From positions 1 through 57,433 of IMG/VR virus record IMGVR_UViG_3300027903_000008: a DNA stretch of 57,433 nucleotides. The stretch is one strand, 5' to 3'. Below are positions 1 through 57,433 of this stretch, piece by piece; the first letter of the stretch is position 1; every line of letters begins with the position of its first letter. The notes under the pieces are model-generated. The model made no database searches and was not told the origin of the DNA. It saw only the letters and a program-made list of their open reading frames with translations. This DNA is from a virus. The position numbers and the translations under genes are program-made.

Positions 1-361
1 CCGATACGCTGATCGACGTAGTCGACTGCACGTAGCCAGTGCCCTGCGCCGTGATCGTGGTGCTGACTGGCAGGCCGTTCATATTGCAGATGCGGTAGTT
101 CGTACCGTCGCTGTTGACGATGAACTCTTTCAGCACACCACTGGTGACAGGGACCCACACCTGTCGAACGGGATCGAGACACTGTACGACCGTAGCGACC
201 TGCGTGGCGCAGATTGCCCACCATCCTGGCGGCAACATGAACCGCGCGCCCGCGGCCATGTAGATCTCGTTGCTCCACACCATCGCCGACACGCCGACGA
301 CGGTCGTAGGGAACGGGTTCTGCGGATACGGAAGGCCGATCCCGGGTCCTGCGAAAGCCAT
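1..361 (-). CDS. Structural protein, N-terminal 120 residues (cut by left edge)
   Basis: The start codon ATG at 361 overlaps the last base of the capsid stop codon (TAATG). The frame stays open to base 1, so only the N-terminal part is visible. It is rich in Gly, Pro, Thr and Val with no signal peptide. Lying directly downstream of the major capsid gene, it is probably a virion protein such as a head decoration or connector component. The family is not recognised. The frame does not continue into the right edge of the window. Confidence 0.7.
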   Translation of the reverse strand, partial: MAFAGPGIGLPYPQNPFPTTVVGVSAMVWSNEIYMAAGARFMLPPGWWAICATQVATVVQCLDPVRQVWVPVTSGVLKEFIVNSDGTNYRICNMNGLPVSTTITAQGTGYVQSTTSISVS

Positions 362-1389
362 TAGAATGCTCCTCCCGGCACGTTCGCGAAGATCGCCCCG
401 GTACTAGGCTTGCTCGTGATGATATTCTCACCGAGGACCATAACACCAACTTGTGCCAACTGTCCCAACGGTATGAGGCTATAGAAGCCACTGAAATCGA
501 ATTGAGCGTCCTCGCTGATGTACATGCTCGTATACTTGCTGTTCACCATGACTACGGTGCCCTTCGGACACCAATGATCGAGGTAGAAGGGGACGCCGTT
601 GATGTTGAGGTTGGGGAAACCGGAACGGACACCGGTATCCATCGTGTACCCGTTGCCAGGGCGGATAAACGTAGTCTCCGTTCCGATGAACTGGGCCTGC
701 AACGTGGCATAGTCGCTCGGGGACATGATGACGTAGTCGGGGCTCTCGCCTCCGGCCAAGTCAGTGACTTGAATAAGATAGCTCGCCCACGCGGCGCGGC
801 TATTGACGATAGGCACCGCTATTGTCGAAAGGAAGTAGTTACCTTGCCAGAACTGGTTGCCAGCCTGCAAGCGGTTGATGCCGCCATACGTGGCAACGTT
901 CGTACCGTTGTCGAAGGCCTCCAAGAACCCGGAGGGCATAAGCGGGTTGGCGCTATTGTTAGTAAACACCGCAGAGGCGAGCTGTTGGACGGTTGTTGCG
1001 TACACGTCATTCATGCGTACGTCGAGAATGGGAACGATCGCCTCTGTGCTCTGTAGAAGCGCCTCACCCAGTACCAACGGCACGGGCACCGTGAAGTACG
1101 CAGTGTTGAACTGCGCCGGCTGTACGCCTGGTATGACCTGCGGCTTGTTGAAGTTGCCGGCGTAACTGGTCCATGCACCTTGGACCATCGGCTGGCCCTG
1201 CACAGGGATGGTAATCTGGTTAAGACCACCCGCGCTACGCTGAGCGGATCCCATGAGCATGAACAGGGTAGGGCTCGCAAAGTAGATATTGCGTACCACC
1301 ACAGGGATGTACGCTCGCCGCGTCAATCCCACCAGTTCATTGAAAACTGAGCCTGCGCTCGGGACTACGCCCGTACCGGGAAGAGGCAC
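361..1389 (-). CDS. Major capsid protein (HK97-like fold)
   Basis: This 342-residue protein forms the icosahedral shell. The N-terminal third has a long arm-like segment followed by an aromatic and Pro-rich stretch. The central part carries SPSDYATLQ-type sequence, and the C-terminal part has the NGVPFYLD turn and a closing beta segment (MVLGENIITSKP) typical of phage capsid proteins that replace a processed HK97 coat. No N-terminal protease target is evident. It sits immediately downstream of a scaffold-like gene with a 14-base gap, the usual scaffold-coat order. The call rests on length, composition and context; the precise capsid subfamily is not assigned. Confidence 0.82.
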   Translation of the reverse strand: MPLPGTGVVPSAGSVFNELVGLTRRAYIPVVVRNIYFASPTLFMLMGSAQRSAGGLNQITIPVQGQPMVQGAWTSYAGNFNKPQVIPGVQPAQFNTAYFTVPVPLVLGEALLQSTEAIVPILDVRMNDVYATTVQQLASAVFTNNSANPLMPSGFLEAFDNGTNVATYGGINRLQAGNQFWQGNYFLSTIAVPIVNSRAAWASYLIQVTDLAGGESPDYVIMSPSDYATLQAQFIGTETTFIRPGNGYTMDTGVRSGFPNLNINGVPFYLDHWCPKGTVVMVNSKYTSMYISEDAQFDFSGFYSLIPLGQLAQVGVMVLGENIITSKPSTGAIFANVPGGAF

Positions 1390-1403
1390 TCTCTAAACTC
1401 CGT

Positions 1404-2024
1404 TTAGGTGGCCCAAGCCGCCAGATTGCCGTTCGCCTTGTCGGTGAAATACTTCCTCACCATATCACTCTTAAACTTCGCTGGGTTGTCCATGAGCATC
1501 TTATGGTCAGGAGCGTCGTCGCCTGGGTTGAACCAGTTGAGTTCGCGGCCGTCGTACGCATTGATGATGGGGGGAGTGACGGGCAGTGTGCTGCGAACAT
1601 ACGCGGCGGCTACGTCGTAGTCGCCAATGTTGCGCTCCTGCATGACGGCTTCGATCTTCTCAATGCCTTCGGTATCCCAACCGTCGGCCTTGAGTCGGCG
1701 GCGAGCGGCGGAGATAGTGTTCTTTGCCGCGCCTTCGCGGTCGCGCTCTGCACGCTCCGTCTCTTTCTTCTCCTGCTCCGCACGGTAGTCGTCGAACTGC
1801 TTCCGCACCGCTGCGATCTCGGAGAGGATCGGCTCGCTAGCGGCTTTCGCCGTGTCCAACTCAGGTATCGGTGCGTCGGGGAACTCCTCCCGCACCAACT
1901 CCAACGCCTTGAGCTTGTTCTTGCTGTTGAGGACCTTGCCCCATACCTTGCGATAGTTGTCGGCGTCGGCGTACTGCGCCTGTAGAGCTCGTAGCTGAGC
2001 GTCTTCGATCTCGACGAGAGGCAA
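1404..2024 (-). CDS. Scaffolding protein
   Basis: This 206-residue protein is highly charged and predicted mostly helical. A coiled-coil-like segment (about residues 65-105) is rich in Glu, Lys and Arg. There is a short conserved-looking C-terminal region containing FNPGDDAPDHK and a basic tail. The absence of cysteine and the position directly upstream of the coat gene match phage scaffolds, which guide procapsid assembly and then leave. It shows no protease motif, so it is unlikely to be a fused prohead protease. Confidence 0.72.
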   Translation of the reverse strand: MPLVEIEDAQLRALQAQYADADNYRKVWGKVLNSKNKLKALELVREEFPDAPIPELDTAKAASEPILSEIAAVRKQFDDYRAEQEKKETERAERDREGAAKNTISAARRRLKADGWDTEGIEKIEAVMQERNIGDYDVAAAYVRSTLPVTPPIINAYDGRELNWFNPGDDAPDHKMLMDNPAKFKSDMVRKYFTDKANGNLAAWAT

Positions 2025-2028
2025 AGGA

Positions 2029-2196
2029 CTAACGTCCTTTCTCTACGTGGCGGATCACAAGACTGTTCTTCGGTATCTTGGGCATGGCGCTCTTACGAGC
2101 ACCCATCTGTTGCTCATCAAAGGCTTGCGAGACGATGCGAGGATCGGACTTCGGCACAGTGCGTGTCGGCTCATGAAAGATGTCGGTCGCCATCAT
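2029..2196 (-). CDS. Small capsid-module protein, hypothetical
   Basis: A 55-residue basic protein starting at the MMATDIF double methionine. The longer open frame upstream overlaps the neighbouring gene and is unlikely to be used. It lies between the Pro/Gly-rich protein and the scaffold with gaps of 19 and 4 bases, inside the capsid operon. No motif is recognised. Confidence 0.55.
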   Translation of the reverse strand: MMATDIFHEPTRTVPKSDPRIVSQAFDEQQMGARKSAMPKIPKNSLVIRHVEKGR

Positions 2197-2215
2197 ACTA
2201 CTCCGAACTATGTTG

Positions 2216-2662
2216 TTATCCACTACTGGCGGCACCGCCGCCAGGCGGCGGACTTGGGCCTGGTGCTCCAGCACCGGGCGGCGCAGACCCACCACCACCC
2301 CGCATCGCCGCCAACTGTGCGAGCAGCGGCGACTCTTGCCGCTGCTGCATCATGTGCTGTTGCATTGCCGCGTTCTGCGCACCGGGGGCTACCGCTCCCG
2401 GAGGGACATGCTTCGCGATGGACTGTATTGCCTTCATGATCGCCTGCCCCTTCTCGGTCGCCGCGCCGGCAGGACCGAGAGTGGACAGGGACTTCGTAAG
2501 AATGTCGACCGCCGTCCGTATCATCGCATCCGCACCTGCCTCAGCTCCACGATTGGGAGTAGGCATAGTGACCGGGGAGGAACCGAATGGTGGCTGACCC
2601 GGTACTCCCGCACCACTTGACGGCGGTGCAGGACTCGTTGGCGATGTCGCGGGAGGCGGCAT
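2216..2662 (-). CDS. Pro/Gly/Ala-rich virion-associated protein, hypothetical
   Basis: This 148-residue protein has low-complexity Pro/Gly/Ala ends (about residues 1-40 and 120-148) and a helical middle (about 45-115) with a Gln/Met-rich run. Low-complexity proteins just upstream of scaffold genes are common in podoviruses; the function is unknown. A TGGCGGC/GCCGCCA hairpin (2227-2243) lies in its last codons. Confidence 0.6.
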   Translation of the reverse strand: MPPPATSPTSPAPPSSGAGVPGQPPFGSSPVTMPTPNRGAEAGADAMIRTAVDILTKSLSTLGPAGAATEKGQAIMKAIQSIAKHVPPGAVAPGAQNAAMQQHMMQQRQESPLLAQLAAMRGGGGSAPPGAGAPGPSPPPGGGAASSG

Positions 2663-2684
2663 TCACGTCATTCGTGGCTGGCGA

Positions 2685-2744
2685 CTAGCGCCGACCCCGA
2701 CGATGCCGACGACGCTCGCGCGCACCAGCTGGTAGGGTATCCAT
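2685..2744 (-). CDS. Possible 19-residue basic peptide
   Basis: A short ORF (ATG at 2744, TAG at 2687-2685) preceded by a good Shine-Dalgarno sequence (AGGAG in ACAGGAGAT, 7 bases upstream). The peptide is more than half Arg/His. It is the first translatable element of the leftward capsid transcript and could be a leader peptide. The ribosome site is the main support. Confidence 0.35.
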   Translation of the reverse strand: MDTLPAGARERRRHRRGRR

Positions 2745-2884
2745 GAGAGGATCTCCTGTAGAGTTACACATACTCTGCCGCAAGTTCCGAGGGTTCCTCG
2801 TTTTCCACCACCCGACCTTGCGGCCGGCGGGCTTGTACCCCGAGCTTGCTGCCTAGCCCTCCCAGCTTCGCCGCGCAGCGGCGC

Positions 2885-2913
2885 TTGACGCAAGACGCAA
2901 TGCTTGACATAAA
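2885..2913 (+). promoter_or_regulatory. Candidate sigma70 promoter for the plus-strand island
   Basis: TTGACG at 2885-2890 is followed after 17 bases by CATAAA at 2908-2913, giving a leader of about 30 bases before the first island gene. A second perfect TTGACA at 2904-2909 has no well-spaced -10 box. This is the only gap between the divergent capsid operon and the island. Confidence 0.4.
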
Positions 2914-2948
2914 GACCCGTGCGCCACCACCTATACCCATAGATCACC

Positions 2949-3137
2949 ATGCAAGATTGGCTAAACGCGAAACAGACTGCCGCCTTCCTTGGCATGACCG
3001 AACGATGGCTCACGAAGCGCCGTCTCATACGTAAGCCTCCTCCTTACCACCGCTTCGGCGGCAGCGTCCGCTACAACCGCGTCGAACTAGAGAAGTGGAT
3101 CGCCTCTACGAGTATGCAATTCAAACCAGACACATAG
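2949..3137 (+). CDS. Excisionase-like helix-turn-helix DNA-binding protein
   Basis: This 62-residue protein has the arrangement of the excisionase/MerR-like winged-helix family: an early helix-turn-helix (NAKQTAAFLGMTERWLTKRR, residues 5-24) followed by the FGGSVRYNRVELEKWI element that forms the wing and last helix. Such proteins act as directionality factors or small transcription regulators. No integrase is visible, so a regulator role is more likely. It is the first gene of the island and may control it. Confidence 0.75.
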   Translation: MQDWLNAKQTAAFLGMTERWLTKRRLIRKPPPYHRFGGSVRYNRVELEKWIASTSMQFKPDT

Positions 3138-3165
3138 CGACTACGTCGCTATAGAGGATGCTCCA

Positions 3166-3450
3166 ATGACACTCATAAGGCAACTGCGGCTAGATCAACT
3201 ACGATCTCGCTATCCACAGATAGAGAGGGGCATGCAGGACATGGCAGCAGGGATATGGACGGATATACCCGGCCATTGTGAATCATTCGCTTACGAGCTT
3301 GGTAGAATGCTTCATCCTGTCCGTCCCAACGGCGGCATCATCGCTCCAGGTTTGCTTCTTGTCACGCGGGACGTAGAACTCGCTATCCGAGAACTAGAAC
3401 AGGCGACATATGATGCCAAACAGATCGAACATGAAGAAGGTATTGTCTAG
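3166..3450 (+). CDS. Hypothetical protein
   Basis: A 94-residue, mainly helical protein of unrecognised family with no signal peptide or membrane segment. Its end overlaps the start of the KTSC gene, which suggests translational coupling within the island. Confidence 0.55.
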   Translation: MTLIRQLRLDQLRSRYPQIERGMQDMAAGIWTDIPGHCESFAYELGRMLHPVRPNGGIIAPGLLLVTRDVELAIRELEQATYDAKQIEHEEGIV

Positions 3451-3649
3451 TCACGTTTGGGAGGTCGGCTACGAACCTGCTTCGCAGGTTCTACACGTCC
3501 GCTACCAACCGACTCTACGAGTGCCGGAAGGCCGGCTCGTCGAGTATCACGGCGTGTCCGCTGAAGCGGCGAACACGGTCCTAACAGCTCCGAGCATCGG
3601 TAAAGCTCTACATGAGCACATACGCGGCAAACACGAAATGAGAGGATAA
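3431..3649 (+). CDS. KTSC-domain protein
   Basis: About 72 residues from the ATG at 3431; an upstream ATG at 3410 is also possible. It shows the KTSC pattern: a VWEVGYEPASQVLHVRY strand pair, a tyrosine-containing VEYHGVSAE turn and a closing A.SIGKALHEHIRG helix. The molecular role of KTSC domains is not established. A perfect hairpin GAACCTGC-TTC-GCAGGTTC (3473-3491) lies within the coding sequence. Confidence 0.7.
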   Translation: MKKVLSSHVWEVGYEPASQVLHVRYQPTLRVPEGRLVEYHGVSAEAANTVLTAPSIGKALHEHIRGKHEMRG

Positions 3650-3657
3650 TAGACGCT

Positions 3658-6426
3658 ATGACCCATATTCGCCTCAATATGATTGTCAAGAACGAAGCAG
3701 CTCGCATAGAGCGATGTCTACACTCTGTCCTTCCGCATATTTCTTCATGGGCGATCGTTGATACAGGATCAACAGATGGTACACAAGACATTGTGTTTCG
3801 CGTATTGCAGGATATACCAGGCGATATAAAGGACGAGCCATTTGAGAACTTCGAACAAGCACGTAACGCAGCTCTACAGTATGCACAGAGAACGATTAAT
3901 AACGGCCCAGTGTATCCGTCCGTATCCTCGTTGCCTCTCGACTATGAATACATACTATTCGTTGACGCTGACATGGAGATGATCGTAGATGATGACACTG
4001 TCTTCGACCACCTGATAGCGCCCGCGTATCGAATGTTACAGCGTGGTAACGATCTGTCGTACTGGAATACTCGCCTTCTACGAAAGGACCAGATGGCGAG
4101 ATATATAGGTGTGACGCACGAGTATCTTGATACGGGGACAGAGCCAACGAAGTTAGACGGGGCGTGGTTTCGGGACTATGCCGATGGCAGCAACCGGCAC
4201 AACAAGGCTGATCGCGACATCAAACTGTTGGAGGAGGATGTTAGAAAGAACCCGAAGAACGCTAGATCGTGGTTCTATCTTGCACAGAGCTACAAAGATG
4301 CCGGCAAGTTGGAGAGGGCCGCCGCAGCGTACAACACCCGCATAAACCTAGAAGGGTGGGAAGAGGAAGTATGGTATTCGAAGCTCGCACGGGCGAGATG
4401 CCGTCGCGACGCAGGCTACGAGACAGAGTTTCTCCGTGGAGCACTGGACGCATTTGGCGATAGGCCAGCCCGTGCCGAACCATTATACGATCTCGCTAAC
4501 TACTATCGCAACAAAGGCAAGAACGAGCTAGCGACAATGTTCGCCGAGCGGGGTCTCCACGTTGCGAAGCCGTCCGATCTACTCTTTGTGGAGGATGTTC
4601 CATATGATTACGGTCTACTTGAGGAGCTGAGTATTGCAGGGTACTACGTGCCGAAGGCACGCGAAGGCGCGCATGACGCTTGCGAGAAGCTCGCGCTGTC
4701 GCGCGACGTGCCGGCACATGTGCGCGACACGGCATGGTCCAACTTATTCTTCTACACGCGGCCACTACACGAGACGTGTCCATCTTTCGCTGTGCGAAAG
4801 ATAGACTTTGTGCCGCCGGACGGCTACCACCCCATGAATCCTAGCGTATGTCGCGCCGGCGAAAGCATGTGGTTAAACGTGCGATGCGTAAATTATGTCA
4901 TTGGACAGGACGGCCGATATAGCATGCCGCACGATGGCCCAGGCATAAAGACTAGAAACTTCCTCTTCACCCTCGACGACGACCTTAGAATAGACCAGGG
5001 CAAAGAAATTCTTCCTCCTGCCGACTTCCCCACCGAGTGGAGCGAAGTGATCGGCTTTGAGGATATGCGTCTATTCCATTACAACAACTTTGAGGATATA
5101 CGGCTCTCCGGACATGACGGGCATCTATGGTGTTCAGCGACGGTACGTCAACATAGCAAAGAGGGGTGGTGCGAAATTGCACTGGCGCGAATAAGTGACA
5201 TCACATTTAGGCTGCATAGCTGGCATACCATGCGTCCGGAAGGTGAGAAGCGCAATGAGAAGAATTGGATGCCAGTCTCCGACGGCACTGGACGATTTAT
5301 TTACTCGTGCGACCCGCTCCGAGTGGTAGACGTAACCGGTAAAACCGTAAGCGAGACCACACCACCAGTGGCCGCAGACCACTGGGGAGGTAGCTCGCAG
5401 GCTGTTGTCTTCGATGGTGGTTACCTCGCTCTAGTGCATGAACGGATAGCGAAGCCGGGCCTTGGTCAACGACAGTACCAACGCCGCTTCGTCTGGTTCG
5501 ACGGGGAGCTAGAGCTTCGCAAGATATCGCGGAGGTTCTACTTTGGAGATGGAGAGGGAGAGTTCGTCTGTGGCATGTGCGAACACCCAGATGGCGAGCG
5601 CCTTGTAGTGTCCTACGGAGTGTTGGATAGAGAGGCATGGCTTGCAACAGTCGACGTTGAGGAGGTGAGACTATCGCTGCGCGATGTGGTGCCTCCGGCG
5701 CCACCGCAGGACATGACGTCTCCAACGCCGAAGGATATCAGCGACTGGTTGTGGAGGAACACGAACGCAGCCCTGCAGTCCATTAACGATGTAGACCATG
5801 CTACTGCTTGGCTGCGGTCACAAGGCTGTTCGACCCACCCCGATCGATGGAAGGACTGGGATACGGTCGTCGCTATGCAGCATACTCTCATGACCGTTCC
5901 TAAAGATGGAGCTATACTGGACGCGGGAGCGGATCGAGTTTCGCAGTATCTCCCAAGCCTAGCGAAGCTAGGTTATACGAGCCTCACTGGTATCAACAAA
6001 ATCTGTGACCGTGCAGAAGGCATCAACGGTGTATGGTATGAGAGAGGGGATATAGAGAATACACACTTCCACGATGAATGCTTCGCATTTATAGCGTGTC
6101 TCTCAGTAGTAGAGCACGGCGTAGATATCGGAGCATTCCTGAAGGAAGCGGCCCGCCTATTGCGGAAAGGAGGACATCTCTTCATTTCGACGGACTATTG
6201 GTATAGGCCGCTACAGTGGGATAGAGTCCCGGCGATGACGATATTCACTGAGGAGGACATGAGAGTGTCTGTAGATATTGCCCGCACGGTTGGCCTACGG
6301 CCGACAGGCGCTATACCCATACAGTACACATGTAAGGATAAGGTGGTTCGCTGGGCAGGGATGGACTATACCTTCATCAACCTCCTCTTTGAGAAGGTCG
6401 ACAATTATCCCGTTGAGGAAGTCTGA
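3658..6426 (+). CDS. Multidomain glycosyltransferase / TPR / beta-propeller / methyltransferase
   Basis: A 922-residue fusion. Residues 1-190 look like a GT-A family 2 glycosyltransferase: MIVKNEA start, DTGSTDGT nucleotide-binding loop (35-42) and FVDADME (101-107) as the metal-binding DXD. Residues of roughly 195-330 resemble TPR helices (ARSWFYLAQSYKDAGKLERA). Roughly 380-690 looks like a five-bladed propeller of the GH130/GH43 type, with GFEDMRLF near the usual EDPR position. The last 180 residues resemble a class I SAM methyltransferase (ILDAGAD, later CLSVVEHGVD and LLRKGGHLFISTD). It could modify host surface glycans or decorate the virion. Domain identities are by motif only; the overall combination is unusual. 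Confidence 0.78.
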   Translation: MTHIRLNMIVKNEAARIERCLHSVLPHISSWAIVDTGSTDGTQDIVFRVLQDIPGDIKDEPFENFEQARNAALQYAQRTINNGPVYPSVSSLPLDYEYILFVDADMEMIVDDDTVFDHLIAPAYRMLQRGNDLSYWNTRLLRKDQMARYIGVTHEYLDTGTEPTKLDGAWFRDYADGSNRHNKADRDIKLLEEDVRKNPKNARSWFYLAQSYKDAGKLERAAAAYNTRINLEGWEEEVWYSKLARARCRRDAGYETEFLRGALDAFGDRPARAEPLYDLANYYRNKGKNELATMFAERGLHVAKPSDLLFVEDVPYDYGLLEELSIAGYYVPKAREGAHDACEKLALSRDVPAHVRDTAWSNLFFYTRPLHETCPSFAVRKIDFVPPDGYHPMNPSVCRAGESMWLNVRCVNYVIGQDGRYSMPHDGPGIKTRNFLFTLDDDLRIDQGKEILPPADFPTEWSEVIGFEDMRLFHYNNFEDIRLSGHDGHLWCSATVRQHSKEGWCEIALARISDITFRLHSWHTMRPEGEKRNEKNWMPVSDGTGRFIYSCDPLRVVDVTGKTVSETTPPVAADHWGGSSQAVVFDGGYLALVHERIAKPGLGQRQYQRRFVWFDGELELRKISRRFYFGDGEGEFVCGMCEHPDGERLVVSYGVLDREAWLATVDVEEVRLSLRDVVPPAPPQDMTSPTPKDISDWLWRNTNAALQSINDVDHATAWLRSQGCSTHPDRWKDWDTVVAMQHTLMTVPKDGAILDAGADRVSQYLPSLAKLGYTSLTGINKICDRAEGINGVWYERGDIENTHFHDECFAFIACLSVVEHGVDIGAFLKEAARLLRKGGHLFISTDYWYRPLQWDRVPAMTIFTEEDMRVSVDIARTVGLRPTGAIPIQYTCKDKVVRWAGMDYTFINLLFEKVDNYPVEEV

Positions 6427-6764
6427 TGAATCGTGATGATCTCGACGACCTGTTTAGCGAAGCGAGGCATGAGCGCAATCCGCCTATGATCTCGATCCGA
6501 GCTAATACGAAACCCTTCGATGAGGCTGTACTCGAAATAAAATCGCTCTCTAAGCGGCTCGATTATACTACCCGTAGACACATTTTTAAGCTGCTCTATA
6601 CTCTCCCGGAGAAACTTCTTGTCGATTTTGTGTGTTGTCCAACAGCTAACGCATACGAACAAACCATTGTCGCTCAACCATCTCAGAGATTTCTTAGTCT
6701 TTTAGAAGCACTTAAAGCGAGTAAGATCGATCTTGACCGCCTTGATTTCATCCTTAAGGCCTAG
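6426..6764 (+). CDS. Hypothetical protein
   Basis: A 112-residue protein whose ATG overlaps the glycosyltransferase stop codon (TGATG), so the two are co-translated. It is helical and charged, with a CC pair near residue 75 and no recognised motif. It could be a partner of the glycosyltransferase, judged only from coupling. Confidence 0.6.
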   Translation: MNRDDLDDLFSEARHERNPPMISIRANTKPFDEAVLEIKSLSKRLDYTTRRHIFKLLYTLPEKLLVDFVCCPTANAYEQTIVAQPSQRFLSLLEALKASKIDLDRLDFILKA

Positions 6765-7459
6765 TGATGCTCACAGTATGGAGGCACAACAATATGTCCC
6801 GCAAGTACCTACCTACATTCGCGGAACTGGTAGACCGGCTTAGTATCGTACAGTTGAAGGAGATATTTCTGCCGGAACGACGAGCAGAGTATCGTGACGA
6901 ACGCCGTCTGATAATGCACGATATTGACACAATAATCGACGAAGCTAAGTATCAGATCGGCTCGACAGCTATACACGCTATTATGATGTTAATGCTGACG
7001 AACAGGTATATTTGGGAGAACGAGAGCAAGGCGAGAGCCGGCGGAGATGAGCAAGACCGCCTGCTAAAGCTTACTCACAGCATCAACGGTGTACGAGCTA
7101 CCGCACGAAACGTATTAGCCAAAGAGATGGGTGAGAGAACCGATCTAAAGGTTGACTGCTTCGCGGCGGAACTGCTTACCGAGTATGGTAATTGGGATGT
7201 TTTCAGCAGTAGTAGTGAGCCAGAGCTAGCTAGCCTCAGCTTGCGCGAAAGATTTAAGGCTCAACACCCATACTGGCGTCAAGCGGGATTTACGGAGACT
7301 GAGATGGATCGATTGTTCGATAAATGCGTCAAAGATATCGAGGACCAGGTTAGTGTCTTCGCCCGCTCTGATGTGACAGTACCTTCATCCGTTCCTCTGG
7401 AGGGAGAGACGCAAGGAACTTCTGCTGCGCCGCCTGCCTCTCAACAAGGCGTTCCTTGA
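6764..7459 (+). CDS. Hypothetical protein, end of island
   Basis: About 231 residues. The GTG at 6764 overlaps the previous TAG and an ATG follows immediately. The protein is mostly helical, with a hydrophobic methionine-rich patch (IHAIMMLMLTNRY) and a low-complexity Ser/Pro/Gln tail. The last 110 bases overlap the 3' end of the convergent portal gene, so the tail may simply read into portal sequence after an insertion event. No family was recognised. Confidence 0.6.
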   Translation: MMLTVWRHNNMSRKYLPTFAELVDRLSIVQLKEIFLPERRAEYRDERRLIMHDIDTIIDEAKYQIGSTAIHAIMMLMLTNRYIWENESKARAGGDEQDRLLKLTHSINGVRATARNVLAKEMGERTDLKVDCFAAELLTEYGNWDVFSSSSEPELASLSLRERFKAQHPYWRQAGFTETEMDRLFDKCVKDIEDQVSVFARSDVTVPSSVPLEGETQGTSAAPPASQQGVP

Positions 7460-9038
7460 GCATATCTCGGTTTGGCACCTGCAACAGATCGATCAAGTCC
7501 TCTGGGCCGATCGCACCGGCTTTGAAGAGGAATGCGGCAGTATTGGCGTGGTCCTGTTCGTAAACGGGGCTGGCACTATGTCCATCCACCAAGACTCGCG
7601 TGTCGAGGGGCAACTGCGATAGGTAGAAGTCGGTGGCGCCTACAGTGTCACTAGCGTCGGTCCAGTGGGCACGGGCGTCCTTAGCGGCTGTAAGCCACAA
7701 AAACTTCTCGGCGAACTCCGTAAGCTGTCGCTCTATGCGTATAGCGCGGTCGCGTAGACGGGGACTGGCGGTGCGTACTAGGCCCTGGAAGTGTGTGCCG
7801 GCCCGTACGCCGGGCTCTCCCTTACCGCTAAGGACATTGTCGAAGCCGGCGATCTCGTCGAAGAAGCCAATGATAGCCTTCAGCTCATCGAATGCCTTCT
7901 CCGGCATAGGCGGCGTAAGATCTTCTACCTTCGCCCCAGGCGTTGCTTCTGCAATCCACCCATCATTCTTAAGCTGATCGTACTTCTCATCGGACATCCC
8001 GCTAAAGCCCAGGAACGCGCGAATGCGGTCGTACTGTAGAGACATGATCCGCTTAATGTCTTCGAGGCGATCGGACAGTAGAGCCTGTAGCTTTAGGAGA
8101 TCGACCAATTCGCTGCGACCCCAAGCGTAGTTGGACTGCGGGTTCGCACAGATCTTCACGTAAGGATGATCATGGGCAACGAACATGTTGCTCCGCAATG
8201 AACGAGGGGCGAGTAGGATATCCGGTTCGCACATCTGGATGGTAGTGTAGTCCTCAGTGTCGTCGTTGACGATGTACAGCTCGTGGATGGTTATGAGGCC
8301 GGCGGCAACGTCGGGTGAGAGCATAGCGCCATTCGCAAGCGAAGCTAGTTGCACAAAGCCACCGGCTCCGCCGGAGGGCTGGTCGGGGGTCCCCACAACA
8401 GGTGAGGTGCCACTGAGCAAGATCTGGTGTATGTAGCTATCACCCTCCTCTGTAGCGGATCGCCGTCGAGCGTAGGCGCTGGCACGCCTAAAGATTTCCT
8501 TCGCATCGCTCCGATGCGAGATACGACGCCACAATTCCTGTTCAGTAATATAGGCGGTTTCGCAGATAGCCTCTTGTTGGTCGAGCTCAGGCTCATCCTC
8601 ACGGTATAGTCCCATACTCCACGGCATCCGAACCTTCACGATCGGACCACTGTGAGCCCATACCAGCTTTAGAAAGCAACTGCCATGCGGCAGGCTCTCG
8701 AACACGGCCTGACCAAAGGCTATATCGAAGTCGCGGCGGATAAACTCGCGGGTGATATAGCGACCGGCGACTTGGCCGCGGCGAGTCCAGTCGGGACCGT
8801 AGTTGTTTTCGTACTCCACAAAGAAACGGAGGTCCGCCGGCGCGAAAAGGACGCTAGAAAGCTTGTCACAGTGAGGGAGGAGCTTATTGTAGATAGACTG
8901 CACACCGGTCCCACCGCCAGTGTAGAGCCAATTTTTCTGAGTTCGTGCTAATGCTGCACGAGCGCTCGCGCTGACGCGGCATTGATCAACCACGTCTTTA
9001 GTCCACTGCGGTAGCTCCTTGGTATCTGGCAATATCAT
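7350..9038 (-). CDS. Portal protein
   Basis: About 562 residues from the ATG at 9038, which overlaps the stop of the upstream gene (ATGA). The portal forms the dodecameric ring at one vertex through which DNA passes. Support is its size, the mix of an N-terminal helical stem region, a central WGRSELVDLLKLQALL segment followed by a long helix with a tyrosine, and a C-terminal helical part with FDEIAGFDNVLSGKGE and a glycine-rich turn, as in podovirus-type portals. It is the only protein in the window with this size and layout. It is separated from scaffold and coat by the plus-strand island. Confidence 0.78.
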   Translation of the reverse strand: MILPDTKELPQWTKDVVDQCRVSASARAALARTQKNWLYTGGGTGVQSIYNKLLPHCDKLSSVLFAPADLRFFVEYENNYGPDWTRRGQVAGRYITREFIRRDFDIAFGQAVFESLPHGSCFLKLVWAHSGPIVKVRMPWSMGLYREDEPELDQQEAICETAYITEQELWRRISHRSDAKEIFRRASAYARRRSATEEGDSYIHQILLSGTSPVVGTPDQPSGGAGGFVQLASLANGAMLSPDVAAGLITIHELYIVNDDTEDYTTIQMCEPDILLAPRSLRSNMFVAHDHPYVKICANPQSNYAWGRSELVDLLKLQALLSDRLEDIKRIMSLQYDRIRAFLGFSGMSDEKYDQLKNDGWIAEATPGAKVEDLTPPMPEKAFDELKAIIGFFDEIAGFDNVLSGKGEPGVRAGTHFQGLVRTASPRLRDRAIRIERQLTEFAEKFLWLTAAKDARAHWTDASDTVGATDFYLSQLPLDTRVLVDGHSASPVYEQDHANTAAFLFKAGAIGPEDLIDLLQVPNRDMLKERLVERQAAQQKFLASLPPEERMKVLSHQSGRRH

Positions 9039-9295
9039 GATAGCTTCGCTCGGTATCTTTGCACACCAAGAACACACAGCATGCATGTTCCTGGCGCCGC
9101 AAACAACGCTGACGATGGCACAGCAGACCGCCGTCGCGGGGTAGGCTTGGAGGGAGCCCGATCCAGGAGAGCAGCCGTCGAAGACGGCCAGGCACGCCTG
9201 TTCGCCGGCTCGGGCCGTGAGCCGCCGACGACAGATCCCGGGATGTCGTCACAACCGCCGCTTCGCGGAAGGATGTATACCATAGTGTCGTCCAT
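9035..9295 (-). CDS. Small Arg/Pro-rich protein, hypothetical
   Basis: An 86-residue ORF whose ATG at 9295 overlaps the stop of the upstream gene (TGATG) and whose stop overlaps the portal start (ATGA). The two-sided coupling is the main reason to call it. It contains a CMLC pair near the C-terminus and many Arg and Ser residues. Another frame (8998-9252) is discarded. Confidence 0.55.
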   Translation of the reverse strand: MDDTMVYILPRSGGCDDIPGSVVGGSRPEPANRRAWPSSTAALLDRAPSKPTPRRRSAVPSSALFAAPGTCMLCVLGVQRYRAKLS

Positions 9296-9843
9296 CAACG
9301 GCCGCTCCGGTATGGCTTGTGGGTGGGGTGTTGTACGATCTGCTCGACACGGGCGGCATGCTCGGGCTGAGCTGCGGCGAGGGCAATATGCCCTGGACCG
9401 GCGAACCCGCCAGCTGCGCCGGCCGGTATCACTGGCGCTACCCTTGCGCCAGGCGAGGCGAAGCCGCCGCCCCAGCTCATGTAGTTGACGCCGAGAGAGG
9501 CTTTCGCCTCTCTCGCAAAGCGAGTTACAGCATTGTCCGGCGGCAGCTTCGCCGCTACATCGCCTACCCGCAAATTGTCGTTCATATCCGTCACTTTCAG
9601 TGACGGAGCGCCAAGTTCAACGGCTCTCGCCGCCGACGACTCTTCGAGCTGCCGATACGTACTCTCGGTAGACCGCGCTATCGCACTACCACCAACAGCG
9701 ATGCGCGACGGAATCGGCGAAGCCGATTCGTCGAACTCCGCGCCGCAGCCGCCGCAGAACTTGGGCGGCCCGTCCTCCCGTCGCTGCAACAGTTCGAAGC
9801 TGGCACCGCACTCACACGCATACGTCCTCACGATATAAGACAT
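9295..9843 (-). CDS. Zinc-ribbon virion-module protein
   Basis: A 182-residue protein starting with an FmdB-like zinc ribbon (YACECGASFE, then FCGGCGAEFDE, residues 8-40) followed by a helical segment and a Gly/Ala/Pro-rich tail. Proteins of this shape are common next to portal genes, where the function is unknown. Two hairpins with 3-nt loops (9588-9606, 9711-9729) and one with a 4-nt loop (9493-9514) lie inside the gene. Confidence 0.65.
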   Translation of the reverse strand: MSYIVRTYACECGASFELLQRREDGPPKFCGGCGAEFDESASPIPSRIAVGGSAIARSTESTYRQLEESSAARAVELGAPSLKVTDMNDNLRVGDVAAKLPPDNAVTRFAREAKASLGVNYMSWGGGFASPGARVAPVIPAGAAGGFAGPGHIALAAAQPEHAARVEQIVQHPTHKPYRSGR

Positions 9844-9852
9844 TCGTCATTC

Positions 9853-10302
9853 CTACTGCCGTGGTGGCAACATTAGTTCGTAGCACTGACCGCCCATCTC
9901 CGTCGTGAGGAATGTTACTAGAGAATTATCCTCGACGGCTACCTCTATTATGAGGTTGTAATAACCTGCGCGGCCGAGCCCACCCACTAGGTTGCTAAAC
10001 GCGAACGTGATGATCCCCGGCTCGCCGGCGACCGTAGCCGGCGCTCCAGCCAGTGCCTGTGACGCCCTATTTACTCCGTCGACAAAGATCCCGGCATACA
10101 CAGAGCCCGACGTACTAGTGAGAGCATCGAGCATGATATCACAATGTACGACGCTAAGGTCGTTGAGTTTATGAAACGTGAGCGCTTGATTGGATGGAGT
10201 CCACTTATTTCTATCGTAGAGGAAGTCAGACGTTGCGGCCGGGAACTGTGCCCAATTTATAATACCGAACGCCGCAGCGAGTGCTGTACTACGGACATAC
10301 AT
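9853..10302 (-). CDS. Virion protein with beta-sandwich-like sequence, hypothetical
   Basis: A 149-residue protein rich in beta-branched and small residues and ending in a MGGQCYELMLPP segment. The first residues (MYVRSTALAAAFGI) are mildly hydrophobic but not a clear signal peptide. Its start overlaps the end of the upstream pectin-lyase-fold gene by 14 bases. It is probably a fibre-tip or decoration protein, inferred from place and composition. Confidence 0.6.
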   Translation of the reverse strand: MYVRSTALAAAFGIINWAQFPAATSDFLYDRNKWTPSNQALTFHKLNDLSVVHCDIMLDALTSTSGSVYAGIFVDGVNRASQALAGAPATVAGEPGIITFAFSNLVGGLGRAGYYNLIIEVAVEDNSLVTFLTTEMGGQCYELMLPPRQ

Positions 10303-11479
10303 TGATTACCCCGCCGTTATTCCATAACGTGCCGGACGCTAAACCTGAGCAGCTCGTCGGCCAGCCCCCCACTATAGAGAGAGTTCCGCCGGCCCTGGCG
10401 TTTACAGAATAGTTATTGACTGGACCAACGTATATTCCTCCCTGTGATTGCTCCCCCGCTATAGTTCCAGGTAGAAAGGTGAGAGAATTCCCGCTGTCCA
10501 GTAATTCAGCACCACGAAGTACAGTAAACCTCTTACCTATGACTCCGGTTCCAGCAAATGACGTGCCGAGGTTGAACTGAGCTTCTGCACCGGTCTGTAG
10601 AAAGACAAACTCCCTGGTGTATATCGGTGAGCCTACCGTTGTTATCACACCGGATGGAAAGGCGCTGTAAATCACTGTACCGTTGCTACCTCCGCCGATG
10701 AAACGCTGTGAGGTCCCAGTCAGATAGATATTACCCCATATCTCTACCTGACCGAGGTTTTCAACGTGTATCTGTTCAACGGATGCCGAGTCAAACACGA
10801 CATCATTTCCATACACATTGATTACACCTGAGATTTGAGCGAAGAGACTCGACTGGCACACATTGTTCGTGCCTTTCACGGTTACACGGGCAATGCCGAT
10901 GACGGCGGCATTCTCCACGATTACCGTACCACACACGCCAGTACTACCGTTCCACACCGTCAAAGAGGAACCGGCACCCTGTACCACTACCATGTTGTTG
11001 TCGGTGTTGATTAGACCAATATTATCATGAGTCGCGACGGCCCTATTGGATGATGGGCCGCGTAGATTCACAGTCTCGTTGTATGTGCCAGCGCCGAGAT
11101 TGACCAGCACGATCTGACCGTTGGTGAGGCGGCCGTTCTGCGCCTGATTTATAGCGTAGGTCATAGTGGCACATGGACTGGATTGACAGTTGCCCGCGTC
11201 GGTTCCGCCAATAGCGACGCTCACGCTCACAGGTACAGGCGCCAACAGCTGATCGGCGGTTATGGAGCCCGATGCGAACATATTAGCGATATTGACGCTG
11301 CCGGTGAGGGTCGGCGAAGCCGATGGGGCCAGCCGGTTGAGGGCTGCCGCAGGCAGTGGGCAGTCCGCCACGAACGGTGGCGCAACTTCGTTAGGATTGG
11401 GCACAGGGCAAGCGGCCAAAGCCGCCTGCAATGGCGAGCTCAACACGACCAATATCGCGGTAGCGCTATACCAGGACAT
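10289..11479 (-). CDS. Pectin-lyase-fold fibre/spike protein with signal peptide
   Basis: About 396 residues from the ATG at 11479. The N-terminus is a textbook signal peptide (MSWYSATAILVVLSS then a small-residue cleavage region AALAAC). The body has regular short beta repeats with Asn, Gly and Val that fit a right-handed parallel beta-helix (for example VVVQGAGSSLTVWNGS, VIVENAAVIGIARVTVKG). Such folds are used as trimeric spikes that bind or cleave polysaccharide. No catalytic residues were assigned. An exported spike is unusual for a phage; the sequence shows a signal, and the meaning is open. Confidence 0.7.
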   Translation of the reverse strand: MSWYSATAILVVLSSPLQAALAACPVPNPNEVAPPFVADCPLPAAALNRLAPSASPTLTGSVNIANMFASGSITADQLLAPVPVSVSVAIGGTDAGNCQSSPCATMTYAINQAQNGRLTNGQIVLVNLGAGTYNETVNLRGPSSNRAVATHDNIGLINTDNNMVVVQGAGSSLTVWNGSTGVCGTVIVENAAVIGIARVTVKGTNNVCQSSLFAQISGVINVYGNDVVFDSASVEQIHVENLGQVEIWGNIYLTGTSQRFIGGGSNGTVIYSAFPSGVITTVGSPIYTREFVFLQTGAEAQFNLGTSFAGTGVIGKRFTVLRGAELLDSGNSLTFLPGTIAGEQSQGGIYVGPVNNYSVNARAGGTLSIVGGWPTSCSGLASGTLWNNGGVINVCP

Positions 11480-11828
11480 CCGGCCCACCCACAAGCGATT
11501 GATCGGTGATGAAGGGGGAGACGCCTAGCGGCAGTTCCAAGCACGTCTCGAAGTCGTACCGGAGGCCGCCCATCGTTTCCACCGAGAGAGTGATCTGGAT
11601 AGGGAGAGTGAAGGTTAGCGTTTGGACTGAAACGGCCTGCCGCCGTCCAGAGGACGGCGAGATGCAGAGGCCGCGGCTGACGCCGATGAACGAGACTGTC
11701 TCAGGGACGTTGAGCTGAGGTAGTGCCCGGAGGGCGAGCACTTCCATCAGCTCGCCGTCGATGAGGCCGGCGAGGTCTACGACCATCACGCCACGGTAGT
11801 TTGGCACCGGGGACGGGATGCAAGTCAC
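11466..11828 (-). CDS. Virion protein, hypothetical
   Basis: A 120-residue protein starting at GTG 11828, which overlaps the stop of the upstream spike gene (GTGA). The wider open frame to 12557 is an out-of-frame read of that spike gene. The sequence is beta-rich (VQTLTFTLPIQITLSV). Together with its position between two spike-type genes this suggests a small structural or chaperone role, which is inference. Confidence 0.6.
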   Translation of the reverse strand: MTCIPSPVPNYRGVMVVDLAGLIDGELMEVLALRALPQLNVPETVSFIGVSRGLCISPSSGRRQAVSVQTLTFTLPIQITLSVETMGGLRYDFETCLELPLGVSPFITDQSLVGGPDVLV

Positions 11829-14578
11829 ACTACCACCTTCCCCATAGGCCACGGGCCGAAGCCGGCGAGGCCGGGAAGGAAGGCGATCCGCGCCGTCGCG
11901 GTCGCGTCGGCCGCCTGCAGTGCCACAGTGTCCGGGCCGGCGGTACGGAACGTTCGGATTGCCCTCAGGAGGTTGGCCATATTGGCGTCGGCCCCACCGT
12001 ACCCGAGGTAGGCGGCCGTAACCGTGGCGTTGTCGAACGGCACGTAAGTCGCTGGACATGATGTGATGTTGAGGATATTCCACAGTACGGTCGTTGCGGT
12101 GCTGTTGGGGATGACGGCCGTCCCGCCGGAGGTGGTGCTTACCTTTATGCGACTGTTTGCCGGCTCGGCAGCCACTACGTAGTAGGTCTGCGTTTCCATG
12201 ACGAAGGGCGACGGTGCCGGCGTACCGCCGGCCAACCCGTTGAAGTAGTCGCTGGTGAAGATCAGCGTCGCACCGACGCCGAATGGGCACTCGGGCCAAC
12301 TCGGGTTCCCGCTGGCCGTCGTCAGCGTGATCCATCCCGTGCTCGTGTCGCTGAAGTTGGCGAACATGTAGATGCCGCCGCCGTCCGGGGCGCTCACCTG
12401 GAACACGAACGTTCCTACGTGGCCCCAGTCCGCCTTGAACGTCGTGTTGCCGCCGCCGTTCTTGAGGTTGATCGACTGTGCCGAGGCAAGGATAGAGCAA
12501 TTCGTGTTCATCCCGCCGGTAAAATACCTGGCATGGAAGGTACACATCGTTGTGCATGCAGCACCGAACGACGGTTCATTCCCATGAATCAGTTTGGCCC
12601 TGGCGAACGCCTCCGCATGGTACGACTGCATCCACGGGTCGCTGGTCCCGGTCTGCGAGATCATGATGCTGTTGAGCCCGGACCCGCCGTTGAAGGCGTC
12701 GAAGTGCCAGAACCCGTTGTTCACCTCGTTTGCCGACAGCACGGTGCTGACATACTCGGCGCCGTAGTTCATCGTGTCTTTCAGACAGTCCTTGAAGTAA
12801 GCGGCTTCGCCAAAGGCTGTGCCGTCGGCGAGCGCGGCGGGCAGAATGCCTGCTGCAAATACCAATTCCCGTAAGGCCCAGGCATTGTTTCGTGTGCTGA
12901 CTGAGACGATGACGTTGCCATAGTATCTTGTGCTCCCAATCAGTGGCGTGCGGTCGTCAGCGTTTACGGACGGCCCGCCGCTGTTGCCGTTGGGAGGCGG
13001 CGGCCAGCCCCCATAAGCTGCTTGCAGCAGTGCGAAATCCGGCACCCTACACATCAACGCCTCGGTCGCTCCCATTAACACCACGTCACGATTGTGAGCC
13101 CCGCCCTCCATCAAGTACGTATAGTAGGCTCCGCTCGGGTAGTGTGTGGTGTCAGTGATGCCGACCCAGTCGCCGTAGGCTAGGATGTCGGTCGGCCCGA
13201 GGACGAAGTTGTTCCACCAGAAGCCGTTGTTGTAGGTGAGCGGCTGGTTCGGCGTCATTCCGGTATAGTCGATGTTCCGGAAGTTTGGTACGCGACCGTT
13301 CGTGTCGAGGTTCATCGCCGGTGCAGTGGCCCATCCAAGCGCGGATATTCGGTGGTTCTGCGCGGTCGTCTTCGTCTGTAGCAGCAAGTCGCGGACGTTC
13401 CAGTCCGGGATCATGCCAATGTGCGGGTGAGAGCCGCCCTGGTTGATGTTGACCTGAGTGTCCCAGTCCGAGAATACTTCGTTAGTCCAGAAACCCTTGA
13501 CCATTGGGGCATAGAGGATCGGCGTCAGGCCGCTCGGCGGATCGGTCGCGTTGGTGGTAAGGTCGTATTTAGGGATAAGGCCGGTCGAGAGCAGGTAGGA
13601 GCGACTGGTGGCAGTGGACTGTGGGTTTGACTGAACCGGGTCGCAGGTGACCAGGAGGTTCTGCGCCTCCACCGTCCCGGCGATCCACCGCGGCTTGCCG
13701 TCGTTCCGGGCCGTAAACCATCCACCGCGGAGGCTGTGCCCGCCAATCGTCGAGGGACTGCCGACGTGCAGCAGCATCGACGGATCACTGTTATTGACGA
13801 TAACCGTCGCACCGTTCTTCAGCACCGGGTTATAGTTGTACCGGTCGGGCACGAAGGTAAGATAACTAGTTCCATCAGTGGACTTGTTGAGCAAGCTGTT
13901 GTGCAAGTATACCAGGTATTCTACGTCCCGGATTGCTCCGGTCGAGGTGTTGAGCCACAACCAAACGTAGACGGCGACGTGGATATGGACGTGGTTGATC
14001 GATCCGTTGGTCAGCTGGCCCCAGGCACGGAACCCCATGCAGCATCGACCTTTGTTGATCTGCTGCACGTAGGAGCCAGAGAGAAGGGTGTTGAAGTGCG
14101 CCAGCCAGTTGCCGGTCGTGTAGACATTCGAAGCGCCGGAGGCGCTTGCCATCGAGTCGCATTCGATGATCAGGTCCTGCGCGCCGCTGAAGACGGTGAG
14201 GTCGGTCAGCAGCTGGGAGGGGGTTTTCCCTCCTGGAAGGGTGTTGTTGAACGGGCCGACGACACTTGAGACGGAGATCGTGTCGTGGCCGCCGGCCGCG
14301 ATAGAGCGGGCGGTGTAGCCACGCACCTCGCAGTACCGCACTGAGCCGTTCGGCCAATAGTTGATGGCGTCGAACTGCGCCGTGAGCGCGTTGTCCGCGC
14401 CGTCGCTGAGAGCGATAGAGCCGCCTGGGGGTACGTCTCCTTGCCGTAAGCCCAGGCCAAACCGGAACGGCGAGCCGGCCGGAATGATGGAGGTGCCAGA
14501 TGTCTCGTTGAGGGTGCGGCTGGTCACTCCGCTCGGAATGAGAGGAGTGGGGGTGGTCGCCAGTAACCACGGATGCAT
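11825..14578 (-). CDS. Tailspike-like protein, possible polysaccharide lyase (PcRGLX/YetA-type N-terminus)
   Basis: About 917 residues from the ATG at 14578; an ATG at 14602 lies inside the preceding gene. The N-terminal region (roughly residues 1-110) resembles the RIFT-barrel domain of exo-rhamnogalacturonan-lyase-like enzymes: IPAGSPFRFGLGLRQGDVP, an FDAINYWPNGSVRYCEV segment matching the WP-DGS-RW pattern, then a beta strand. The middle is large and Trp/Tyr/Asn-rich. The C-terminal part is beta-rich. This fits a receptor-binding spike that degrades host capsule or exopolysaccharide. The enzyme class is a motif-level suggestion and catalytic residues were not placed. Confidence 0.65.
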   Translation of the reverse strand: MHPWLLATTPTPLIPSGVTSRTLNETSGTSIIPAGSPFRFGLGLRQGDVPPGGSIALSDGADNALTAQFDAINYWPNGSVRYCEVRGYTARSIAAGGHDTISVSSVVGPFNNTLPGGKTPSQLLTDLTVFSGAQDLIIECDSMASASGASNVYTTGNWLAHFNTLLSGSYVQQINKGRCCMGFRAWGQLTNGSINHVHIHVAVYVWLWLNTSTGAIRDVEYLVYLHNSLLNKSTDGTSYLTFVPDRYNYNPVLKNGATVIVNNSDPSMLLHVGSPSTIGGHSLRGGWFTARNDGKPRWIAGTVEAQNLLVTCDPVQSNPQSTATSRSYLLSTGLIPKYDLTTNATDPPSGLTPILYAPMVKGFWTNEVFSDWDTQVNINQGGSHPHIGMIPDWNVRDLLLQTKTTAQNHRISALGWATAPAMNLDTNGRVPNFRNIDYTGMTPNQPLTYNNGFWWNNFVLGPTDILAYGDWVGITDTTHYPSGAYYTYLMEGGAHNRDVVLMGATEALMCRVPDFALLQAAYGGWPPPPNGNSGGPSVNADDRTPLIGSTRYYGNVIVSVSTRNNAWALRELVFAAGILPAALADGTAFGEAAYFKDCLKDTMNYGAEYVSTVLSANEVNNGFWHFDAFNGGSGLNSIMISQTGTSDPWMQSYHAEAFARAKLIHGNEPSFGAACTTMCTFHARYFTGGMNTNCSILASAQSINLKNGGGNTTFKADWGHVGTFVFQVSAPDGGGIYMFANFSDTSTGWITLTTASGNPSWPECPFGVGATLIFTSDYFNGLAGGTPAPSPFVMETQTYYVVAAEPANSRIKVSTTSGGTAVIPNSTATTVLWNILNITSCPATYVPFDNATVTAAYLGYGGADANMANLLRAIRTFRTAGPDTVALQAADATATARIAFLPGLAGFGPWPMGKVVV

Positions 14579-14582
14579 GACG

Positions 14583-15617
14583 TCAAGCCCCGTCGCCGCC
14601 AAGGATATATGTGTTCGCGGCTACCGCTACGATCGTGATCAGGCTGTTCTGTCCGAAGGTGCTGGTGAAGCCGTGCGGGTTTAGGAGGAGAGTGGCGCCG
14701 CCGCCTGCGGCGACGGTCACGGCGCTAGAGGTCATCTGGACTAGGCCGCACTCGAAGCTCGCCGGCAGACCGGAGGGGATCGTGACGGTGCAGCCGGCAG
14801 CGTTCGTGCAAGTCAATATGTTCTGGTTGTCACTGGAGAGGAGAGTGCGCGTCGTCGTCGAGACGACAATGATGTTGCTGGTGCTGGATGGTCCAGTGTA
14901 GCCGGTCGGCCCAGTCTGACCGGCGGTTGAGCCAGTTGGACCGGTGGGACCGGCAGCGCCAGTAGAGCCGGCGGCACCGGTGCTACCTGCGCCAGCAGAG
15001 CCAGTGGGTCCTGTGGCCCCAGTGGCTGCGGCGGCGCCGGCCCTGCCGGTAGGACCAAGCGCACCAGTAGAGCCGGTAGGGCCAGTAGAGCCGGTAGCCC
15101 CTACGCCGGGACCAGTAGGCCCTGCTCCGCCGATAGGACCGGTGAAGCCGGTGGGTCCTGTGGTGCCTGTCAGTCCGACTGGACCGATATGCCCAGTGGT
15201 GCCGGTAGGCCCAGTGAAACCGGAGGGACCTAGAGGACCGGTGTAACCGGTCGGGCCAGTTACACCGGTAGGCCCTATGCCGCCGGAGCCGGCGGGTCCG
15301 ATCGCGCCAGTAGGACCAGATGGCCCGGTGGCGCCGGTAGTGCCAGTGGCACCAGTTACGCCGGACGGCCCTATACCGCCGGTAGGTCCGGCTCCGCCCA
15401 TTACCCCGGCCGGTCCGGTCACTGTGCTGGCGGGACCAGTGTCGCCGGTCGGGCCGGTCGGCCCACCGGACGGGCCGGTGGGGCCTGTGGCGAATCGGCC
15501 TGCCTGGATATAACCAGATATATGGAACTGCGCCGGGTCCCCTTCGAAGGCCGGCCCCATCTGCCGGATGGGAAAGCCGGTGTCAGACTGCTGAAACGGC
15601 CCCGTCACGTTTCTCAT
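14583..15617 (-). CDS. Collagen-like fibre protein
   Basis: A 344-residue protein. A non-repetitive 40-residue N-terminus (including [19 protein letters not shown]) probably attaches to the virion. About 200 residues of Gly-X-Y triplets, mainly GPTG and GATG, follow (trimerisation as a collagen triple helix is the known behaviour of such repeats). The last 95 residues are a beta-rich tip containing [18 protein letters not shown] perfect TATAAT lies in the minus sense at 15653-15648 upstream, without a matching -35 box. Among at least four related genes here it has its own tip domain. Confidence 0.85.
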
Positions 15618-15706
15618 CGGGAGACCCTTGACATTTTCCTAAACAGCATTATATGGGGGCGACCCCTTGGGGGTACACCCTCGACAAGCGTATATCGGTC
15701 GGTACG

Positions 15707-17680
15707 TCACCAGTTCCACCTACTACGCCGTTGCAGTCGTTGGGCCTGACGCCGCTCCGCCTCGCGCTGCTGCGCACGCTGCTGCATAATATAATTCATA
15801 AACCCCGGCGAGTCGGCGTTCTCTCCCAGGGCCGCGTCCTTCAGCTGCTCGCGCTCGTATGTCATACCGGAGCCGTCCATCTCCGCACGTTCCCAGTCTA
15901 TCCAGCAGCGTACGCCGAGCGCCAGTGCCACGGGGCGATCGTCCTTCGCCGTCCCGTCCGCTTCGATATACATGCCCTTGCGCGCTAGTCGCTTCATCTC
16001 GTAAATGGCTTGGACGCTGTTGATGATCAGCTTGCCCATCATATATTGATCGCCTAGCTGCGTCATTATCGCTGGTTTGTTGACTGCGGTGGTCTTCCAG
16101 TGCAGGTTGTAGCCGGCGCCGAAGCTGTCGGCGCGATGGTATAGGTAGTTGCGGACGTTGACGATAGGCGACGGCGGCCGCCGCCTCCGGCGTTGTGCGG
16201 TAGCACTGTCGTCGGCGTCGATAGGCTCGTCATCGACCTCATCGTTGCGTGGAGCAGTTAGCCGTCCCGTCTCCAGAAGCGTCTGAAGATGGCGGAACTC
16301 AGTGTAGACAGCTTCGCCAGGACCGTTGATCTCCAGGATATAGCGGGCGTTCTTGTACCAACCACACAGGTCTGCGATGACCCACGTAAACTGATAGGGT
16401 TCCATGTTTGTGACACAGAACTCTGCACACTGTACCAACCGATCTGCGTAGCACCGAAGTACAGTGGCACAAAATCGATCGGAGGTGTCTCCACTACCGT
16501 AGGCTGGGTCCGCGGCGACAATGTATCGTCCGTTGGAGTGTGGTTCATGCCATACTTTCAGTGCGGCGATGCGAGCCACATAGACCTGCTCGCGCTTTAG
16601 CGCGGTGAAAGATTCGCCGAAGTGATAGGCGTAGCCGCGGTAGAGACTCTTCGAGGCAGTCTTCATGCTCTCGTCGAGCACCCTGCCGGGTAGGAATGGG
16701 CTGCCAGTGAGACGGAATGCCTCCTCCGGATATGAGGGGTATTCGACTTCGACTATTTCGGCTTTGCCTGTGTCGACTTCGTCGACATCCTTCTTCCGTT
16801 GTGGGTCCTTGCGATGCCTATACCACGCCCACTGCTCGCGGGTGATCTCGTAGCTGTACATCTTCTTGACGATGTCGCTCGTCTCTTGCTCGTCGCGAGC
16901 AAGATCGGAGTGGCCGTATCTTCGATAGAGGGGCGAAGCCGTCGCGAAGCGGTACTCGGGATGTCGCCACCACGGGAGGAAGATGGCTTTCTTGGCGAGG
17001 TCGTCGGCTATGGCGTCTTCCCAGAGGCCGTTGAAGATGTTGTAGCCCTTCGCTGTGCTCTCGAAGATGTATAGGCGCGCGGGGTACTGGTCGCTGAAAG
17101 AGGAGATGGCGGATTCTAGGCCTTCTTCGTCGCCCCATTGGGCGACTTCAGTGGCATGGAAGAAGTTGAAGGCGCGGCTACGGGCGAGACTGCCTGGCTT
17201 CTTCTTCGTGCCGGCCACCATGTAGTCGATCATGCTGCCGTTCTCGAAGACGAGGCCGTTGCGGTTGTGCACGCGTATCGGCAGAGGGTGGGTATCGGGC
17301 AGGTGCTTTAAGGTCTCGATTATGAGGAGGCGGATCTTCTCCTTGTTCGGCTCGGTGTCGGTGCAGATTGCGCCCTGTAGACCAGGGTACATCGCGCACC
17401 AGAAGAGATCGAGAAGTAACGATAGGGTCGTTATGCCGAGCTGCCGTGCTTTGAGCAAGACGAACCAGTGCACGTCATTGTCTAGTCCGTCGAAAATGGA
17501 CCGGAGGGCGTACTCTTGTACGCCTTGACCTTTGTGACCGGGGAGGTCGTAGAGCTGAAAGGAAGTGTAGCCGGTGTTTTTCGATAGGATCGTGACGTGG
17601 CGCAAGAAGTCGCGAAAGCTACGCTCGAAGGTGCGGCGGTGGAAGGCGAGGGAGGGTGCGGCTCGGGTTGTGACGGCCAT
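15707..17680 (-). CDS. terL: Terminase large subunit
   Basis: About 657 residues from the ATG at 17680; an open frame continues upstream to 17752. It packages DNA by ATP hydrolysis and cuts concatemers. The ATPase domain has a Walker A-type KARQLGITT (about 77-85), a Walker B-like FFHATEVAQW (about 173-182), and a coupling motif FESTAKG (about 206). The nuclease domain starts at IVAADPAYGSGD, whose first Asp (about 391) is the usual metal ligand. The C-terminal tail is Arg/Gln-rich. No small terminase was recognised next to it. Confidence 0.9.
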   Translation of the reverse strand: MAVTTRAAPSLAFHRRTFERSFRDFLRHVTILSKNTGYTSFQLYDLPGHKGQGVQEYALRSIFDGLDNDVHWFVLLKARQLGITTLSLLLDLFWCAMYPGLQGAICTDTEPNKEKIRLLIIETLKHLPDTHPLPIRVHNRNGLVFENGSMIDYMVAGTKKKPGSLARSRAFNFFHATEVAQWGDEEGLESAISSFSDQYPARLYIFESTAKGYNIFNGLWEDAIADDLAKKAIFLPWWRHPEYRFATASPLYRRYGHSDLARDEQETSDIVKKMYSYEITREQWAWYRHRKDPQRKKDVDEVDTGKAEIVEVEYPSYPEEAFRLTGSPFLPGRVLDESMKTASKSLYRGYAYHFGESFTALKREQVYVARIAALKVWHEPHSNGRYIVAADPAYGSGDTSDRFCATVLRCYADRLVQCAEFCVTNMEPYQFTWVIADLCGWYKNARYILEINGPGEAVYTEFRHLQTLLETGRLTAPRNDEVDDEPIDADDSATAQRRRRRPPSPIVNVRNYLYHRADSFGAGYNLHWKTTAVNKPAIMTQLGDQYMMGKLIINSVQAIYEMKRLARKGMYIEADGTAKDDRPVALALGVRCWIDWERAEMDGSGMTYEREQLKDAALGENADSPGFMNYIMQQRAQQREAERRQAQRLQRRSRWNW

Positions 17681-17795
17681 GCCGGTCAGTCTATACCTGC
17701 GAGGGCGACCCCGCCATAGGCTCTCGCCGGCCGTGCCGTCACAAAACCGCAACGCAAAGACGGTAGATATAGCTTATATTTGCAGGAGACGGCTA

Positions 17796-17933
17796 ATGTG
17801 GAAGATAGCTCTTGTGCTTGCCTTGCTCGCGTTGGCGGCGTGCGACGCCACTTTCAGCCCCGACATGGCCCAGAATCCCCACCAGAGCCGTGCTCACGGC
17901 GGCCGCGCGGATGCGGAGCCCGCCTATCACTAG
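17796..17933 (+). CDS. Small lipoprotein
   Basis: A 45-residue protein with a signal sequence and lipobox LAAC (Cys16 as the lipidation site), preceded by a strong ribosome site (AGGAG at 17784-17788) and an AT-rich region (TATATT at 17775-17780) that could be a -10 box. It is the only plus-strand gene here, divergent from the terminase, and its stop overlaps the convergent gene by four bases. It could be an entericidin-like or o-spanin-like lysis accessory, or a superinfection-exclusion lipoprotein. Confidence 0.7.
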   Translation: MWKIALVLALLALAACDATFSPDMAQNPHQSRAHGGRADAEPAYH

Positions 17934-18109
17934 CTGCTTCGCGGTGGTGCTGCCCGCGGTACACGTTTCAGTAATTTATAAACCGACGGCTTCCGGCCAC
18001 AAATCTCACACTTACCCCAAACGTCGTCTTGACACCATTCTCGTTCGGTGCTGCGACAATCGTCACAGGTCGGCGAGAGGTATATCAGATGGGGGTCAGG
18101 TTGAGTCAT
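17930..18109 (-). CDS. Small zinc-ribbon protein
   Basis: A 59-residue protein with CDDC near residue 15 and CEIC near residue 35, plus a basic tail. Start at ATG 18109 overlapping the preceding stop (ATGA). It is the last gene of a leftward cluster of Cys-rich small genes. Function unknown. Confidence 0.55.
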   Translation of the reverse strand: MTQPDPHLIYLSPTCDDCRSTEREWCQDDVWGKCEICGRKPSVYKLLKRVPRAAPPRSS

Positions 18110-18285
18110 TGCACACCGCGGCGAGCCGCCCAGTATCTGCACCAGCCATTCGGCGAGATCCGCCCTAGCACTAGCGTGCAGGCGCGAGTGCCGTTGCGGA
18201 ACATGTTGCAGTCGCCGCAACGCTGTCCCACGGAGTAACCCACATAGCCGGCGGCGTCCTTTGTGATAGTGACGGCGGCGGTCAT
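18106..18285 (-). CDS. High-potential iron-sulfur-like small protein
   Basis: A 59-residue protein with the pattern CGDC, then C, then GWCRYW, within GYVGYSVGQRCGDCNMF and LGRISPNGWCRYW. This spacing is that of small HiPIP-like proteins seen in phage genomes, which may coordinate a 4Fe-4S cluster. The start overlaps the upstream stop (ATGA) and its own stop overlaps the next start. Cluster binding and role are inferred. Confidence 0.65.
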   Translation of the reverse strand: MTAAVTITKDAAGYVGYSVGQRCGDCNMFRNGTRACTLVLGRISPNGWCRYWAARRGVQ

Positions 18286-18413
18286 GTCCAGATGCCTCGG
18301 CCGCAGTGACGGCAGCGAGCTGCGCTGCTGTTGAGGACGGCGTCGCGCCAGTCGTGCCAACCAAACAGGCGGCACTTCAGCCAGCTGATCACATCAGGGT
18401 ACCGGTTTCTCAT
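18282..18413 (-). CDS. Small zinc-ribbon protein
   Basis: A 43-residue protein not visible as a long ORF: ATG at 18413, TGA overlapping the HiPIP-like start. It contains WLKCRLFGWHDW and then CRHCGRGIW, the layout of a small phage protein with a C-terminal CxxCG knuckle. Support is the stop-start overlap and the motif. Confidence 0.6.
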   Translation of the reverse strand: MRNRYPDVISWLKCRLFGWHDWRDAVLNSSAARCRHCGRGIWT

Positions 18414-18624
18414 GTATTGGACTCTCGATCAAAATCTTGATTCCCATGATCATCAATCCTTCTGTAGGTATTAATTCGCCAGTGGTGCTCAGATCCCTCT
18501 GTAGCTCAAAATCGAACCGGGACGCGTCATAGCCGTTAGAGAAATTCATTGTCACAGTCAAACTATCCAGAGAAACCCAGTGGTTATTTGCCCAATTAGA
18601 GAGAGCTCGAATGGCGTCGATCAT
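18394..18624 (-). CDS. Hypothetical protein
   Basis: A 76-residue protein from the ATG at 18624; the upstream part of the open frame runs through another gene. Sequence is mixed alpha/beta with no motif recognised. Its end overlaps the following gene by 20 bases. Confidence 0.5.
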   Translation of the reverse strand: MIDAIRALSNWANNHWVSLDSLTVTMNFSNGYDASRFDFELQRDLSTTGELIPTEGLMIMGIKILIESPIHEKPVP

Positions 18625-18631
18625 CGGTATC

Positions 18632-18928
18632 CTACTCCTTTCCGTAGACAAGCTCATGCGGCGGGTCGAGCAGCGGCGAACCCGCACGAGGTGCGGGCCT
18701 CTCGCAGTGACAGACGGCGGGTGACAGCCCGCAGAGCGGACAGTCCTCCAGCTCGCATCCGACGTGATGGTAGCCTGCCGGCAGGGTATTACAGCCACCA
18801 CATCGCTGCGTAGCAGCGGGCGAGTAGCGGCGACGCTCGAAGGTAGCGCCGTACCGCACGGTCCTATGGACCGTGCAGGCCGCGTGCAGATCGGTGCGCT
18901 GGTGACAGGCGCGGCAGCGGACGATCAT
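18632..18928 (-). CDS. Cys/His-rich small protein
   Basis: A 98-residue protein with CRAC near the N-terminus, CGGC in the middle, CELEDCPLCG and CHC near the C-terminus, suggesting two or more zinc sites. A perfect GCACGGTCC-TAT-GGACCGTGC hairpin (18856-18876) lies in the coding sequence. Family not recognised. Confidence 0.55.
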   Translation of the reverse strand: MIVRCRACHQRTDLHAACTVHRTVRYGATFERRRYSPAATQRCGGCNTLPAGYHHVGCELEDCPLCGLSPAVCHCERPAPRAGSPLLDPPHELVYGKE

Positions 18929-18962
18929 CGTGGCTCACGCAGTGTCCATGAGCGCGCAGCGC

Positions 18963-19208
18963 TCAGCTGTCCCGTATGACGTAGATGCCGTGTGCTACCT
19001 TCATGGTACGAAACTTGCGGGTAAGCTTTTTCCCGTAATACAGCACGATGTTTCGCACTGCGTGAGAGGGGTCGTATGTGTCGTTCCCAATCTGGCTCCA
19101 TGTAATCAGCAACGCTTTGCCGGCGGGGATCTGCGCTATTAACGGATATTTCCAGCTCCTGTTCGGCGCCGGAATTTCCTCGAATACAGATGCAGTTGGC
19201 TCGCTCAT
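18963..19208 (-). CDS. Hypothetical protein
   Basis: An 81-residue protein from the ATG at 19208 (the frame is open further upstream to 19325, so the start is uncertain). It is beta-rich with a basic middle (YYGKKLTRKFRTMKV). First gene of the leftward cluster that ends at 17930. Confidence 0.5.
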   Translation of the reverse strand: MSEPTASVFEEIPAPNRSWKYPLIAQIPAGKALLITWSQIGNDTYDPSHAVRNIVLYYGKKLTRKFRTMKVAHGIYVIRDS

Positions 19209-19596
19209 AGCTGTGTTGACCGCGAAGCGATCTGGTTCATCTCCATTGTGCGAGCGTAGCGAGCAGCCGTCGAAGACGGCGAGCGGCATTGTGTCGCAGG
19301 AGCATGCGAGTGCATGATATAGCACAGGGAAGTGAAGCGCAAGTGCTTTGGTGGCGCATAAGGATGGGTGCCAACCAACTCACGCGCTCACCGTCCCATG
19401 ACGTTCACGCTCCGTTCCCTCAACTCAACCTACCGGCGAGAGCCTATACCATGAACACATCATGAACACCCGCTAACGCAGCGGTAGCATATGGTATGCT
19501 CGTCCGCAGTGAGACGATCGGTCATCAAATGCCGTTTGACTAACGTTCATATAGGGTTTAAGCTCTTCGGTTCCTATGACTTGGAAGCTGGTTCCC
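19209..19596. other. Intergenic control region between divergent genes
   Basis: About 390 bases without a convincing gene. It separates leftward small genes from the rightward regulator. It contains a direct repeat ATGAACAC (two copies, about 19452-19470), a semi-palindromic TAGCATATGGTATGCT near 19487, and a GCCGTC-GAA-GACGGC hairpin (about 19265) that is part of a 20-base sequence also present at 9170. These are candidate operators for the adjacent HTH protein; no promoter with good spacing was found. Confidence 0.35.
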
Positions 19597-19980
19597 ATGT
19601 CTTGGAACCGCGCAGACATCGCCGAGGTACTCGAAGGCGCCTTCGGTGCGAACTGGAGGAAGCTCGCGCACCCGTACCTCGGGTGTACCAGTCGTGCGAT
19701 CCGGTACTGGCTCGCCGGCAGGAAAGCCATACAGCTGCAAGCCGTCGGCATGCTGCGCAAGCGCGCAGAAGCTCGTCTCGCAGAGCTCGACGATCTCGAA
19801 GAGCTCGATATGCAACGGTGTAAGGATCGCGCAGCTTCGCGCCGGGCGGTCACGCTTAGAGCTATCACTCTAAGCTATCACTTACAGAAGGAAGCCGTCT
19901 TCACGCGACGTATGGTTCGAGCCGACCATCGCTTGGCAGGCTACCGAGAAACGGATCTCTTGCATGACGATCCCTTCTGA
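19597..19980 (+). CDS. Helix-turn-helix regulator-like protein
   Basis: About 127 residues from the ATG at 19597; a nearly duplicated start context lies at 19576. The N-terminal region (NRADIAEVLEGAF, then CTSRAIRYWLAGRKAI) resembles an XRE/YdaS-type helix-turn-helix, followed by a charged coiled segment (MLRKRAEARLAELDDLEELD). It is the lone plus-strand gene in a leftward region and faces its own intergenic control region, which fits a repressor or antirepressor. The role is inferred. Confidence 0.6.
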   Translation: MSWNRADIAEVLEGAFGANWRKLAHPYLGCTSRAIRYWLAGRKAIQLQAVGMLRKRAEARLAELDDLEELDMQRCKDRAASRRAVTLRAITLSYHLQKEAVFTRRMVRADHRLAGYRETDLLHDDPF

Positions 19981-19992
19981 CCGCTTCGCGGC

Positions 19993-20022
19993 CAAAAAGA
20001 AAGAGCCCGCCGAAGCGGGCTC
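19993..20022 (-). terminator. Rho-independent terminator, leftward
   Basis: On the minus strand an 8-bp stem GAGCCCGC-TTCG-GCGGGCTC (20022-20003) with a C(UUCG)G tetraloop is followed by TTTCTTTTT. It ends the transcript coming from 20364 before the convergent regulator gene. Confidence 0.85.
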
Positions 20023-20046
20023 CCTCTGCTGAATCGCCGTTGACTG

Positions 20047-20364
20047 TCACGGCATACGGTCGAATACCGCGTCTTCCAGCGTCTCACGCGGGGAGCTTCG
20101 CTCCCCAATCACGCGAATGTAAGGTGAGCCAAACAGATGCCCGCCCTTCGGGCCTAGATCCGTCTCGTAAGTCGCGATCACACTGTAGACGTATATACCG
20201 GCCTTCACCGGTACACGAACTCGCTCCGGGTCGCTCTTCCATCTCCGGGTCGCGCCGTTGCGACGCAGTTGCCACCACCTTGTCGTCACTCCCAACTTCA
20301 TCGCGATCTCAAGCCGACCACTGTCTAGCAGCTCGTCGACATTGTGCCGAGTAATCTCTGTCAT
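20047..20364 (-). CDS. Hypothetical protein
   Basis: About 105 residues from the ATG at 20364, preceded by the recurring leader AACCACGGAGCGA. A central WWQLRRNGATRRW stretch and a beta-rich C-terminal half (IYVYSVIATYETDL). It contains a perfect GGGGAGC-TTC-GCTCCCC hairpin (20090-20106). Family not recognised. Confidence 0.6.
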   Translation of the reverse strand: MTEITRHNVDELLDSGRLEIAMKLGVTTRWWQLRRNGATRRWKSDPERVRVPVKAGIYVYSVIATYETDLGPKGGHLFGSPYIRVIGERSSPRETLEDAVFDRMP

Positions 20365-20409
20365 AGCCTTCGCTCCGTGGTTGAGGGGCGGCATAGCCGC
20401 CCACCACAC

Positions 20410-20438
20410 TACATGGTGACAGCGGCACACGATGTCAA
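20410..20438 (-). promoter_or_regulatory. Candidate leftward promoter
   Basis: TTGACA in the minus sense at 20438-20433, 17-base spacer, weak -10 CATGTA at 20415-20410. A GGGCGGC-ATA-GCCGCCC hairpin (20386-20402) lies in the predicted leader. Confidence 0.35.
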
Positions 20439-20460
20439 GCCGCCATACGCAGCAACTTCA

Positions 20461-20601
20461 CTAGTGTCGGAGCATGGTTTCGCGCTCAATAATCTCCCAG
20501 CGGAGCGCAACTACCGCGCAGACTGCCCAACTCTCTCCGCTGAGATAGGCGGGTGAGGACTCGGCGAGCTGAAGTAGGTATCCGAGTTCTCGCATGGTCA
20601 T
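20461..20601 (-). CDS. Small hypothetical protein
   Basis: A 46-residue protein, too short to show as a long ORF. ATG at 20601 overlaps the stop of the upstream gene (ATGA). The sequence is helical with a moderately hydrophobic middle. Coupling is the main support. Confidence 0.5.
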   Translation of the reverse strand: MTMRELGYLLQLAESSPAYLSGESWAVCAVVALRWEIIERETMLRH

Positions 20602-20786
20602 CGCGTATCCCTCCCGTTGATAGGCTCGCCCCGCGCAGCAGCGGTAAACCGCCGCGCATCGAAATTAGGGTTGCTGCCCGCCAACTCGGAAGCGAAGTGA
20701 GATACGAGTGTTGGTGACGCGTCGAGCTTCCGCAGGATGCGCGCTATCTCGACGTAGTGTCGATGGTGAAAGAGTGGTGATCCCAT
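20598..20786 (-). CDS. Small hypothetical phage protein
   Basis: A 62-residue protein from the ATG at 20786, preceded by the leader AACCACGGAGAACC. It begins MGSPLFHHRHYVEIARIL, a pattern of small phage proteins with a conserved RHY-xx-IA start and an FA..L..SNPNFD..RF end, of unknown function. Minus-sense TTGCAT and ATATAC (about 20839-20811) may be its promoter. Confidence 0.6.
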   Translation of the reverse strand: MGSPLFHHRHYVEIARILRKLDASPTLVSHFASELAGSNPNFDARRFTAAARGEPINGRDTR

Positions 20787-20936
20787 AATGGTTCTCCGTG
20801 GTTGGTGGAGTGTATATGGGGCGTCGCGCTCGATATGCAACCCCCTGGTGGGCAAAAAAGAATGGGCCGCTTCACGCGGCCCAAGTTTACAGGGAGGAAA
20901 CGCCAATGTGGAACACCCACACGGGACGCTGCGATG

Positions 20937-21101
20937 CTAAAGCATCACAACCCAAAGCGCAAGCGCCACAGCGCCGGCCCACACGCCCACCATCGCGCTC
21001 CACCACTTCACCTCTTGCCGACGCGCCCGCCGTCGCACACTGGCGCGCGCTTCGCGCAAGCGCGCATCCAGCAACACTTCAAACTCTCGCTCGCTAGTCA
21101 T
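20937..21101 (-). CDS. Small tail-anchored membrane protein
   Basis: A 54-residue protein from the ATG at 21101: a basic helical N-terminal half (RLREARASVRRRARRQ) and a C-terminal hydrophobic segment (AMVGVWAGAVALALWVVML, about 36-54) that would anchor it in the inner membrane with the basic part in the cytoplasm. Role unknown. Confidence 0.5.
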   Translation of the reverse strand: MTSEREFEVLLDARLREARASVRRRARRQEVKWWSAMVGVWAGAVALALWVVML

Positions 21102-21158
21102 TGCTCGCTCCCAACAGCTCATTGCCCGCTCCACTCTGTTAGTCGCCGCGGTCTCACC

Positions 21159-21374
21159 TCAGATAATCGTGATTCGCGGACGAACTGCATGTGAAGCCGC
21201 AGCATCCCGGATGGCCCTCTCCAAATCAAGTGCGAGCCAGCCACTTTGCCAATCGCTCGATAGCTCACCATACAACGAGCTCTTGTCCCGATGGGCATAA
21301 TACGGATTGGCAGTCCGCGGCGACCCCATGGAACGCGCGGCTTTGCCCTCATCATAAGCCCCTCGATGCATCAT
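21159..21374 (-). CDS. Rmf/CrpP-like small protein
   Basis: About 71 residues. The core AYDEGKAARSMG, NPYY and SDWQSGWLA matches the pattern of ribosome modulation factor and CrpP-like proteins (G..A, NPY, W..GW). Rmf dimerises ribosomes into an inactive state; phage relatives are of unsettled function. The start overlaps the end of the upstream gene by about 20 bases. Confidence 0.65.
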   Translation of the reverse strand: MMHRGAYDEGKAARSMGSPRTANPYYAHRDKSSLYGELSSDWQSGWLALDLERAIRDAAASHAVRPRITII

Positions 21375-21714
21375 CCACGCCCTCCCCTTCGCGAGCGGGT
21401 TTGCCGATCTCGCGCACCAACTCACCATTCTCGTCCAGTACATAGCCATGATCGCCAGCTCGCCCACTTCGATCGATCGTGTGCCGCACAGCTGCGACTG
21501 CTTTGATCAAGTTCATGAACTCGCCGATGAGGCCCACGTTGTCCACGTACGCAGAGTAAGTGTGGACGGCCTTCGGCTCAGCTGATCGTTTCCCGTCTCG
21601 GTCAAGCCCGGTACGCGCTGTGAGCCCATCGTCCAATTCGTCGCATCGTGGGCATTCCTCACGAGGACGCAGTCCTTCGATAGCGTCGAACAAGTGGTTG
21701 TGTCTCACTACCAT
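21352..21714 (-). CDS. Hypothetical protein
   Basis: A 120-residue protein whose ATG overlaps the stop of the 25-residue membrane peptide gene (TGATG). It has a CPRCDEL pair near residue 22 and a GYVLDENGELVREIGK segment near the C-terminus. No family recognised. Confidence 0.55.
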   Translation of the reverse strand: MVVRHNHLFDAIEGLRPREECPRCDELDDGLTARTGLDRDGKRSAEPKAVHTYSAYVDNVGLIGEFMNLIKAVAAVRHTIDRSGRAGDHGYVLDENGELVREIGKPAREGEGVDDASRGL

Positions 21715-21791
21715 CACGTCCTCCACAGAATCACGCAAAGCACGACCGTTACTCCCGCGTACACTGCGAGCGTCAGCATCGCCTCGATCAT
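21714..21791 (-). CDS. 25-residue membrane peptide
   Basis: An ORF too short for routine calling: ATG at 21791 overlaps the upstream stop (ATGA) and its TGA overlaps the next start (TGATG). The product is almost entirely one transmembrane helix (MLTLAVYAGVTVVLCVILW). Coupling at both ends makes it likely to be translated. Confidence 0.6.
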   Translation of the reverse strand: MIEAMLTLAVYAGVTVVLCVILWRT

Positions 21792-22021
21792 GTCTTGTCC
21801 TCGAATACGAACACAAAGCCTCGCTTTGTGCCGGCGCAAATCAGTCGCCCCTTCCATCCCTGGCGGTCCGCCAACATCTGCGCCGCCTTACGGTGTTGTC
21901 CCTCCCTGCTGAGCGAGTGATCCGATGGGATGACAAGACGATGTTCGTTGCACGTCTCCGCTACGATCCGCGAACCCTTCGTATCCGTCGGACCGAGAAA
22001 CCTCGTTTCGATGGCGATCAT
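21788..22021 (-). CDS. Hypothetical protein
   Basis: A 77-residue protein, coupled at both ends. It is rich in charged residues with a C-terminal beta hairpin (GRLICAGTKRGFVFVFED). A CACAAAGC-CTC-GCTTTGTG hairpin (21812-21830) lies near its 3' end. Confidence 0.55.
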   Translation of the reverse strand: MIAIETRFLGPTDTKGSRIVAETCNEHRLVIPSDHSLSREGQHRKAAQMLADRQGWKGRLICAGTKRGFVFVFEDKT

Positions 22022-22275
22022 GGCGAGTTACTCCCTGCCGCAGGCTTGCCTTCCCAAGGCATGCGCCTTCCGCGCTCAACACCTTCCTTGCAGTCCCGTA
22101 GAAAGTCATAAGCGGCCGACCAGTTGTCGAAGCAGTCCGCCCAATCTCCACGCCAGTGTCCCCTGCACGCCTTATGCAGCGTGACGACCCCACGAGCCGG
22201 CCCATCCCCTCTATTGACCTTGACGTTCAACCCGAACAATCTAGCGTACTTGATAACTTGCTCCCGCTTAGTCAT
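22018..22275 (-). CDS. Hypothetical protein
   Basis: An 85-residue protein with a basic start (MTKREQVIKYARLFGL) and a Trp-rich middle (HWRGDWADCFDNW). The stop overlaps the next start (ATGA). No family recognised. Confidence 0.55.
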   Translation of the reverse strand: MTKREQVIKYARLFGLNVKVNRGDGPARGVVTLHKACRGHWRGDWADCFDNWSAAYDFLRDCKEGVERGRRMPWEGKPAAGSNSP

Positions 22276-22359
22276 AGCACTATCTCCCTATACTAACCAC
22301 ACAACCATCCTCGCGGTACACTCTATGTGGTGCGACTACCACTACCTGTCAAGGAGTTC

Positions 22360-22623
22360 TTACGACAGAACTTCCCAGTCGAACGCGTTCGCATCGGTAT
22401 CCTCTAGCATCTCCGCGTACTCACGCAGCGTCTCCGCCCGACCGATCGCCTCTTCGGCCGCGTCACTCTCTTGCCAACGTTCACTCCTCTCTCCAATATC
22501 CATCTCCCATCCGAGAGCTATCAGCGACATAGCCTCTGACAGCGCCGCTCGCGCCGTTTCATACTCGCCGGCGAGCCTCACCAGCTTCTGGTACTGACCA
22601 TCGGTCAGCTTTGCTATCGACAT
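22360..22623 (-). CDS. Hypothetical acidic helical protein
   Basis: An 87-residue protein from the ATG at 22623, which touches the stop of the preceding gene. Strongly acidic and helical with a coiled-coil-like C-terminal half. Function unknown; highly acidic small early proteins can be inhibitors of host DNA-binding proteins, which here is speculation. Confidence 0.55.
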   Translation of the reverse strand: MSIAKLTDGQYQKLVRLAGEYETARAALSEAMSLIALGWEMDIGERSERWQESDAAEEAIGRAETLREYAEMLEDTDANAFDWEVLS

Positions 22624-22811
22624 CACTGTTCCTCTGTGCATACCGGAACGGAGTGAATTCTCCACTCCATAGGATTGGTCGCAGTGAGTTGTCGCACAAC
22701 AATCGGAAAGCCATTCACATCGTGTCCAATCACTACGTAGCCACTCCCGTCTGCATGAGTCAAAACTGTACCTATCAACAGCGCGCGAAGCTCTCTTTCT
22801 ATCACGATCAT
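22623..22811 (-). CDS. Small hypothetical protein
   Basis: A 62-residue beta-rich protein (LLIGTVLTHADGSGYVVIGHDVNG), coupled on both sides. No recognised family. Confidence 0.55.
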   Translation of the reverse strand: MIVIERELRALLIGTVLTHADGSGYVVIGHDVNGFPIVVRQLTATNPMEWRIHSVPVCTEEQ

Positions 22812-23056
22812 TCTCCATGGTTGATCGCCGCCTCAAGCTCAGCGACGAAGCGTTGATACTCTGCAAGATGGGCCGTCGCAAGACGCAGCAGCGTAGGACC
22901 CCATCGCTCTACCCCATGCGACATCACAAGCGCGCTGCGCGTCTCAGGTGACATTGTGAATCGACGCATATACGCCTCTGTGTATCCAAGTTGATACGCT
23001 ACCTCACTGAACCTGACGCGCGCGACCGTGCCGCGTATAGCGTCACGAAAGTTCAT
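22808..23056 (-). CDS. Possible helix-turn-helix protein
   Basis: An 82-residue protein with a segment (FSEVAYQLGYTEAYMRRF) reminiscent of a helix-turn-helix, followed by helical sequence. Start at ATG 23056 overlaps the previous stop (ATGA). The DNA-binding assignment is tentative. Confidence 0.5.
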   Translation of the reverse strand: MNFRDAIRGTVARVRFSEVAYQLGYTEAYMRRFTMSPETRSALVMSHGVERWGPTLLRLATAHLAEYQRFVAELEAAINHGE

Positions 23057-23265
23057 GATAGAACCCTCTTCCAAGTGTCGCCTCCGCTTTCGTAGCGGAA
23101 GCGCAGATCGCTGCCAGGGAAGCCGACCGGCGCGCGCATAGGCGTAGCGTGCTGGTCGCAGAAGCACACCCACCTCTTAGTCGGCTTGAACCAGACTGCG
23201 ACGATGCCGGGCGCCTGACAGTCGTCCCAGGCGCACCTCGGCGGCTTTTCAAGTGGTTTGAACAT
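23053..23265 (-). CDS. Small zinc-finger-like protein, first gene of leftward cluster
   Basis: A 70-residue protein with CAWDDC and CFCDQH, enough for one zinc site of CxxxxC/CxxxH type. It is the first gene transcribed leftward from the 23266-23624 control region. Confidence 0.55.
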   Translation of the reverse strand: MFKPLEKPPRCAWDDCQAPGIVAVWFKPTKRWVCFCDQHATPMRAPVGFPGSDLRFRYESGGDTWKRVLS

Positions 23266-23334
23266 CCTCGTGCTCTCCTTCCCCCTCTAGATGGTTCCGC
23301 CCCACCGCGATACAAGAGCGTATGTGATTATTGG

Positions 23335-23527
23335 TCCCCTGTCTCTCTTCCCCTGTGGACGCTATAAGGGCGGCGATCCGGCAAAATATTTTCTCGCGCG
23401 CGCGTAATTTGTATAATATATATCATCCTTTTAAGCTTCTTTCCTGTTTTTGCGCAAAATTCTGTCCGATCGATCCGCGCCGCCCTTATAACGTCCAAGA
23501 GAAACAGGGGAAGAGAAACGGGGAACC
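23335..23527. repeat. Long inverted repeat with AT-rich core, candidate replication origin / divergent promoter
   Basis: The left arm core TGGACGCTATAAGGGCGGCG (23356-23375) is matched in inverse orientation at 23478-23497 with one mismatch (CTATAA versus TTATAA). Flanking arms also match: a CTCTTCCCCTG-type sequence at about 23345-23355 and its complement CAGGGGAAGAG at 23505-23515. Between the arms lie about 100 bases that are AT-rich (AATATTTT, TATAATATATAT) with a CGCGCGCGCG run at 23395-23404. It separates leftward from rightward early genes. An origin with an unwinding element or a pair of divergent promoters are both plausible; no iterons were found. Confidence 0.6.
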
Positions 23528-23556
23528 GAGAAACAAAAGACACAAGACATCCGTTA

Positions 23557-23585
23557 TTGACACCGCGCATCCACTGCTCTATTTT
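23557..23585 (+). promoter_or_regulatory. Sigma70-type promoter for the rightward early operon
   Basis: A perfect TTGACA at 23557-23562, a 17-base spacer and TATTTT at 23580-23585. Transcription would begin about 30 bases before the ATG at 23625, which has an AGGAAA ribosome site. This is the best-formed host-type promoter in the window. Confidence 0.65.
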
Positions 23586-23624
23586 TCACACGAGACCAGC
23601 TCCACGCCACCAGGAAACATCCGC

Positions 23625-24341
23625 ATGAGAGTGACTGCCGAGCAATCCCGCTTCCTCGCCGAGCATGCTGACTTCTTCGAGCGTATCGCTCGCGTCGGCC
23701 CAGGCTTCGCCACCTCCCCAATGACTCTCTTAGAGGCCAGGACCCTACGCCGGTCCTTCTATCGCTTCCGCGACGCTGTAGGGCTTTTCAGCCGCGGCCA
23801 CATGGACACCCGGCTTCGCCGCGGCCGCAGCGGTTCAAACAAGTACGAGTCCGCCGCCACTCCCGAAGAGCGCAGCTACGCTTTCGCCCTACACAGCCGC
23901 CTACTCTCCCTGATGGCAACTTTCGAGCCCGCTACCGATCACTCTTCTACCAGCGAACCATTAATGATCGTTCGCTTCGTCCTAGACCCCATCGTTCGCG
24001 AGGCGCGACGGCTCGATCCCACTTACGAGCGCACCGATGCACTAGCTGCGCGACAAATCGACCCCATGACGCATCACCTGACGGTAGACCCAGACTTAGT
24101 AGGAATGCCGCTCGCCGATTATCCACAAACTGACGCCGACCGCGAGCTAGCCGAAGCGCGATGGCGTGCTTCGCACAAGAACAAGCCCACACCAGCAGAC
24201 CAACTCGGCGACGACCCCATGCGCGGACCCGACGAGTCACCACCACGCGACATCCTCGCCGACATCCGCGAGCGCGACGAACGCGAACGCGTAGCTCGGC
24301 AAGCCGCACTACAACGACAAGCCGAACAACAAAACAGTTGA
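23625..24341 (+). CDS. Early protein, hypothetical
   Basis: A 238-residue protein starting at ATG 23625 behind CAGGAAAC; the open frame continues upstream through the inverted repeat but there it is not coding-like. The N-terminal half is helical and basic, the C-terminal third is low-complexity and charged (Arg/Glu/Asp/Gln). As the first gene of the replication-side operon it could be an origin-binding or transcription factor, but no motif supports this. Confidence 0.6.
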   Translation: MRVTAEQSRFLAEHADFFERIARVGPGFATSPMTLLEARTLRRSFYRFRDAVGLFSRGHMDTRLRRGRSGSNKYESAATPEERSYAFALHSRLLSLMATFEPATDHSSTSEPLMIVRFVLDPIVREARRLDPTYERTDALAARQIDPMTHHLTVDPDLVGMPLADYPQTDADRELAEARWRASHKNKPTPADQLGDDPMRGPDESPPRDILADIRERDERERVARQAALQRQAEQQNS

Positions 24342-24414
24342 CAGCGGCTACGCCGCACCATACATCTACGATGTACCAAACTGAACCACTCCCACGAAAA
24401 ACAGGATCAGCCCG

Positions 24415-24981
24415 ATGACAGAAACCAGAAGTGCTGTTGCGTCCACGCGATATGACGACGCCGAAGGCGTCGTATCGCTCGCGTTCGTGAATGGCAAGAG
24501 TGTAACGGTCGATGCGAACAAGTTGCCGGAGGCAGTCGCGAACGCCCTATTGCTGCGCGGAATTGCGATGACGCTACGCAACAGCTTCCAGAAGATCGAC
24601 GATATCGACGCTGTCGCACACGCAGCGGCGCTCTGCGCCGCGGATATGCTGTCCGGCAAGTGGAAGCCGGGTCGGACCTTCGGCGAGTCTGCGCCGACCG
24701 ATCTAGAGCGGGCGCTTGCCGAGGCCAAAAAGTGCAGCATCAATCACGTCCGAGACACCTGGCTCCCCCAGTACCTCGAAAATCACACCACAGCCGACCG
24801 CGGCGGTCGCCAGCGAGGCAAGGGAGCGGCTATGGAGGCTCTACAGCGCCATCCGCAGGTCGCCCCTCTATTGGCGCGCTACGCGGCCGAACGCGCACAG
24901 GCGGCGCGCGGAGCCGGCGGCAAGGGCATTCCCTCCCTAGACGAGCTTTCGCCTTCGCCTTCGGCGGAAGCGGCCGAATAG
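24415..24981 (+). CDS. Early protein, hypothetical
   Basis: A 188-residue protein. A short beta N-terminal part (GVVSLAFVNGKSVTVDANKLP) is followed by helices and an Ala-rich tail; the segment MLSGKWKPGR and the following helices resemble structural arrangements in small phage proteins of unknown role. It contains the hairpin-forming CGACGCCGAAGGCGTCG near its start. It is followed by a strong terminator. Confidence 0.6.
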   Translation: MTETRSAVASTRYDDAEGVVSLAFVNGKSVTVDANKLPEAVANALLLRGIAMTLRNSFQKIDDIDAVAHAAALCAADMLSGKWKPGRTFGESAPTDLERALAEAKKCSINHVRDTWLPQYLENHTTADRGGRQRGKGAAMEALQRHPQVAPLLARYAAERAQAARGAGGKGIPSLDELSPSPSAEAAE

Positions 24982-25114
24982 CGCTCGCTGGCGCGCGCAC
25001 CATATAAAGAGGCGCCGACCGTCGAGCGCGCGTGAGCCGACGGTCGCCTGGGGGAGCGCGCCGATCAGGTTTTTCCGTGGTTGGGCCGATCGGCCGGCTA
25101 CACAGCAGCTCCCT

Positions 25115-25153
25115 GAGAGGCCCGGTATCCCCTGCCGGGCCTCTCTCCTTTTT
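25115..25153 (+). terminator. Rho-independent terminator, rightward
   Basis: An 11-bp perfect stem GAGAGGCCCGG / CCGGGCCTCTC (25115-25125 and 25135-25145) with a 9-base loop is followed by TCCTTTTT. A second hairpin (TTTTTCGCC-GCA-GGCGAAAAA) overlaps the T run. It separates the first two early genes from the replication operon. Confidence 0.9.
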
Positions 25154-25175
25154 CGCCGCAGGCGAAAAATAGGGC

Positions 25176-25204
25176 TTGACGCTCGCCGCGCCTCGCCCTA
25201 CATA
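25176..25204 (+). promoter_or_regulatory. Candidate promoter for the replication operon
   Basis: TTGACG at 25176-25181 with a 17-base spacer to TACATA (25199-25204), immediately after the terminator and about 40 bases before the next ATG. The -10 match is poor, but placement is right. Confidence 0.4.
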
Positions 25205-25247
25205 TATCACCACAAGAGTTCACATGGGAGAGGGCGAGGAGCGAGAA

Positions 25248-25451
25248 ATGAAACGCAACCTATCTCACGCAGTGGGCGATTACTTGACCGAGAACCTGAG
25301 GCGAAATCTCGTGCAGTGCAGGAACCCCATTACTGATCGCTGGACGAAACTCAGCACACGAAACGGTAGGATCGTAGCCGTCAAAAAGACGAAGGGGGCC
25401 TATCGGCACGTAGCAAAGTTTGAGGACTGGCTTGTGTCGAGGGGGTTTTGA
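25248..25451 (+). CDS. Small basic hypothetical protein
   Basis: A 67-residue basic protein from the ATG at 25248, behind a GGCGAGGAGCG ribosome site. Sequence shows a helix followed by a beta hairpin (DRWTKLSTRNGRIVAVKKTKG). It could bind nucleic acid; family unknown. Confidence 0.55.
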   Translation: MKRNLSHAVGDYLTENLRRNLVQCRNPITDRWTKLSTRNGRIVAVKKTKGAYRHVAKFEDWLVSRGF

Positions 25452-25741
25452 ACGTCGAGACGCTTACCATGACGGGCGACAGCGTCGTAGACGCCGCAAT
25501 GCGTCTCTACCCCGACGTACCGCGCGGCCGGCACGGCCCCACCAAAGGCCCGCTGCATCGTCTAGCGCTCGCGCTCGACGTAGGCCCTAGCACAGTCCTA
25601 AAGTGGGCGCGCGGAGCCCACCCGGTGCCGAGCTGGGCCATCCGCGAAATCGACCGGCTTCTGTCTGCTTCGCAGACAACCACGGAGCAGCCACCATGCC
25701 CAACCACCTTATCATCACCACGCGCATCATCGAATTCCTAG
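25448..25741 (+). CDS. Helix-turn-helix protein (Cro/XRE-like)
   Basis: About 97 residues from the TTG at 25448, which overlaps the upstream stop (TTGA); an ATG at 25469 is the alternative. The core LHRLALALDVGPSTVLKWARG resembles a helix-turn-helix with the second helix STVLKWARG, then a short helix (IREIDRLL). A TGTCTGC-TTC-GCAGACA hairpin (25672-25688) and the 3' end overlap the next small gene. Likely a regulator. Confidence 0.6.
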   Translation: MNVETLTMTGDSVVDAAMRLYPDVPRGRHGPTKGPLHRLALALDVGPSTVLKWARGAHPVPSWAIREIDRLLSASQTTTEQPPCPTTLSSPRASSNS

Positions 25742-25785
25742 CAGGCGTAGTGCTCGCTGCGCTCGCACTCTCGGTACTACCGTGA
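25696..25785 (+). CDS. 29-residue membrane peptide
   Basis: Starts at ATG 25696 behind the leader AACCACGGAGCAGCCACC. The product is one hydrophobic helix (IIEFLAGVVLAALALSVL). It overlaps the end of the HTH gene in another frame and its TGA overlaps the next GTG start. Confidence 0.55.
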   Translation: MPNHLIITTRIIEFLAGVVLAALALSVLP

Positions 25786-26069
25786 AAGGTGACGCGATGC
25801 AGGATCTTCGCCATCGCGTTCTGCGTCTGGTAGAGCTACGCCGTCGCCACGACGCGCACGACCGCCTGACGGCAGTCGAACAGGCAGAGCTAGAGGCTGG
25901 CATTCCCGCCGTCGAGTACGCGCAGATCATAGCCGACATACGCCGCGAGCGGCGCTCGGCTGCGCCGAGCAAGGCCGCGCGACGCAGCAAAGCTGCCGCC
26001 GCCGCCCCAGCGACTACACCACCAAGTCTCGACGACTTCCTCACGAAAGAGAACGAGGCCCCCAAGTGA
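25782..26069 (+). CDS. Hypothetical charged helical protein
   Basis: About 95 residues from the GTG at 25782 (overlapping the preceding TGA); ATG at 25797 is possible. Arg/Glu-rich helix, then an Ala/Pro-rich linker and an acidic SLDDFLTKENE tail. Coiled-coil-like adaptor; function unknown. Confidence 0.55.
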   Translation: MKGDAMQDLRHRVLRLVELRRRHDAHDRLTAVEQAELEAGIPAVEYAQIIADIRRERRSAAPSKAARRSKAAAAAPATTPPSLDDFLTKENEAPK

Positions 26070-26254
26070 GTCGCCGCCACAGCGAGTCCGAGATAGTCGA
26101 GATCGAGGCCGATCTCGTACACGAGACGCCGCGCGCCTACCTTGTTAGCGACGGCGATCGCGAGTGCTGGCTACCAAAGAGCCTAACGCAGTATGACGGC
26201 CACGGTACCTTCGCTATACCCGAATGGCTGGCGATGCGGGAAGGACTAATCTGA
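26066..26254 (+). CDS. Small hypothetical protein
   Basis: A 62-residue protein starting at GTG 26066 over the preceding TGA. The sequence VHETPRAYLVSDGDRECWLPKSLTQY... FAIPEWLAMREGLI is typical of small phage proteins found beside recombination nucleases, where the role is not known. Confidence 0.6.
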   Translation: MSRRHSESEIVEIEADLVHETPRAYLVSDGDRECWLPKSLTQYDGHGTFAIPEWLAMREGLI

Positions 26255-26255
26255 A

Positions 26256-27242
26256 ATGGAGCTGCCACCGCCGCTCTACGACGACTCGCCGCCGCTACCG
26301 CCATTCCCGCGCGTCTTTGACTCTACCATGCGCAGCAGTCTCGTCGCCTGTCCACGACAGTTCTATTGGCAGTACCTTCGCCACCTACGCAAGCCGGGCG
26401 TCTCGATACATCTACACTTCGGTGGGTGCTTCGCACGAGGGCTAGAGACGACACGGAAAGCATTCTACCGCGACGGTCTCTCCGATATAGATGCGCTCTG
26501 CACAGGCATCGCAGAGATCGTCAACTCATGGGGTGATGTAGAGCCCCCTGACACGCCACGTATGTACAAGACGTTACCAGCATGTATTGACGCTCTCGCG
26601 AGCTATGTCGAGCAATGGCCGCTGCGCGAAGACCGGTTGCAGCCCTACCGCATGCCGAACGGCGAGCCAGCGATCGAGATGAGCTTCGCCGTGCCGGTTC
26701 CCGGCACAGCGCATCCCACCACAGGCGACCCATTGGTGTACGCCGGCCGTTTCGACATGCTCGGCTGGTGGGACGATGCGCAGACAATCTTTGTCTGCGA
26801 CGAAAAAACATCCGGCCAGCTCGGATCAAGCTGGCGCAACAACTGGCGTCTCCGCGGCCAGCTCACCGGATATGTTTGGGGATGCCGTAGCTACGGCATC
26901 CGCGCAGCCGGTGCAATAGTACGAGGCAGCGGCATTCTCGCCGGCGATATCACACATGAGGAAGTTATCGAGACACGGCCAGACTGGCAAGTGGAGCAAT
27001 GGCTATCGCAGCTGCGGTACGACCTGAACCGCGCCGCCACGCTATGGCTTGATATGCGAGCGATGGCGCTCGCAAGAGCGTCACCTAGCCGCGACGCTTG
27101 GCCGCAGGCCCTCGACGCCGCTTGTAGCAGCTACGGCGGTTGCCCCTGCCTTCCACTCTGCGATAGCCAATACCCCGAGCGGTGGACAAGCGAGTACGAC
27201 GCAGTCGAATGGAACCCACTCCTGCGGAGCGTAGATACATGA
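26256..27242 (+). CDS. PD-(D/E)XK nuclease (RecB/Cas4-like)
   Basis: A 328-residue protein. Early helices contain RSSLVACPRQFYWQYL, a common start of PD-(D/E)XK recombination nucleases. The active site is visible as GRFDMLGW (metal-binding Asp) followed by FVCDEKTS (the D/E-X-K element). A C-terminal cysteine group (SYGGCPCLPLC, with one earlier Cys) could hold an iron-sulfur cluster as in AddB/Cas4. It is coupled (ATGA) to the Sak4-like ATPase, so the pair probably acts in phage recombination or end processing. A perfect 22-base palindrome (26880-26901) lies in the gene. Confidence 0.82.
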   Translation: MELPPPLYDDSPPLPPFPRVFDSTMRSSLVACPRQFYWQYLRHLRKPGVSIHLHFGGCFARGLETTRKAFYRDGLSDIDALCTGIAEIVNSWGDVEPPDTPRMYKTLPACIDALASYVEQWPLREDRLQPYRMPNGEPAIEMSFAVPVPGTAHPTTGDPLVYAGRFDMLGWWDDAQTIFVCDEKTSGQLGSSWRNNWRLRGQLTGYVWGCRSYGIRAAGAIVRGSGILAGDITHEEVIETRPDWQVEQWLSQLRYDLNRAATLWLDMRAMALARASPSRDAWPQALDAACSSYGGCPCLPLCDSQYPERWTSEYDAVEWNPLLRSVDT

Positions 27243-28078
27243 AGACAAACACCCTTCTGCTTGGCCCTATCGGCAGCGGCAAGACCTATGTGCTGCGCAC
27301 GCTCCTCGCCGAGTACCCCACGCCAACCGGCGCCACACGACGCGGCGCCGGTCTTCGATGCGGCCTGCTAGCGCTAGAGCCCGGATGGGAAGCCACGAAC
27401 GGTGATCTAACGTGCGACATGGGTTTCCACGTGCGCCAGCACTTGCCGGCTCGCATACCTTGGCCGTCAGCCGAAGAGTGGGCCGGGCGCATCGGCACAA
27501 TGTCGATGAAAGCCGTCGCAGAGATGGAAGTCCCGCACATTATCCGCCAAGACTACCAACAGTTCGTCGGCCTCTATCGCCACGCCTCACACTTCGTGTG
27601 CGAGCGTTGCGAGCAAGACTTTGGCAACGTCAACGACTGGGACGAAGACTCCGTCTTCGTGATCGACGGTCTCAGCGGCATGTCAGCAATGGCAATCCAC
27701 CTAGTGGTAGGCCCCAAGCCGCTGATGAGCCTTCCACAGTATGGCAGTGCGCAGACCCTTATCGAGAACTACCTAAAGCAATGCGTCGGCATCTCTGCCT
27801 CGCATGTGCTCACGGCACATTGGGCGAGAGAGCTAAACGAAGTCAGCGGAGGCACAACCATAACAGTCGACACAGTCGGCGTTAAGCTAGCGCCAAAGAT
27901 CTTGCGCCTCTACGACGAGATCATTGTAACTCAACGTGAAGGCAACAAGTACAGTTGGAGCACCGACGACCCACGCATAGACCTAAAGGCGCGGCGACTG
28001 CCATACGCGCAGAATATCACCCCTGACTTCGTCAACATCTTCGCGCCTTCGGTGCGAAACGGAGCCCGATCCATATGA
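27239..28078 (+). CDS. Sak4-like RecA-fold ATPase (single-strand annealing / recombination)
   Basis: A 279-residue protein from the ATG at 27239, overlapping the nuclease stop (ATGA). The Walker A motif GPIGSGKT lies at residues 9-16; a Walker B-like FVIDGLSG follows in the middle. Two CxxC pairs are partly present (FVCERCEQDF). The size and neighbours (RecB-like nuclease, SSB-like protein) match Sak4/AAA_24 phage recombinases. The DNA-annealing role is inferred from that context. Confidence 0.78.
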   Translation: MKTNTLLLGPIGSGKTYVLRTLLAEYPTPTGATRRGAGLRCGLLALEPGWEATNGDLTCDMGFHVRQHLPARIPWPSAEEWAGRIGTMSMKAVAEMEVPHIIRQDYQQFVGLYRHASHFVCERCEQDFGNVNDWDEDSVFVIDGLSGMSAMAIHLVVGPKPLMSLPQYGSAQTLIENYLKQCVGISASHVLTAHWARELNEVSGGTTITVDTVGVKLAPKILRLYDEIIVTQREGNKYSWSTDDPRIDLKARRLPYAQNITPDFVNIFAPSVRNGARSI

Positions 28079-28290
28079 ACCGCATTGAGAGCGTAAAAGA
28101 CAGCACTCACCTCGACGACCCTCACTACATCGCCGCCGACGCCATGGTAGCCGCCGTAAACAAGGCCATCGTCAGCTCCCTCTTAATGAGGGATCTACGA
28201 TTCTTAGTGAAGGAGCTACGACTAGCCTTCCCATACATCCTTTGGACCCTCCACGACACGTATCCTTACCTTCGCATAGAACACATCTAG
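28075..28290 (+). CDS. Hypothetical protein
   Basis: A 71-residue helical protein, coupled to the ATPase (ATGA). A perfect hairpin GGTCGAGC-TTC-GCTCGACC (28290-28308) begins at its last stop-codon base. Family unknown. Confidence 0.55.
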   Translation: MNRIESVKDSTHLDDPHYIAADAMVAAVNKAIVSSLLMRDLRFLVKELRLAFPYILWTLHDTYPYLRIEHI

Positions 28291-28329
28291 GTCGAGCTTC
28301 GCTCGACCGCGACCACGGAGCAACCACAC

Positions 28330-28620
28330 ATGGCCCTACCACCGTTTGACGAGCGTCCCCCAGTATCCTATAAGCCGCCGCGCCAGCTACACGTATCCTT
28401 CGGTGGATATCACTTCCATCATGTCACTGAGATCGTCGTCAGCGAGAGCCAACGTCTCAGCAACTTCACTACTCGCACAATCACTCTAAAAGGCGAAGCT
28501 GGTGAAGCTGACGCAGTCATCAATGTCTATAGTAGCAACATCAGCAACCCACCGCACATTATGCTAATCACCCCGACCACGTACGTAGACTTACACAATC
28601 ACTGGCCAGATGAGGACTAA
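28330..28620 (+). CDS. Hypothetical protein
   Basis: A 96-residue beta-rich protein behind the leader ACCACGGAGCAACCACAC. Sequence ends in an acidic DED. No motif recognised. Confidence 0.55.
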   Translation: MALPPFDERPPVSYKPPRQLHVSFGGYHFHHVTEIVVSESQRLSNFTTRTITLKGEAGEADAVINVYSSNISNPPHIMLITPTTYVDLHNHWPDED

Positions 28621-28625
28621 GACAC

Positions 28626-29108
28626 ATGCGTAACACTAGCGCGTTCAATGTAGACGAGTTCCTACAGACTACTATCGACCCGCAGGGCGTACCGCTCGAC
28701 ACGAAGGTCAGCTTCGTCCCCGAGGGGGAATACCCGGCGCAGATCACCGCCCTCTCCCCGAGAGAGATCGAACAGGACGGTAAGTCTCGCCGTCTCGTAG
28801 AAGTAACGTGGTCGATCACCGACGATGCCCTGCGGGCATCGATGGGGATATCCGACCCTCGCGCTCGTCAGACGCTATGGCTAGACACTGAGTCCGACGG
28901 CAGCTTCATTATCGCGAAGAACAAGAACGTCGACACAGGCCGATTGCTCGACGCCCTCGGCATGAACAACGGCCGACGATGGAGCTGGGCGCAACTCCTC
29001 CACCAGACAGCATACGTGCGAGTAGAGCTACCACGCGACCAAGATCGCGCCGTCCTATCGGACGTAAAGCGAGTAGCGAAGCAGCAGTCGCAGCCGCGAA
29101 GCGGCTGA
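28626..29108 (+). CDS. Single-stranded DNA-binding-like protein (DUF669-type context)
   Basis: A 160-residue beta-rich protein with an acidic N-terminal half and a basic C-terminal tail. A PEGEYPAQI start, a VEVTWSI central strand and a GRLLDALG segment follow the layout of phage proteins grouped as OB-fold-like single-stranded-DNA-binding proteins that accompany Sak4 ATPases. Hairpins CGATGCCC-TGC-GGGCATCG (28824-28842) and CAGCCGC-GAA-GCGGCTG (29091-29107, overlapping the stop) are inside it. Assignment is by context and pattern. Confidence 0.6.
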   Translation: MRNTSAFNVDEFLQTTIDPQGVPLDTKVSFVPEGEYPAQITALSPREIEQDGKSRRLVEVTWSITDDALRASMGISDPRARQTLWLDTESDGSFIIAKNKNVDTGRLLDALGMNNGRRWSWAQLLHQTAYVRVELPRDQDRAVLSDVKRVAKQQSQPRSG

Positions 29109-29345
29109 ACGCGAAGCGTTACACGGAAGAGCTTCTCCCCTGCTACGTCGGCGAGCGGCGGCGTCACAGGCGACGTAACGCGAATAGGCATTGTGGGCAG
29201 AGAGCGCTAACGCGCTCTCTAGTGAGGTCCGTAAAGACTTCGCTGTGATACCGGCGCTCTTCCGTGTATAAGGCATAGCACCCGGTTAACAATGCCGTCC
29301 GCCGCACCCCTCGCTTTCGCGAGGAGAATAGAGTGACATCGAGAC
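29109..29345 (+). other. Intergenic region with hairpins
   Basis: About 240 bases without a convincing gene. It holds AACGC-GAA-GCGTT (29109-29121), a 9-bp stem AGAGAGCGC-TAAC-GCGCTCTCT (29199-29220) and a CCTCGC-TTTC-GCGAGG hairpin near 29317. No T run follows the larger stems, so these are not standard terminators. They may be transcript processing or attenuation structures. Confidence 0.35.
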
Positions 29346-29927
29346 ATGAAATCTGACCAGCTTCGCTTCTACATCGTACGGCCCGCTCTGGCACTGCTGG
29401 GGCCGTCACTCTCGACGAGGTTTGCCGAGGACCTGTTAATCGCCACCTGCGCGCAGGAAAGCAGGCTGGGAGAGTATGTCCACCAAGTGAACGGCCCAGC
29501 GCTCGGCATATATCAGATCGAGCCAGTAAGCCTAGGGGATTTGTGGCTCTGGGTGCAGCATCACAGGCCAAGGTGGGACCTCGCCATCGCTGCCGCTGGC
29601 GTCGACCCGGCAGCCGTCTCTCTCGCCTCCGTCGAAGATGCAGTAATCTATAACCTGCGTTTCGCCACACTGATCGCTAGGCTCTTCTATTACCGCGTTC
29701 CGATGGCCCTTCCGATATACACCACGATACCCAACCTGTGGGAATACTACAAGACGTTCTACAATACTTCCTTAGGAGCGGCGACCTTGGCGGAGTTCGA
29801 GACGTCGCTAAGGCTGACGGACATCTCGGGTTTAGGTGCAACCAGATCTAGCAGTGTCGGTGGCATTTCGACCATATCAACTACGACCGTAGAGACTAGT
29901 ATTCCATCTCAATCGCAAAACCCGTGA
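29346..29927 (+). CDS. Lytic transglycosylase / lysozyme-like protein
   Basis: A 193-residue protein. The segment AQESRLGEYVHQ, then GPALGIYQIEP carries the Glu-Ser pair followed by the G-x-x-Q-I element of goose-lysozyme-like transglycosylases; the Glu (about residue 36) would be the catalytic acid. The later hydrophobic segment (LRFATLIARLFYYRVPMALP) is probably part of the fold. The C-terminal 35 residues are Ser/Thr-rich. It may be an endolysin, though no signal sequence is present. It lies in the early operon, unlike most lysis genes. Confidence 0.65.
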   Translation: MKSDQLRFYIVRPALALLGPSLSTRFAEDLLIATCAQESRLGEYVHQVNGPALGIYQIEPVSLGDLWLWVQHHRPRWDLAIAAAGVDPAAVSLASVEDAVIYNLRFATLIARLFYYRVPMALPIYTTIPNLWEYYKTFYNTSLGAATLAEFETSLRLTDISGLGATRSSSVGGISTISTTTVETSIPSQSQNP

Positions 29928-29933
29928 GGGAGC

Positions 29934-30242
29934 ATGACAAACGCCAGCGAGATATGTCAGACTGCCGCCAATCTAGTCGGTGGTCCTCGCGCCGCGCAGC
30001 ATGGCGACAAGACTGCCAACTTCACTAACATCGCTAAACTATGGAACAGTTACTTAGCGTGTAGGGCGCGGCAAGCCGCTCTACCATATTCCCCTCTAAC
30101 TGCGCTCGACGTGGCGAACATGATGATACTTCTCAAGATGGCGCGGCAAATGACGGGTGAATACAACCCCGACGACTTCGTCGATATGGCCGGCTACGCC
30201 GGCTGTGCCGGCGAGATCGCTGCTGCTGCGCGGCCAAAGTGA
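29934..30242 (+). CDS. DUF6378-type protein
   Basis: A 102-residue protein that fits the DUF6378 pattern: RAAQHGDKTANFTNIAKLW, then DVANMMILLKMARQ and a DDFVDMAGYAG ending. The family is common in phages; the role is unknown. It couples to the next gene (GTG over TGA). Confidence 0.72.
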   Translation: MTNASEICQTAANLVGGPRAAQHGDKTANFTNIAKLWNSYLACRARQAALPYSPLTALDVANMMILLKMARQMTGEYNPDDFVDMAGYAGCAGEIAAAARPK

Positions 30243-30439
30243 AGAGCCAGCCGATGCAACGCCAAATCGAGAACTGGCGTCTGCGCTGCGACGACTGCGG
30301 GCGGTTTATCGCTTACGAGGACATCGAGAACGGCGTTGCCGTACACTATCTCGTTACCCCGGAAAGCGCATATACGTCCGAGACATTCGAGACCCTCTGC
30401 AAGAGATGCTACCGCGCGCCGAGGGTAGGCCATGAATAG
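30239..30439 (+). CDS. Zinc-ribbon small protein
   Basis: Up to 66 residues from the GTG at 30239 (ATG at 30254 is possible). CDDCGRFIAYEDI and, later, TLCKRCYR form a two-knuckle zinc ribbon. Commonly seen beside DUF6378 genes; role unknown. Confidence 0.6.
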   Translation: MKSQPMQRQIENWRLRCDDCGRFIAYEDIENGVAVHYLVTPESAYTSETFETLCKRCYRAPRVGHE

Positions 30440-30551
30440 CACCTATTTCGATCGTAGCGAGAACGGTTGTGGTCGCATCCCCGCAATCTGCGACCCACGG
30501 CTTACAGTCCCTGCCGTTGACAGCCCACTCGCAGGACGCAGAGCGCCTTGA
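30432..30551 (+). CDS. Small hypothetical protein
   Basis: A 39-residue ORF overlapping the upstream stop (ATGAATAG). It contains two cysteines (NGCGRIPAICDP). It overlaps another frame (30469-30717) by about 80 bases, so at most one of the two may be fully used; the coupling favours translation of this one. Confidence 0.35.
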   Translation: MNSTYFDRSENGCGRIPAICDPRLTVPAVDSPLAGRRAP

Positions 30552-30717
30552 CAGGGTAAAGGACTCCCTCTTGGCCTACCCGTCGGCTAGTTCCGCAGCA
30601 TCGTCTGTCTTTCCCCTGGGAGATACTACACGCTCTCAGGGGCGACAGCCCGCCGAGAACAGAAAGCCGACAGACGATGCTGCGGAACTAGCCGACCACT
30701 ATATGGACCAGTTATGA
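30469..30717 (+). CDS. Possible protein across a large inverted repeat
   Basis: Up to 82 residues from a GTG, Ser/Ala/Gln-rich. Its TGA overlaps the ATG of the following membrane-protein gene, which argues that its end is really translated. The start is unclear (TTG at about 30571 is an alternative). Both arms of a 28-bp perfect inverted repeat fall inside it, so the coding frame is constrained by the structure. Confidence 0.4.
   Translation: MVASPQSATHGLQSLPLTAHSQDAERLDRVKDSLLAYPSASSAASSVFPLGDTTRSQGRQPAENRKPTDDAAELADHYMDQL
30582..30696. repeat. Perfect 28-bp inverted repeat with nested hairpin
   Basis: Arms 30582-30609 and 30669-30696 are exact reverse complements over 28 bases with a 59-base spacer. 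The spacer contains a further 10-bp stem with one G-U pair (CCCCTGGGAG at 30613-30622 and CTCTCAGGGG at 30633-30642). In RNA this would form one of the most stable structures in the window. No T run follows. It could be an invertible segment, a regulatory RNA structure or part of a mobile element remnant. Confidence 0.85.
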
Positions 30718-30890
30718 TCACCTCTCTGTGCTCCGTTTTCTTGGTCCTTGGAGGGGCTGTTGCCGCCGCTCTAGTCGTGGGCGGTTCGGCCCTGCTGATT
30801 TTCGGCTACCCACTGATTTTGGGTCTGATCCTTTTTTGTAGTGCTGGCTTGGTTTTGATAGGAGTTGGCCTAATGGCTCAGGGCTTCTGA
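30714..30890 (+). CDS. Small two-helix membrane protein
   Basis: A 58-residue protein whose ATG overlaps the preceding TGA. It is almost wholly hydrophobic with two segments (about residues 6-27 and 31-54) separated by a short GYP turn. This would suit a small holin or membrane-remodelling protein, but there is no family match. The antisense ORF over it (30718-31113) is not believed. Confidence 0.6.
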   Translation: MITSLCSVFLVLGGAVAAALVVGGSALLIFGYPLILGLILFCSAGLVLIGVGLMAQGF

Positions 30891-30927
30891 GCATGCCAGA
30901 AGCATCCTTAAAGGAAAACACGATCGA

Positions 30928-31104
30928 ATGACTGAGAACCTTACCGAGATCGCGGTGGAGAGTGTGGGCGATGGAGAAGTGCGGCCTCGCCGCCGCAACC
31001 GTCACACCTGTCGCGACTGCGGCCAGCACGTCATACATCGTCGTCGACTCTGCGAGCCGTGCCGGCGCCGCTCCATCGCCCTGTTTTGGCTTCTCCGTCC
31101 ATGA
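30928..31104 (+). CDS. Small zinc-ribbon protein
   Basis: A 58-residue basic protein with CRDCGQ and CEPCRRR, one clear zinc ribbon flanked by Arg-rich stretches, directly upstream of the polymerase remnant. Its stop overlaps the remnant start (ATGA). Confidence 0.6.
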   Translation: MTENLTEIAVESVGDGEVRPRRRNRHTCRDCGQHVIHRRRLCEPCRRRSIALFWLLRP

Positions 31105-31145
31105 GACTCCCATCTGACGCCCGCTACGTGATATCGGTGTGCTAG
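31101..31145 (+). pseudogene. Remnant of the original 5' end of the DNA polymerase gene
   Basis: A 14-codon reading frame (ATG at 31101 overlapping the previous stop, TAG at 31143) encodes a peptide with PSDARYVI, closely similar to PSDAKYCI at residues 8-15 of the polymerase that starts at 31587. The codons differ, so it is not a simple duplicate of the present start. The ATGA coupling to the upstream gene is retained, as expected for the ancestral start. The HNH gene lies between the two copies. It therefore looks like the severed old 5' end left by HNH-gene insertion. Confidence 0.6.
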
Positions 31146-31149
31146 AACT

Positions 31150-31590
31150 ATGCCACGGCGACCGCCATCTCTATTAGAGATTGCTTTCATAGAGTATCTT
31201 TACTGGAATGAAAGAAAATCACAGATAGCCATTGCCAAAATGCTCGATCGTTCACAACCTAGCGTAAGCTCTATTATGGCATTATACGGTATTTCAAGTG
31301 AAATAAACAGACGGAGAGAACAAAGAGGCGCACATAACCATAACTACAAGGATGGGTTATCAAGAAGCACTGTCAGAAGGATCACAAAAAGACTAATTGA
31401 AGCTACAGATCGACCATTAAACAAATGTGAGAGATGCAACGAGACATTCAATATCGGTCTTAATAGACATCATAGAGACCGTGATAGGTCCAACAACGCT
31501 ATAGCCAATATAGAATTATTGTGTACGTCTTGCCATATGAGAGAACACAGCGACAGTCGTATACGTGATTCCCGTGGGAGGTACACATGA
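31150..31590 (+). CDS. HNH homing endonuclease
   Basis: A 146-residue protein. N-terminal helices (IAFIEYLYWNERKSQIAIAKML, residues 9-30 region) form a helix-turn-helix-like DNA-binding part; the C-terminal half is an HNH domain: KCERCNETF, LNRHHRDRDRSNN and LLCTSCHMREH provide the zinc knuckles and the His-His-Asn catalytic set. The gene is clearly more AT-rich than its neighbours, a sign of recent arrival. Its stop overlaps the polymerase start (ATGA). Confidence 0.88.
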   Translation: MPRRPPSLLEIAFIEYLYWNERKSQIAIAKMLDRSQPSVSSIMALYGISSEINRRREQRGAHNHNYKDGLSRSTVRRITKRLIEATDRPLNKCERCNETFNIGLNRHHRDRDRSNNAIANIELLCTSCHMREHSDSRIRDSRGRYT

Positions 31591-33386
31591 GGCTGGTTCA
31601 AAGTGGTCCGTCTGATGCTAAGTATTGTATTATAGGGGAGGCTTTGGGCGCAGAAGAGGAGCAGCTAGGCCGTCCCTTCGTCGGCTCTAGCGGCCACGAG
31701 CTTTACCGCATGCTAGAAGAGGCCCGCTGGCTGCCGCCTGGCACAGCCGAGCGCATCATCCGCGACCTATACAGGCGCAGCTTCATCGAGCTTACGACGG
31801 CGCTGGACGACGCCAGCATCTTCATCACCAACGTCTGCCATGAGAGACCTCCCAACAATGACATCAACGCTTTCTTCTGCCGAAAAACCGAAGCCAAACG
31901 CAACGGCGTCGCTCCGTTACTCGATCGTTTTCCCAACAGATCTATCCGAGAGGGCATTGTACGACTTAACGAGGACCTTCATCGACTTAAACCGGCGTTT
32001 GTGCTTGCTCTTGGAGGAACAGCACTTTGGGCGCTTACAGGTACGAGCGGAATTACTAAATGGCGCGGGTCTATCCTTGCTATCGGCGAACATCTACACG
32101 GGGCTGCCGGAATAAAGCTAGTCCCTACGTTCCACCCCGCAGACATCCTCCGCGAGTGGCCACATCGCGCCGTCGCAGTACAAGACATGCGCCGCTCCCT
32201 TCGGGAACGTGAATTCCCAGAAATTCGTCGTCCTACATACCACTTCATCACAAAGCCGAGCTTCGCTGAGGCAACCGATTACCTCACGGAGCAGGCCGAC
32301 AACCCGGAGCACGCCGATGTCCCTCTTGTCGCCGATATTGAGACTCCTCATGGCTGGCGCAATCTGCCTGGTCATATTGCCTGTATTGGGTTTGCTTCTA
32401 GTCGTACAGATGCTATTTGCATCCCTCTTATGTGTCTGGACGATCTTGAAGGGTACTGGCCAATGGAGCAGGAGACGCAGATAGTCCTAGGCATACGCCA
32501 TCTCATGACCCAAAGAGCCATGATATTCCACAAAGGCATCTTTGAGTGCCAGCACTTCGCTGCCCACTGGGGCTTCCTGCCTAACTGGCAACATGACACG
32601 ATGGTAATGCAGCATGTGCTCTTTCCTGGCCTACTTGGTGGAAAGATCGATCCTGTTACCGGCCGCGTCGACAAACGCGGCAGCAGCCTCGCACTGTCCT
32701 TTCTATCGAGCATGTACTGCCAATATCACCGGTACTGGAAGGATGACGGCCGCGACTGGAACACCAAAGAGGTGCCAGACGAAGATCAGTGGTGGCGATA
32801 CAACTGTGAAGACTGCGTTCGCACGTACGAGTGCTACGAAGTCCTTCGGCTTTCGTTAGAGCGCGGAGCGCTTTGGGCATCCTATCGTTTTATGATGAAC
32901 CTTGCTGCCCCGGTGCTCTACATGATGCTTCACGGCATGCCCTTCGATCGCGCTACACGCGACGAGTTTCGGGTCGACGTACGTCGTGAGCAGTCCACGC
33001 TCGCGCAGTGGATCAACACCGTCTGCGGCCACGAGCTCAACACTGGCAGTTCGCCGCAAATGCAGTCTCTCTTCTACGAAGATCTTGCCGTCGCGCCGAT
33101 CTACAAGGGCAAGGGCGCTGCGAAGCGGCCCACCCTCAACGTTGGGGCGCTCGACGTGATCGCAAAGCGAGTACCGCTGCTCGCCCCCCTCTGTCACGCA
33201 GTGGCAGACGAGCGTAGCTTAGCGCACTTCGACGAGAACATACTGCGAGCGAAGCTCGACGGCGACGGCCGGATGCGCAGCGAGATAAATCTTACAGGGA
33301 CCGAGACAATGCGCTTCGCCAGCACCGAGACACCCTTCGGCACTGGCCTCAACCTACAAAATATTAACCGCATGCCAGAGGAGTAA
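31587..33386 (+). CDS. UDG-like / 3'-5' exonuclease / DNA polymerase A, N-terminal half
   Basis: A 599-residue protein. Residues 1-205 resemble a family 4 uracil-DNA glycosylase: GEALGAEEEQLGRPFVG (17-33), NVCHERPP (82-89), LALGGTALWAL and PTFHPADILR (180-189); the N-terminal CxxC of true iron-sulfur members is absent, as in SPO1-type polymerases. Residues 245-420 are a DEDDy exonuclease: VADIETP (DxE), HKGIFE and YNCED. The rest is the start of polymerase A up to NLQNIN just before motif A, where the frame ends. The catalytic motifs are in the separate gene at 34544. The first ~20 codons are AT-rich like the HNH gene. Confidence 0.88.
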   Translation: MRLVQSGPSDAKYCIIGEALGAEEEQLGRPFVGSSGHELYRMLEEARWLPPGTAERIIRDLYRRSFIELTTALDDASIFITNVCHERPPNNDINAFFCRKTEAKRNGVAPLLDRFPNRSIREGIVRLNEDLHRLKPAFVLALGGTALWALTGTSGITKWRGSILAIGEHLHGAAGIKLVPTFHPADILREWPHRAVAVQDMRRSLREREFPEIRRPTYHFITKPSFAEATDYLTEQADNPEHADVPLVADIETPHGWRNLPGHIACIGFASSRTDAICIPLMCLDDLEGYWPMEQETQIVLGIRHLMTQRAMIFHKGIFECQHFAAHWGFLPNWQHDTMVMQHVLFPGLLGGKIDPVTGRVDKRGSSLALSFLSSMYCQYHRYWKDDGRDWNTKEVPDEDQWWRYNCEDCVRTYECYEVLRLSLERGALWASYRFMMNLAAPVLYMMLHGMPFDRATRDEFRVDVRREQSTLAQWINTVCGHELNTGSSPQMQSLFYEDLAVAPIYKGKGAAKRPTLNVGALDVIAKRVPLLAPLCHAVADERSLAHFDENILRAKLDGDGRMRSEINLTGTETMRFASTETPFGTGLNLQNINRMPEE

Positions 33387-33392
33387 GATCGG

Positions 33393-33569
33393 ATGGCGAA
33401 GGACCTGAAATCATTCTTCATCCCACCTCATAGTTGTCCAGACTGTGGTGAGACAGAGTGGTATTCATGCGAGGATAGTGGCCACGATCTCTGTATAGAA
33501 TGTATGGGCTGCCATAGTCGCTTCGGCGTGCAGATGCCGCCGTTCAACATGATCGAGCGTATCGAGTGA
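33393..33569 (+). CDS. Cys-rich small protein inside the split polymerase
   Basis: A 58-residue protein, 6 bases after the polymerase N-half stop. CPDCGETEW, CIECMGCHSRF give two zinc knuckles. Its first residues, DLKSFFIPP, resemble the RRLFIPS that opens the polymerase C half, so its 5' end might derive from polymerase sequence; this resemblance is weak. Confidence 0.55.
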   Translation: MAKDLKSFFIPPHSCPDCGETEWYSCEDSGHDLCIECMGCHSRFGVQMPPFNMIERIE

Positions 33570-33766
33570 AAGGGCACTTAGTGCAGTACGAATACAAGTT
33601 CGTAAAGCAAGGTATGGGCGGTTCCGGTTCCATACATTGTACTTACTGTCCGAAGCCGCCAGGGCAAGCCTGTGGGTTGAACTGTGTTGATGATGTCTAC
33701 GCGAAGATTCAGAAAGAGAGAGAGGCTGACGGTGTCATCGTCAACGACACACCTGCGCAGGACTGA
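33566..33766 (+). CDS. Small Cys-containing protein inside the split polymerase
   Basis: About 66 residues from the GTG overlapping the previous TGA (another GTG at 33581). It carries IHCTYCPKPPGQACGLNC, four cysteines that could bind metal. Stop overlaps the next start (TGATG). Confidence 0.5.
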   Translation: MKGHLVQYEYKFVKQGMGGSGSIHCTYCPKPPGQACGLNCVDDVYAKIQKEREADGVIVNDTPAQD

Positions 33767-33936
33767 TGATCACTGTGTCCCGCTTCTTCGACCCCCAGCG
33801 GCGATGCTGGACATCGTGCCACGCCGACGATGACGGGTTTTGCGAGTGGGTGGAGTGCCCTCAGCTCCGCGACAGTGAGCCAGCGCAAACAGGGCGACAT
33901 TGCCCTTTAGATACTAGTATAGTAGAGGATGACTGA
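33766..33936 (+). CDS. Small hypothetical protein inside the split polymerase
   Basis: A 56-residue ORF from ATG 33766 (TGATG overlap) to TGA 33936. Trp/Cys-rich (CWTSCHADDDGFCEWVEC) and acidic at the end. Coupling supports translation; no family recognised. Confidence 0.5.
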   Translation: MITVSRFFDPQRRCWTSCHADDDGFCEWVECPQLRDSEPAQTGRHCPLDTSIVEDD

Positions 33937-33938
33937 CA

Positions 33939-34166
33939 ATGCCAACCACGATTGCTCTCTTTGTCACGATCTGCTTAGCAGCAGACCGGGGGCCAGTCTG
34001 TCGTGAAGTGAACCTATCGGCTTACGCCGACATAGAAGCCTGCGAAGCGGCCCGCACCGACAGGGTCGCGCAGTGGAAGAAAGAGTTCTCCGAGGTGTTT
34101 CCTGGTGTGTACTGGCTTGCCGCTGAGCGCTGTGGACCTAACGCTGTAGAGGGAGATGACCTATGA
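33939..34166 (+). CDS. Small exported-type protein inside the split polymerase
   Basis: A 75-residue protein with a hydrophobic start (TTIALFVTICLAAD, weak signal sequence) and three later cysteines (CREV, CEAA, CGPN). A secreted small Cys protein is possible. Its stop overlaps the next ATG region. Confidence 0.5.
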   Translation: MPTTIALFVTICLAADRGPVCREVNLSAYADIEACEAARTDRVAQWKKEFSEVFPGVYWLAAERCGPNAVEGDDL

Positions 34167-34528
34167 TGAACGGTATTATGGTAGGGCTGGCCCTCAGTGC
34201 CGCTGTCCTCGTCCACGACGAGGCACCTCCTCACCACGCGCCTGGCGAGCGCACTCATCTGCCCTTCGCCTGCCGCACTGTCGAAGACGCCCTAACCGTA
34301 GGCGTCGCGATGGACACTATGGCCCCGCAGCGTGTCGGTGAGATTGCTCGTAAGAAGATACTCGCCGGCAAGTGTTGGACTTTGCCGCCAGTGGCTCTCG
34401 CCGAAGGCACGCTTACGGAGCAGCATGGCAGCGAGGAGAACACCACCGTCTGGGGCTATCGTCTCGATGGTGTCGCAGAGGAGTTCTACGTGCCTCTCAC
34501 CCGCGATCCTTCCGACGATGGGCTGTGA
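34163..34528 (+). CDS. Possible exported protein inside the split polymerase
   Basis: A 121-residue protein starting at the double methionine 34163, overlapping the preceding stop. A short hydrophobic start (NGIMVGLALSAAVLV) could be a signal peptide; then FACRTVEDAL and KCWTLPP provide two Cys, and the C-terminal part is beta-rich (VWGYRLDGVAEEFYVPL). It ends 15 bases before the polymerase C half. Confidence 0.55.
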   Translation: MMNGIMVGLALSAAVLVHDEAPPHHAPGERTHLPFACRTVEDALTVGVAMDTMAPQRVGEIARKKILAGKCWTLPPVALAEGTLTEQHGSEENTTVWGYRLDGVAEEFYVPLTRDPSDDGL

Positions 34529-34543
34529 CGGCTTCGCCATCAC

Positions 34544-35284
34544 ATGAAGCCAGCCACGACACCACCGGTGCGGCGCCTGTTCATCCCCTCGCTGGGCTAT
34601 CTACTCTTTGAGGGTGACCTTGCTCGCGCCGATGCACAGATTGTCGCCGCCGAGAGTGGTGACGCGGCCCTTCTGGCCGCATTTCGAGAGAACCTGGACA
34701 TCCACACCGACAACGCGAAGTGGTGTTACAGCAGTCACTTCGTGACTGCGGAGCAGCGACAGTGGAATAAGAATGGCGTCCACGCCGTCGACTACGCCTG
34801 TAAGGCGCGCACCCTCGCTACCACATTACACGTCTCCGTGAGACGCGCCGAGGAATGGATAGACCGATGGTTCACGCTGCACCCGTCTATCCTCGATTGG
34901 CACAAACGAGTCGATCGCGAGCTACGGCTTCGCCGCACCGTGAGCAATATCTACGGCTTCCGCAAATATTACACGGACCGCCTCGACGCTCTGCTGCCGC
35001 AGGCCCTCGCATGGATCGCGTCTTCGACAGTCAGCATAACGATCAATAAGGCACTGTTCCGTATCTACAGCGAGCTGCCGCTCGTGAGGCCTCTATTGCA
35101 GATCCACGACAGCGTTCTCGGGCAGGTTCCACTAGACCAGGCTGACGCTCTCCTACCGTCTATCCGAGAGGCAATGCAAGTCGAGATACCTTACTCTCAA
35201 CCACTCGTCATCCCCGTGACGCTCAAAGTCAGCACCAAATCATGGGGGGACATGGAAACATGGCCGTGGAAGGAAGCAGCATGA
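34544..35284 (+). CDS. DNA polymerase A, C-terminal (catalytic) half
   Basis: A 246-residue protein with the polymerase A palm and fingers that the upstream gene lacks. Motif A is FEGDLARADAQ (Asp25), motif B is RQWNKNGVHAVDY (Arg72, Lys76, Tyr84) and motif C is QIHDSVLG (Asp189; Ser replaces the Glu of HDE). Pol I-type proteins normally carry NLQNI and motif A in one chain, 20-30 residues apart. It probably pairs with the N half to give an active replicase. Starts at ATG 34544; the nearby GTG of the preceding gene end is not used. Confidence 0.88.
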   Translation: MKPATTPPVRRLFIPSLGYLLFEGDLARADAQIVAAESGDAALLAAFRENLDIHTDNAKWCYSSHFVTAEQRQWNKNGVHAVDYACKARTLATTLHVSVRRAEEWIDRWFTLHPSILDWHKRVDRELRLRRTVSNIYGFRKYYTDRLDALLPQALAWIASSTVSITINKALFRIYSELPLVRPLLQIHDSVLGQVPLDQADALLPSIREAMQVEIPYSQPLVIPVTLKVSTKSWGDMETWPWKEAA

Positions 35285-35706
35285 TAGTTACACTGTGTGG
35301 AAGCGTCCGCTTCGAGCAGGACTTCATTGATGCGCAGCGAGAACTTATGTTGCGGGGGATCGCCTGTTACTCTCTCGCTGTGCTACCGTCGCATCGTCCG
35401 AAGGACGAGGCTTGGCAAGATGGCGCGTTCGCGAAGACCATCGCTGATCTCGTTCACTTCGACAAAATCCTTCATAGTGACAAGGTCCTTGTATTAGGTG
35501 ATGGGTATATCGGTCTATCGACGGCGAGAGAGATCGTGTGGGCCGTTCTGCAGAGGAAAGTTATAGTCGAACAGTGGGAGCTTGACGGTAGCCGGGTTAG
35601 TTGGGATGCCATCGTGGATTCCCTCTCTGAGTCTACACCGACGACAGAGCATAGTTATATTTATAAAGAGGCGCTCTCGGTCATGCAGTTTTTGAGTCTG
35701 CGATGA
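35281..35706 (+). CDS. Nucleoside 2-deoxyribosyltransferase-like protein
   Basis: A 141-residue protein from the ATG at 35281 overlapping the polymerase stop (ATGA). It begins VTLCGSVRFEQDF and later has HSDKVLVLGDGYIGLSTAREI, the layout of the nucleoside 2-deoxyribosyltransferase/DUF4406-like Rossmann family (CGS start, Asp-rich DGY..S.S..REI). Such enzymes exchange or hydrolyse nucleotide bases. Exact reaction not known. Confidence 0.72.
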   Translation: MIVTLCGSVRFEQDFIDAQRELMLRGIACYSLAVLPSHRPKDEAWQDGAFAKTIADLVHFDKILHSDKVLVLGDGYIGLSTAREIVWAVLQRKVIVEQWELDGSRVSWDAIVDSLSESTPTTEHSYIYKEALSVMQFLSLR

Positions 35707-35897
35707 TTGTCAGACATGACGCCGAGTGTCCTAAGCGGCTTGAGGCGCATATCGAATGTACGAGCACGCGTGGTTACGCCGTTGTGAACCTATGCCGATG
35801 CAGAGCGGTCCGGCTGCGCGTCAGCCGGTTCTTCAAACGCTTCGCGACGGCCGAAAAGGCGCGGAAAGCCTTGACCGCCGCCCCGGACGGGGCCTAA
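35703..35897 (+). CDS. Small basic Cys-rich protein
   Basis: A 64-residue basic protein coupled to the deoxyribosyltransferase-like gene. CPKRLEAHIECTSTRG and LCRCRAVRL hold four cysteines. A CTCCCGC-TTC-GCGGGAG hairpin (35899-35915) directly follows the stop. Function unknown. Confidence 0.5.
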   Translation: MIVRHDAECPKRLEAHIECTSTRGYAVVNLCRCRAVRLRVSRFFKRFATAEKARKALTAAPDGA

Positions 35898-36024
35898 CCT
35901 CCCGCTTCGCGGGAGCCGAACGAAAGGCCCACAAAGCTTGCCGAATCAGCCACCCCAATCCACCGGCGAGCGTCGCACGATCTCGTCGATAGTCCCCCCC
36001 AACAACCTCGACGATCTATGAGAA

Positions 36025-37305
36025 ATGCCGCGGCATTTCCCAGACTGGATCGAAGCATACATGTCTCTAGTGCGAGGCAAGACAGAAGCGCCAGAGGTAT
36101 ACTCTTGGTGGTCTGCCGTCGCAACGATCGCCGCCGCGCTGACGCGCAGCGTGTGGATAGACGAAGTCCGCTACCGCTTCTACCCTAACTTCCTTATTGT
36201 CTTAGCTGCACGCCCCGGCGTCGCAAAGAAGTCCACGACCATAGACGAGTGTGTCGGCATCCTCCGCGACATGGACATCAAGCCGTCGCTCTTCGGTCCA
36301 CAGGAGACTACTTGGCCGGCACTATGTGAGAGTTTCGCAAAGCACACGCATAGGCGTCCAGTCGGCTCCGCCGACCCAGCCGCGCTAGACACTGAGTTCG
36401 ACGTACAGTGCGCAATGACCCTTTGCCTGCGCGAGTTCGGGACGTTCCTCCGCCCTGGCGACCGCGACATGATCAACGGCATCACGGACCTATGGGACGG
36501 CGGCGACCGGGTCTATATCAAGTCCACGAAGACCAGCGGCGTAGACACGATACAGAACCCTTTCCTAAACATCATCGGCGCCGCCACAGCGCAGTGGCTC
36601 CGCGACAACTTCCGTGAGTTCGCCGGTTGGGGCATCGCTTCGCGAATAATCTTCGTCCACAGCGACGCCGACCCGACGCCAATATGGAGCCCAAGCGAAC
36701 TGATAGACAGCACTTCGTGGCAAAACACCAGGTCACGTCTGCAAGATGATCTCCGTGACATAATGTTACTGCGGGGGCCGTTCTGCTTCGCCGCCGACGC
36801 GGCGAACCGTGCGAAGGTGTGGTACGAAGATGTAATGCGCACTGCGTCAGCTTACGCCCGTACCGAAGGCGCGGACACATGGGTCTGTGACTTCCTCGCC
36901 CGCAAACAGGTACATGCGCACAAGCTCGCGATGATCCTCGCCGCTTCGCGACGTACGGACCTAACGATCACACTCGCTGACTACGAAGATGCTATAGTCC
37001 GAGTGGAAGCTATAGAGAGCGAGATTCGTCGTATCTTCGCTATTACCCTAGTGCCGTCGCCCGCCGCCGCAATGGAGCACGCCATCTTTGCCGTGGTGAA
37101 GGGTGAGCTGTGCAATGGATTAGCTGGCACGGCGAGCCGGCGGTACATCTTCAACCGCATAGCCGCTTACGTTGATGGAGGCACAGCCGACCGCATGCTC
37201 TCTAGCTTCGTACGCCGTGGAGTTCTACACGAAGAGGTGAACAGGGAGGGACCACAGATCATCCTTTCAGAGAATGCCGACGAAATCTTCAACCACAGAC
37301 ATTAA
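36025..37305 (+). CDS. DUF3987-type helicase-like ATPase
   Basis: A 426-residue protein. The DUF3987 pattern is visible: WIEAYMSL start, a nucleotide-binding loop in ARPGVAKKSTT (about residues 57-67, with Lys in place of the usual second Gly), a REFGTFLRPG segment, and GWGIASRIIFVHSD. Proteins of this group replace or accompany DnaB-like helicases in phages. No primase is visible in the window. The Walker A deviation is noted; it may bind nucleotide weakly. Confidence 0.68.
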   Translation: MPRHFPDWIEAYMSLVRGKTEAPEVYSWWSAVATIAAALTRSVWIDEVRYRFYPNFLIVLAARPGVAKKSTTIDECVGILRDMDIKPSLFGPQETTWPALCESFAKHTHRRPVGSADPAALDTEFDVQCAMTLCLREFGTFLRPGDRDMINGITDLWDGGDRVYIKSTKTSGVDTIQNPFLNIIGAATAQWLRDNFREFAGWGIASRIIFVHSDADPTPIWSPSELIDSTSWQNTRSRLQDDLRDIMLLRGPFCFAADAANRAKVWYEDVMRTASAYARTEGADTWVCDFLARKQVHAHKLAMILAASRRTDLTITLADYEDAIVRVEAIESEIRRIFAITLVPSPAAAMEHAIFAVVKGELCNGLAGTASRRYIFNRIAAYVDGGTADRMLSSFVRRGVLHEEVNREGPQIILSENADEIFNHRH

Positions 37306-37318
37306 GGGAAGGATCTAC

Positions 37319-37519
37319 ATGTCAATAGATAGAACGCCAGAAGACTTCGCGATAGAGTATGGGGAGTATCTCGCTGAAGCAGCCGAACGTTTTCTGTCCG
37401 TCCTCAACGTAGGCAACAAAGATCTAGACGATGACTGGCGTTCTCTAGAGAACGCGATCCATGAGTTTCGCAAGAGGAGAGCAAGATGTATGACCAAAGG
37501 GGGAGAGAGTGAGCAATGA
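37319..37519 (+). CDS. Small acidic hypothetical protein
   Basis: A 66-residue helical protein from the ATG at 37319 behind GGGAAGGATC. Two amphipathic helices rich in Glu/Arg. Coupled to the following gene (ATGA). Confidence 0.5.
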   Translation: MSIDRTPEDFAIEYGEYLAEAAERFLSVLNVGNKDLDDDWRSLENAIHEFRKRRARCMTKGGESEQ

Positions 37520-37953
37520 ACATAAAAGCTGGTGTCTGCGATGGCAAAGTCTACGTCGAGTTTGAGAATGGTGACCGTACTCGCCTACTGCTCTCACCTG
37601 AGACAGCGATGGAGCTCGGCTCATTCATCTGCGACGCTGCCCGCCGCATTGTGGCTTCGCCACAACTTACCGACAGTTCAACCCTTCATACCACGGAACC
37701 TCACAAACCGGCTGCTTCGCAGTCGTGGATCGAAGATCGACGGCTGCCTCCCACGTCAAAGAAGTCGTACAAATGTGTTCGTGACGGGTGTACATCGAAG
37801 CCCACAACGCACCACTTCTATCTTATGGACGAGGGGTATGTGTGCAGCGATCATTTGCCGCCGCCCGACGCGTCGAAGTTCCTCGTGGGGCAGCCGCCGA
37901 GCGAGAGGAAGGCAGCCGAAGCTGCGGCTGCGGCTTCGCCGCAGAATGGCTGA
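37516..37953 (+). CDS. Zinc-finger-like hypothetical protein
   Basis: A 145-residue protein: beta-rich N-terminal 40 residues, a middle linker, and CVRDGC, CSDH in the C-terminal half as a possible zinc site. An Ala-rich tail ends in a CTGCGGC-TTC-GCCGCAG hairpin (37928-37944). Another hairpin TTGTGGC-TTC-GCCACAA lies at 37649-37665. Confidence 0.55.
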   Translation: MNIKAGVCDGKVYVEFENGDRTRLLLSPETAMELGSFICDAARRIVASPQLTDSSTLHTTEPHKPAASQSWIEDRRLPPTSKKSYKCVRDGCTSKPTTHHFYLMDEGYVCSDHLPPPDASKFLVGQPPSERKAAEAAAAASPQNG

Positions 37954-38149
37954 GTTCTGGGTGCAGCCTCTCACTCTCGCGCAGGTCGACACGATAGCGC
38001 AGCGGCTCCATCGCGGACAGTGGAAGCGGTGGAAATGGAATTTTGGTCGCGGAGCGACCAAGGCAGCAGATTGGGGTTACAACCCCGGCGCACCCACCGA
38101 AACACCTTGCTTTTCTAGCAGCCCCACTGCTAAGAAAGGGAATGGATGA
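37946..38149 (+). CDS. Small basic Trp-rich protein
   Basis: A 67-residue protein starting at ATG 37946 within the end of the preceding gene. Trp-rich and basic (WKRWKWNFGRGATKAADWGY). A TTGGTCGC-GGA-GCGACCAA hairpin (38043-38061) lies inside. Function unknown. Confidence 0.5.
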   Translation: MAEFWVQPLTLAQVDTIAQRLHRGQWKRWKWNFGRGATKAADWGYNPGAPTETPCFSSSPTAKKGNG

Positions 38150-38312
38150 CCAGCGTTTCAACGGCTCCGCCGCTACCGATCATGACGCTGAGGCAGTGCT
38201 CGCTACGATGATGCTGAGCGATCTGGCACGGCTGTTCCCTCACCACGCTCGTCAGCTGGCAGCGGCGAAGCCGCTGCTGCCGAGGAGAGACAATGCCGAC
38301 GATCTCGAATAA
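38142..38312 (+). CDS. Small hypothetical protein
   Basis: A 56-residue helical protein overlapping the stop of the previous gene. Contains a GCAGCGGC-GAA-GCCGCTGC hairpin (38259-38277). Overlaps the start of the holin-like gene by 20 bases. Confidence 0.5.
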   Translation: MDDQRFNGSAATDHDAEAVLATMMLSDLARLFPHHARQLAAAKPLLPRRDNADDLE

Positions 38313-38463
38313 GGTTGTAGCCTCCACGCTGAGCGGAGCCGTGGTCACGATCCTCGTATGGGCCATAGAGCTCTTCGGTGTGACCGTGCCAGGGGAGGTT
38401 GCGGCGGCGATGACGACTGTGGTCGGCGGCCTCGCCGGTTACATCACCCCGCATCAACAATAA
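38293..38463 (+). CDS. Candidate holin / small membrane protein
   Basis: A 56-residue protein from ATG 38293. It has a polar start (PTISNKVV), a first transmembrane segment (TLSGAVVTILVWAIELFGV), a short Pro-Gly loop, and a second hydrophobic stretch (AAAMTTVVGGLAGYI). This matches small two-helix phage membrane proteins often annotated as holins. It is the last plus-strand gene before the convergent leftward block. Confidence 0.6.
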   Translation: MPTISNKVVASTLSGAVVTILVWAIELFGVTVPGEVAAAMTTVVGGLAGYITPHQQ

Positions 38464-38488
38464 TGGCTTGCTGCGCTCGCATTATCAT

Positions 38489-38857
38489 CTAACCCTCCGA
38501 TGCCCGCACGAAGCACATCGGCGTGGACACTCCATATGAGTTATGGACACAAGCCACCGGCCGTCCCGTCGGATTGTCGACCCGATCCAGAACCTTCTCC
38601 TTCTTGAAGAGCACCCACTCCCCGTGGAACTTCACTTCGACTGAGCCTGGCTCCGCTCCGCTCCGGTAGTCATCCACCTGTTCACAGTCATGGTGCTCAG
38701 CGCAGCATGAGAGGCCACTGCCGCCGTAGATGCCTCCTGTGGAGCCGGGCATCTTGAGCGATCGGTAGAAGTCGGCCCAGAGCTCACCGTCGTCGTGCGC
38801 CAAGGCTGGCATCCCCGACAGCATTACGCCTAGCAGAAGCAACGCCCCGATGCACAC
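38489..38857 (-). CDS. Exported protein, hypothetical
   Basis: About 122 residues from a GTG at 38857 (start uncertain as the frame is open further upstream). A signal peptide (CIGALLLLGVMLSGMPALAHDD) is followed by a Cys-containing domain (GLSCCAEHHDCEQVDDY) and a C-terminal KKEKVLDRVDNPTGRPVAC segment, as in small periplasmic phage or bacterial proteins of unknown function. It converges on the holin-like gene with a 25-base gap. Confidence 0.6.
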   Translation of the reverse strand: MCIGALLLLGVMLSGMPALAHDDGELWADFYRSLKMPGSTGGIYGGSGLSCCAEHHDCEQVDDYRSGAEPGSVEVKFHGEWVLFKKEKVLDRVDNPTGRPVACVHNSYGVSTPMCFVRASEG

Positions 38858-39042
38858 AGCTGCGCGAGATGTCCCTCGTCTCCTATGGTGGGCTTGGTCT
38901 TGGGCGAGGCCCTCTTCGGCACCGGTCGCTCGGTGAGGCCGGTACGCAGGAAATAATGGTAGTCCGTCTGACATTTCCGACACCAGCGTTGCCCCGGATG
39001 CCGTGGGCGCTCCTCGCACTTTGAGCATAGCCTCTCACTCAT
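38830..39042 (-). CDS. Small zinc-ribbon protein
   Basis: A 70-residue protein from the ATG at 39042 overlapping the previous stop (ATGA). LCSKCEERPRH and WCRKCQTDY form a four-Cys ribbon; a basic tail follows. Role unknown. Confidence 0.55.
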   Translation of the reverse strand: MSERLCSKCEERPRHPGQRWCRKCQTDYHYFLRTGLTERPVPKRASPKTKPTIGDEGHLAQLCASGRCFC

Positions 39043-39134
39043 TGCAACAACAGGCACACAACACCTACCCCCGCGAAGTAGAAAAACAGCCCCACGACGC
39101 ATCCAAAGAAGAAGGTCTTAGCTGGCTCGATCAT
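39039..39134 (-). CDS. 31-residue membrane peptide
   Basis: ATG at 39134 overlaps the upstream stop (ATGA) and its TGA overlaps the next start. It is one hydrophobic helix (FFGCVVGLFFYFAGVGVVCLLL) with a short basic-acidic start. Support is the coupling on both sides. Confidence 0.55.
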   Translation of the reverse strand: MIEPAKTFFFGCVVGLFFYFAGVGVVCLLLQ

Positions 39135-39469
39135 TTTCTCGGCTGCGACGTATAGCCGTCGGCCCCTAGCTTGACCCTTACGTCCGTCAGCACATCGGTC
39201 AGTCGGGTGAGGCCGGCCCGAAACTCGGCTGCGGATTGCCCTAAGCTCGCGCGGATCTCGGCCTGAAACGCTACGTCCGAAGCCCGCTGCGCCTCGAAGT
39301 CGCTGCGCATAGCTGCAACGCGCAGCTCATGACCAGCCACCGCAACCTGGAGGCTCTGCACGGCCGAGAAGTTCCACGCGAACAGCGACAGGAAAACAGC
39401 GCCGAGGACACCCAGAAGAATTTTCATCTTCCCGTTCGGAAATGACTCCACCGTCAGAGTCTCCGACAT
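39131..39469 (-). CDS. Membrane protein with coiled-coil domain, possible lysis accessory
   Basis: About 112 residues from ATG 39469 (an ATG at 39490 is also open). One N-terminal transmembrane segment (ILLGVLGAVFLSLFAWN, about 16-32) is followed by a helical domain with heptad-like spacing, the shape of an i-spanin or similar membrane-anchored coiled coil. No o-spanin partner was found beside it. Confidence 0.5.
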   Translation of the reverse strand: MSETLTVESFPNGKMKILLGVLGAVFLSLFAWNFSAVQSLQVAVAGHELRVAAMRSDFEAQRASDVAFQAEIRASLGQSAAEFRAGLTRLTDVLTDVRVKLGADGYTSQPRK

Positions 39470-39504
39470 TGTTGTCACGGGGAGCGTCAAAATCTCGTCA
39501 GAGG

Positions 39505-39765
39505 CTAAGGGCGTTCCACGAGGGAGTATCCGTAGGCGAACTTACCTAAGATTGCAACTGGAGCATCGACCTGTAGCAGACGGCGGCGCAGGTAGAAGAT
39601 TGAGACGCGAACCGAAGAGGCGTCCCGCTCAGCGGCCACGTGTCTCCCCCAGGCCAAATGTAGGAGGGTCTGCCATCTTACCCATCCAGGCCGGCGACGC
39701 CACAGAATACCAAGGATCTCCAAGCCGGTCCCTCTGATCGGAACGACCTTGTCACCGACCTGCAT
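39505..39765 (-). CDS. OmpR/PhoB-type winged-helix transcription regulator
   Basis: An 86-residue protein from ATG 39765. A winged-helix pattern is clear: LEILGILWRRRPGWV, then SVRVSIFYLRRRL as recognition helix and FAYGYSLVE as the wing. No receiver domain is present. The same frame stays open upstream to 39864 and encodes a CERC pair with plausible coding sequence but no ATG, GTG or TTG; a CTG at 39843, two bases past the preceding stop codon, could be the true start. Probably a phage late-gene regulator, though DNA targets are unknown. Confidence 0.68.
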   Translation of the reverse strand: MQVGDKVVPIRGTGLEILGILWRRRPGWVRWQTLLHLAWGRHVAAERDASSVRVSIFYLRRRLLQVDAPVAILGKFAYGYSLVERP

Positions 39766-39844
39766 AAAGTTCGCGGACGCCTGAACGAACGGAGGAAAAT
39801 CCCTCGGGTGCCGTATCTCGTCGAGACATCGCTCGCACAGCAGG

Positions 39845-40102
39845 TCAGTGGTCCTCGAAGGGTATCATGCCCGCCTCGCGCGCTCGCGCCAGTGCCCGCA
39901 TGTAGTACGCGTCCTCCAAACCACATCCGGCGGACTTTGCCGGCTCTGCCGGCATAGGGGCGTCTCCCCATACCCACCCCCAACCACAACATCGGTCGCA
40001 CGACTTCGGCCCGTACGGCGCCAAAGGATCGCCCGCCGGCCGCGGCACCCGGCACGTACCCTTGCACTCCGGGCACTGAATTTTCACTCGACCCAACTTC
40101 AT
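39845..40102 (-). CDS. DnaJ-type zinc-finger small protein
   Basis: An 85-residue protein with CPECKGTCRVP and CDRCCGWGWVW, the CxxCxG repeat pattern of DnaJ cysteine-rich domains, and a helical end (EDAYYMRALARAREAG). It precedes the regulator gene. It may be a small chaperone-like or nucleic acid-binding protein. Confidence 0.6.
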   Translation of the reverse strand: MKLGRVKIQCPECKGTCRVPRPAGDPLAPYGPKSCDRCCGWGWVWGDAPMPAEPAKSAGCGLEDAYYMRALARAREAGMIPFEDH

Positions 40103-40104
40103 AC

Positions 40105-42657
40105 TCAGTGCAGATGGAGGCCAGTAAGGGCGCTGCTCACGTTTACGTGATAAAACTGTAGCTCAGTTACGCCTGCCGGTAGTGGCGTAGGCACGGCAGG
40201 ATGAAGTGCACGCATCTGGGTAAGCGCCGTGGTCAGGAACGCTGGGTCGTAGGTCCCTTGCTCCGCAATCGGCGAACTCGTCGAGCCCGGCGGCGGGTTA
40301 AAGGTTGATTGCCCATTGAGAAGTTCGCTCGTATCCGCCGGGCTCGATGTATCGCTGAAGAACGTCGAAGACGGCCCGACCATGCCGATGCCGGCGACTT
40401 TCCCGCCCGTGCCGTTGCCAGTGATGTGAGTCGTACCGTTAGAGAACAACCCAGTGAGGGCCGCGACGCCTTGGAAGTTATTGAGCGCGAGGGCGACCTG
40501 ACCTCCCGGTGCGGTCATGTTCACCGCAGAGCCGGCATAGGTGAAAGCGCTAATCCCGGTAACGTTGGCGACCAAAACAGTCTCGGGTGTACCTTCGGCC
40601 CACACGGCGACAAGACTGACATGGGCTCCATTCGAGACGCCAAAATTCTGGTAATCGTTCGCGATAGACCCACCCCAAACGTTAGTCGTACCGCCCTGCC
40701 AATTGCCAGCTGCGGCTTGCGCACCCCCAGTTATAACTGTGCTAACCGTCCCCACTGCGCTCGCCGCCACTGCGAAAAGACTATGAATTTCAACCTGTGT
40801 GTAGTCAAGAGCGTCGACAAAAAGATTGGTCTGAGACGATGAGAGAAGAGGCTCAAGTATGAAGACGCGGCTGCCGACTTGATCGACATTGGTCGCCTCG
40901 ATGCCATTGGCGATATTGATCCCGTTGACCAGAAAATCACGTAAGATACACTTGTTGGGTCCGATGAGCTTGATCACCGGCCCAGACGATGCCCCATTGG
41001 CCCAGTTGAGCGCGGAATAATAGCCGTCACCGATTATCTGAATGCCACTGTTGACAGTGGCGGGGACAGTGATAGTTGAGGTCAGACTATACGATCCCAC
41101 GGGAATATGGACAACCGGATGTACGGATGATCCGGTCTGCTCGGCATTCGCGGCGTTCGTTACTCCCTGTTGGACGGAGCAAGGGGCAACCGTAGTACAG
41201 GCCGTGCCGGACCCGGTTGGAGATGTCTCGAAGACCGTGCGACCGAGGTTCGGCGGCGTGCCCGGCAGGATAGGTGGGCGCGGGTTGATCGCAGCGCGAG
41301 GGACTACCTGGTCGTCTATCGAATGGCCGTGGAAGCCGACGCCGGACGCATTGAACGTTTCCGACGGCGTGATAGTAAAGATGTTCCCGATCGAGAACAG
41401 ATCTCCATAGGACGTTGCAACTGGCCCAGTTGTGCCGGTCAAGCTCCTAATTATATTGTCGATGAATACAACCGGGCCGTAGTCTACCTCGAAGAGTGCT
41501 CCGTTCGTGACCACCGTCGTATCAAGAACCGTATTGCCTTGAATGACTACACCGTTCGATGAGTTTGAGCCACCCCCGTACCAGAAACGGTTGGACCCCG
41601 ACGAATAGTTGTCCATGATATCGAAGGCGCCAGTATTCCCATAATTCATATCTGCGAAGGTCGAACCTTGGAAGATACTGTTGAGCACATGAAAATTACC
41701 AGCCCCTGGAGAGTTGGAGACACCAATGGCATTATTCTGAAAAAGTGAATACCATACAAACATGTTCAGCGCATTAAAGTTCTTCATCAATATACCATAA
41801 GATGTATTATTGATGAACTTCCCTCGCAGCATCGAGGTCTCGGAGCATCCAAAATCTATATTGCCACAACGGACCCCAATACCAACGTTTTCAAATACAT
41901 CGTCGGAGTATTCATTGGCGGTATCAAAATTACTGCTCGTATTATCTGACTTGGACTGATCAACAGCGACGACAGCATTGCCTTGACCATTGAAGGTTAG
42001 GCGTGCAAAACGCGAATAGGCGTTCCCGTTGAGGTAGAGCATAGATTCGTTGACGCTCGTCATCGCCTCCGGTCCAATTGTCAGCGGTATAGAGCCATTA
42101 TTAGAGTACGGGGCAATTTTATAATTGTTGCCTCCAAGATTAGTTACGACCACGGTAGGGTTCGGCACTCCCGTTCCGGTAAGTCTTTGCCCTGACTGTA
42201 TAGTCCCGCTGACGCCCGACACCGACAATGTAAAAACGCACGAGGAGGGACATCCCGTCGTAGAGATCGTGCCAGTGAAGTTGGCAGCGGCCACAGCCGA
42301 GTTTCCAGCCCACAGGATAGCCGTGGTAGCCGGATCGGCGCCGATGAGACTAACGTACAGTTGGGCCGCTAGTGTCAAAGTCGAGGTGATCTTATATGTA
42401 CCAGCCGGGAAGTACAGGACTGGCTGAGAAGAGCTAAGCCCATTGAGACACGTTTGGATCGCAGCCGTGTCGTCGGTCGTGCCGTCCCCGACGGCGCCAC
42501 AGGCGGTCTTGACGTTCCTCCAGCTCGGAAACGGCCCGACGAACTCCTCGTCGCTCACTTGCGGCGTACCGCCGAGGATGACATATCCATTGGCTGCTAG
42601 CGCAGCCAATAGGAGACTTGCTGCCGCCGCTACGGTTATGACGAGCCTGCTTGTCAT
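40105..42657 (-). CDS. Pectate-lyase-superfamily tailspike with N-terminal signal-like segment
   Basis: An 850-residue protein. The first 30 residues are hydrophobic ([20 protein letters not shown]). A Pectate_lyase_3-type start follows ([20 protein letters not shown], then YFPAGTYKI), then beta-helix repeats rich in Asn/Gly. A second copy of the fold begins around residue 480-530 ([30 protein letters not shown]). Two stacked beta-helix domains are consistent with a trimeric polysaccharide-binding or -cleaving spike. Catalytic residues were not placed. Confidence 0.8.
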
Positions 42658-44516
42658 GGGTTCACCGTGGCAAACACTGTGATTTGACCGCTGGCGCTGC
42701 CACTCAGCCAGTTCGACGGGTTGGTAACGATGATCCCAATTCGTTCGCCCGGGTTGAGGGCCGCTGTAGTCACGGTGAGCGTTTGGCTCGTAGCAGCCGC
42801 GCCGTTGGCGTTGAAGCTACCGGTGTGGAGTACCGTCCCGGAGCCGATAGGCACGCCGCCAATCGCTTTGTAGACGCTCATCGTGCCGGCCGTCAACAGT
42901 GGAGTCTCGACGGTAGCGATAATACCTTGGATGGTCATCGCTTGGGTAATGTAGCCAATGAGAGCTCCATTGGGGTTCTGTCCAGGTAGCCAACCGATGA
43001 TGAATGGTATCCGTACCGTGCTTGCGGCAGCCGCCCCGGTCGGCCCAGTGACGCCAGCGCTGCCCTGCACGCCAGCTGTCCCGGTAGGCCCAGTTACGCC
43101 CTGCGCGCCTTGTATGCCGGCGGAACCTGTAAGTCCTCTTGGGCCGGTAGCACCGGTAACGCCTGTGGCGCCAGCTGCGCCAGCCACACCGGCCGTGCCG
43201 GTAGGCCCAGTGCCGCCGGCTGGGCCTACCACGCCCTGCGCACCGGTAGGACCGGTAGAACCTGTAGGACCACCTCCGGTCGGACCAGTCGCGCCCACGC
43301 CGGGGCCGGTAGGCCCTAGCATGCCGGTAGGTCCTGTCGGCCCACCACCGGTAGGCCCGGTCATACCGGTAGTGCCCATAATACCGGTAGCACCCGTAGG
43401 ACCGGTGTTTCCAGTAGCGCCCATCACGCCTGTGGGACCAATAGCGCCGGTCGGCCCTGCCGACGGTCCTGTCGGGCCGGTAGGTCCGCCTCCGGTGGGA
43501 CCGGTAGAGCCAGTGGGTCCTCCGGAGGGGCCGGTTACACCTATGCTGCCGGTCGGACCAGTATTGCCGGTCACGCCTGTCGCGCCAGTGACGCTCGCAC
43601 CAGTGGCGCCTACGGCGCCAGTCGCGCCTGTGACACCGGTCGGACCAATGACACCGGTCGCACCGGTGGCGCCTACGGCGCCAGTAGGTCCAGTAGGCCC
43701 AGTAGGGCCGGTGTTTCCGCCTACGCCTTGCGCACCCGCTGGGCCGGTCGGTCCATTGGTCGGACCTGTCGGTCCGGTAACGCCGATCGGACCAGTTACA
43801 GTAGAGGACGCTCCGGTCGGACCCGTGTTGCCGGTAGGTCCAGCATTGCCCTGTACACCGGCGCGACCGGTAGGTCCTGTCACACCTATTGCGCCGACTG
43901 GCCCAGCCGCTCCGGTCGGTCCTGTAACACTCGCGCCGGACGGTCCCGTCACTGTAGACGCCGCGCCGGTCGACCCAGTCGGTCCTGTACCTGCCGGCCC
44001 AGTATTCCCTGTCAAGCCGAAGGGACCAGTCGGTCCCGCGTTGCCGGTCGGTCCAGTCGCACCAACACCCGGCCCAGTAGGACCAGTAGGACCCATCACG
44101 CCGGTCGGCGCACCACTCGGCCCTGTAGCGCCCGCGGCGCCAGTCGGACCAGCCGCGCCAGTCAGACCGGCCGTACCGGCTACGCCAGTAGCACCGGTAG
44201 CACCAGCCGCGCCTGTGGCACCAACTGCACCGGTAACACCTGCACTACCGGTAGGCCCACCACTGCCAGTCGGCCCGGCAGCGCCGGTTGGCCCCGCTAC
44301 ACCCTGCGGTCCAGCCGTACCAGTCGGCCCCGTCGTACCACCAGCTGGTCCAGTCGGCCCCGTTGCACCGCCAGGCCCACCGTCCGATATATACCCATCG
44401 GTATCCCACACCGCGACATGGCTCGGAGTTACACTGCCAGCCTGTCGTACTGGTGTGCCCGTACTAGTACTTGTTGCGAGCTGTGTCACGAGCGCGGGAC
44501 TTTCATTTTGGGGCAT
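42654..44516 (-). CDS. Collagen-like fibre protein, long
   Basis: A 620-residue protein: about 45 non-repetitive residues (including [16 protein letters not shown]), then some 450 residues of Gly-X-Y (GPTG, GATG), then a ~125-residue beta-rich tip ([15 protein letters not shown], later [11 protein letters not shown]). Its stop overlaps the start of the spike gene (ATGA). The 627-residue antisense frame here (42958-44841) is a by-product of the repeat codons and is not real. Confidence 0.88.
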
Positions 44517-44540
44517 ATTTCATGTTCTCGGCCTACTCCC

Positions 44541-44942
44541 TCAATGCATAAAATACCAAGTGGCGTCGGCCGCGCGACAAAGGTACTCCTGCGACCCACC
44601 TCCAGGATTAACCCCAAAGGGAACGACCACAGAGCTGCCTCCCGCGGCTGTCAACGTCACGACGCCGAGCTGCTGCATCTCTGTGAAGAGGGCGAAAAAG
44701 CCGTCGCTGCCCAGATCGCAGGCAGGGAGAACGATGGTAAGGTTCGTCAACGGACCTGCCGGATCGATGATGACAGACTCGAATGGTACAGTCTGTGGCG
44801 ATAGCATTATAACCATGCCACCATCAATCGGCTGCACGTAGGTATAAGACGAGTCTTGGTCCGCTACCGAAGTCAGAGGTTTTGCGTAGACCGAGTATGA
44901 CAGCAGCAACAACGATGCCATCAAAAGAATGAATTTGCGCAT
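44541..44942 (-). CDS. Exported small virion-associated protein
   Basis: A 133-residue protein with a clear signal peptide (KFILLMASLLLLSYSVYAK). The remainder is beta-rich and contains GGSSVVVPFGVNPGG and an ending CRAADATWYFM that resembles fibre-tip segments. It lies between two collagen-like genes. Confidence 0.65.
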   Translation of the reverse strand: MRKFILLMASLLLLSYSVYAKPLTSVADQDSSYTYVQPIDGGMVIMLSPQTVPFESVIIDPAGPLTNLTIVLPACDLGSDGFFALFTEMQQLGVVTLTAAGGSSVVVPFGVNPGGGSQEYLCRAADATWYFMH

Positions 44943-44958
44943 AAGGGCTCTCCTTTCT

Positions 44959-45855
44959 CTAGTTTGTGTTCACTGCCCATCCTTTGATGGTCAGGTTCGC
45001 TGCTGCGGCGATGCCAGACACGCCAGGAGCCGCGTTGGTCCCACCTGAAAGATCACACGTGCCGTTACTGAGGCCCGCAGCGTCGAGAGCCACGAGAACA
45101 GCATCAATTTCTGACTGGCTAGCAACAGCGCAGCTCCCCAAAAGAACTGTCGACAGCAACGGGGTGTTGGTTATTGTCACGTGGATGAGCGCGCTGTTTA
45201 CCGCCGACAGGCTATTTAGGGCCGTGCATCCAGACACTATCAAGGTGGTTATGGAAAATGAATTCAATGTTAGCGTAAGAATGGCGGTATTGCCGCTGAG
45301 ATCCAGTGTATACGGCCCCGAAAACTGTGCGCCGGTGAGGCGAAGCACATCGACGGTGCCGATCGGTCCACCTGCGCCCGTGGCTCCGGTATCTCCGGTA
45401 GCACCGGTAGCGCCTGCGCCAGTAGGACCTGTCGCGCCTACGCCAGTCGGACCAGTGTTCCCAGTCGGACCAGTTGTGGTAGAAGTTGGCCCAGTGCTTC
45501 CTGTATTGCCAGTAGGCCCCGTGACCGCGGACGCCGCACCAGTAGCACCGGCTGCCCCTGTAGGACCTGTAGCCGCCACTGCGCCCGTAGCGCCAGTAGG
45601 GCCTGTTACGGTAGACGATGCGCCAGTGTGACCTGTCGCACCTGTTGCACCAGTGGCCCCCGTCACAGCCGGTCCAGTAGCTCCCGTTACGGCTGACCCA
45701 GTAGGACCGGTAGGCCCGCCAAATGGACCAGTAGGACCGAGCGGGCCCGCCGGCCCATTGGGACCGGTCGGTCCTCCGCTCGGGCCAGTCGGCCCGGTAG
45801 CGCCAATCATCGGGTTCGCCGGAACCCTTGCTAGTGGCGGACTAGTGTTAGGCAC
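44959..45855 (-). CDS. Collagen-like fibre protein with LRR-like tip
   Basis: A 298-residue protein. About 145 residues of Gly-X-Y (residues ~15-160) are followed by a 130-residue C-terminal region with repeated [16 protein letters not shown] and [17 protein letters not shown] segments reminiscent of leucine-rich or beta-solenoid repeats. No signal peptide. It differs from the other collagen-like proteins in its tip. Confidence 0.85.
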
Positions 45856-45858
45856 GAA

Positions 45859-46029
45859 TCATTCCTTAGAGGCGTTGGTACCGAGTCGGTCATTCGCGTT
45901 TCGAGGATCGCGCGGCGGCGGATCATCACGTTGCTTTGACAACCAGAATGGGTAGTGATCCCAATAGCGGTTGATTTCCAGCTGGGTCGACTCGTTGATG
46001 ATGACCGGTCTTTTCACAGACGTCTTCAT
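45859..46029 (-). CDS. Small hypothetical protein
   Basis: A 56-residue protein from ATG 46029: a basic start (MKTSVKRPVII), aromatic middle (RYWDHYPFWLSKQRDD) and a charged tail. The rest of the open frame to 46269 lies over the next gene. It may be a linker between fibre genes; unknown. Confidence 0.5.
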   Translation of the reverse strand: MKTSVKRPVIINESTQLEINRYWDHYPFWLSKQRDDPPPRDPRNANDRLGTNASKE

Positions 46030-46037
46030 GTCATACG

Positions 46038-46439
46038 CTACGGCTTGCACCACCACGCCACATCTTCCGTGTAGCAGCTCGCCCCGGCGTTCTGCGCCTT
46101 CGCCAATGACGTAGTCCCATTGATGTTGACGCCAACCGGCGGCGTCAACGTAATGCCGCCACTGCCGCTGGCGAACATGCTTACCATCCACCCCGCAGGG
46201 AAGTGCGCACCCGGCGCTGGCATAGTCACCACTTCCGCCCCAGTGTTCTTGAATACTAGAAGAGCACACTGATCCTTAGGAGCGAGCGTGTACGCTGTCT
46301 CTCCCGCCGAGTGGACCTTCGCCGCCGCGCTGTACTGCGGACACTGCCCTTGCTGCGCAAGGGCAGAGCATGATGCGAGCACCATAGCGGCGATGGCCAT
46401 CACCGTCGCAAGGGACACACCAATATACGTCCTCTTCAT
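46038..46439 (-). CDS. Exported protein with possible lipobox
   Basis: A 133-residue protein with a hydrophobic start (YIGVSLATVMAIAAMVLASC), where LASC fits a lipobox, though an AQQ signal peptidase I site follows just after. The remainder is beta-rich (TLAPKDQCALLVFKNTG, GITLTPPVGVNING) and ends with WWCKP. Adjacent to collagen-like genes. Confidence 0.65.
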   Translation of the reverse strand: MKRTYIGVSLATVMAIAAMVLASCSALAQQGQCPQYSAAAKVHSAGETAYTLAPKDQCALLVFKNTGAEVVTMPAPGAHFPAGWMVSMFASGSGGITLTPPVGVNINGTTSLAKAQNAGASCYTEDVAWWCKP

Positions 46440-46588
46440 TTGCGCTTGCCCTTCGTCTTCGACTTGCTCTTCTTCGCGAAGTCGCGAAGTTGCTCCTCCG
46501 ACATACCCGTCTTCGTCTTCTTCCCCGCGCGCTTCCGCGCCAACTCCGCACCCATCATCTTACGCTGCTTCTCTGATGAACTTGGCAT
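46436..46588 (-). CDS. Small basic DUF3008-like protein
   Basis: A 50-residue lysine-rich protein (ATG at 46588, stop overlapping the next start as ATGA). It begins MPSSSEKQRKMMGAELARKR and has SEEQLRDFAKKS, the pattern of small basic phage/bacterial DUF3008-type proteins. Possibly DNA-binding or head-associated; the role is not established. Confidence 0.65.
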   Translation of the reverse strand: MPSSSEKQRKMMGAELARKRAGKKTKTGMSEEQLRDFAKKSKSKTKGKRK

Positions 46589-46594
46589 CTCTGC

Positions 46595-46906
46595 TTACCC
46601 TAGTCCTAACAGCTTGAGGATATTCTGCGCATTCGACAGAACCCACGCCACAGTATTCCTGTCGATCTCGACAGGACCGCCATTCGGCCCGCCCTTGCAC
46701 ACGCCGTCAGTGTACCCAATAATCACCTGAATAGACTTCAGGACATTGGGCGGCAGCGGAGCAGAGACATTGGTTCGGTCTTTAACGGAGTTGTATGCAG
46801 TACACGCCGTGTCAATGGCGCTCTGCGCCGTGGTGAAGAGGGAGTTGCACGCAGCCAGCGCCAACGTGCCAGCCAGTACACAACCGATGATTTTCCCGTG
46901 TGTCAT
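46595..46906 (-). CDS. Lipoprotein
   Basis: A 103-residue protein with a signal sequence ending in the lipobox LAAC (GCVLAGTLALAAC, Cys20). The rest is helical with two more cysteines (TACTAYN, VCKGG). Leader TTACGGAGAGAACCACA contains a Shine-Dalgarno. It may act in superinfection exclusion or lysis. Confidence 0.7.
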   Translation of the reverse strand: MTHGKIIGCVLAGTLALAACNSLFTTAQSAIDTACTAYNSVKDRTNVSAPLPPNVLKSIQVIIGYTDGVCKGGPNGGPVEIDRNTVAWVLSNAQNILKLLGLG

Positions 46907-47415
46907 TGTGGTTCTCTCCGTAACGTGAAGTACACAGCCGGCGCGACAGCGACGGCGCCGTAGATGGCGAGCAGTGCAAGCTGTTGTACACTCGGCGCAG
47001 CGAGAATATCATTGGCAAGCAAGTACGCCCCAATGAGCGTCAGCAGCACCGGCGCACGGTCTACGACGAAAGAGGCTAGTTTCGTCAGCCTCTCTACGCT
47101 GCCGTGCAGTATGGCCACCGCTTCGCGACGCGCGGTGGCAACGGCAGTCGTGGGAGAGACTTCGACGTGCTCCTCGTGTGAGGAGACAAACGGCGATGCT
47201 ACGGAACTAGCCGGCGGCTGCGAGCGAGCTTCAGCTCGCTCGGCGCGCTCGCGCTGCGTGTTGGCCTGCGCCACTGCCGCGTCCGTGATTCGCACCAGCT
47301 CGGCATTCTGAGCCCGCAGTACGGCGACCACATCGCTAGGCGGCGCAATCGGGTTCGCCACAGCCTCTGCCTCGTCGAGCTGCGCAGCTGCGACAGCCTG
47401 GAGCTCCATGTCCAT
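46903..47415 (-). CDS. Membrane protein with coiled coil, holin-like candidate
   Basis: About 170 residues from ATG 47415, chosen because an AGGAG lies 10 bases upstream. A helical Ala/Glu/Arg-rich part (about 30-70) is followed by SVERLTKLASFVVDRAP and two hydrophobic segments (VLLTLIGAYLLANDIL and LALLAIYGAVAVAPAVYF). This would suit a holin or a membrane-anchored injection helper. Coupled to the lipoprotein (ATGA). Confidence 0.55.
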   Translation of the reverse strand: MDMELQAVAAAQLDEAEAVANPIAPPSDVVAVLRAQNAELVRITDAAVAQANTQRERAERAEARSQPPASSVASPFVSSHEEHVEVSPTTAVATARREAVAILHGSVERLTKLASFVVDRAPVLLTLIGAYLLANDILAAPSVQQLALLAIYGAVAVAPAVYFTLRREPQ

Positions 47416-47472
47416 CGCCGGCCGCTCCTGTACGATGCTAAGCCGCGTCTTGCGAGGCACGAGCCCACTCCA

Positions 47473-47736
47473 TCATGTCTCTTGCTCTTTCCTGTATGCG
47501 TCGAAGGCGTTCATCGGAGGCGGGCCGATCTGTACGCCCTTCCGGCTCGCCTGCCAATACCCCGACAGCGCCTTCAAGCCGTCTATACGCTCGTCGAGCG
47601 TGGTCACGGCGCCCTCGTCGCCGAGCAGCTGATCGGCGATTTTGACGGCGAGAGCGTCGAGCTTCCGCGCCAGCTCGTCTGTCGCCGCGGGCGACGATGG
47701 TACAAGCGCGATGACAGGGCTTGACTTCTTCGGCAT
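47473..47736 (-). CDS. Small hypothetical protein of the virion module
   Basis: An 87-residue helical protein (ARKLDALAVKIADQLLGDEG, then LKALSGYWQASRKG). It sits directly after the large internal virion gene. It might be a small terminase-type or assembly protein, but there is no motif. Confidence 0.5.
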   Translation of the reverse strand: MPKKSSPVIALVPSSPAATDELARKLDALAVKIADQLLGDEGAVTTLDERIDGLKALSGYWQASRKGVQIGPPPMNAFDAYRKEQET

Positions 47737-47754
47737 ATCGTGGGGCAGCCTACA

Positions 47755-50709
47755 TCATCTCGCGCCGGTTTTATAGCGCGGCGTCGGAGCCGCCTCACCC
47801 CCACCGCTCTCTTCGAGAGCGGTCCCGACACCGGCTCCTACAGCACCGCCGATCTTCATCGCCCGCCTGATTGCATCCCTCGCCGCATATCGGCTGGCCG
47901 GCGGACCCTTAAGTCCAGCTACCGCAAGCCTCAGCAGTGGTCCCGACGAGAGTTGCGTCACTGTCTTGTAGTACAGACCAAGCATCTGCCGCGCTAGCCA
48001 GTCAACGCCGGGCACTTTCGCATGCCTGAACAACCCCGTTGGGTCGGCCAAACTAGCCGTTGGGTTAAGCACTCTCGCTTCGGCCGCAATCGACATGCCA
48101 GCCCCCGATGCACCACTGCCGAGAATAAACGGCATATCCCTCGCGAGCTGCACCAACTCGTCTCGCGTCGTACCAGGAAACCATATCTGCTGCACCGACC
48201 CAGGTATAACCTCTTCAAGCGTACGGTGTAGCCGCGTCGTCGCCCCGAGCGACCGTTGCAATAGACGCCACGCCGCGACCTGCCGCAACGCCGTCGCCTC
48301 GGGGCTTGCAGCCCCGAACCTCGCTACAGCCGCAAGGCTGAGATCCGGGTCGCGTAGTATCGTCGTAGCGGCTTCGATACCCTTCTCGGTGTGTGCCAAA
48401 AACCCTAGTGGGTCTTTCGCCCTCGCCGCTGCCATCTCGCCGGCCTCGCGAGAGTACTGATGCTCGATAACTTTCGTCTCCTCCGCGAGCGTACCAAGTG
48501 GGTTCGTCTTCGCAACGGCCGCCGCCTCTGCCTTATAGTCCATCGCTCTCTGTAAGAGTGTCGCAACCGTGTCGCCAGGCAGGTACTTCAGTGGTATCTG
48601 CCCTTCCGATGCTAGTATCTGCTGAGCAAGCCGCGTGGACTTCGCCGATATGTCGTTGGGGCTCCATACCGCCTCGCGCACTCTGTTGCTTACTTGCTTG
48701 GCGAACGCAACGGCGTCCAAGCCCTCGCCGAGCTTGCTCGTCGCGACCATCTTGTCCACGTCGGCCGCATGCACAGCCTTCCAAAGGTCGGGACCTAGCA
48801 GTCGCCGGACAGTCTCCCTCTCCGCCGTCGCATCAGGCTTAAACACAATGTCCGCCAGCTTGTTAGCATCACCCACGAACCTATCGCCGCGCGGCCCAGT
48901 CCGCATCTTCTTTACGAGCAGATTGACCATCTCCGCATCGTACTTGCTAAGGTTTCGCTCAGCATAAGCGTCAGCCGCATCAATGATCTTCACACCGGCC
49001 TGCACCTGAAGGGACTGCTGCGGCGAGTGTAAGGCTCTATTGATCATGCCGGCGAGGTTGCGCTTTACGCCTTCCGCCACATCCGCATATGGCGTCATAG
49101 GGCTGGTCGCAGATCGCGCGAGCGTCCTAGCGCCATGCAGCTTCTCTAGAGTGACGCGATTCTGCATCACCATTTCGTCGAGCGTTTGCACAAGGCTAGG
49201 CCAATACCGCTCCATCTCCCTCGGTCTACTACTGACGAGAGATTGCAGCTCGGGGAAAACGGTGTCGAGACGCACTCCCGTCTCGCTCGCAGCGGCATAA
49301 GCCGACGCATATCGCGTGCGAAGATTTGCTTGTATGCCACTGTGTATCGAGTCTAGCTTGTCACCGGCTGCTCGCCAAAGCGCCGACGGGTTCTTGTCGG
49401 CCCCGACGGCCTTTAGGGCCGTACCAACGTCGTTGCGCACGTCGGCAATACCAACGTCTATCGCCCTCTCTGCGGCCTTGCGAGACTCCGTCTCAGCGGC
49501 TTGCAGAATGGATAGAGTGCTCTCTCGCGCGGCGGCTTCGCCATGCCGCGTAGTCTGCGTCGTGTACAACGCCGCGTCTCTCGCCGCGGCGAGCTTCGCG
49601 TCGGTCCGCGCAACTTCGTCACGCGCAGTGCGCATTGCTATCTCGCCGGCCCGCTCTAACGGCACTGGCTTCGTCGCAGTCGTAAGCGGCTCCCTCAGCG
49701 CCGGATCAACGCCAAGCTCCGTAAGTATCTTACCCGCTCTCTGTTCGTAGTGAGCTCGTGCTGGGTCCTCGAATACTCTCTTGCCGTAGAAGCGAGGGTA
49801 GAACACCTCAACCACATCGCGAAAATACGGTGCCTCAGGATAGATGTTGGATGGGCGAGGAATGATGTCTAGTGGCAGACCCGTCTTTAGGTCAGTCTCT
49901 TTGGTGAGACGAGCGGCCTGTTCGACAGCTTCCGGTACACGCTGTGCACCGAGCAGGTTCGATACGAACGATGGCAGCCCGATTCCACTCTTAGTGACTG
50001 CCGCCTTGATGGCCGGCGCAACCGCACTAACCGCCCGACCTACGGACGTACCGACTCCGCCGGCTCCGCCAGCTAGTCCAAGCTCGCCCGCTTCGCGGCC
50101 CACCGAGCGGTCGTACACTCCCGCCAGGCCAAGTATCATATCGTTGAACGCCTGGCCGGCGACGGCTCCGCCTGCTCCGCCGGCCACCGCACCAGGCAGG
50201 TTGCCCAGTGCTGCACCGCCGATCTCTCCTGCAACGCTACCAATTGTAGGAGCCGCGGCGGCCCCCACGAACCCAACAGCCTTGGACACGCCACGGCCTG
50301 GCTTCAACAATCCCTCAGCCGACTCGACATACATCTCCCCGAACGGATCACGCTTAACGCTCCCCTCACCATAAAACTTGCTGAGAACATTGTACCGCTC
50401 TTTGTCTGTCGCGGCCATATCATACAGTGTCTGCGTGACAGGACCGACGCCGCTATACTTCGGCTTGTACCGGATCTGCCCTTGTGGATCGTAGAACGGA
50501 TCGCCCTCAGGTACATGTCCAAACTCACGTACGTCCTTTGGCATCCAAGGCTTCTGTCGCACCTTGTCCGTAGGATCGATCCACCGTGAACCAGGCGGTA
50601 GCACACTAAGGTCCCCCTGGCTGGTGATCTTCGGGAACGGCTGTGGCCCTCGCCCCATAGGCGGAGAGGGCATAAAGCCTAGTGGATCTGGTGCAATATC
50701 GTCGGCCAT
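47755..50709 (-). CDS. Large internal virion / ejection protein
   Basis: A 984-residue protein. The N-terminal 100 residues contain Pro-rich and PDPLGFMPSPP segments; residues ~135-230 are Gly/Ala-rich and could be membrane-interacting (AVAGGAGGAVAGQAF); the rest is long helical sequence with many Ala, Glu and Arg. This layout is that of podovirus core/ejection proteins that enter the cell with the DNA. It is the first of three large genes in series. Confidence 0.72.
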   Translation of the reverse strand: MADDIAPDPLGFMPSPPMGRGPQPFPKITSQGDLSVLPPGSRWIDPTDKVRQKPWMPKDVREFGHVPEGDPFYDPQGQIRYKPKYSGVGPVTQTLYDMAATDKERYNVLSKFYGEGSVKRDPFGEMYVESAEGLLKPGRGVSKAVGFVGAAAAPTIGSVAGEIGGAALGNLPGAVAGGAGGAVAGQAFNDMILGLAGVYDRSVGREAGELGLAGGAGGVGTSVGRAVSAVAPAIKAAVTKSGIGLPSFVSNLLGAQRVPEAVEQAARLTKETDLKTGLPLDIIPRPSNIYPEAPYFRDVVEVFYPRFYGKRVFEDPARAHYEQRAGKILTELGVDPALREPLTTATKPVPLERAGEIAMRTARDEVARTDAKLAAARDAALYTTQTTRHGEAAARESTLSILQAAETESRKAAERAIDVGIADVRNDVGTALKAVGADKNPSALWRAAGDKLDSIHSGIQANLRTRYASAYAAASETGVRLDTVFPELQSLVSSRPREMERYWPSLVQTLDEMVMQNRVTLEKLHGARTLARSATSPMTPYADVAEGVKRNLAGMINRALHSPQQSLQVQAGVKIIDAADAYAERNLSKYDAEMVNLLVKKMRTGPRGDRFVGDANKLADIVFKPDATAERETVRRLLGPDLWKAVHAADVDKMVATSKLGEGLDAVAFAKQVSNRVREAVWSPNDISAKSTRLAQQILASEGQIPLKYLPGDTVATLLQRAMDYKAEAAAVAKTNPLGTLAEETKVIEHQYSREAGEMAAARAKDPLGFLAHTEKGIEAATTILRDPDLSLAAVARFGAASPEATALRQVAAWRLLQRSLGATTRLHRTLEEVIPGSVQQIWFPGTTRDELVQLARDMPFILGSGASGAGMSIAAEARVLNPTASLADPTGLFRHAKVPGVDWLARQMLGLYYKTVTQLSSGPLLRLAVAGLKGPPASRYAARDAIRRAMKIGGAVGAGVGTALEESGGGEAAPTPRYKTGAR

Positions 50710-50728
50710 TCTACGAATCTCGGATATC

Positions 50729-52780
50729 TTACTGCGGCGGCGCCAGTGGCGAACTCTCCCACCAGTTGGTAGGAGGAGCCGGCCCAGCCGACCCGCTCAT
50801 CGGTGTAGTCAACGCACCCGACGTCGCCGCAGGCGGCGATTCCCCTCGTTGTTCACGTGGCTTCCACTCTCCCTTCAACTGAAGCTGAAGGTCCTGCCGA
50901 TGGTTCTTGTAGATGTCCTGAATGCGCTCCAGAGAGCGTATAGTATTCTTCGCGAGATCACCCATTCGCAGACCACCGATGATAGCGTTGATCTCGCCTG
51001 CTTCGGCAGATAGTGGGCGCCCCTGACGGTCCAATAGCAGTGTAGGAGCAGCAAACTTTAGATAGTTGATATTGCGCTCGAACTGCACCCGATCCGTTTC
51101 ATCTGAGCCAAACAAGTCACCGACTCGCTCTCCAAGCCTGGTAACGCGGCCAGCCGTACCGGAAATCCCGACATGTCTGTCTAGCATGCCGATGGACTCG
51201 TCGAGGAACCCAAGAGAGTCCGCGTACAGACTGTCCCTCGCCTGTAGTCGCTGCTGCTCGTTGCCAGTAATACCCCCCTTCTCCACAAAGTGCGTAATTG
51301 ATGTCTTCTCTTCTCCCGTGAGCGGCCGGTGAAGTTTCTCCTCTAGTTCTTGCTGTTGCTGCCGCACCTCATGTATTTTCTCGCCGGCCATAGTCCCGGT
51401 CGACCGCCACTCGTCATACGCCTGTCGGGCTACCTTGTTCTCCTCGTCGAGCGACAGGCCACCCCCAGCCTTCTCCCTCGCCGATTCGACGGCATTCGCC
51501 ACATAATTCTGCACGCCTCCCACTCTGCCACCATGCCCCATAGAAGCTATCCTAGCGTCATCGAGACGCTTAGTCTCTGCCAGTCTATCTATTGCAAGCT
51601 GGTTGCTGGCTTGCCACTGTCGTAGGCTCTTCTCATCGCTAATCTGCGCGAGAGCACCCGTCTGTTCATGCCCAAGCAGCGACGCGATCACATGTACCTT
51701 CTGCATGCGCTCGCCGGCCTGCAACTTCTCGTCGTCAAGCACATCCCGCAGCTGGTCATGCTGAAACTGCGCCATCTTCAACAGCATGTCTGTGTGGTGC
51801 TTCCACTGCTCCCTCTGGTATTGGTAGGTAGCTTCGTCCTGCTTGTTGTACGCCTCCATCGCGGCTCCGCCGGCATTGAGCGCGGCCATAAGCGGCTGCT
51901 TGGTGAGGAGCCCGCCGAGTATGCCGACTACCGTCGCTAGCCCGCCTAGGCGCTGCATCGCGTCGCGAGGATCGGCCTGCGGAGGCTTCTCCGAGAGCTC
52001 CAATGCGTGACGCTCGTAGTCGAGCATCTTCGTGCGCGCCTCGTCCAACCGTCGCCACGTATCCTTGTCGCGACCGCCAGTGCTGCGCACATCGTCGAGC
52101 AGCTTGCCGACCTGTTCGTTGATAGTGCGTAGCTGCGCCTGCCCTTCGCCCGCATTCGGTATCGGCTGGCCTTTCGAGTTGACCGGCCCAAGCGATGCGT
52201 ACTGGCCGGCAAGTCGGCCATAGTCGACCGCACCCGCCTTCGACGCCTCTATCAAATTGTGACCGTTGGCATCCCTCCCGTATGTCTTTATCATCCAATA
52301 AGCGTTGCCGAAGTCTTGGTCTTTACGGCTGCCGAAATCGAGTGTGCGTCCGAATCTCTGCTGCACCTCGGTTGCGATCTGCCGCCAAGTGCCAGGCTGG
52401 TCCCCATAACCACCAGCCGCATGCGACATTCCCGCCGGTCCTTGCCGCCCCGGCCACGAAGGAAAACCAAAGTTTCCCCCGCCGTACAACGCATCATACT
52501 TGCCGCCCGACTCTCCGCCTTTGACTTTGTCGAGCACAGGGTATAGTGCAGGATCTATATCACCAGCGTACCTAGCCGGCTGCGCCGTCGCAGATACTGG
52601 TGTGCCAAGCCCGCCGCCAGTCTGTGTCACAGGTGTCTGCGATGACGCGGACTGTGCCGCGTTCCGCATCGTGTCCCCGGAAGTGTCGGCGAGAAACGGC
52701 GGCGGCATACGCCGCGCCAGCGGCGGAACGTCCGTTCGATCGTCGCGTACCGGCGATATATCGGCCCTAGCTTCGCTCAC
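50729..52780 (-). CDS. Internal virion protein with N-terminal peptidoglycan hydrolase
   Basis: A 683-residue protein. Residues ~75-180 look like a muramidase or transglycosylase: VKGGESGGKYDALYGG carries the Glu-Ser pair, then GMSHAAGGYGDQPGTWRQI and FGSRKDQDFGNAYWM, as in phage lysozyme modules that act on the cell wall during DNA entry. The remainder is helical and Gln/Glu/Arg-rich (DEKLQAGERMQKVHVIASLL). Neighbours on both sides are other large internal proteins. Confidence 0.75.
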   Translation of the reverse strand: MSEARADISPVRDDRTDVPPLARRMPPPFLADTSGDTMRNAAQSASSQTPVTQTGGGLGTPVSATAQPARYAGDIDPALYPVLDKVKGGESGGKYDALYGGGNFGFPSWPGRQGPAGMSHAAGGYGDQPGTWRQIATEVQQRFGRTLDFGSRKDQDFGNAYWMIKTYGRDANGHNLIEASKAGAVDYGRLAGQYASLGPVNSKGQPIPNAGEGQAQLRTINEQVGKLLDDVRSTGGRDKDTWRRLDEARTKMLDYERHALELSEKPPQADPRDAMQRLGGLATVVGILGGLLTKQPLMAALNAGGAAMEAYNKQDEATYQYQREQWKHHTDMLLKMAQFQHDQLRDVLDDEKLQAGERMQKVHVIASLLGHEQTGALAQISDEKSLRQWQASNQLAIDRLAETKRLDDARIASMGHGGRVGGVQNYVANAVESAREKAGGGLSLDEENKVARQAYDEWRSTGTMAGEKIHEVRQQQQELEEKLHRPLTGEEKTSITHFVEKGGITGNEQQRLQARDSLYADSLGFLDESIGMLDRHVGISGTAGRVTRLGERVGDLFGSDETDRVQFERNINYLKFAAPTLLLDRQGRPLSAEAGEINAIIGGLRMGDLAKNTIRSLERIQDIYKNHRQDLQLQLKGEWKPREQRGESPPAATSGALTTPMSGSAGPAPPTNWWESSPLAPPQ

Positions 52781-52791
52781 GCGGCTCTATC

Positions 52792-54033
52792 CTATGCTTG
52801 TTGGTTTACGCCGCTGCGTAGAAACGCCTCATCATTGGATGGCGAGCGCGTGGATTGCGCAACAGCCGGCCCGGCGATACCACCCGCGAAGCGAGCCAAC
52901 GCCAACTGTAGCGCTTCGTCCTGCTTGATCTTCGCGTTCATGAGCTGCGTCAGATCCTGTCCGGCCATACTCTCGGCCGTCTGCGCTCCCGTCACTTCGC
53001 TCAAGCCGATCTGCGCCAAGCCCTTAGCCGCGTTGAACTTCTGTACGGCCGCCTCTTGGTCCACCTGCGCGAGCTGCTCCTTCGCCATCGTCGAGGTAGG
53101 ATTGATGCCCATCGCTGCGAAGCTGCTGCGTATCTGCGCCTTCGCCGCGTTCGCGGCCTGATCGATGGCAGCATGCGTACCTACCGGCAGGGCTCCAGTC
53201 ACTGGTGCATTGATGTTCTGTGTAGCCTGTGCCATCAACTGCCCGGCTTCGCCGCTGAGCTGGTTCGCGTGCGTCTGTATCGGCCCAGCACCAGGTATAG
53301 CCCCTCGATTCATAAGCGTAGCCGCCAGCAATCCGCCGCCAGCTAGTGGCAGCCCTGGGTTCTTCGCGATATAGTCGCCGATGTTCGATATTGCCCCCCC
53401 AATGCCGCCACCTGCGGTGGCGGGCGACGTGGCGGCATCGATGGCCGCTTGGTTCACGGTCCTCTGATTGTCTGTGTTAGGGTCCGACGCATACGCGTCG
53501 TACGGAATATCACCACCCCCGCTCCCGCCGCCGCCAGCCGCTGGCGACCCAGTAGCAACGGTCGGGGCATCACCTATTGTAGAGGAGCCGGTGAACACTT
53601 CGGAGGGGAGATTGGCCTGACTCTGCCCCAGTGGTGCGAACCCGCCGCCGCCACCCAGCAGAGATGACGCGGTATTGACGACTGGTGGCACTGTTCCGAG
53701 CAAGGTACCTGCCGACGGGAAGCCACCGCCGATACCGGCCGATGTAGCGCCGGCCACTTCCGCCGCCGTAGGTGCCGCGGCCGCACCAGCTGCGCCGGCA
53801 GCGCCAAGTCCACCAGTAAAGTCGGTCGCGAGAGCATCGCCGGCAGCAAGAGCCGTCTCGCCGACACCGGTCGCAGCGGCCTCGCCGCCCGCAGTAGCCG
53901 CCTCTGCCGCTCCAACGCCAGCAGTGGCCGCTTCACCTACGCCAAAGAGTGCCGGTCCAATGAATGGCGCTGCTACCGCAGCCGCCGCTCCGAGGAACGG
54001 CAACGCCTTCTGTAGGAATCCATGCTTTGCCAT
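52792..54033 (-). CDS. Internal virion protein, Ala/Gly-rich
   Basis: About 413 residues from ATG 54033. Residues 8-30 are hydrophobic (ALPFLGAAAAVAAPFIGPALFG), followed by about 200 residues of Ala/Gly-rich low-complexity sequence and a helical C-terminal third (AKGLAQIGLSEVTGAQ). This resembles T7 gp14-type core proteins that form a membrane channel. Assignment is by position and composition. Confidence 0.65.
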   Translation of the reverse strand: MAKHGFLQKALPFLGAAAAVAAPFIGPALFGVGEAATAGVGAAEAATAGGEAAATGVGETALAAGDALATDFTGGLGAAGAAGAAAAPTAAEVAGATSAGIGGGFPSAGTLLGTVPPVVNTASSLLGGGGGFAPLGQSQANLPSEVFTGSSTIGDAPTVATGSPAAGGGGSGGGDIPYDAYASDPNTDNQRTVNQAAIDAATSPATAGGGIGGAISNIGDYIAKNPGLPLAGGGLLAATLMNRGAIPGAGPIQTHANQLSGEAGQLMAQATQNINAPVTGALPVGTHAAIDQAANAAKAQIRSSFAAMGINPTSTMAKEQLAQVDQEAAVQKFNAAKGLAQIGLSEVTGAQTAESMAGQDLTQLMNAKIKQDEALQLALARFAGGIAGPAVAQSTRSPSNDEAFLRSGVNQQA

Positions 54034-54044
54034 CTCTACGAGCC

Positions 54045-54353
54045 CTAGCTTATTGCCCACCTCAAGAGATCAGCTCTCGCCGCTCGTGCAGCAATAGAGC
54101 CCTCGTGCAGCAATAGCGCTACAAGCCACGCCGTCGTGAAGTCATGCAAATCAACCCAATCCTTTTCCCTCATGTGCTGTGGCCAAACGTATTTCGGGTA
54201 ATCTTTGAGAAGACGGCTTTTATCAATGGCATACTTCCCATCCAAGCACTCGATCCCATACTCAGTTACAGCCCATTGCCGTCCCTTCCACCAGATAGTG
54301 TCAAGTCTACCTCCCGAAACTTCTACCAACTCATCCTGACAGTCAATAGACAT
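54045..54353 (-). CDS. Small virion-module protein, hypothetical
   Basis: About 102 residues from the ATG at 54353. Trp-rich (DTIWWKGRQWAVTEYGIECLD, VWPQHMREKDWVDL) with no known fold recognised. It sits between the GNAT-like gene and the internal proteins. Confidence 0.55.
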   Translation of the reverse strand: MSIDCQDELVEVSGGRLDTIWWKGRQWAVTEYGIECLDGKYAIDKSRLLKDYPKYVWPQHMREKDWVDLHDFTTAWLVALLLHEGSIAARAARADLLRWAIS

Positions 54354-54358
54354 AGTCA

Positions 54359-55135
54359 TCACTCCGCTTGCTGCGCAGCAGCCTTCGCCGCGTCGATCTC
54401 CGCCTGCGACTTGAACCGGCCATCCGTCTTAGTTGCAGCCGCCAATGCTCGCTCCGCTCGCATAGTCTCTAGATCGTACACGTACGACGTGGTCACGCGG
54501 TGCCCTCCTAGCCGCTCCGCGAACGGCGCAAGATCCACATCCTCGTCGACATCGTTCGCGAAGCGAAACTCCACTGCGTTGATACTATCGGCCCAGTCCA
54601 GCGCCGCCTGGTAGATCCGCACAACCTCGGCGTCTATATTGCGCTGGCCGCCTATCACGCCGTCCTTGCCGCGGCTCACTACGAACACGTCGAAGACTGT
54701 CGGTAGCGGTTCCCACGGCATACGCTCGACCATAAAGAGACCGAAGGCGTGGTCGGTGCGGAGGAACTTGAACGGGTGTCCTTGACACGCCGTGCGCAGC
54801 AGCGGCAGCATACCCTCGCGCGTACACCGCGGATGTCGCCGCGTAAAGCGTGGTATACCCCACAACAGTCCCTCTTCGAGGTCGGCCTCTGTGACCGGCC
54901 GCACGTGATTGGAGACGCCGCGGCCCGGCAGCTTGTGCGAGCCAGTGTACTGCCGTAGCGTCAGCGATGTAGGCTCCCCGGCGCTACGCGCCGGCTCAGT
55001 AGGATCCGGCCGTTCCGGCTTCACCATCTCGTCGAGGCTCGCCACCAACGGCATCTTTATGTTCTTCGCCCGTCGAGCCTCTGGCCCGACTCCGTATTTC
55101 GCCTCGTTGATCTCTGTTTGCGTCAACTGTGCCAT
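54359..55135 (-). CDS. GNAT-like acyltransferase of the virion module
   Basis: About 258 residues from ATG 55135. The C-terminal two thirds resemble a GNAT fold: a FGLFMVERMPWEPLP segment, FDVFVVSRGKDG strand, VRIYQAALDWAD helix and GGHRVTTSYVYD end. The classical Q/RxxGxG acetyl-CoA loop is not obvious. GNAT-like proteins in podovirus virion modules are known but their substrate is not. Confidence 0.58.
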   Translation of the reverse strand: MAQLTQTEINEAKYGVGPEARRAKNIKMPLVASLDEMVKPERPDPTEPARSAGEPTSLTLRQYTGSHKLPGRGVSNHVRPVTEADLEEGLLWGIPRFTRRHPRCTREGMLPLLRTACQGHPFKFLRTDHAFGLFMVERMPWEPLPTVFDVFVVSRGKDGVIGGQRNIDAEVVRIYQAALDWADSINAVEFRFANDVDEDVDLAPFAERLGGHRVTTSYVYDLETMRAERALAAATKTDGRFKSQAEIDAAKAAAQQAE

Positions 55136-55150
55136 AGCTCGCTCCACTCG

Positions 55151-55486
55151 CTATATCCCAAGTACCTGCCGCCAAAGCCGATGCTCTTCTCGATGCAGCC
55201 AAATCCAATTCGCGAGTTTCTCTTCATCCTCAAAGTCGATCTCTTCGAGATCATTGCTGCCGGTGCCGAGCACGTCGTTGGTATTGATATGCATAGTAGA
55301 ATGCATTGCTGCCCATCCTGTCAAGTCCGCATGATTTATAGGCTCTATCGGCAGACTGATGATGCTCCCGCGCTTCTGCCGAAGTGCCGCAGCAGCCACC
55401 TCATTGTGTTCCGCGGCGTTAGCGATTGAAAATTCGCTGAGGTCTGCCGGCGAGGCCGGCACTTTGAAAAGGGTTGCAAGGCTCAC
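55151..55486 (-). CDS. Virion-module hypothetical protein
   Basis: A 111-residue protein ending LHREEHRLWRQVLG, a segment I associate with small phage proteins in the same context. The stretch DFEDEEKLANWIWLH is conserved-looking. Its start overlaps the end of the glycine-rich gene. A TGCCGGC-GAG-GCCGGCA hairpin (55445-55461) lies near its start. Confidence 0.55.
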   Translation of the reverse strand: MSLATLFKVPASPADLSEFSIANAAEHNEVAAAALRQKRGSIISLPIEPINHADLTGWAAMHSTMHINTNDVLGTGSNDLEEIDFEDEEKLANWIWLHREEHRLWRQVLGI

Positions 55487-56526
55487 TTACCGACTCCAAT
55501 CAAAGGCAACGGACCGATTAAGGCGACTACTGGGACGTATGTGCCGATCAGACAACCAGCTCCGCCATTGCCGCCGATAGAGCTAGACCAGCCACCACCA
55601 CCACCACCACCACCACACAGGCCAGCATTGCCGGCGGAAGCGTTCGATCCTCCTGCACCACCGCCTCCGCCTGAGCCGTGTGTCGCGTCAAGGCCATCCG
55701 TCCCGGCTCCGCCTGCTCCGCCGCCGAAACCACCGCCACCACCACCACCACCACCACCGCTAGATCCGGCTCCGCCAACGGACGAGTTACCAGCTGTTCC
55801 ACCACCGGTCGAGGCAGAATTGTTTCCACCAGCCCCTCCTACCGTTGTCGAGGACGCAGCCCCACCAGCAGAGCCACCACCGGAGCCACCACCGCCCGAT
55901 CCAGAATTACCACTTGCTGTATTGCTACCCGCGCCACCAACGCCGTGGACGCCACCGGCACCGCCCCCACCGCACCCACCATTCGGGGAGCTACTGCTAC
56001 AGTCACCGCCCTTACCACCAGAGTTCTTAGTCGACCCGACGCCACTGCCAGAAGCGCCGCCGGCACCTCCTGTGTTTGCTGCCCCAGCGCCACCGCCTTT
56101 CGCTCCGACTTGAACAGCCGTCCCAGCGATCGAAGCGCAATTGGATGTCGAGTTGCAGATGTAAGTATCACCTCCAGCAGTCGCATTTATCGAACCAGAT
56201 GTCTGTCCTTTCACTCCTGCCGCGCCGACAGCAATAGTGACCGTCCCCGCCAGAGACACGTTCGTACTAGATGAGTATCCACCGCCGCCACCGCCGGCTC
56301 CCCCTTGAGCGCCAGGCCGGTTGCCGCCCCCACCTCCACCGTATGCTTCCCAGCTATTGTTAGCAGAGTTGTAATCACCAGGAATGGAAAGCGAGGTTTC
56401 CCCAGCCGCACAGTAAATGTACTTTGGGTTGGTGCCAGAAGTGATACAAGCTGCCCACGCCGGCAGTGCCGCTACTGCAAAAGCGGCGGCGAGGGCGAGG
56501 CGACGAATGGCTAGAACTGCGCCCAA
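55483..56526 (-). CDS. Glycine-rich exported protein
   Basis: About 347 residues if it starts at TTG 56526 (frame open to 56571). A signal peptide (AVLAIRRLALAAAFAVAALPAWAA) is followed by a mature part that is largely polyglycine with Ala and Ser (residues ~75-330), broken by short CNSTSNCASIAG-type segments. The glycine-rich region resembles adhesin or silk-like low-complexity domains; no triple-helix repeat is seen. A small C-terminal end is hydrophobic (LIGTYVPVVALIGPLPLIG). Confidence 0.7.
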   Translation of the reverse strand: MGAVLAIRRLALAAAFAVAALPAWAACITSGTNPKYIYCAAGETSLSIPGDYNSANNSWEAYGGGGGGNRPGAQGGAGGGGGGYSSSTNVSLAGTVTIAVGAAGVKGQTSGSINATAGGDTYICNSTSNCASIAGTAVQVGAKGGGAGAANTGGAGGASGSGVGSTKNSGGKGGDCSSSSPNGGCGGGGAGGVHGVGGAGSNTASGNSGSGGGGSGGGSAGGAASSTTVGGAGGNNSASTGGGTAGNSSVGGAGSSGGGGGGGGGGFGGGAGGAGTDGLDATHGSGGGGGAGGSNASAGNAGLCGGGGGGGGWSSSIGGNGGAGCLIGTYVPVVALIGPLPLIGVGK

Positions 56527-56978
56527 GTGATCACCCCTGACACCTGTACACCCGTGGAGAACAGTAGGCACACGTCGAAGTTGGCATTAGCCGTCTTCGC
56601 GATCTGTCCTACGCCGTCGCCCATCGTAAGACCGCCGTTCGCCGCGAACTGCCATCCGGTCGCAGCCGTCGTACCACCAGCCATCCCTGCCGTACTAGTA
56701 TCACACTCAGTGGTAGTCTTGGTACCCTCCACGAGAGCCACATTGACCGCCCCGGCGACCGGACCAATATTGATCGCACAGACATACACCTTCTTCGACG
56801 AAACCTTACTGATCAACTTAAGGCTCGTGGAGCTGCCGGCGTTGTTGATCGGTGTGCTAGTGGTAGCTTGCCCTTGGCAGTACTGTGGCTGCGCGGCGTT
56901 AATGGCCACTGCAGGCTGGGAGATCGTCCAGCAGACTATAAGGGCGACCATCGAGAAGATAGCCGCAGCGATCCGCAT
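56511..56978 (-). CDS. Exported beta-rich protein, hypothetical
   Basis: About 155 residues from ATG 56978, which touches the stop of the collagen-like gene (TGATG). A signal peptide ([17 protein letters not shown]) precedes a beta-rich domain (KVYVCAINIGPVAGAVNVALVEG, DVCLLFSTGVQVSGVITW) with several cysteines. It pairs with the glycine-rich gene downstream. Confidence 0.65.
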   Translation of the reverse strand: MRIAAAIFSMVALIVCWTISQPAVAINAAQPQYCQGQATTSTPINNAGSSTSLKLISKVSSKKVYVCAINIGPVAGAVNVALVEGTKTTTECDTSTAGMAGGTTAATGWQFAANGGLTMGDGVGQIAKTANANFDVCLLFSTGVQVSGVITWAQF

Positions 56979-57433
56979 CACAATACGATCCAATTACTCA
57001 CTCCGTCCGACATGAGGGGGATGTTGCTGCCGCTAGGACTCGCGTCTGTGAAGACGAACGTAGCTCCGCCGCCGATCGTGTCGGCTCCGTTCGGCGCGAT
57101 AGTATGGCTGTCGCCATTGCCGAGCGTCGTGGCGACGCTGATCTCACAGCCGGTGCAACCGGAAGCGGCGCTCGTGATAGTCGTCGTCTTGGCACCAGAC
57201 GACGCTGAGGACCATATCACCTGTTGCTTTCGCACTGCGGAAGCCGCGACGTTCTGTGTCGTACCGGTCGTAACGGCGATCACCGCAGCTGCGCCCGGCC
57301 CTGTCGGGCCTGTCGGGCCGGTAGGCCCTGTATTGCCGGTAGGCCCCGTCACAGTGGATGCGGCGCCGGCTGCACCGGTCGCACCGGTCGGTCCTGTAGG
57401 CCCAGTGTTGCCGGTTGGACCGGTTGGGCCTAT
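56978..57433 (-). CDS. Collagen-like fibre protein, C-terminal part (cut by right edge)
   Basis: About 150 codons are visible and the gene starts beyond the window. The visible N-terminal part (about 45 residues) is GPTG/NTG repeats; the rest is a beta-rich tip ([15 protein letters not shown], later [16 protein letters not shown]) ending at 56978. The Gly-X-Y region reads in frame from the edge, while the left-edge gene would be out of frame if the two ends were joined. Confidence 0.8.

Follow-up and report, generated by a model that had tools for sequence, protein, structure and literature searches.

The sole recognisable DNA polymerase of a 57 kb virus record (IMGVR_UViG_3300027903_000008 of IMG/VR, analysed over its whole length of 57,433 nucleotides and called the window below) belongs to family A and is encoded by two genes. 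Here, we asked whether the two genes specify one working enzyme, and how such a break could have arisen. A search of the record for further family A, B or C polymerases gave none. All features described below lie on the + strand.

Two chains covering one family A polymerase

The first gene (31587..33386) encodes an N chain of 599 aa with a UDG-like domain, a DEDDy-type 3′-5′ exonuclease, the thumb and the first part of the palm, while the second gene (34544..35284) encodes a C chain of 246 aa with the catalytic palm and the fingers. These coordinates and domains had been predicted from the sequence and were borne out by translation and by agreeing Pfam matches; translation also confirmed that the first gene stops after NLQNIN and that motifs A, B and C lie in the second gene. 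The N chain matched positions 6-132 of the Pfam DNA_pol_A profile and the C chain positions 141-379 (E 6e-27). The same division was found with phrog_17 (544-985 and 994-1239) and with TIGR00593 (441-641 and 651-889, at weak scores below the cut-off). The N chain corresponds to Klenow residues 14-360 and the C chain to residues 365-596, so nothing is absent except a loop stretch. Family A polymerases are usually, though not by strict definition, single polypeptides; here the two genes are 1,157 bp apart.

The UDG-like domain (31602..32165, residues 6-193 of the N chain) was assigned by profile to the family-4/UdgX type (Pfam UDG, E 2.6e-19), and a family profile matched solved type-4 UDGs at E ~1e-28. 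In this region TIGR00758 and TIGR03914 scored under their cut-offs and Pfam UDG over its own; the UDG superfamily motifs GExxGxxE and HP are both present, and the predicted domain thus has the fold and motifs of a UDG. The exonuclease domain (32322..32858) retains exo I (D250/E252) and exo III (Y405/D409), and its match to Pfam DNA_pol_A_exo1 was weak. Its exo II reads FHKGIFE where GQNxxYD is expected (K for N, E for D), which is unique among the 130 aligned rows and suggests that proofreading is weakened. The final conserved element of the N chain is NLQN (33351..33362), followed by the tail INRMPEE* (33363..33386), giving the C-terminus NLQNINRMPEE*. The GAGGAG codons of this tail resemble a Shine-Dalgarno sequence and stand ahead of the ATG of the next ORF at 33393.

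In the C chain, motif A FEGDLARADAQIV (34607..34645; also cited as EGDLARADAQIV) carries the catalytic D25, which is invariant (130/130 rows). Motif B NKNGVHAVDYACKA (34766..34807; also cited as NKNGVHAVDYACK) carries K76 and Y84, each present in 128/130 rows, and motif C QIHDS (35099..35113) carries the catalytic D189, with an Asp in every covered row. The C chain therefore has all three family A motifs with the catalytic Asp in A and C. Predicted alone, the C chain gave a pLDDT of 96 and the N chain one of 90.5, both with a pTM of 0.89. The C-chain model matched the Taq, Bst and Klenow structures with TM scores of 0.78-0.83 by query, the N-chain model matched Pol I thumb/exo structures, and the palm-fingers-thumb fold was recovered across the two models.

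A recurrent break in one loop

Comparison with unsplit relatives by protein search, which the original prediction had proposed, yielded 130 non-redundant relatives, 50 of which are split at the same loop and 80 unbroken there. The window's nearest relative is 51% identical. Single-protein scanning of IMG/VR returned no locus for the N chain and one for the C chain; alignments that took in all seven or eight relatives proved too diverse to scan with, and smaller ones succeeded. The 50 include an isolate genome, Vibrio phage VS-ABTNL-3, and two GTDB contigs (L172 and L175) are additional examples. In a few rows counted as split (L119, L120) the two frames overlap, and the chains could instead be fused by frameshifting.

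The split enzymes share conserved ends at the break (...NLQNIPKGDEE* / M..LPNIRKLF...). They keep the Asp of motif A and that of motif C in 50/50 rows, the Lys in 49/50, and the exo I and III residues in 50/50. Among close split pairs with estimable dS, dN/dS was 0.05-0.17 for both halves, indicating purifying selection. Distances of the N and C parts were correlated in split rows (r 0.60) about as in fused rows (r 0.62). In some split relatives the gap is -4 to 0 bp; in L020 a lone TAA ATG at the loop divides the gene, and L055 and L060 carry near-identical split enzymes, the former with an HNH-like ORF in the junction and the latter without any insert.

Given the 50 relatives split at this loop and the catalytic residues kept in both chains, the N and C genes very probably specify a single working family A DNA polymerase made of two subunits, without splicing. 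The original prediction had left open a two-subunit replicase or a spliced gene, and only the first of these was supported. We infer physical assembly, polymerase activity, the replicase role and the route by which the break arose. The N chain would contribute the UDG-like domain, the proofreading exonuclease, the thumb and the template-side part of the palm, and the C chain the catalytic palm and the fingers. The chains would fold as separate domains and associate non-covalently across the palm, thereby rebuilding the active site. Even in single-chain relatives the loop that links NLQN to motif A ranges in length from about 9 to 72 residues, and a break there would thus cost little. The likely origin is a stop and a new start arising in this loop, which would give two translationally coupled genes; the K-G-D/E codons of the loop, Shine-Dalgarno-like in many relatives, may have been part of this step, and other phage genes would have gathered at the junction later. 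In the window, no clear Shine-Dalgarno sequence precedes the C gene, so its translation would rely on re-initiation after the last ORF of the gap.

On the trees, the split/fused state changed 14-16 times, with at least 9-12 changes required by strongly supported branches. Parsimony allowing splits only gave 15-16 events, whereas a single split would require 22-24 re-fusions. The window falls in an all-split clade of 12 members that spans a large divergence. This pattern is best read, from sequence phylogeny, as repeated fission at one loop, and the split is not a peculiar accident of the window genome. More tentatively, phage family A replicases may have turned heterodimeric on a dozen or more occasions through the same palm-loop break, forming a recurrent two-subunit class in which the break was selected and not merely tolerated; we regard this as possible but doubtful. 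If it were true, the benefit might be, for example, regulation of assembly, exchange of catalytic chains between co-infecting phages, or a landing site for nucleotide-metabolism genes.

The junction and alternative explanations

As predicted, the gap holds five small ORFs, all in the same direction and together covering 99% of its 1,157 bp. The first (33393..33569, 58 aa) and second (33566..33766, 66 aa) are Cys-rich and lie outside the enzyme; they are followed by ORFs of 56 aa (33766..33936), 75 aa (33939..34166) and 121 aa (34163..34528). Judged against the codon usage of the phage itself, four of the five had a coding signal in their frame; the third, with the weakest signal, did not pass. 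A zinc-finger match was obtained for the first ORF only, below threshold. Gap content varies among split relatives, and different phages carry unrelated genes there. These comprise five dUTPases, two Lon-type proteases, a methyltransferase, single ThyX and RNase_T-type exonuclease genes, HNH-like ORFs and unknowns. Because of this variation the gap ORFs are not taken as enzyme parts, and a conserved third subunit encoded in the gap was rejected.

An HTH-HNH endonuclease gene of foreign composition (31150..31590), not itself part of the enzyme, adjoins the N gene and overlaps its start codon. It could be the trace of a homing-endonuclease invasion that split the gene in the window lineage as in T4-like phages, an idea about how the break began, under which the two chains could still form a working enzyme. 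HNH/AP2-like ORFs do occur in the junction of three split relatives (L024, L055 and L117). However, these are just 3 of 50 junctions, similar ORFs also adjoin unsplit genes (L027, L068 and L146), and the window's HNH gene is of a different type and lies upstream of the N gene, outside the gap. L060 is split identically with no insert, and in L020 TAA ATG sufficed. None of the five gap ORFs matched an endonuclease in profile searches, and the arrangement thus differs from T4-like 43A/43B. Homing endonucleases were rejected as a general cause, given the 3/50 junctions, and for the window lineage such an origin is unlikely.

It is still less probable that the polymerase is a decaying pseudogene, with replication by a host polymerase or by one encoded beyond the record. 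The degenerate exo II motif would fit decay, and the record is classed as linear and may be incomplete, so a polymerase may exist elsewhere in the genome. Against this, both frames are fully open, all polymerase motifs are intact, the 12 members of the all-split clade are widely diverged, and dN/dS is low for both halves in split relatives.

Joining of the halves after transcription or translation, by a cis- or trans-splicing group I/II intron or by a split intein, is very improbable, even though phage polymerase genes are known to contain both elements and one relative (L089) has an intein within its N chain. The intron fold that the original prediction suggested seeking in 33387-34543 was searched for with Rfam over 33300-34700, and no match appeared even at E<=5; at gathering thresholds, neither the window nor 11 other split loci gave a match. 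The gap is packed with coding sequence, and a gap of -4 to 0 bp, as in some split relatives, leaves no space for an intron. In the N chain 7 residues follow NLQN and in the C chain 8 lead up to the conserved palm, too few for intein halves, and intein profiles matched neither chain while the same libraries detected the L089 intein as a positive control; a split intein was therefore rejected.

An assembly or sequencing artefact is a negligible prospect: no second contig nearly identical to the window turned up in the collections searched, but dozens of contigs, drawn from different samples, and an isolate genome show the same break with conserved ends, and 1,157 bp of coupled ORFs with matching codon usage is no indel.

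Known split polymerases and implications

The two-gene polymerase of the window has the same domain order as the unsplit UDG-Exo-PolA enzymes (phrog_17) of Microcystis phage Mel-JY34, phage ctMlz233 and about 80 relatives, which are 36-40% identical to both chains and differ in being a single chain, with a variable linker at the point where the N chain of the window stops and its C chain starts. Several of them have a DUF3987 or primase gene downstream; in the window, a DUF3987/phrog_14296 primase-like gene (36025..37305) likewise lies just 3′ of the polymerase. Vibrio phage VS-ABTNL-3 is split at the same loop, with overlapping adjacent genes, and differs in having one unrelated 184-aa junction ORF; no comment on its split was found in the literature.

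Methylophilales phages MEP401 and MEP402 (Zobellviridae) encode their family A polymerase by two genes that flank a small ORF, and the authors noted the split in most group I relatives and speculated on an intron (PMC10580990). This is a precedent, noted but uncharacterised; unlike the window's enzyme it lacks a UDG-like domain, and its break is ~15 residues further on, right before motif A, after FLSRYGE. In T4-like Aeromonas phages 25 and 44RR, gp43A and gp43B form a split family B polymerase whose halves co-purify with polymerase activity, and NrdA of Aeh1 is split by mobE (PMC2988022). These are also phage enzymes in two genes, with halves that reassemble, as we infer for the window; 43A/43B belong to family B, are not homologous, and occur in association with a homing endonuclease or an intercistronic sequence. 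The catalytic core of DNA polymerase III alpha of jumbo phages was predicted as two proteins (PMC7824862), but this is a family C enzyme whose genes are far apart. A description of this recurrent split was not found in the literature, and the passages searched of a 2024 survey of Caudoviricetes polymerases did not mention split PolA.

Cellular replicases are often multi-subunit, and to our knowledge there are few chances to observe a single-chain catalytic core turning into two subunits. The polymerase family studied here has fused and split forms together, with the break at one loop and many independent-looking transitions, and may offer a natural example of a one-piece replication enzyme becoming a two-subunit one. 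The fused and split forms, the minimal case of L020 and the L055/L060 pair allow fission to be tested directly, by linking chains or by separating them, and naturally split family A polymerases might find use in vitro as enzymes that can be switched. Annotation is affected too: a split gene is readily misread as two partial polymerases or overlooked in polA-based virus surveys; the halves of the VS-ABTNL-3 enzyme are annotated as two separate polymerase genes.

Two chains that together cover one polymerase fold, and the splicing question

The window encodes a family A DNA polymerase on the forward strand as two ORFs, 31587-33386 (599 aa; N chain) and 34544-35284 (246 aa; C chain), exactly where the original prediction had placed them. 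The N chain matched Pfam UDG (E 2.6e-19) and positions 6-132, the first third, of DNA_pol_A, and the C chain matched the remainder of that profile (positions 141-379, E 6e-27). The phrog_17 profile was likewise divided, with 544-985 on the N chain and 994-1239 on the C chain, and on the crystallised Klenow chain the two profiles covered residues 14-360 and 365-596, respectively. This complementary coverage indicates that the polymerase fold is complete except for a few residues of the loop between NLQN and motif A. The 57,433-bp IMG/VR virus contig, which may be incomplete, also carries major head protein, terminase, tail-fibre, Sak4-like, exonuclease and primase-like genes, and no second DNA polymerase of family A, B or C was found in it.

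It had also been proposed that the halves could belong to a spliced gene. However, the 1,157-bp gap between them gave no match to Rfam families even at E<=5, and 99% of it is covered by five ORFs that share one direction and overlap or lie a few bases apart; judged by the codon usage of the phage itself, four of them score as in-frame coding sequence and the third does not. Beyond NLQN the N chain has only seven residues, and the C chain has eight ahead of the conserved palm, ends that are too short to be intein halves. Profile scans detected no intein in either chain, using the same libraries that detect one in L089. Splicing is therefore unsupported. L089 itself (3455-5974) is a split relative whose N chain holds this intein at about residues 391-650, inside the exonuclease region, so that a single enzyme has both an intein and a split gene. 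The G+C content is continuous through this region of the window, the only outlier being an upstream HTH-HNH endonuclease gene (31150-31590) whose codon usage is foreign and whose G+C is lower (47% in 31000-31499); it has a stop/start overlap with the N-gene start and looks recently acquired.

Recurrence and history of the loop break

Unsplit homologues with the same domain order were found in phage records (ctMlz233, Mel-JY34 and a Desulfofustis phage), together with a single homologue, from Vibrio phage VS-ABTNL-3, that breaks at the loop seen in the window and has one unrelated ORF in its junction. IMG/VR was scanned twice with alignments as queries, which yielded about 155 loci. When all stop-to-stop ORFs were scored with N and C profiles, both parts were present in 157 loci, window and phage records included. 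Among 130 non-redundant loci, 50 were split at the NLQN-motif A loop and 80 were not; this ratio is not a population frequency, because resemblance to a split query decided which loci were retrieved. In split enzymes the N chain closes with a variant of NLQNIPKGDEE and the C chain opens with M...LPNIRKLF; in fused enzymes a linker of about 9-72 residues connects the same two ends. The distance from N stop to C start lay between -4 and about 2,100 bp, with C-gene start positions uncertain in a few loci. In GTDB contigs, two of six relatives close to the family (L172 and L175) were split at the loop.

An alternative break, between exo II and exo III of the exonuclease domain, occurred in four IMG/VR relatives (L036, L061/L064, L085 and L005) and Caulobacter phage Kuura, and the L017 polymerase is in three pieces; no break fell inside the catalytic C part among the IMG/VR loci scored. 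In two distinct contigs scored as split, L119 and L120, the N and C frames share about 90 bp of linker sequence (about 7628-7719). These may be frameshift-fused instead of split, the overlap being possibly a programmed frameshift or a fused-to-split intermediate.

A tree was built from the joined halves with linker columns excluded. State changes between split and fused numbered 16 under LG+G4 and 14 under a mixture model, of which strongly supported branches alone forced 12 and 9; these trees were quick, with some weak branches, and the counts mean 'many' rather than exact numbers. The loop is unbroken in the most distant rows of the tree and in cellular Pol I enzymes, so the ancestral state was likely fused. 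By parsimony, fissions only would take 15-16 events, whereas one fission would require 22-24 re-fusions. The window sits in a clade of 12 divergent members, all split (support 95-97).

Split phage polymerases are already known. In Aeromonas phage 25 the family B proteins 43A/43B purify together and show polymerase activity (PMC2988022), the family C polymerase core of jumbo phages is predicted to be split (PMC7824862), and OM43 phages MEP401/402 have a split family A polymerase with a small ORF, possibly an intron, between the parts (PMC10580990). The MEP401 break lies about 15 residues further on than that of the window, and its enzyme, unlike the window's, has no UDG-like domain. We found no account of a recurrent single-loop break in UDG-Exo-PolA phage polymerases in the open-access literature, weak evidence that it is undescribed.

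Conservation in split enzymes

Conserved residues, selection, correlated halves and structural models suggest that the split enzymes keep their function. All 50 split rows retained the motif A and motif C Asp and the exo I and exo III residues, and 49 the motif B Lys. Both halves were under purifying selection in ten close split pairs, with dN/dS of 0.05-0.17 where dS was measurable (synonymous sites were saturated in the L035/L054 pair), and N-half and C-half distances correlated similarly in split (r 0.60) and fused (r 0.62) rows. Single-chain predictions were confident for the C chain (pLDDT 96, pTM 0.89), which matched the palm and fingers of Taq, Bst and Klenow, and the N chain (90.5, 0.89), which gave two separate matches, one to the exonuclease-thumb portion of Pol I and one to type-4 UDGs. 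Exo II of the window (32526-32546) reads FHKGIFE instead of GQNxxYD, whose Asn and Asp are kept in 129/129 other aligned relatives; from this difference, proofreading may be weakened in the window phage alone.

Possible origin of the breaks, and the junction genes

In L020/L021 the entire change is an in-frame TAA followed immediately by ATG at the loop, and in L060 (4073) stop and start overlap as ATGA, with the Shine-Dalgarno sequence AAGGAG in the K-G-D codons a few bases before it. Shine-Dalgarno-like sequences occur at the loop in many split rows. As a route to the break they are suggestive only, since some fused rows carry similar ones. L055 and L060 have nearly identical polymerases, and exactly at the L060 junction point L055 contains an inserted HNH/AP2-like ORF (5550-5990). 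The pair suggests that splitting can precede the arrival of junction genes; equally possibly, L060 lost its insert. In the window, GAG GAG in the last N-chain codons forms a Shine-Dalgarno-like sequence ahead of gap ORF 1, and the C gene, which has no clear one, is probably translated through re-initiation.

Junction genes are mutually unrelated across relatives, with dUTPase recurring in one clade (L062, L070, L080, L086 and L088). Nucleotide-metabolism genes (dUTPase, ThyX and, judged by eye, MazG-like) are frequent, and HNH-like ORFs occur in three junctions only. L011, a phage contig, carries a 499-aa di-haem oxidoreductase-like gene (DHOR; 4474-5973) between its polymerase halves. The junction of L013, the nearest relative of the window, encodes a sub-cut-off match to a Mom-like DNA modification protein (4171-4641) near a DnaQ-type exonuclease gene.
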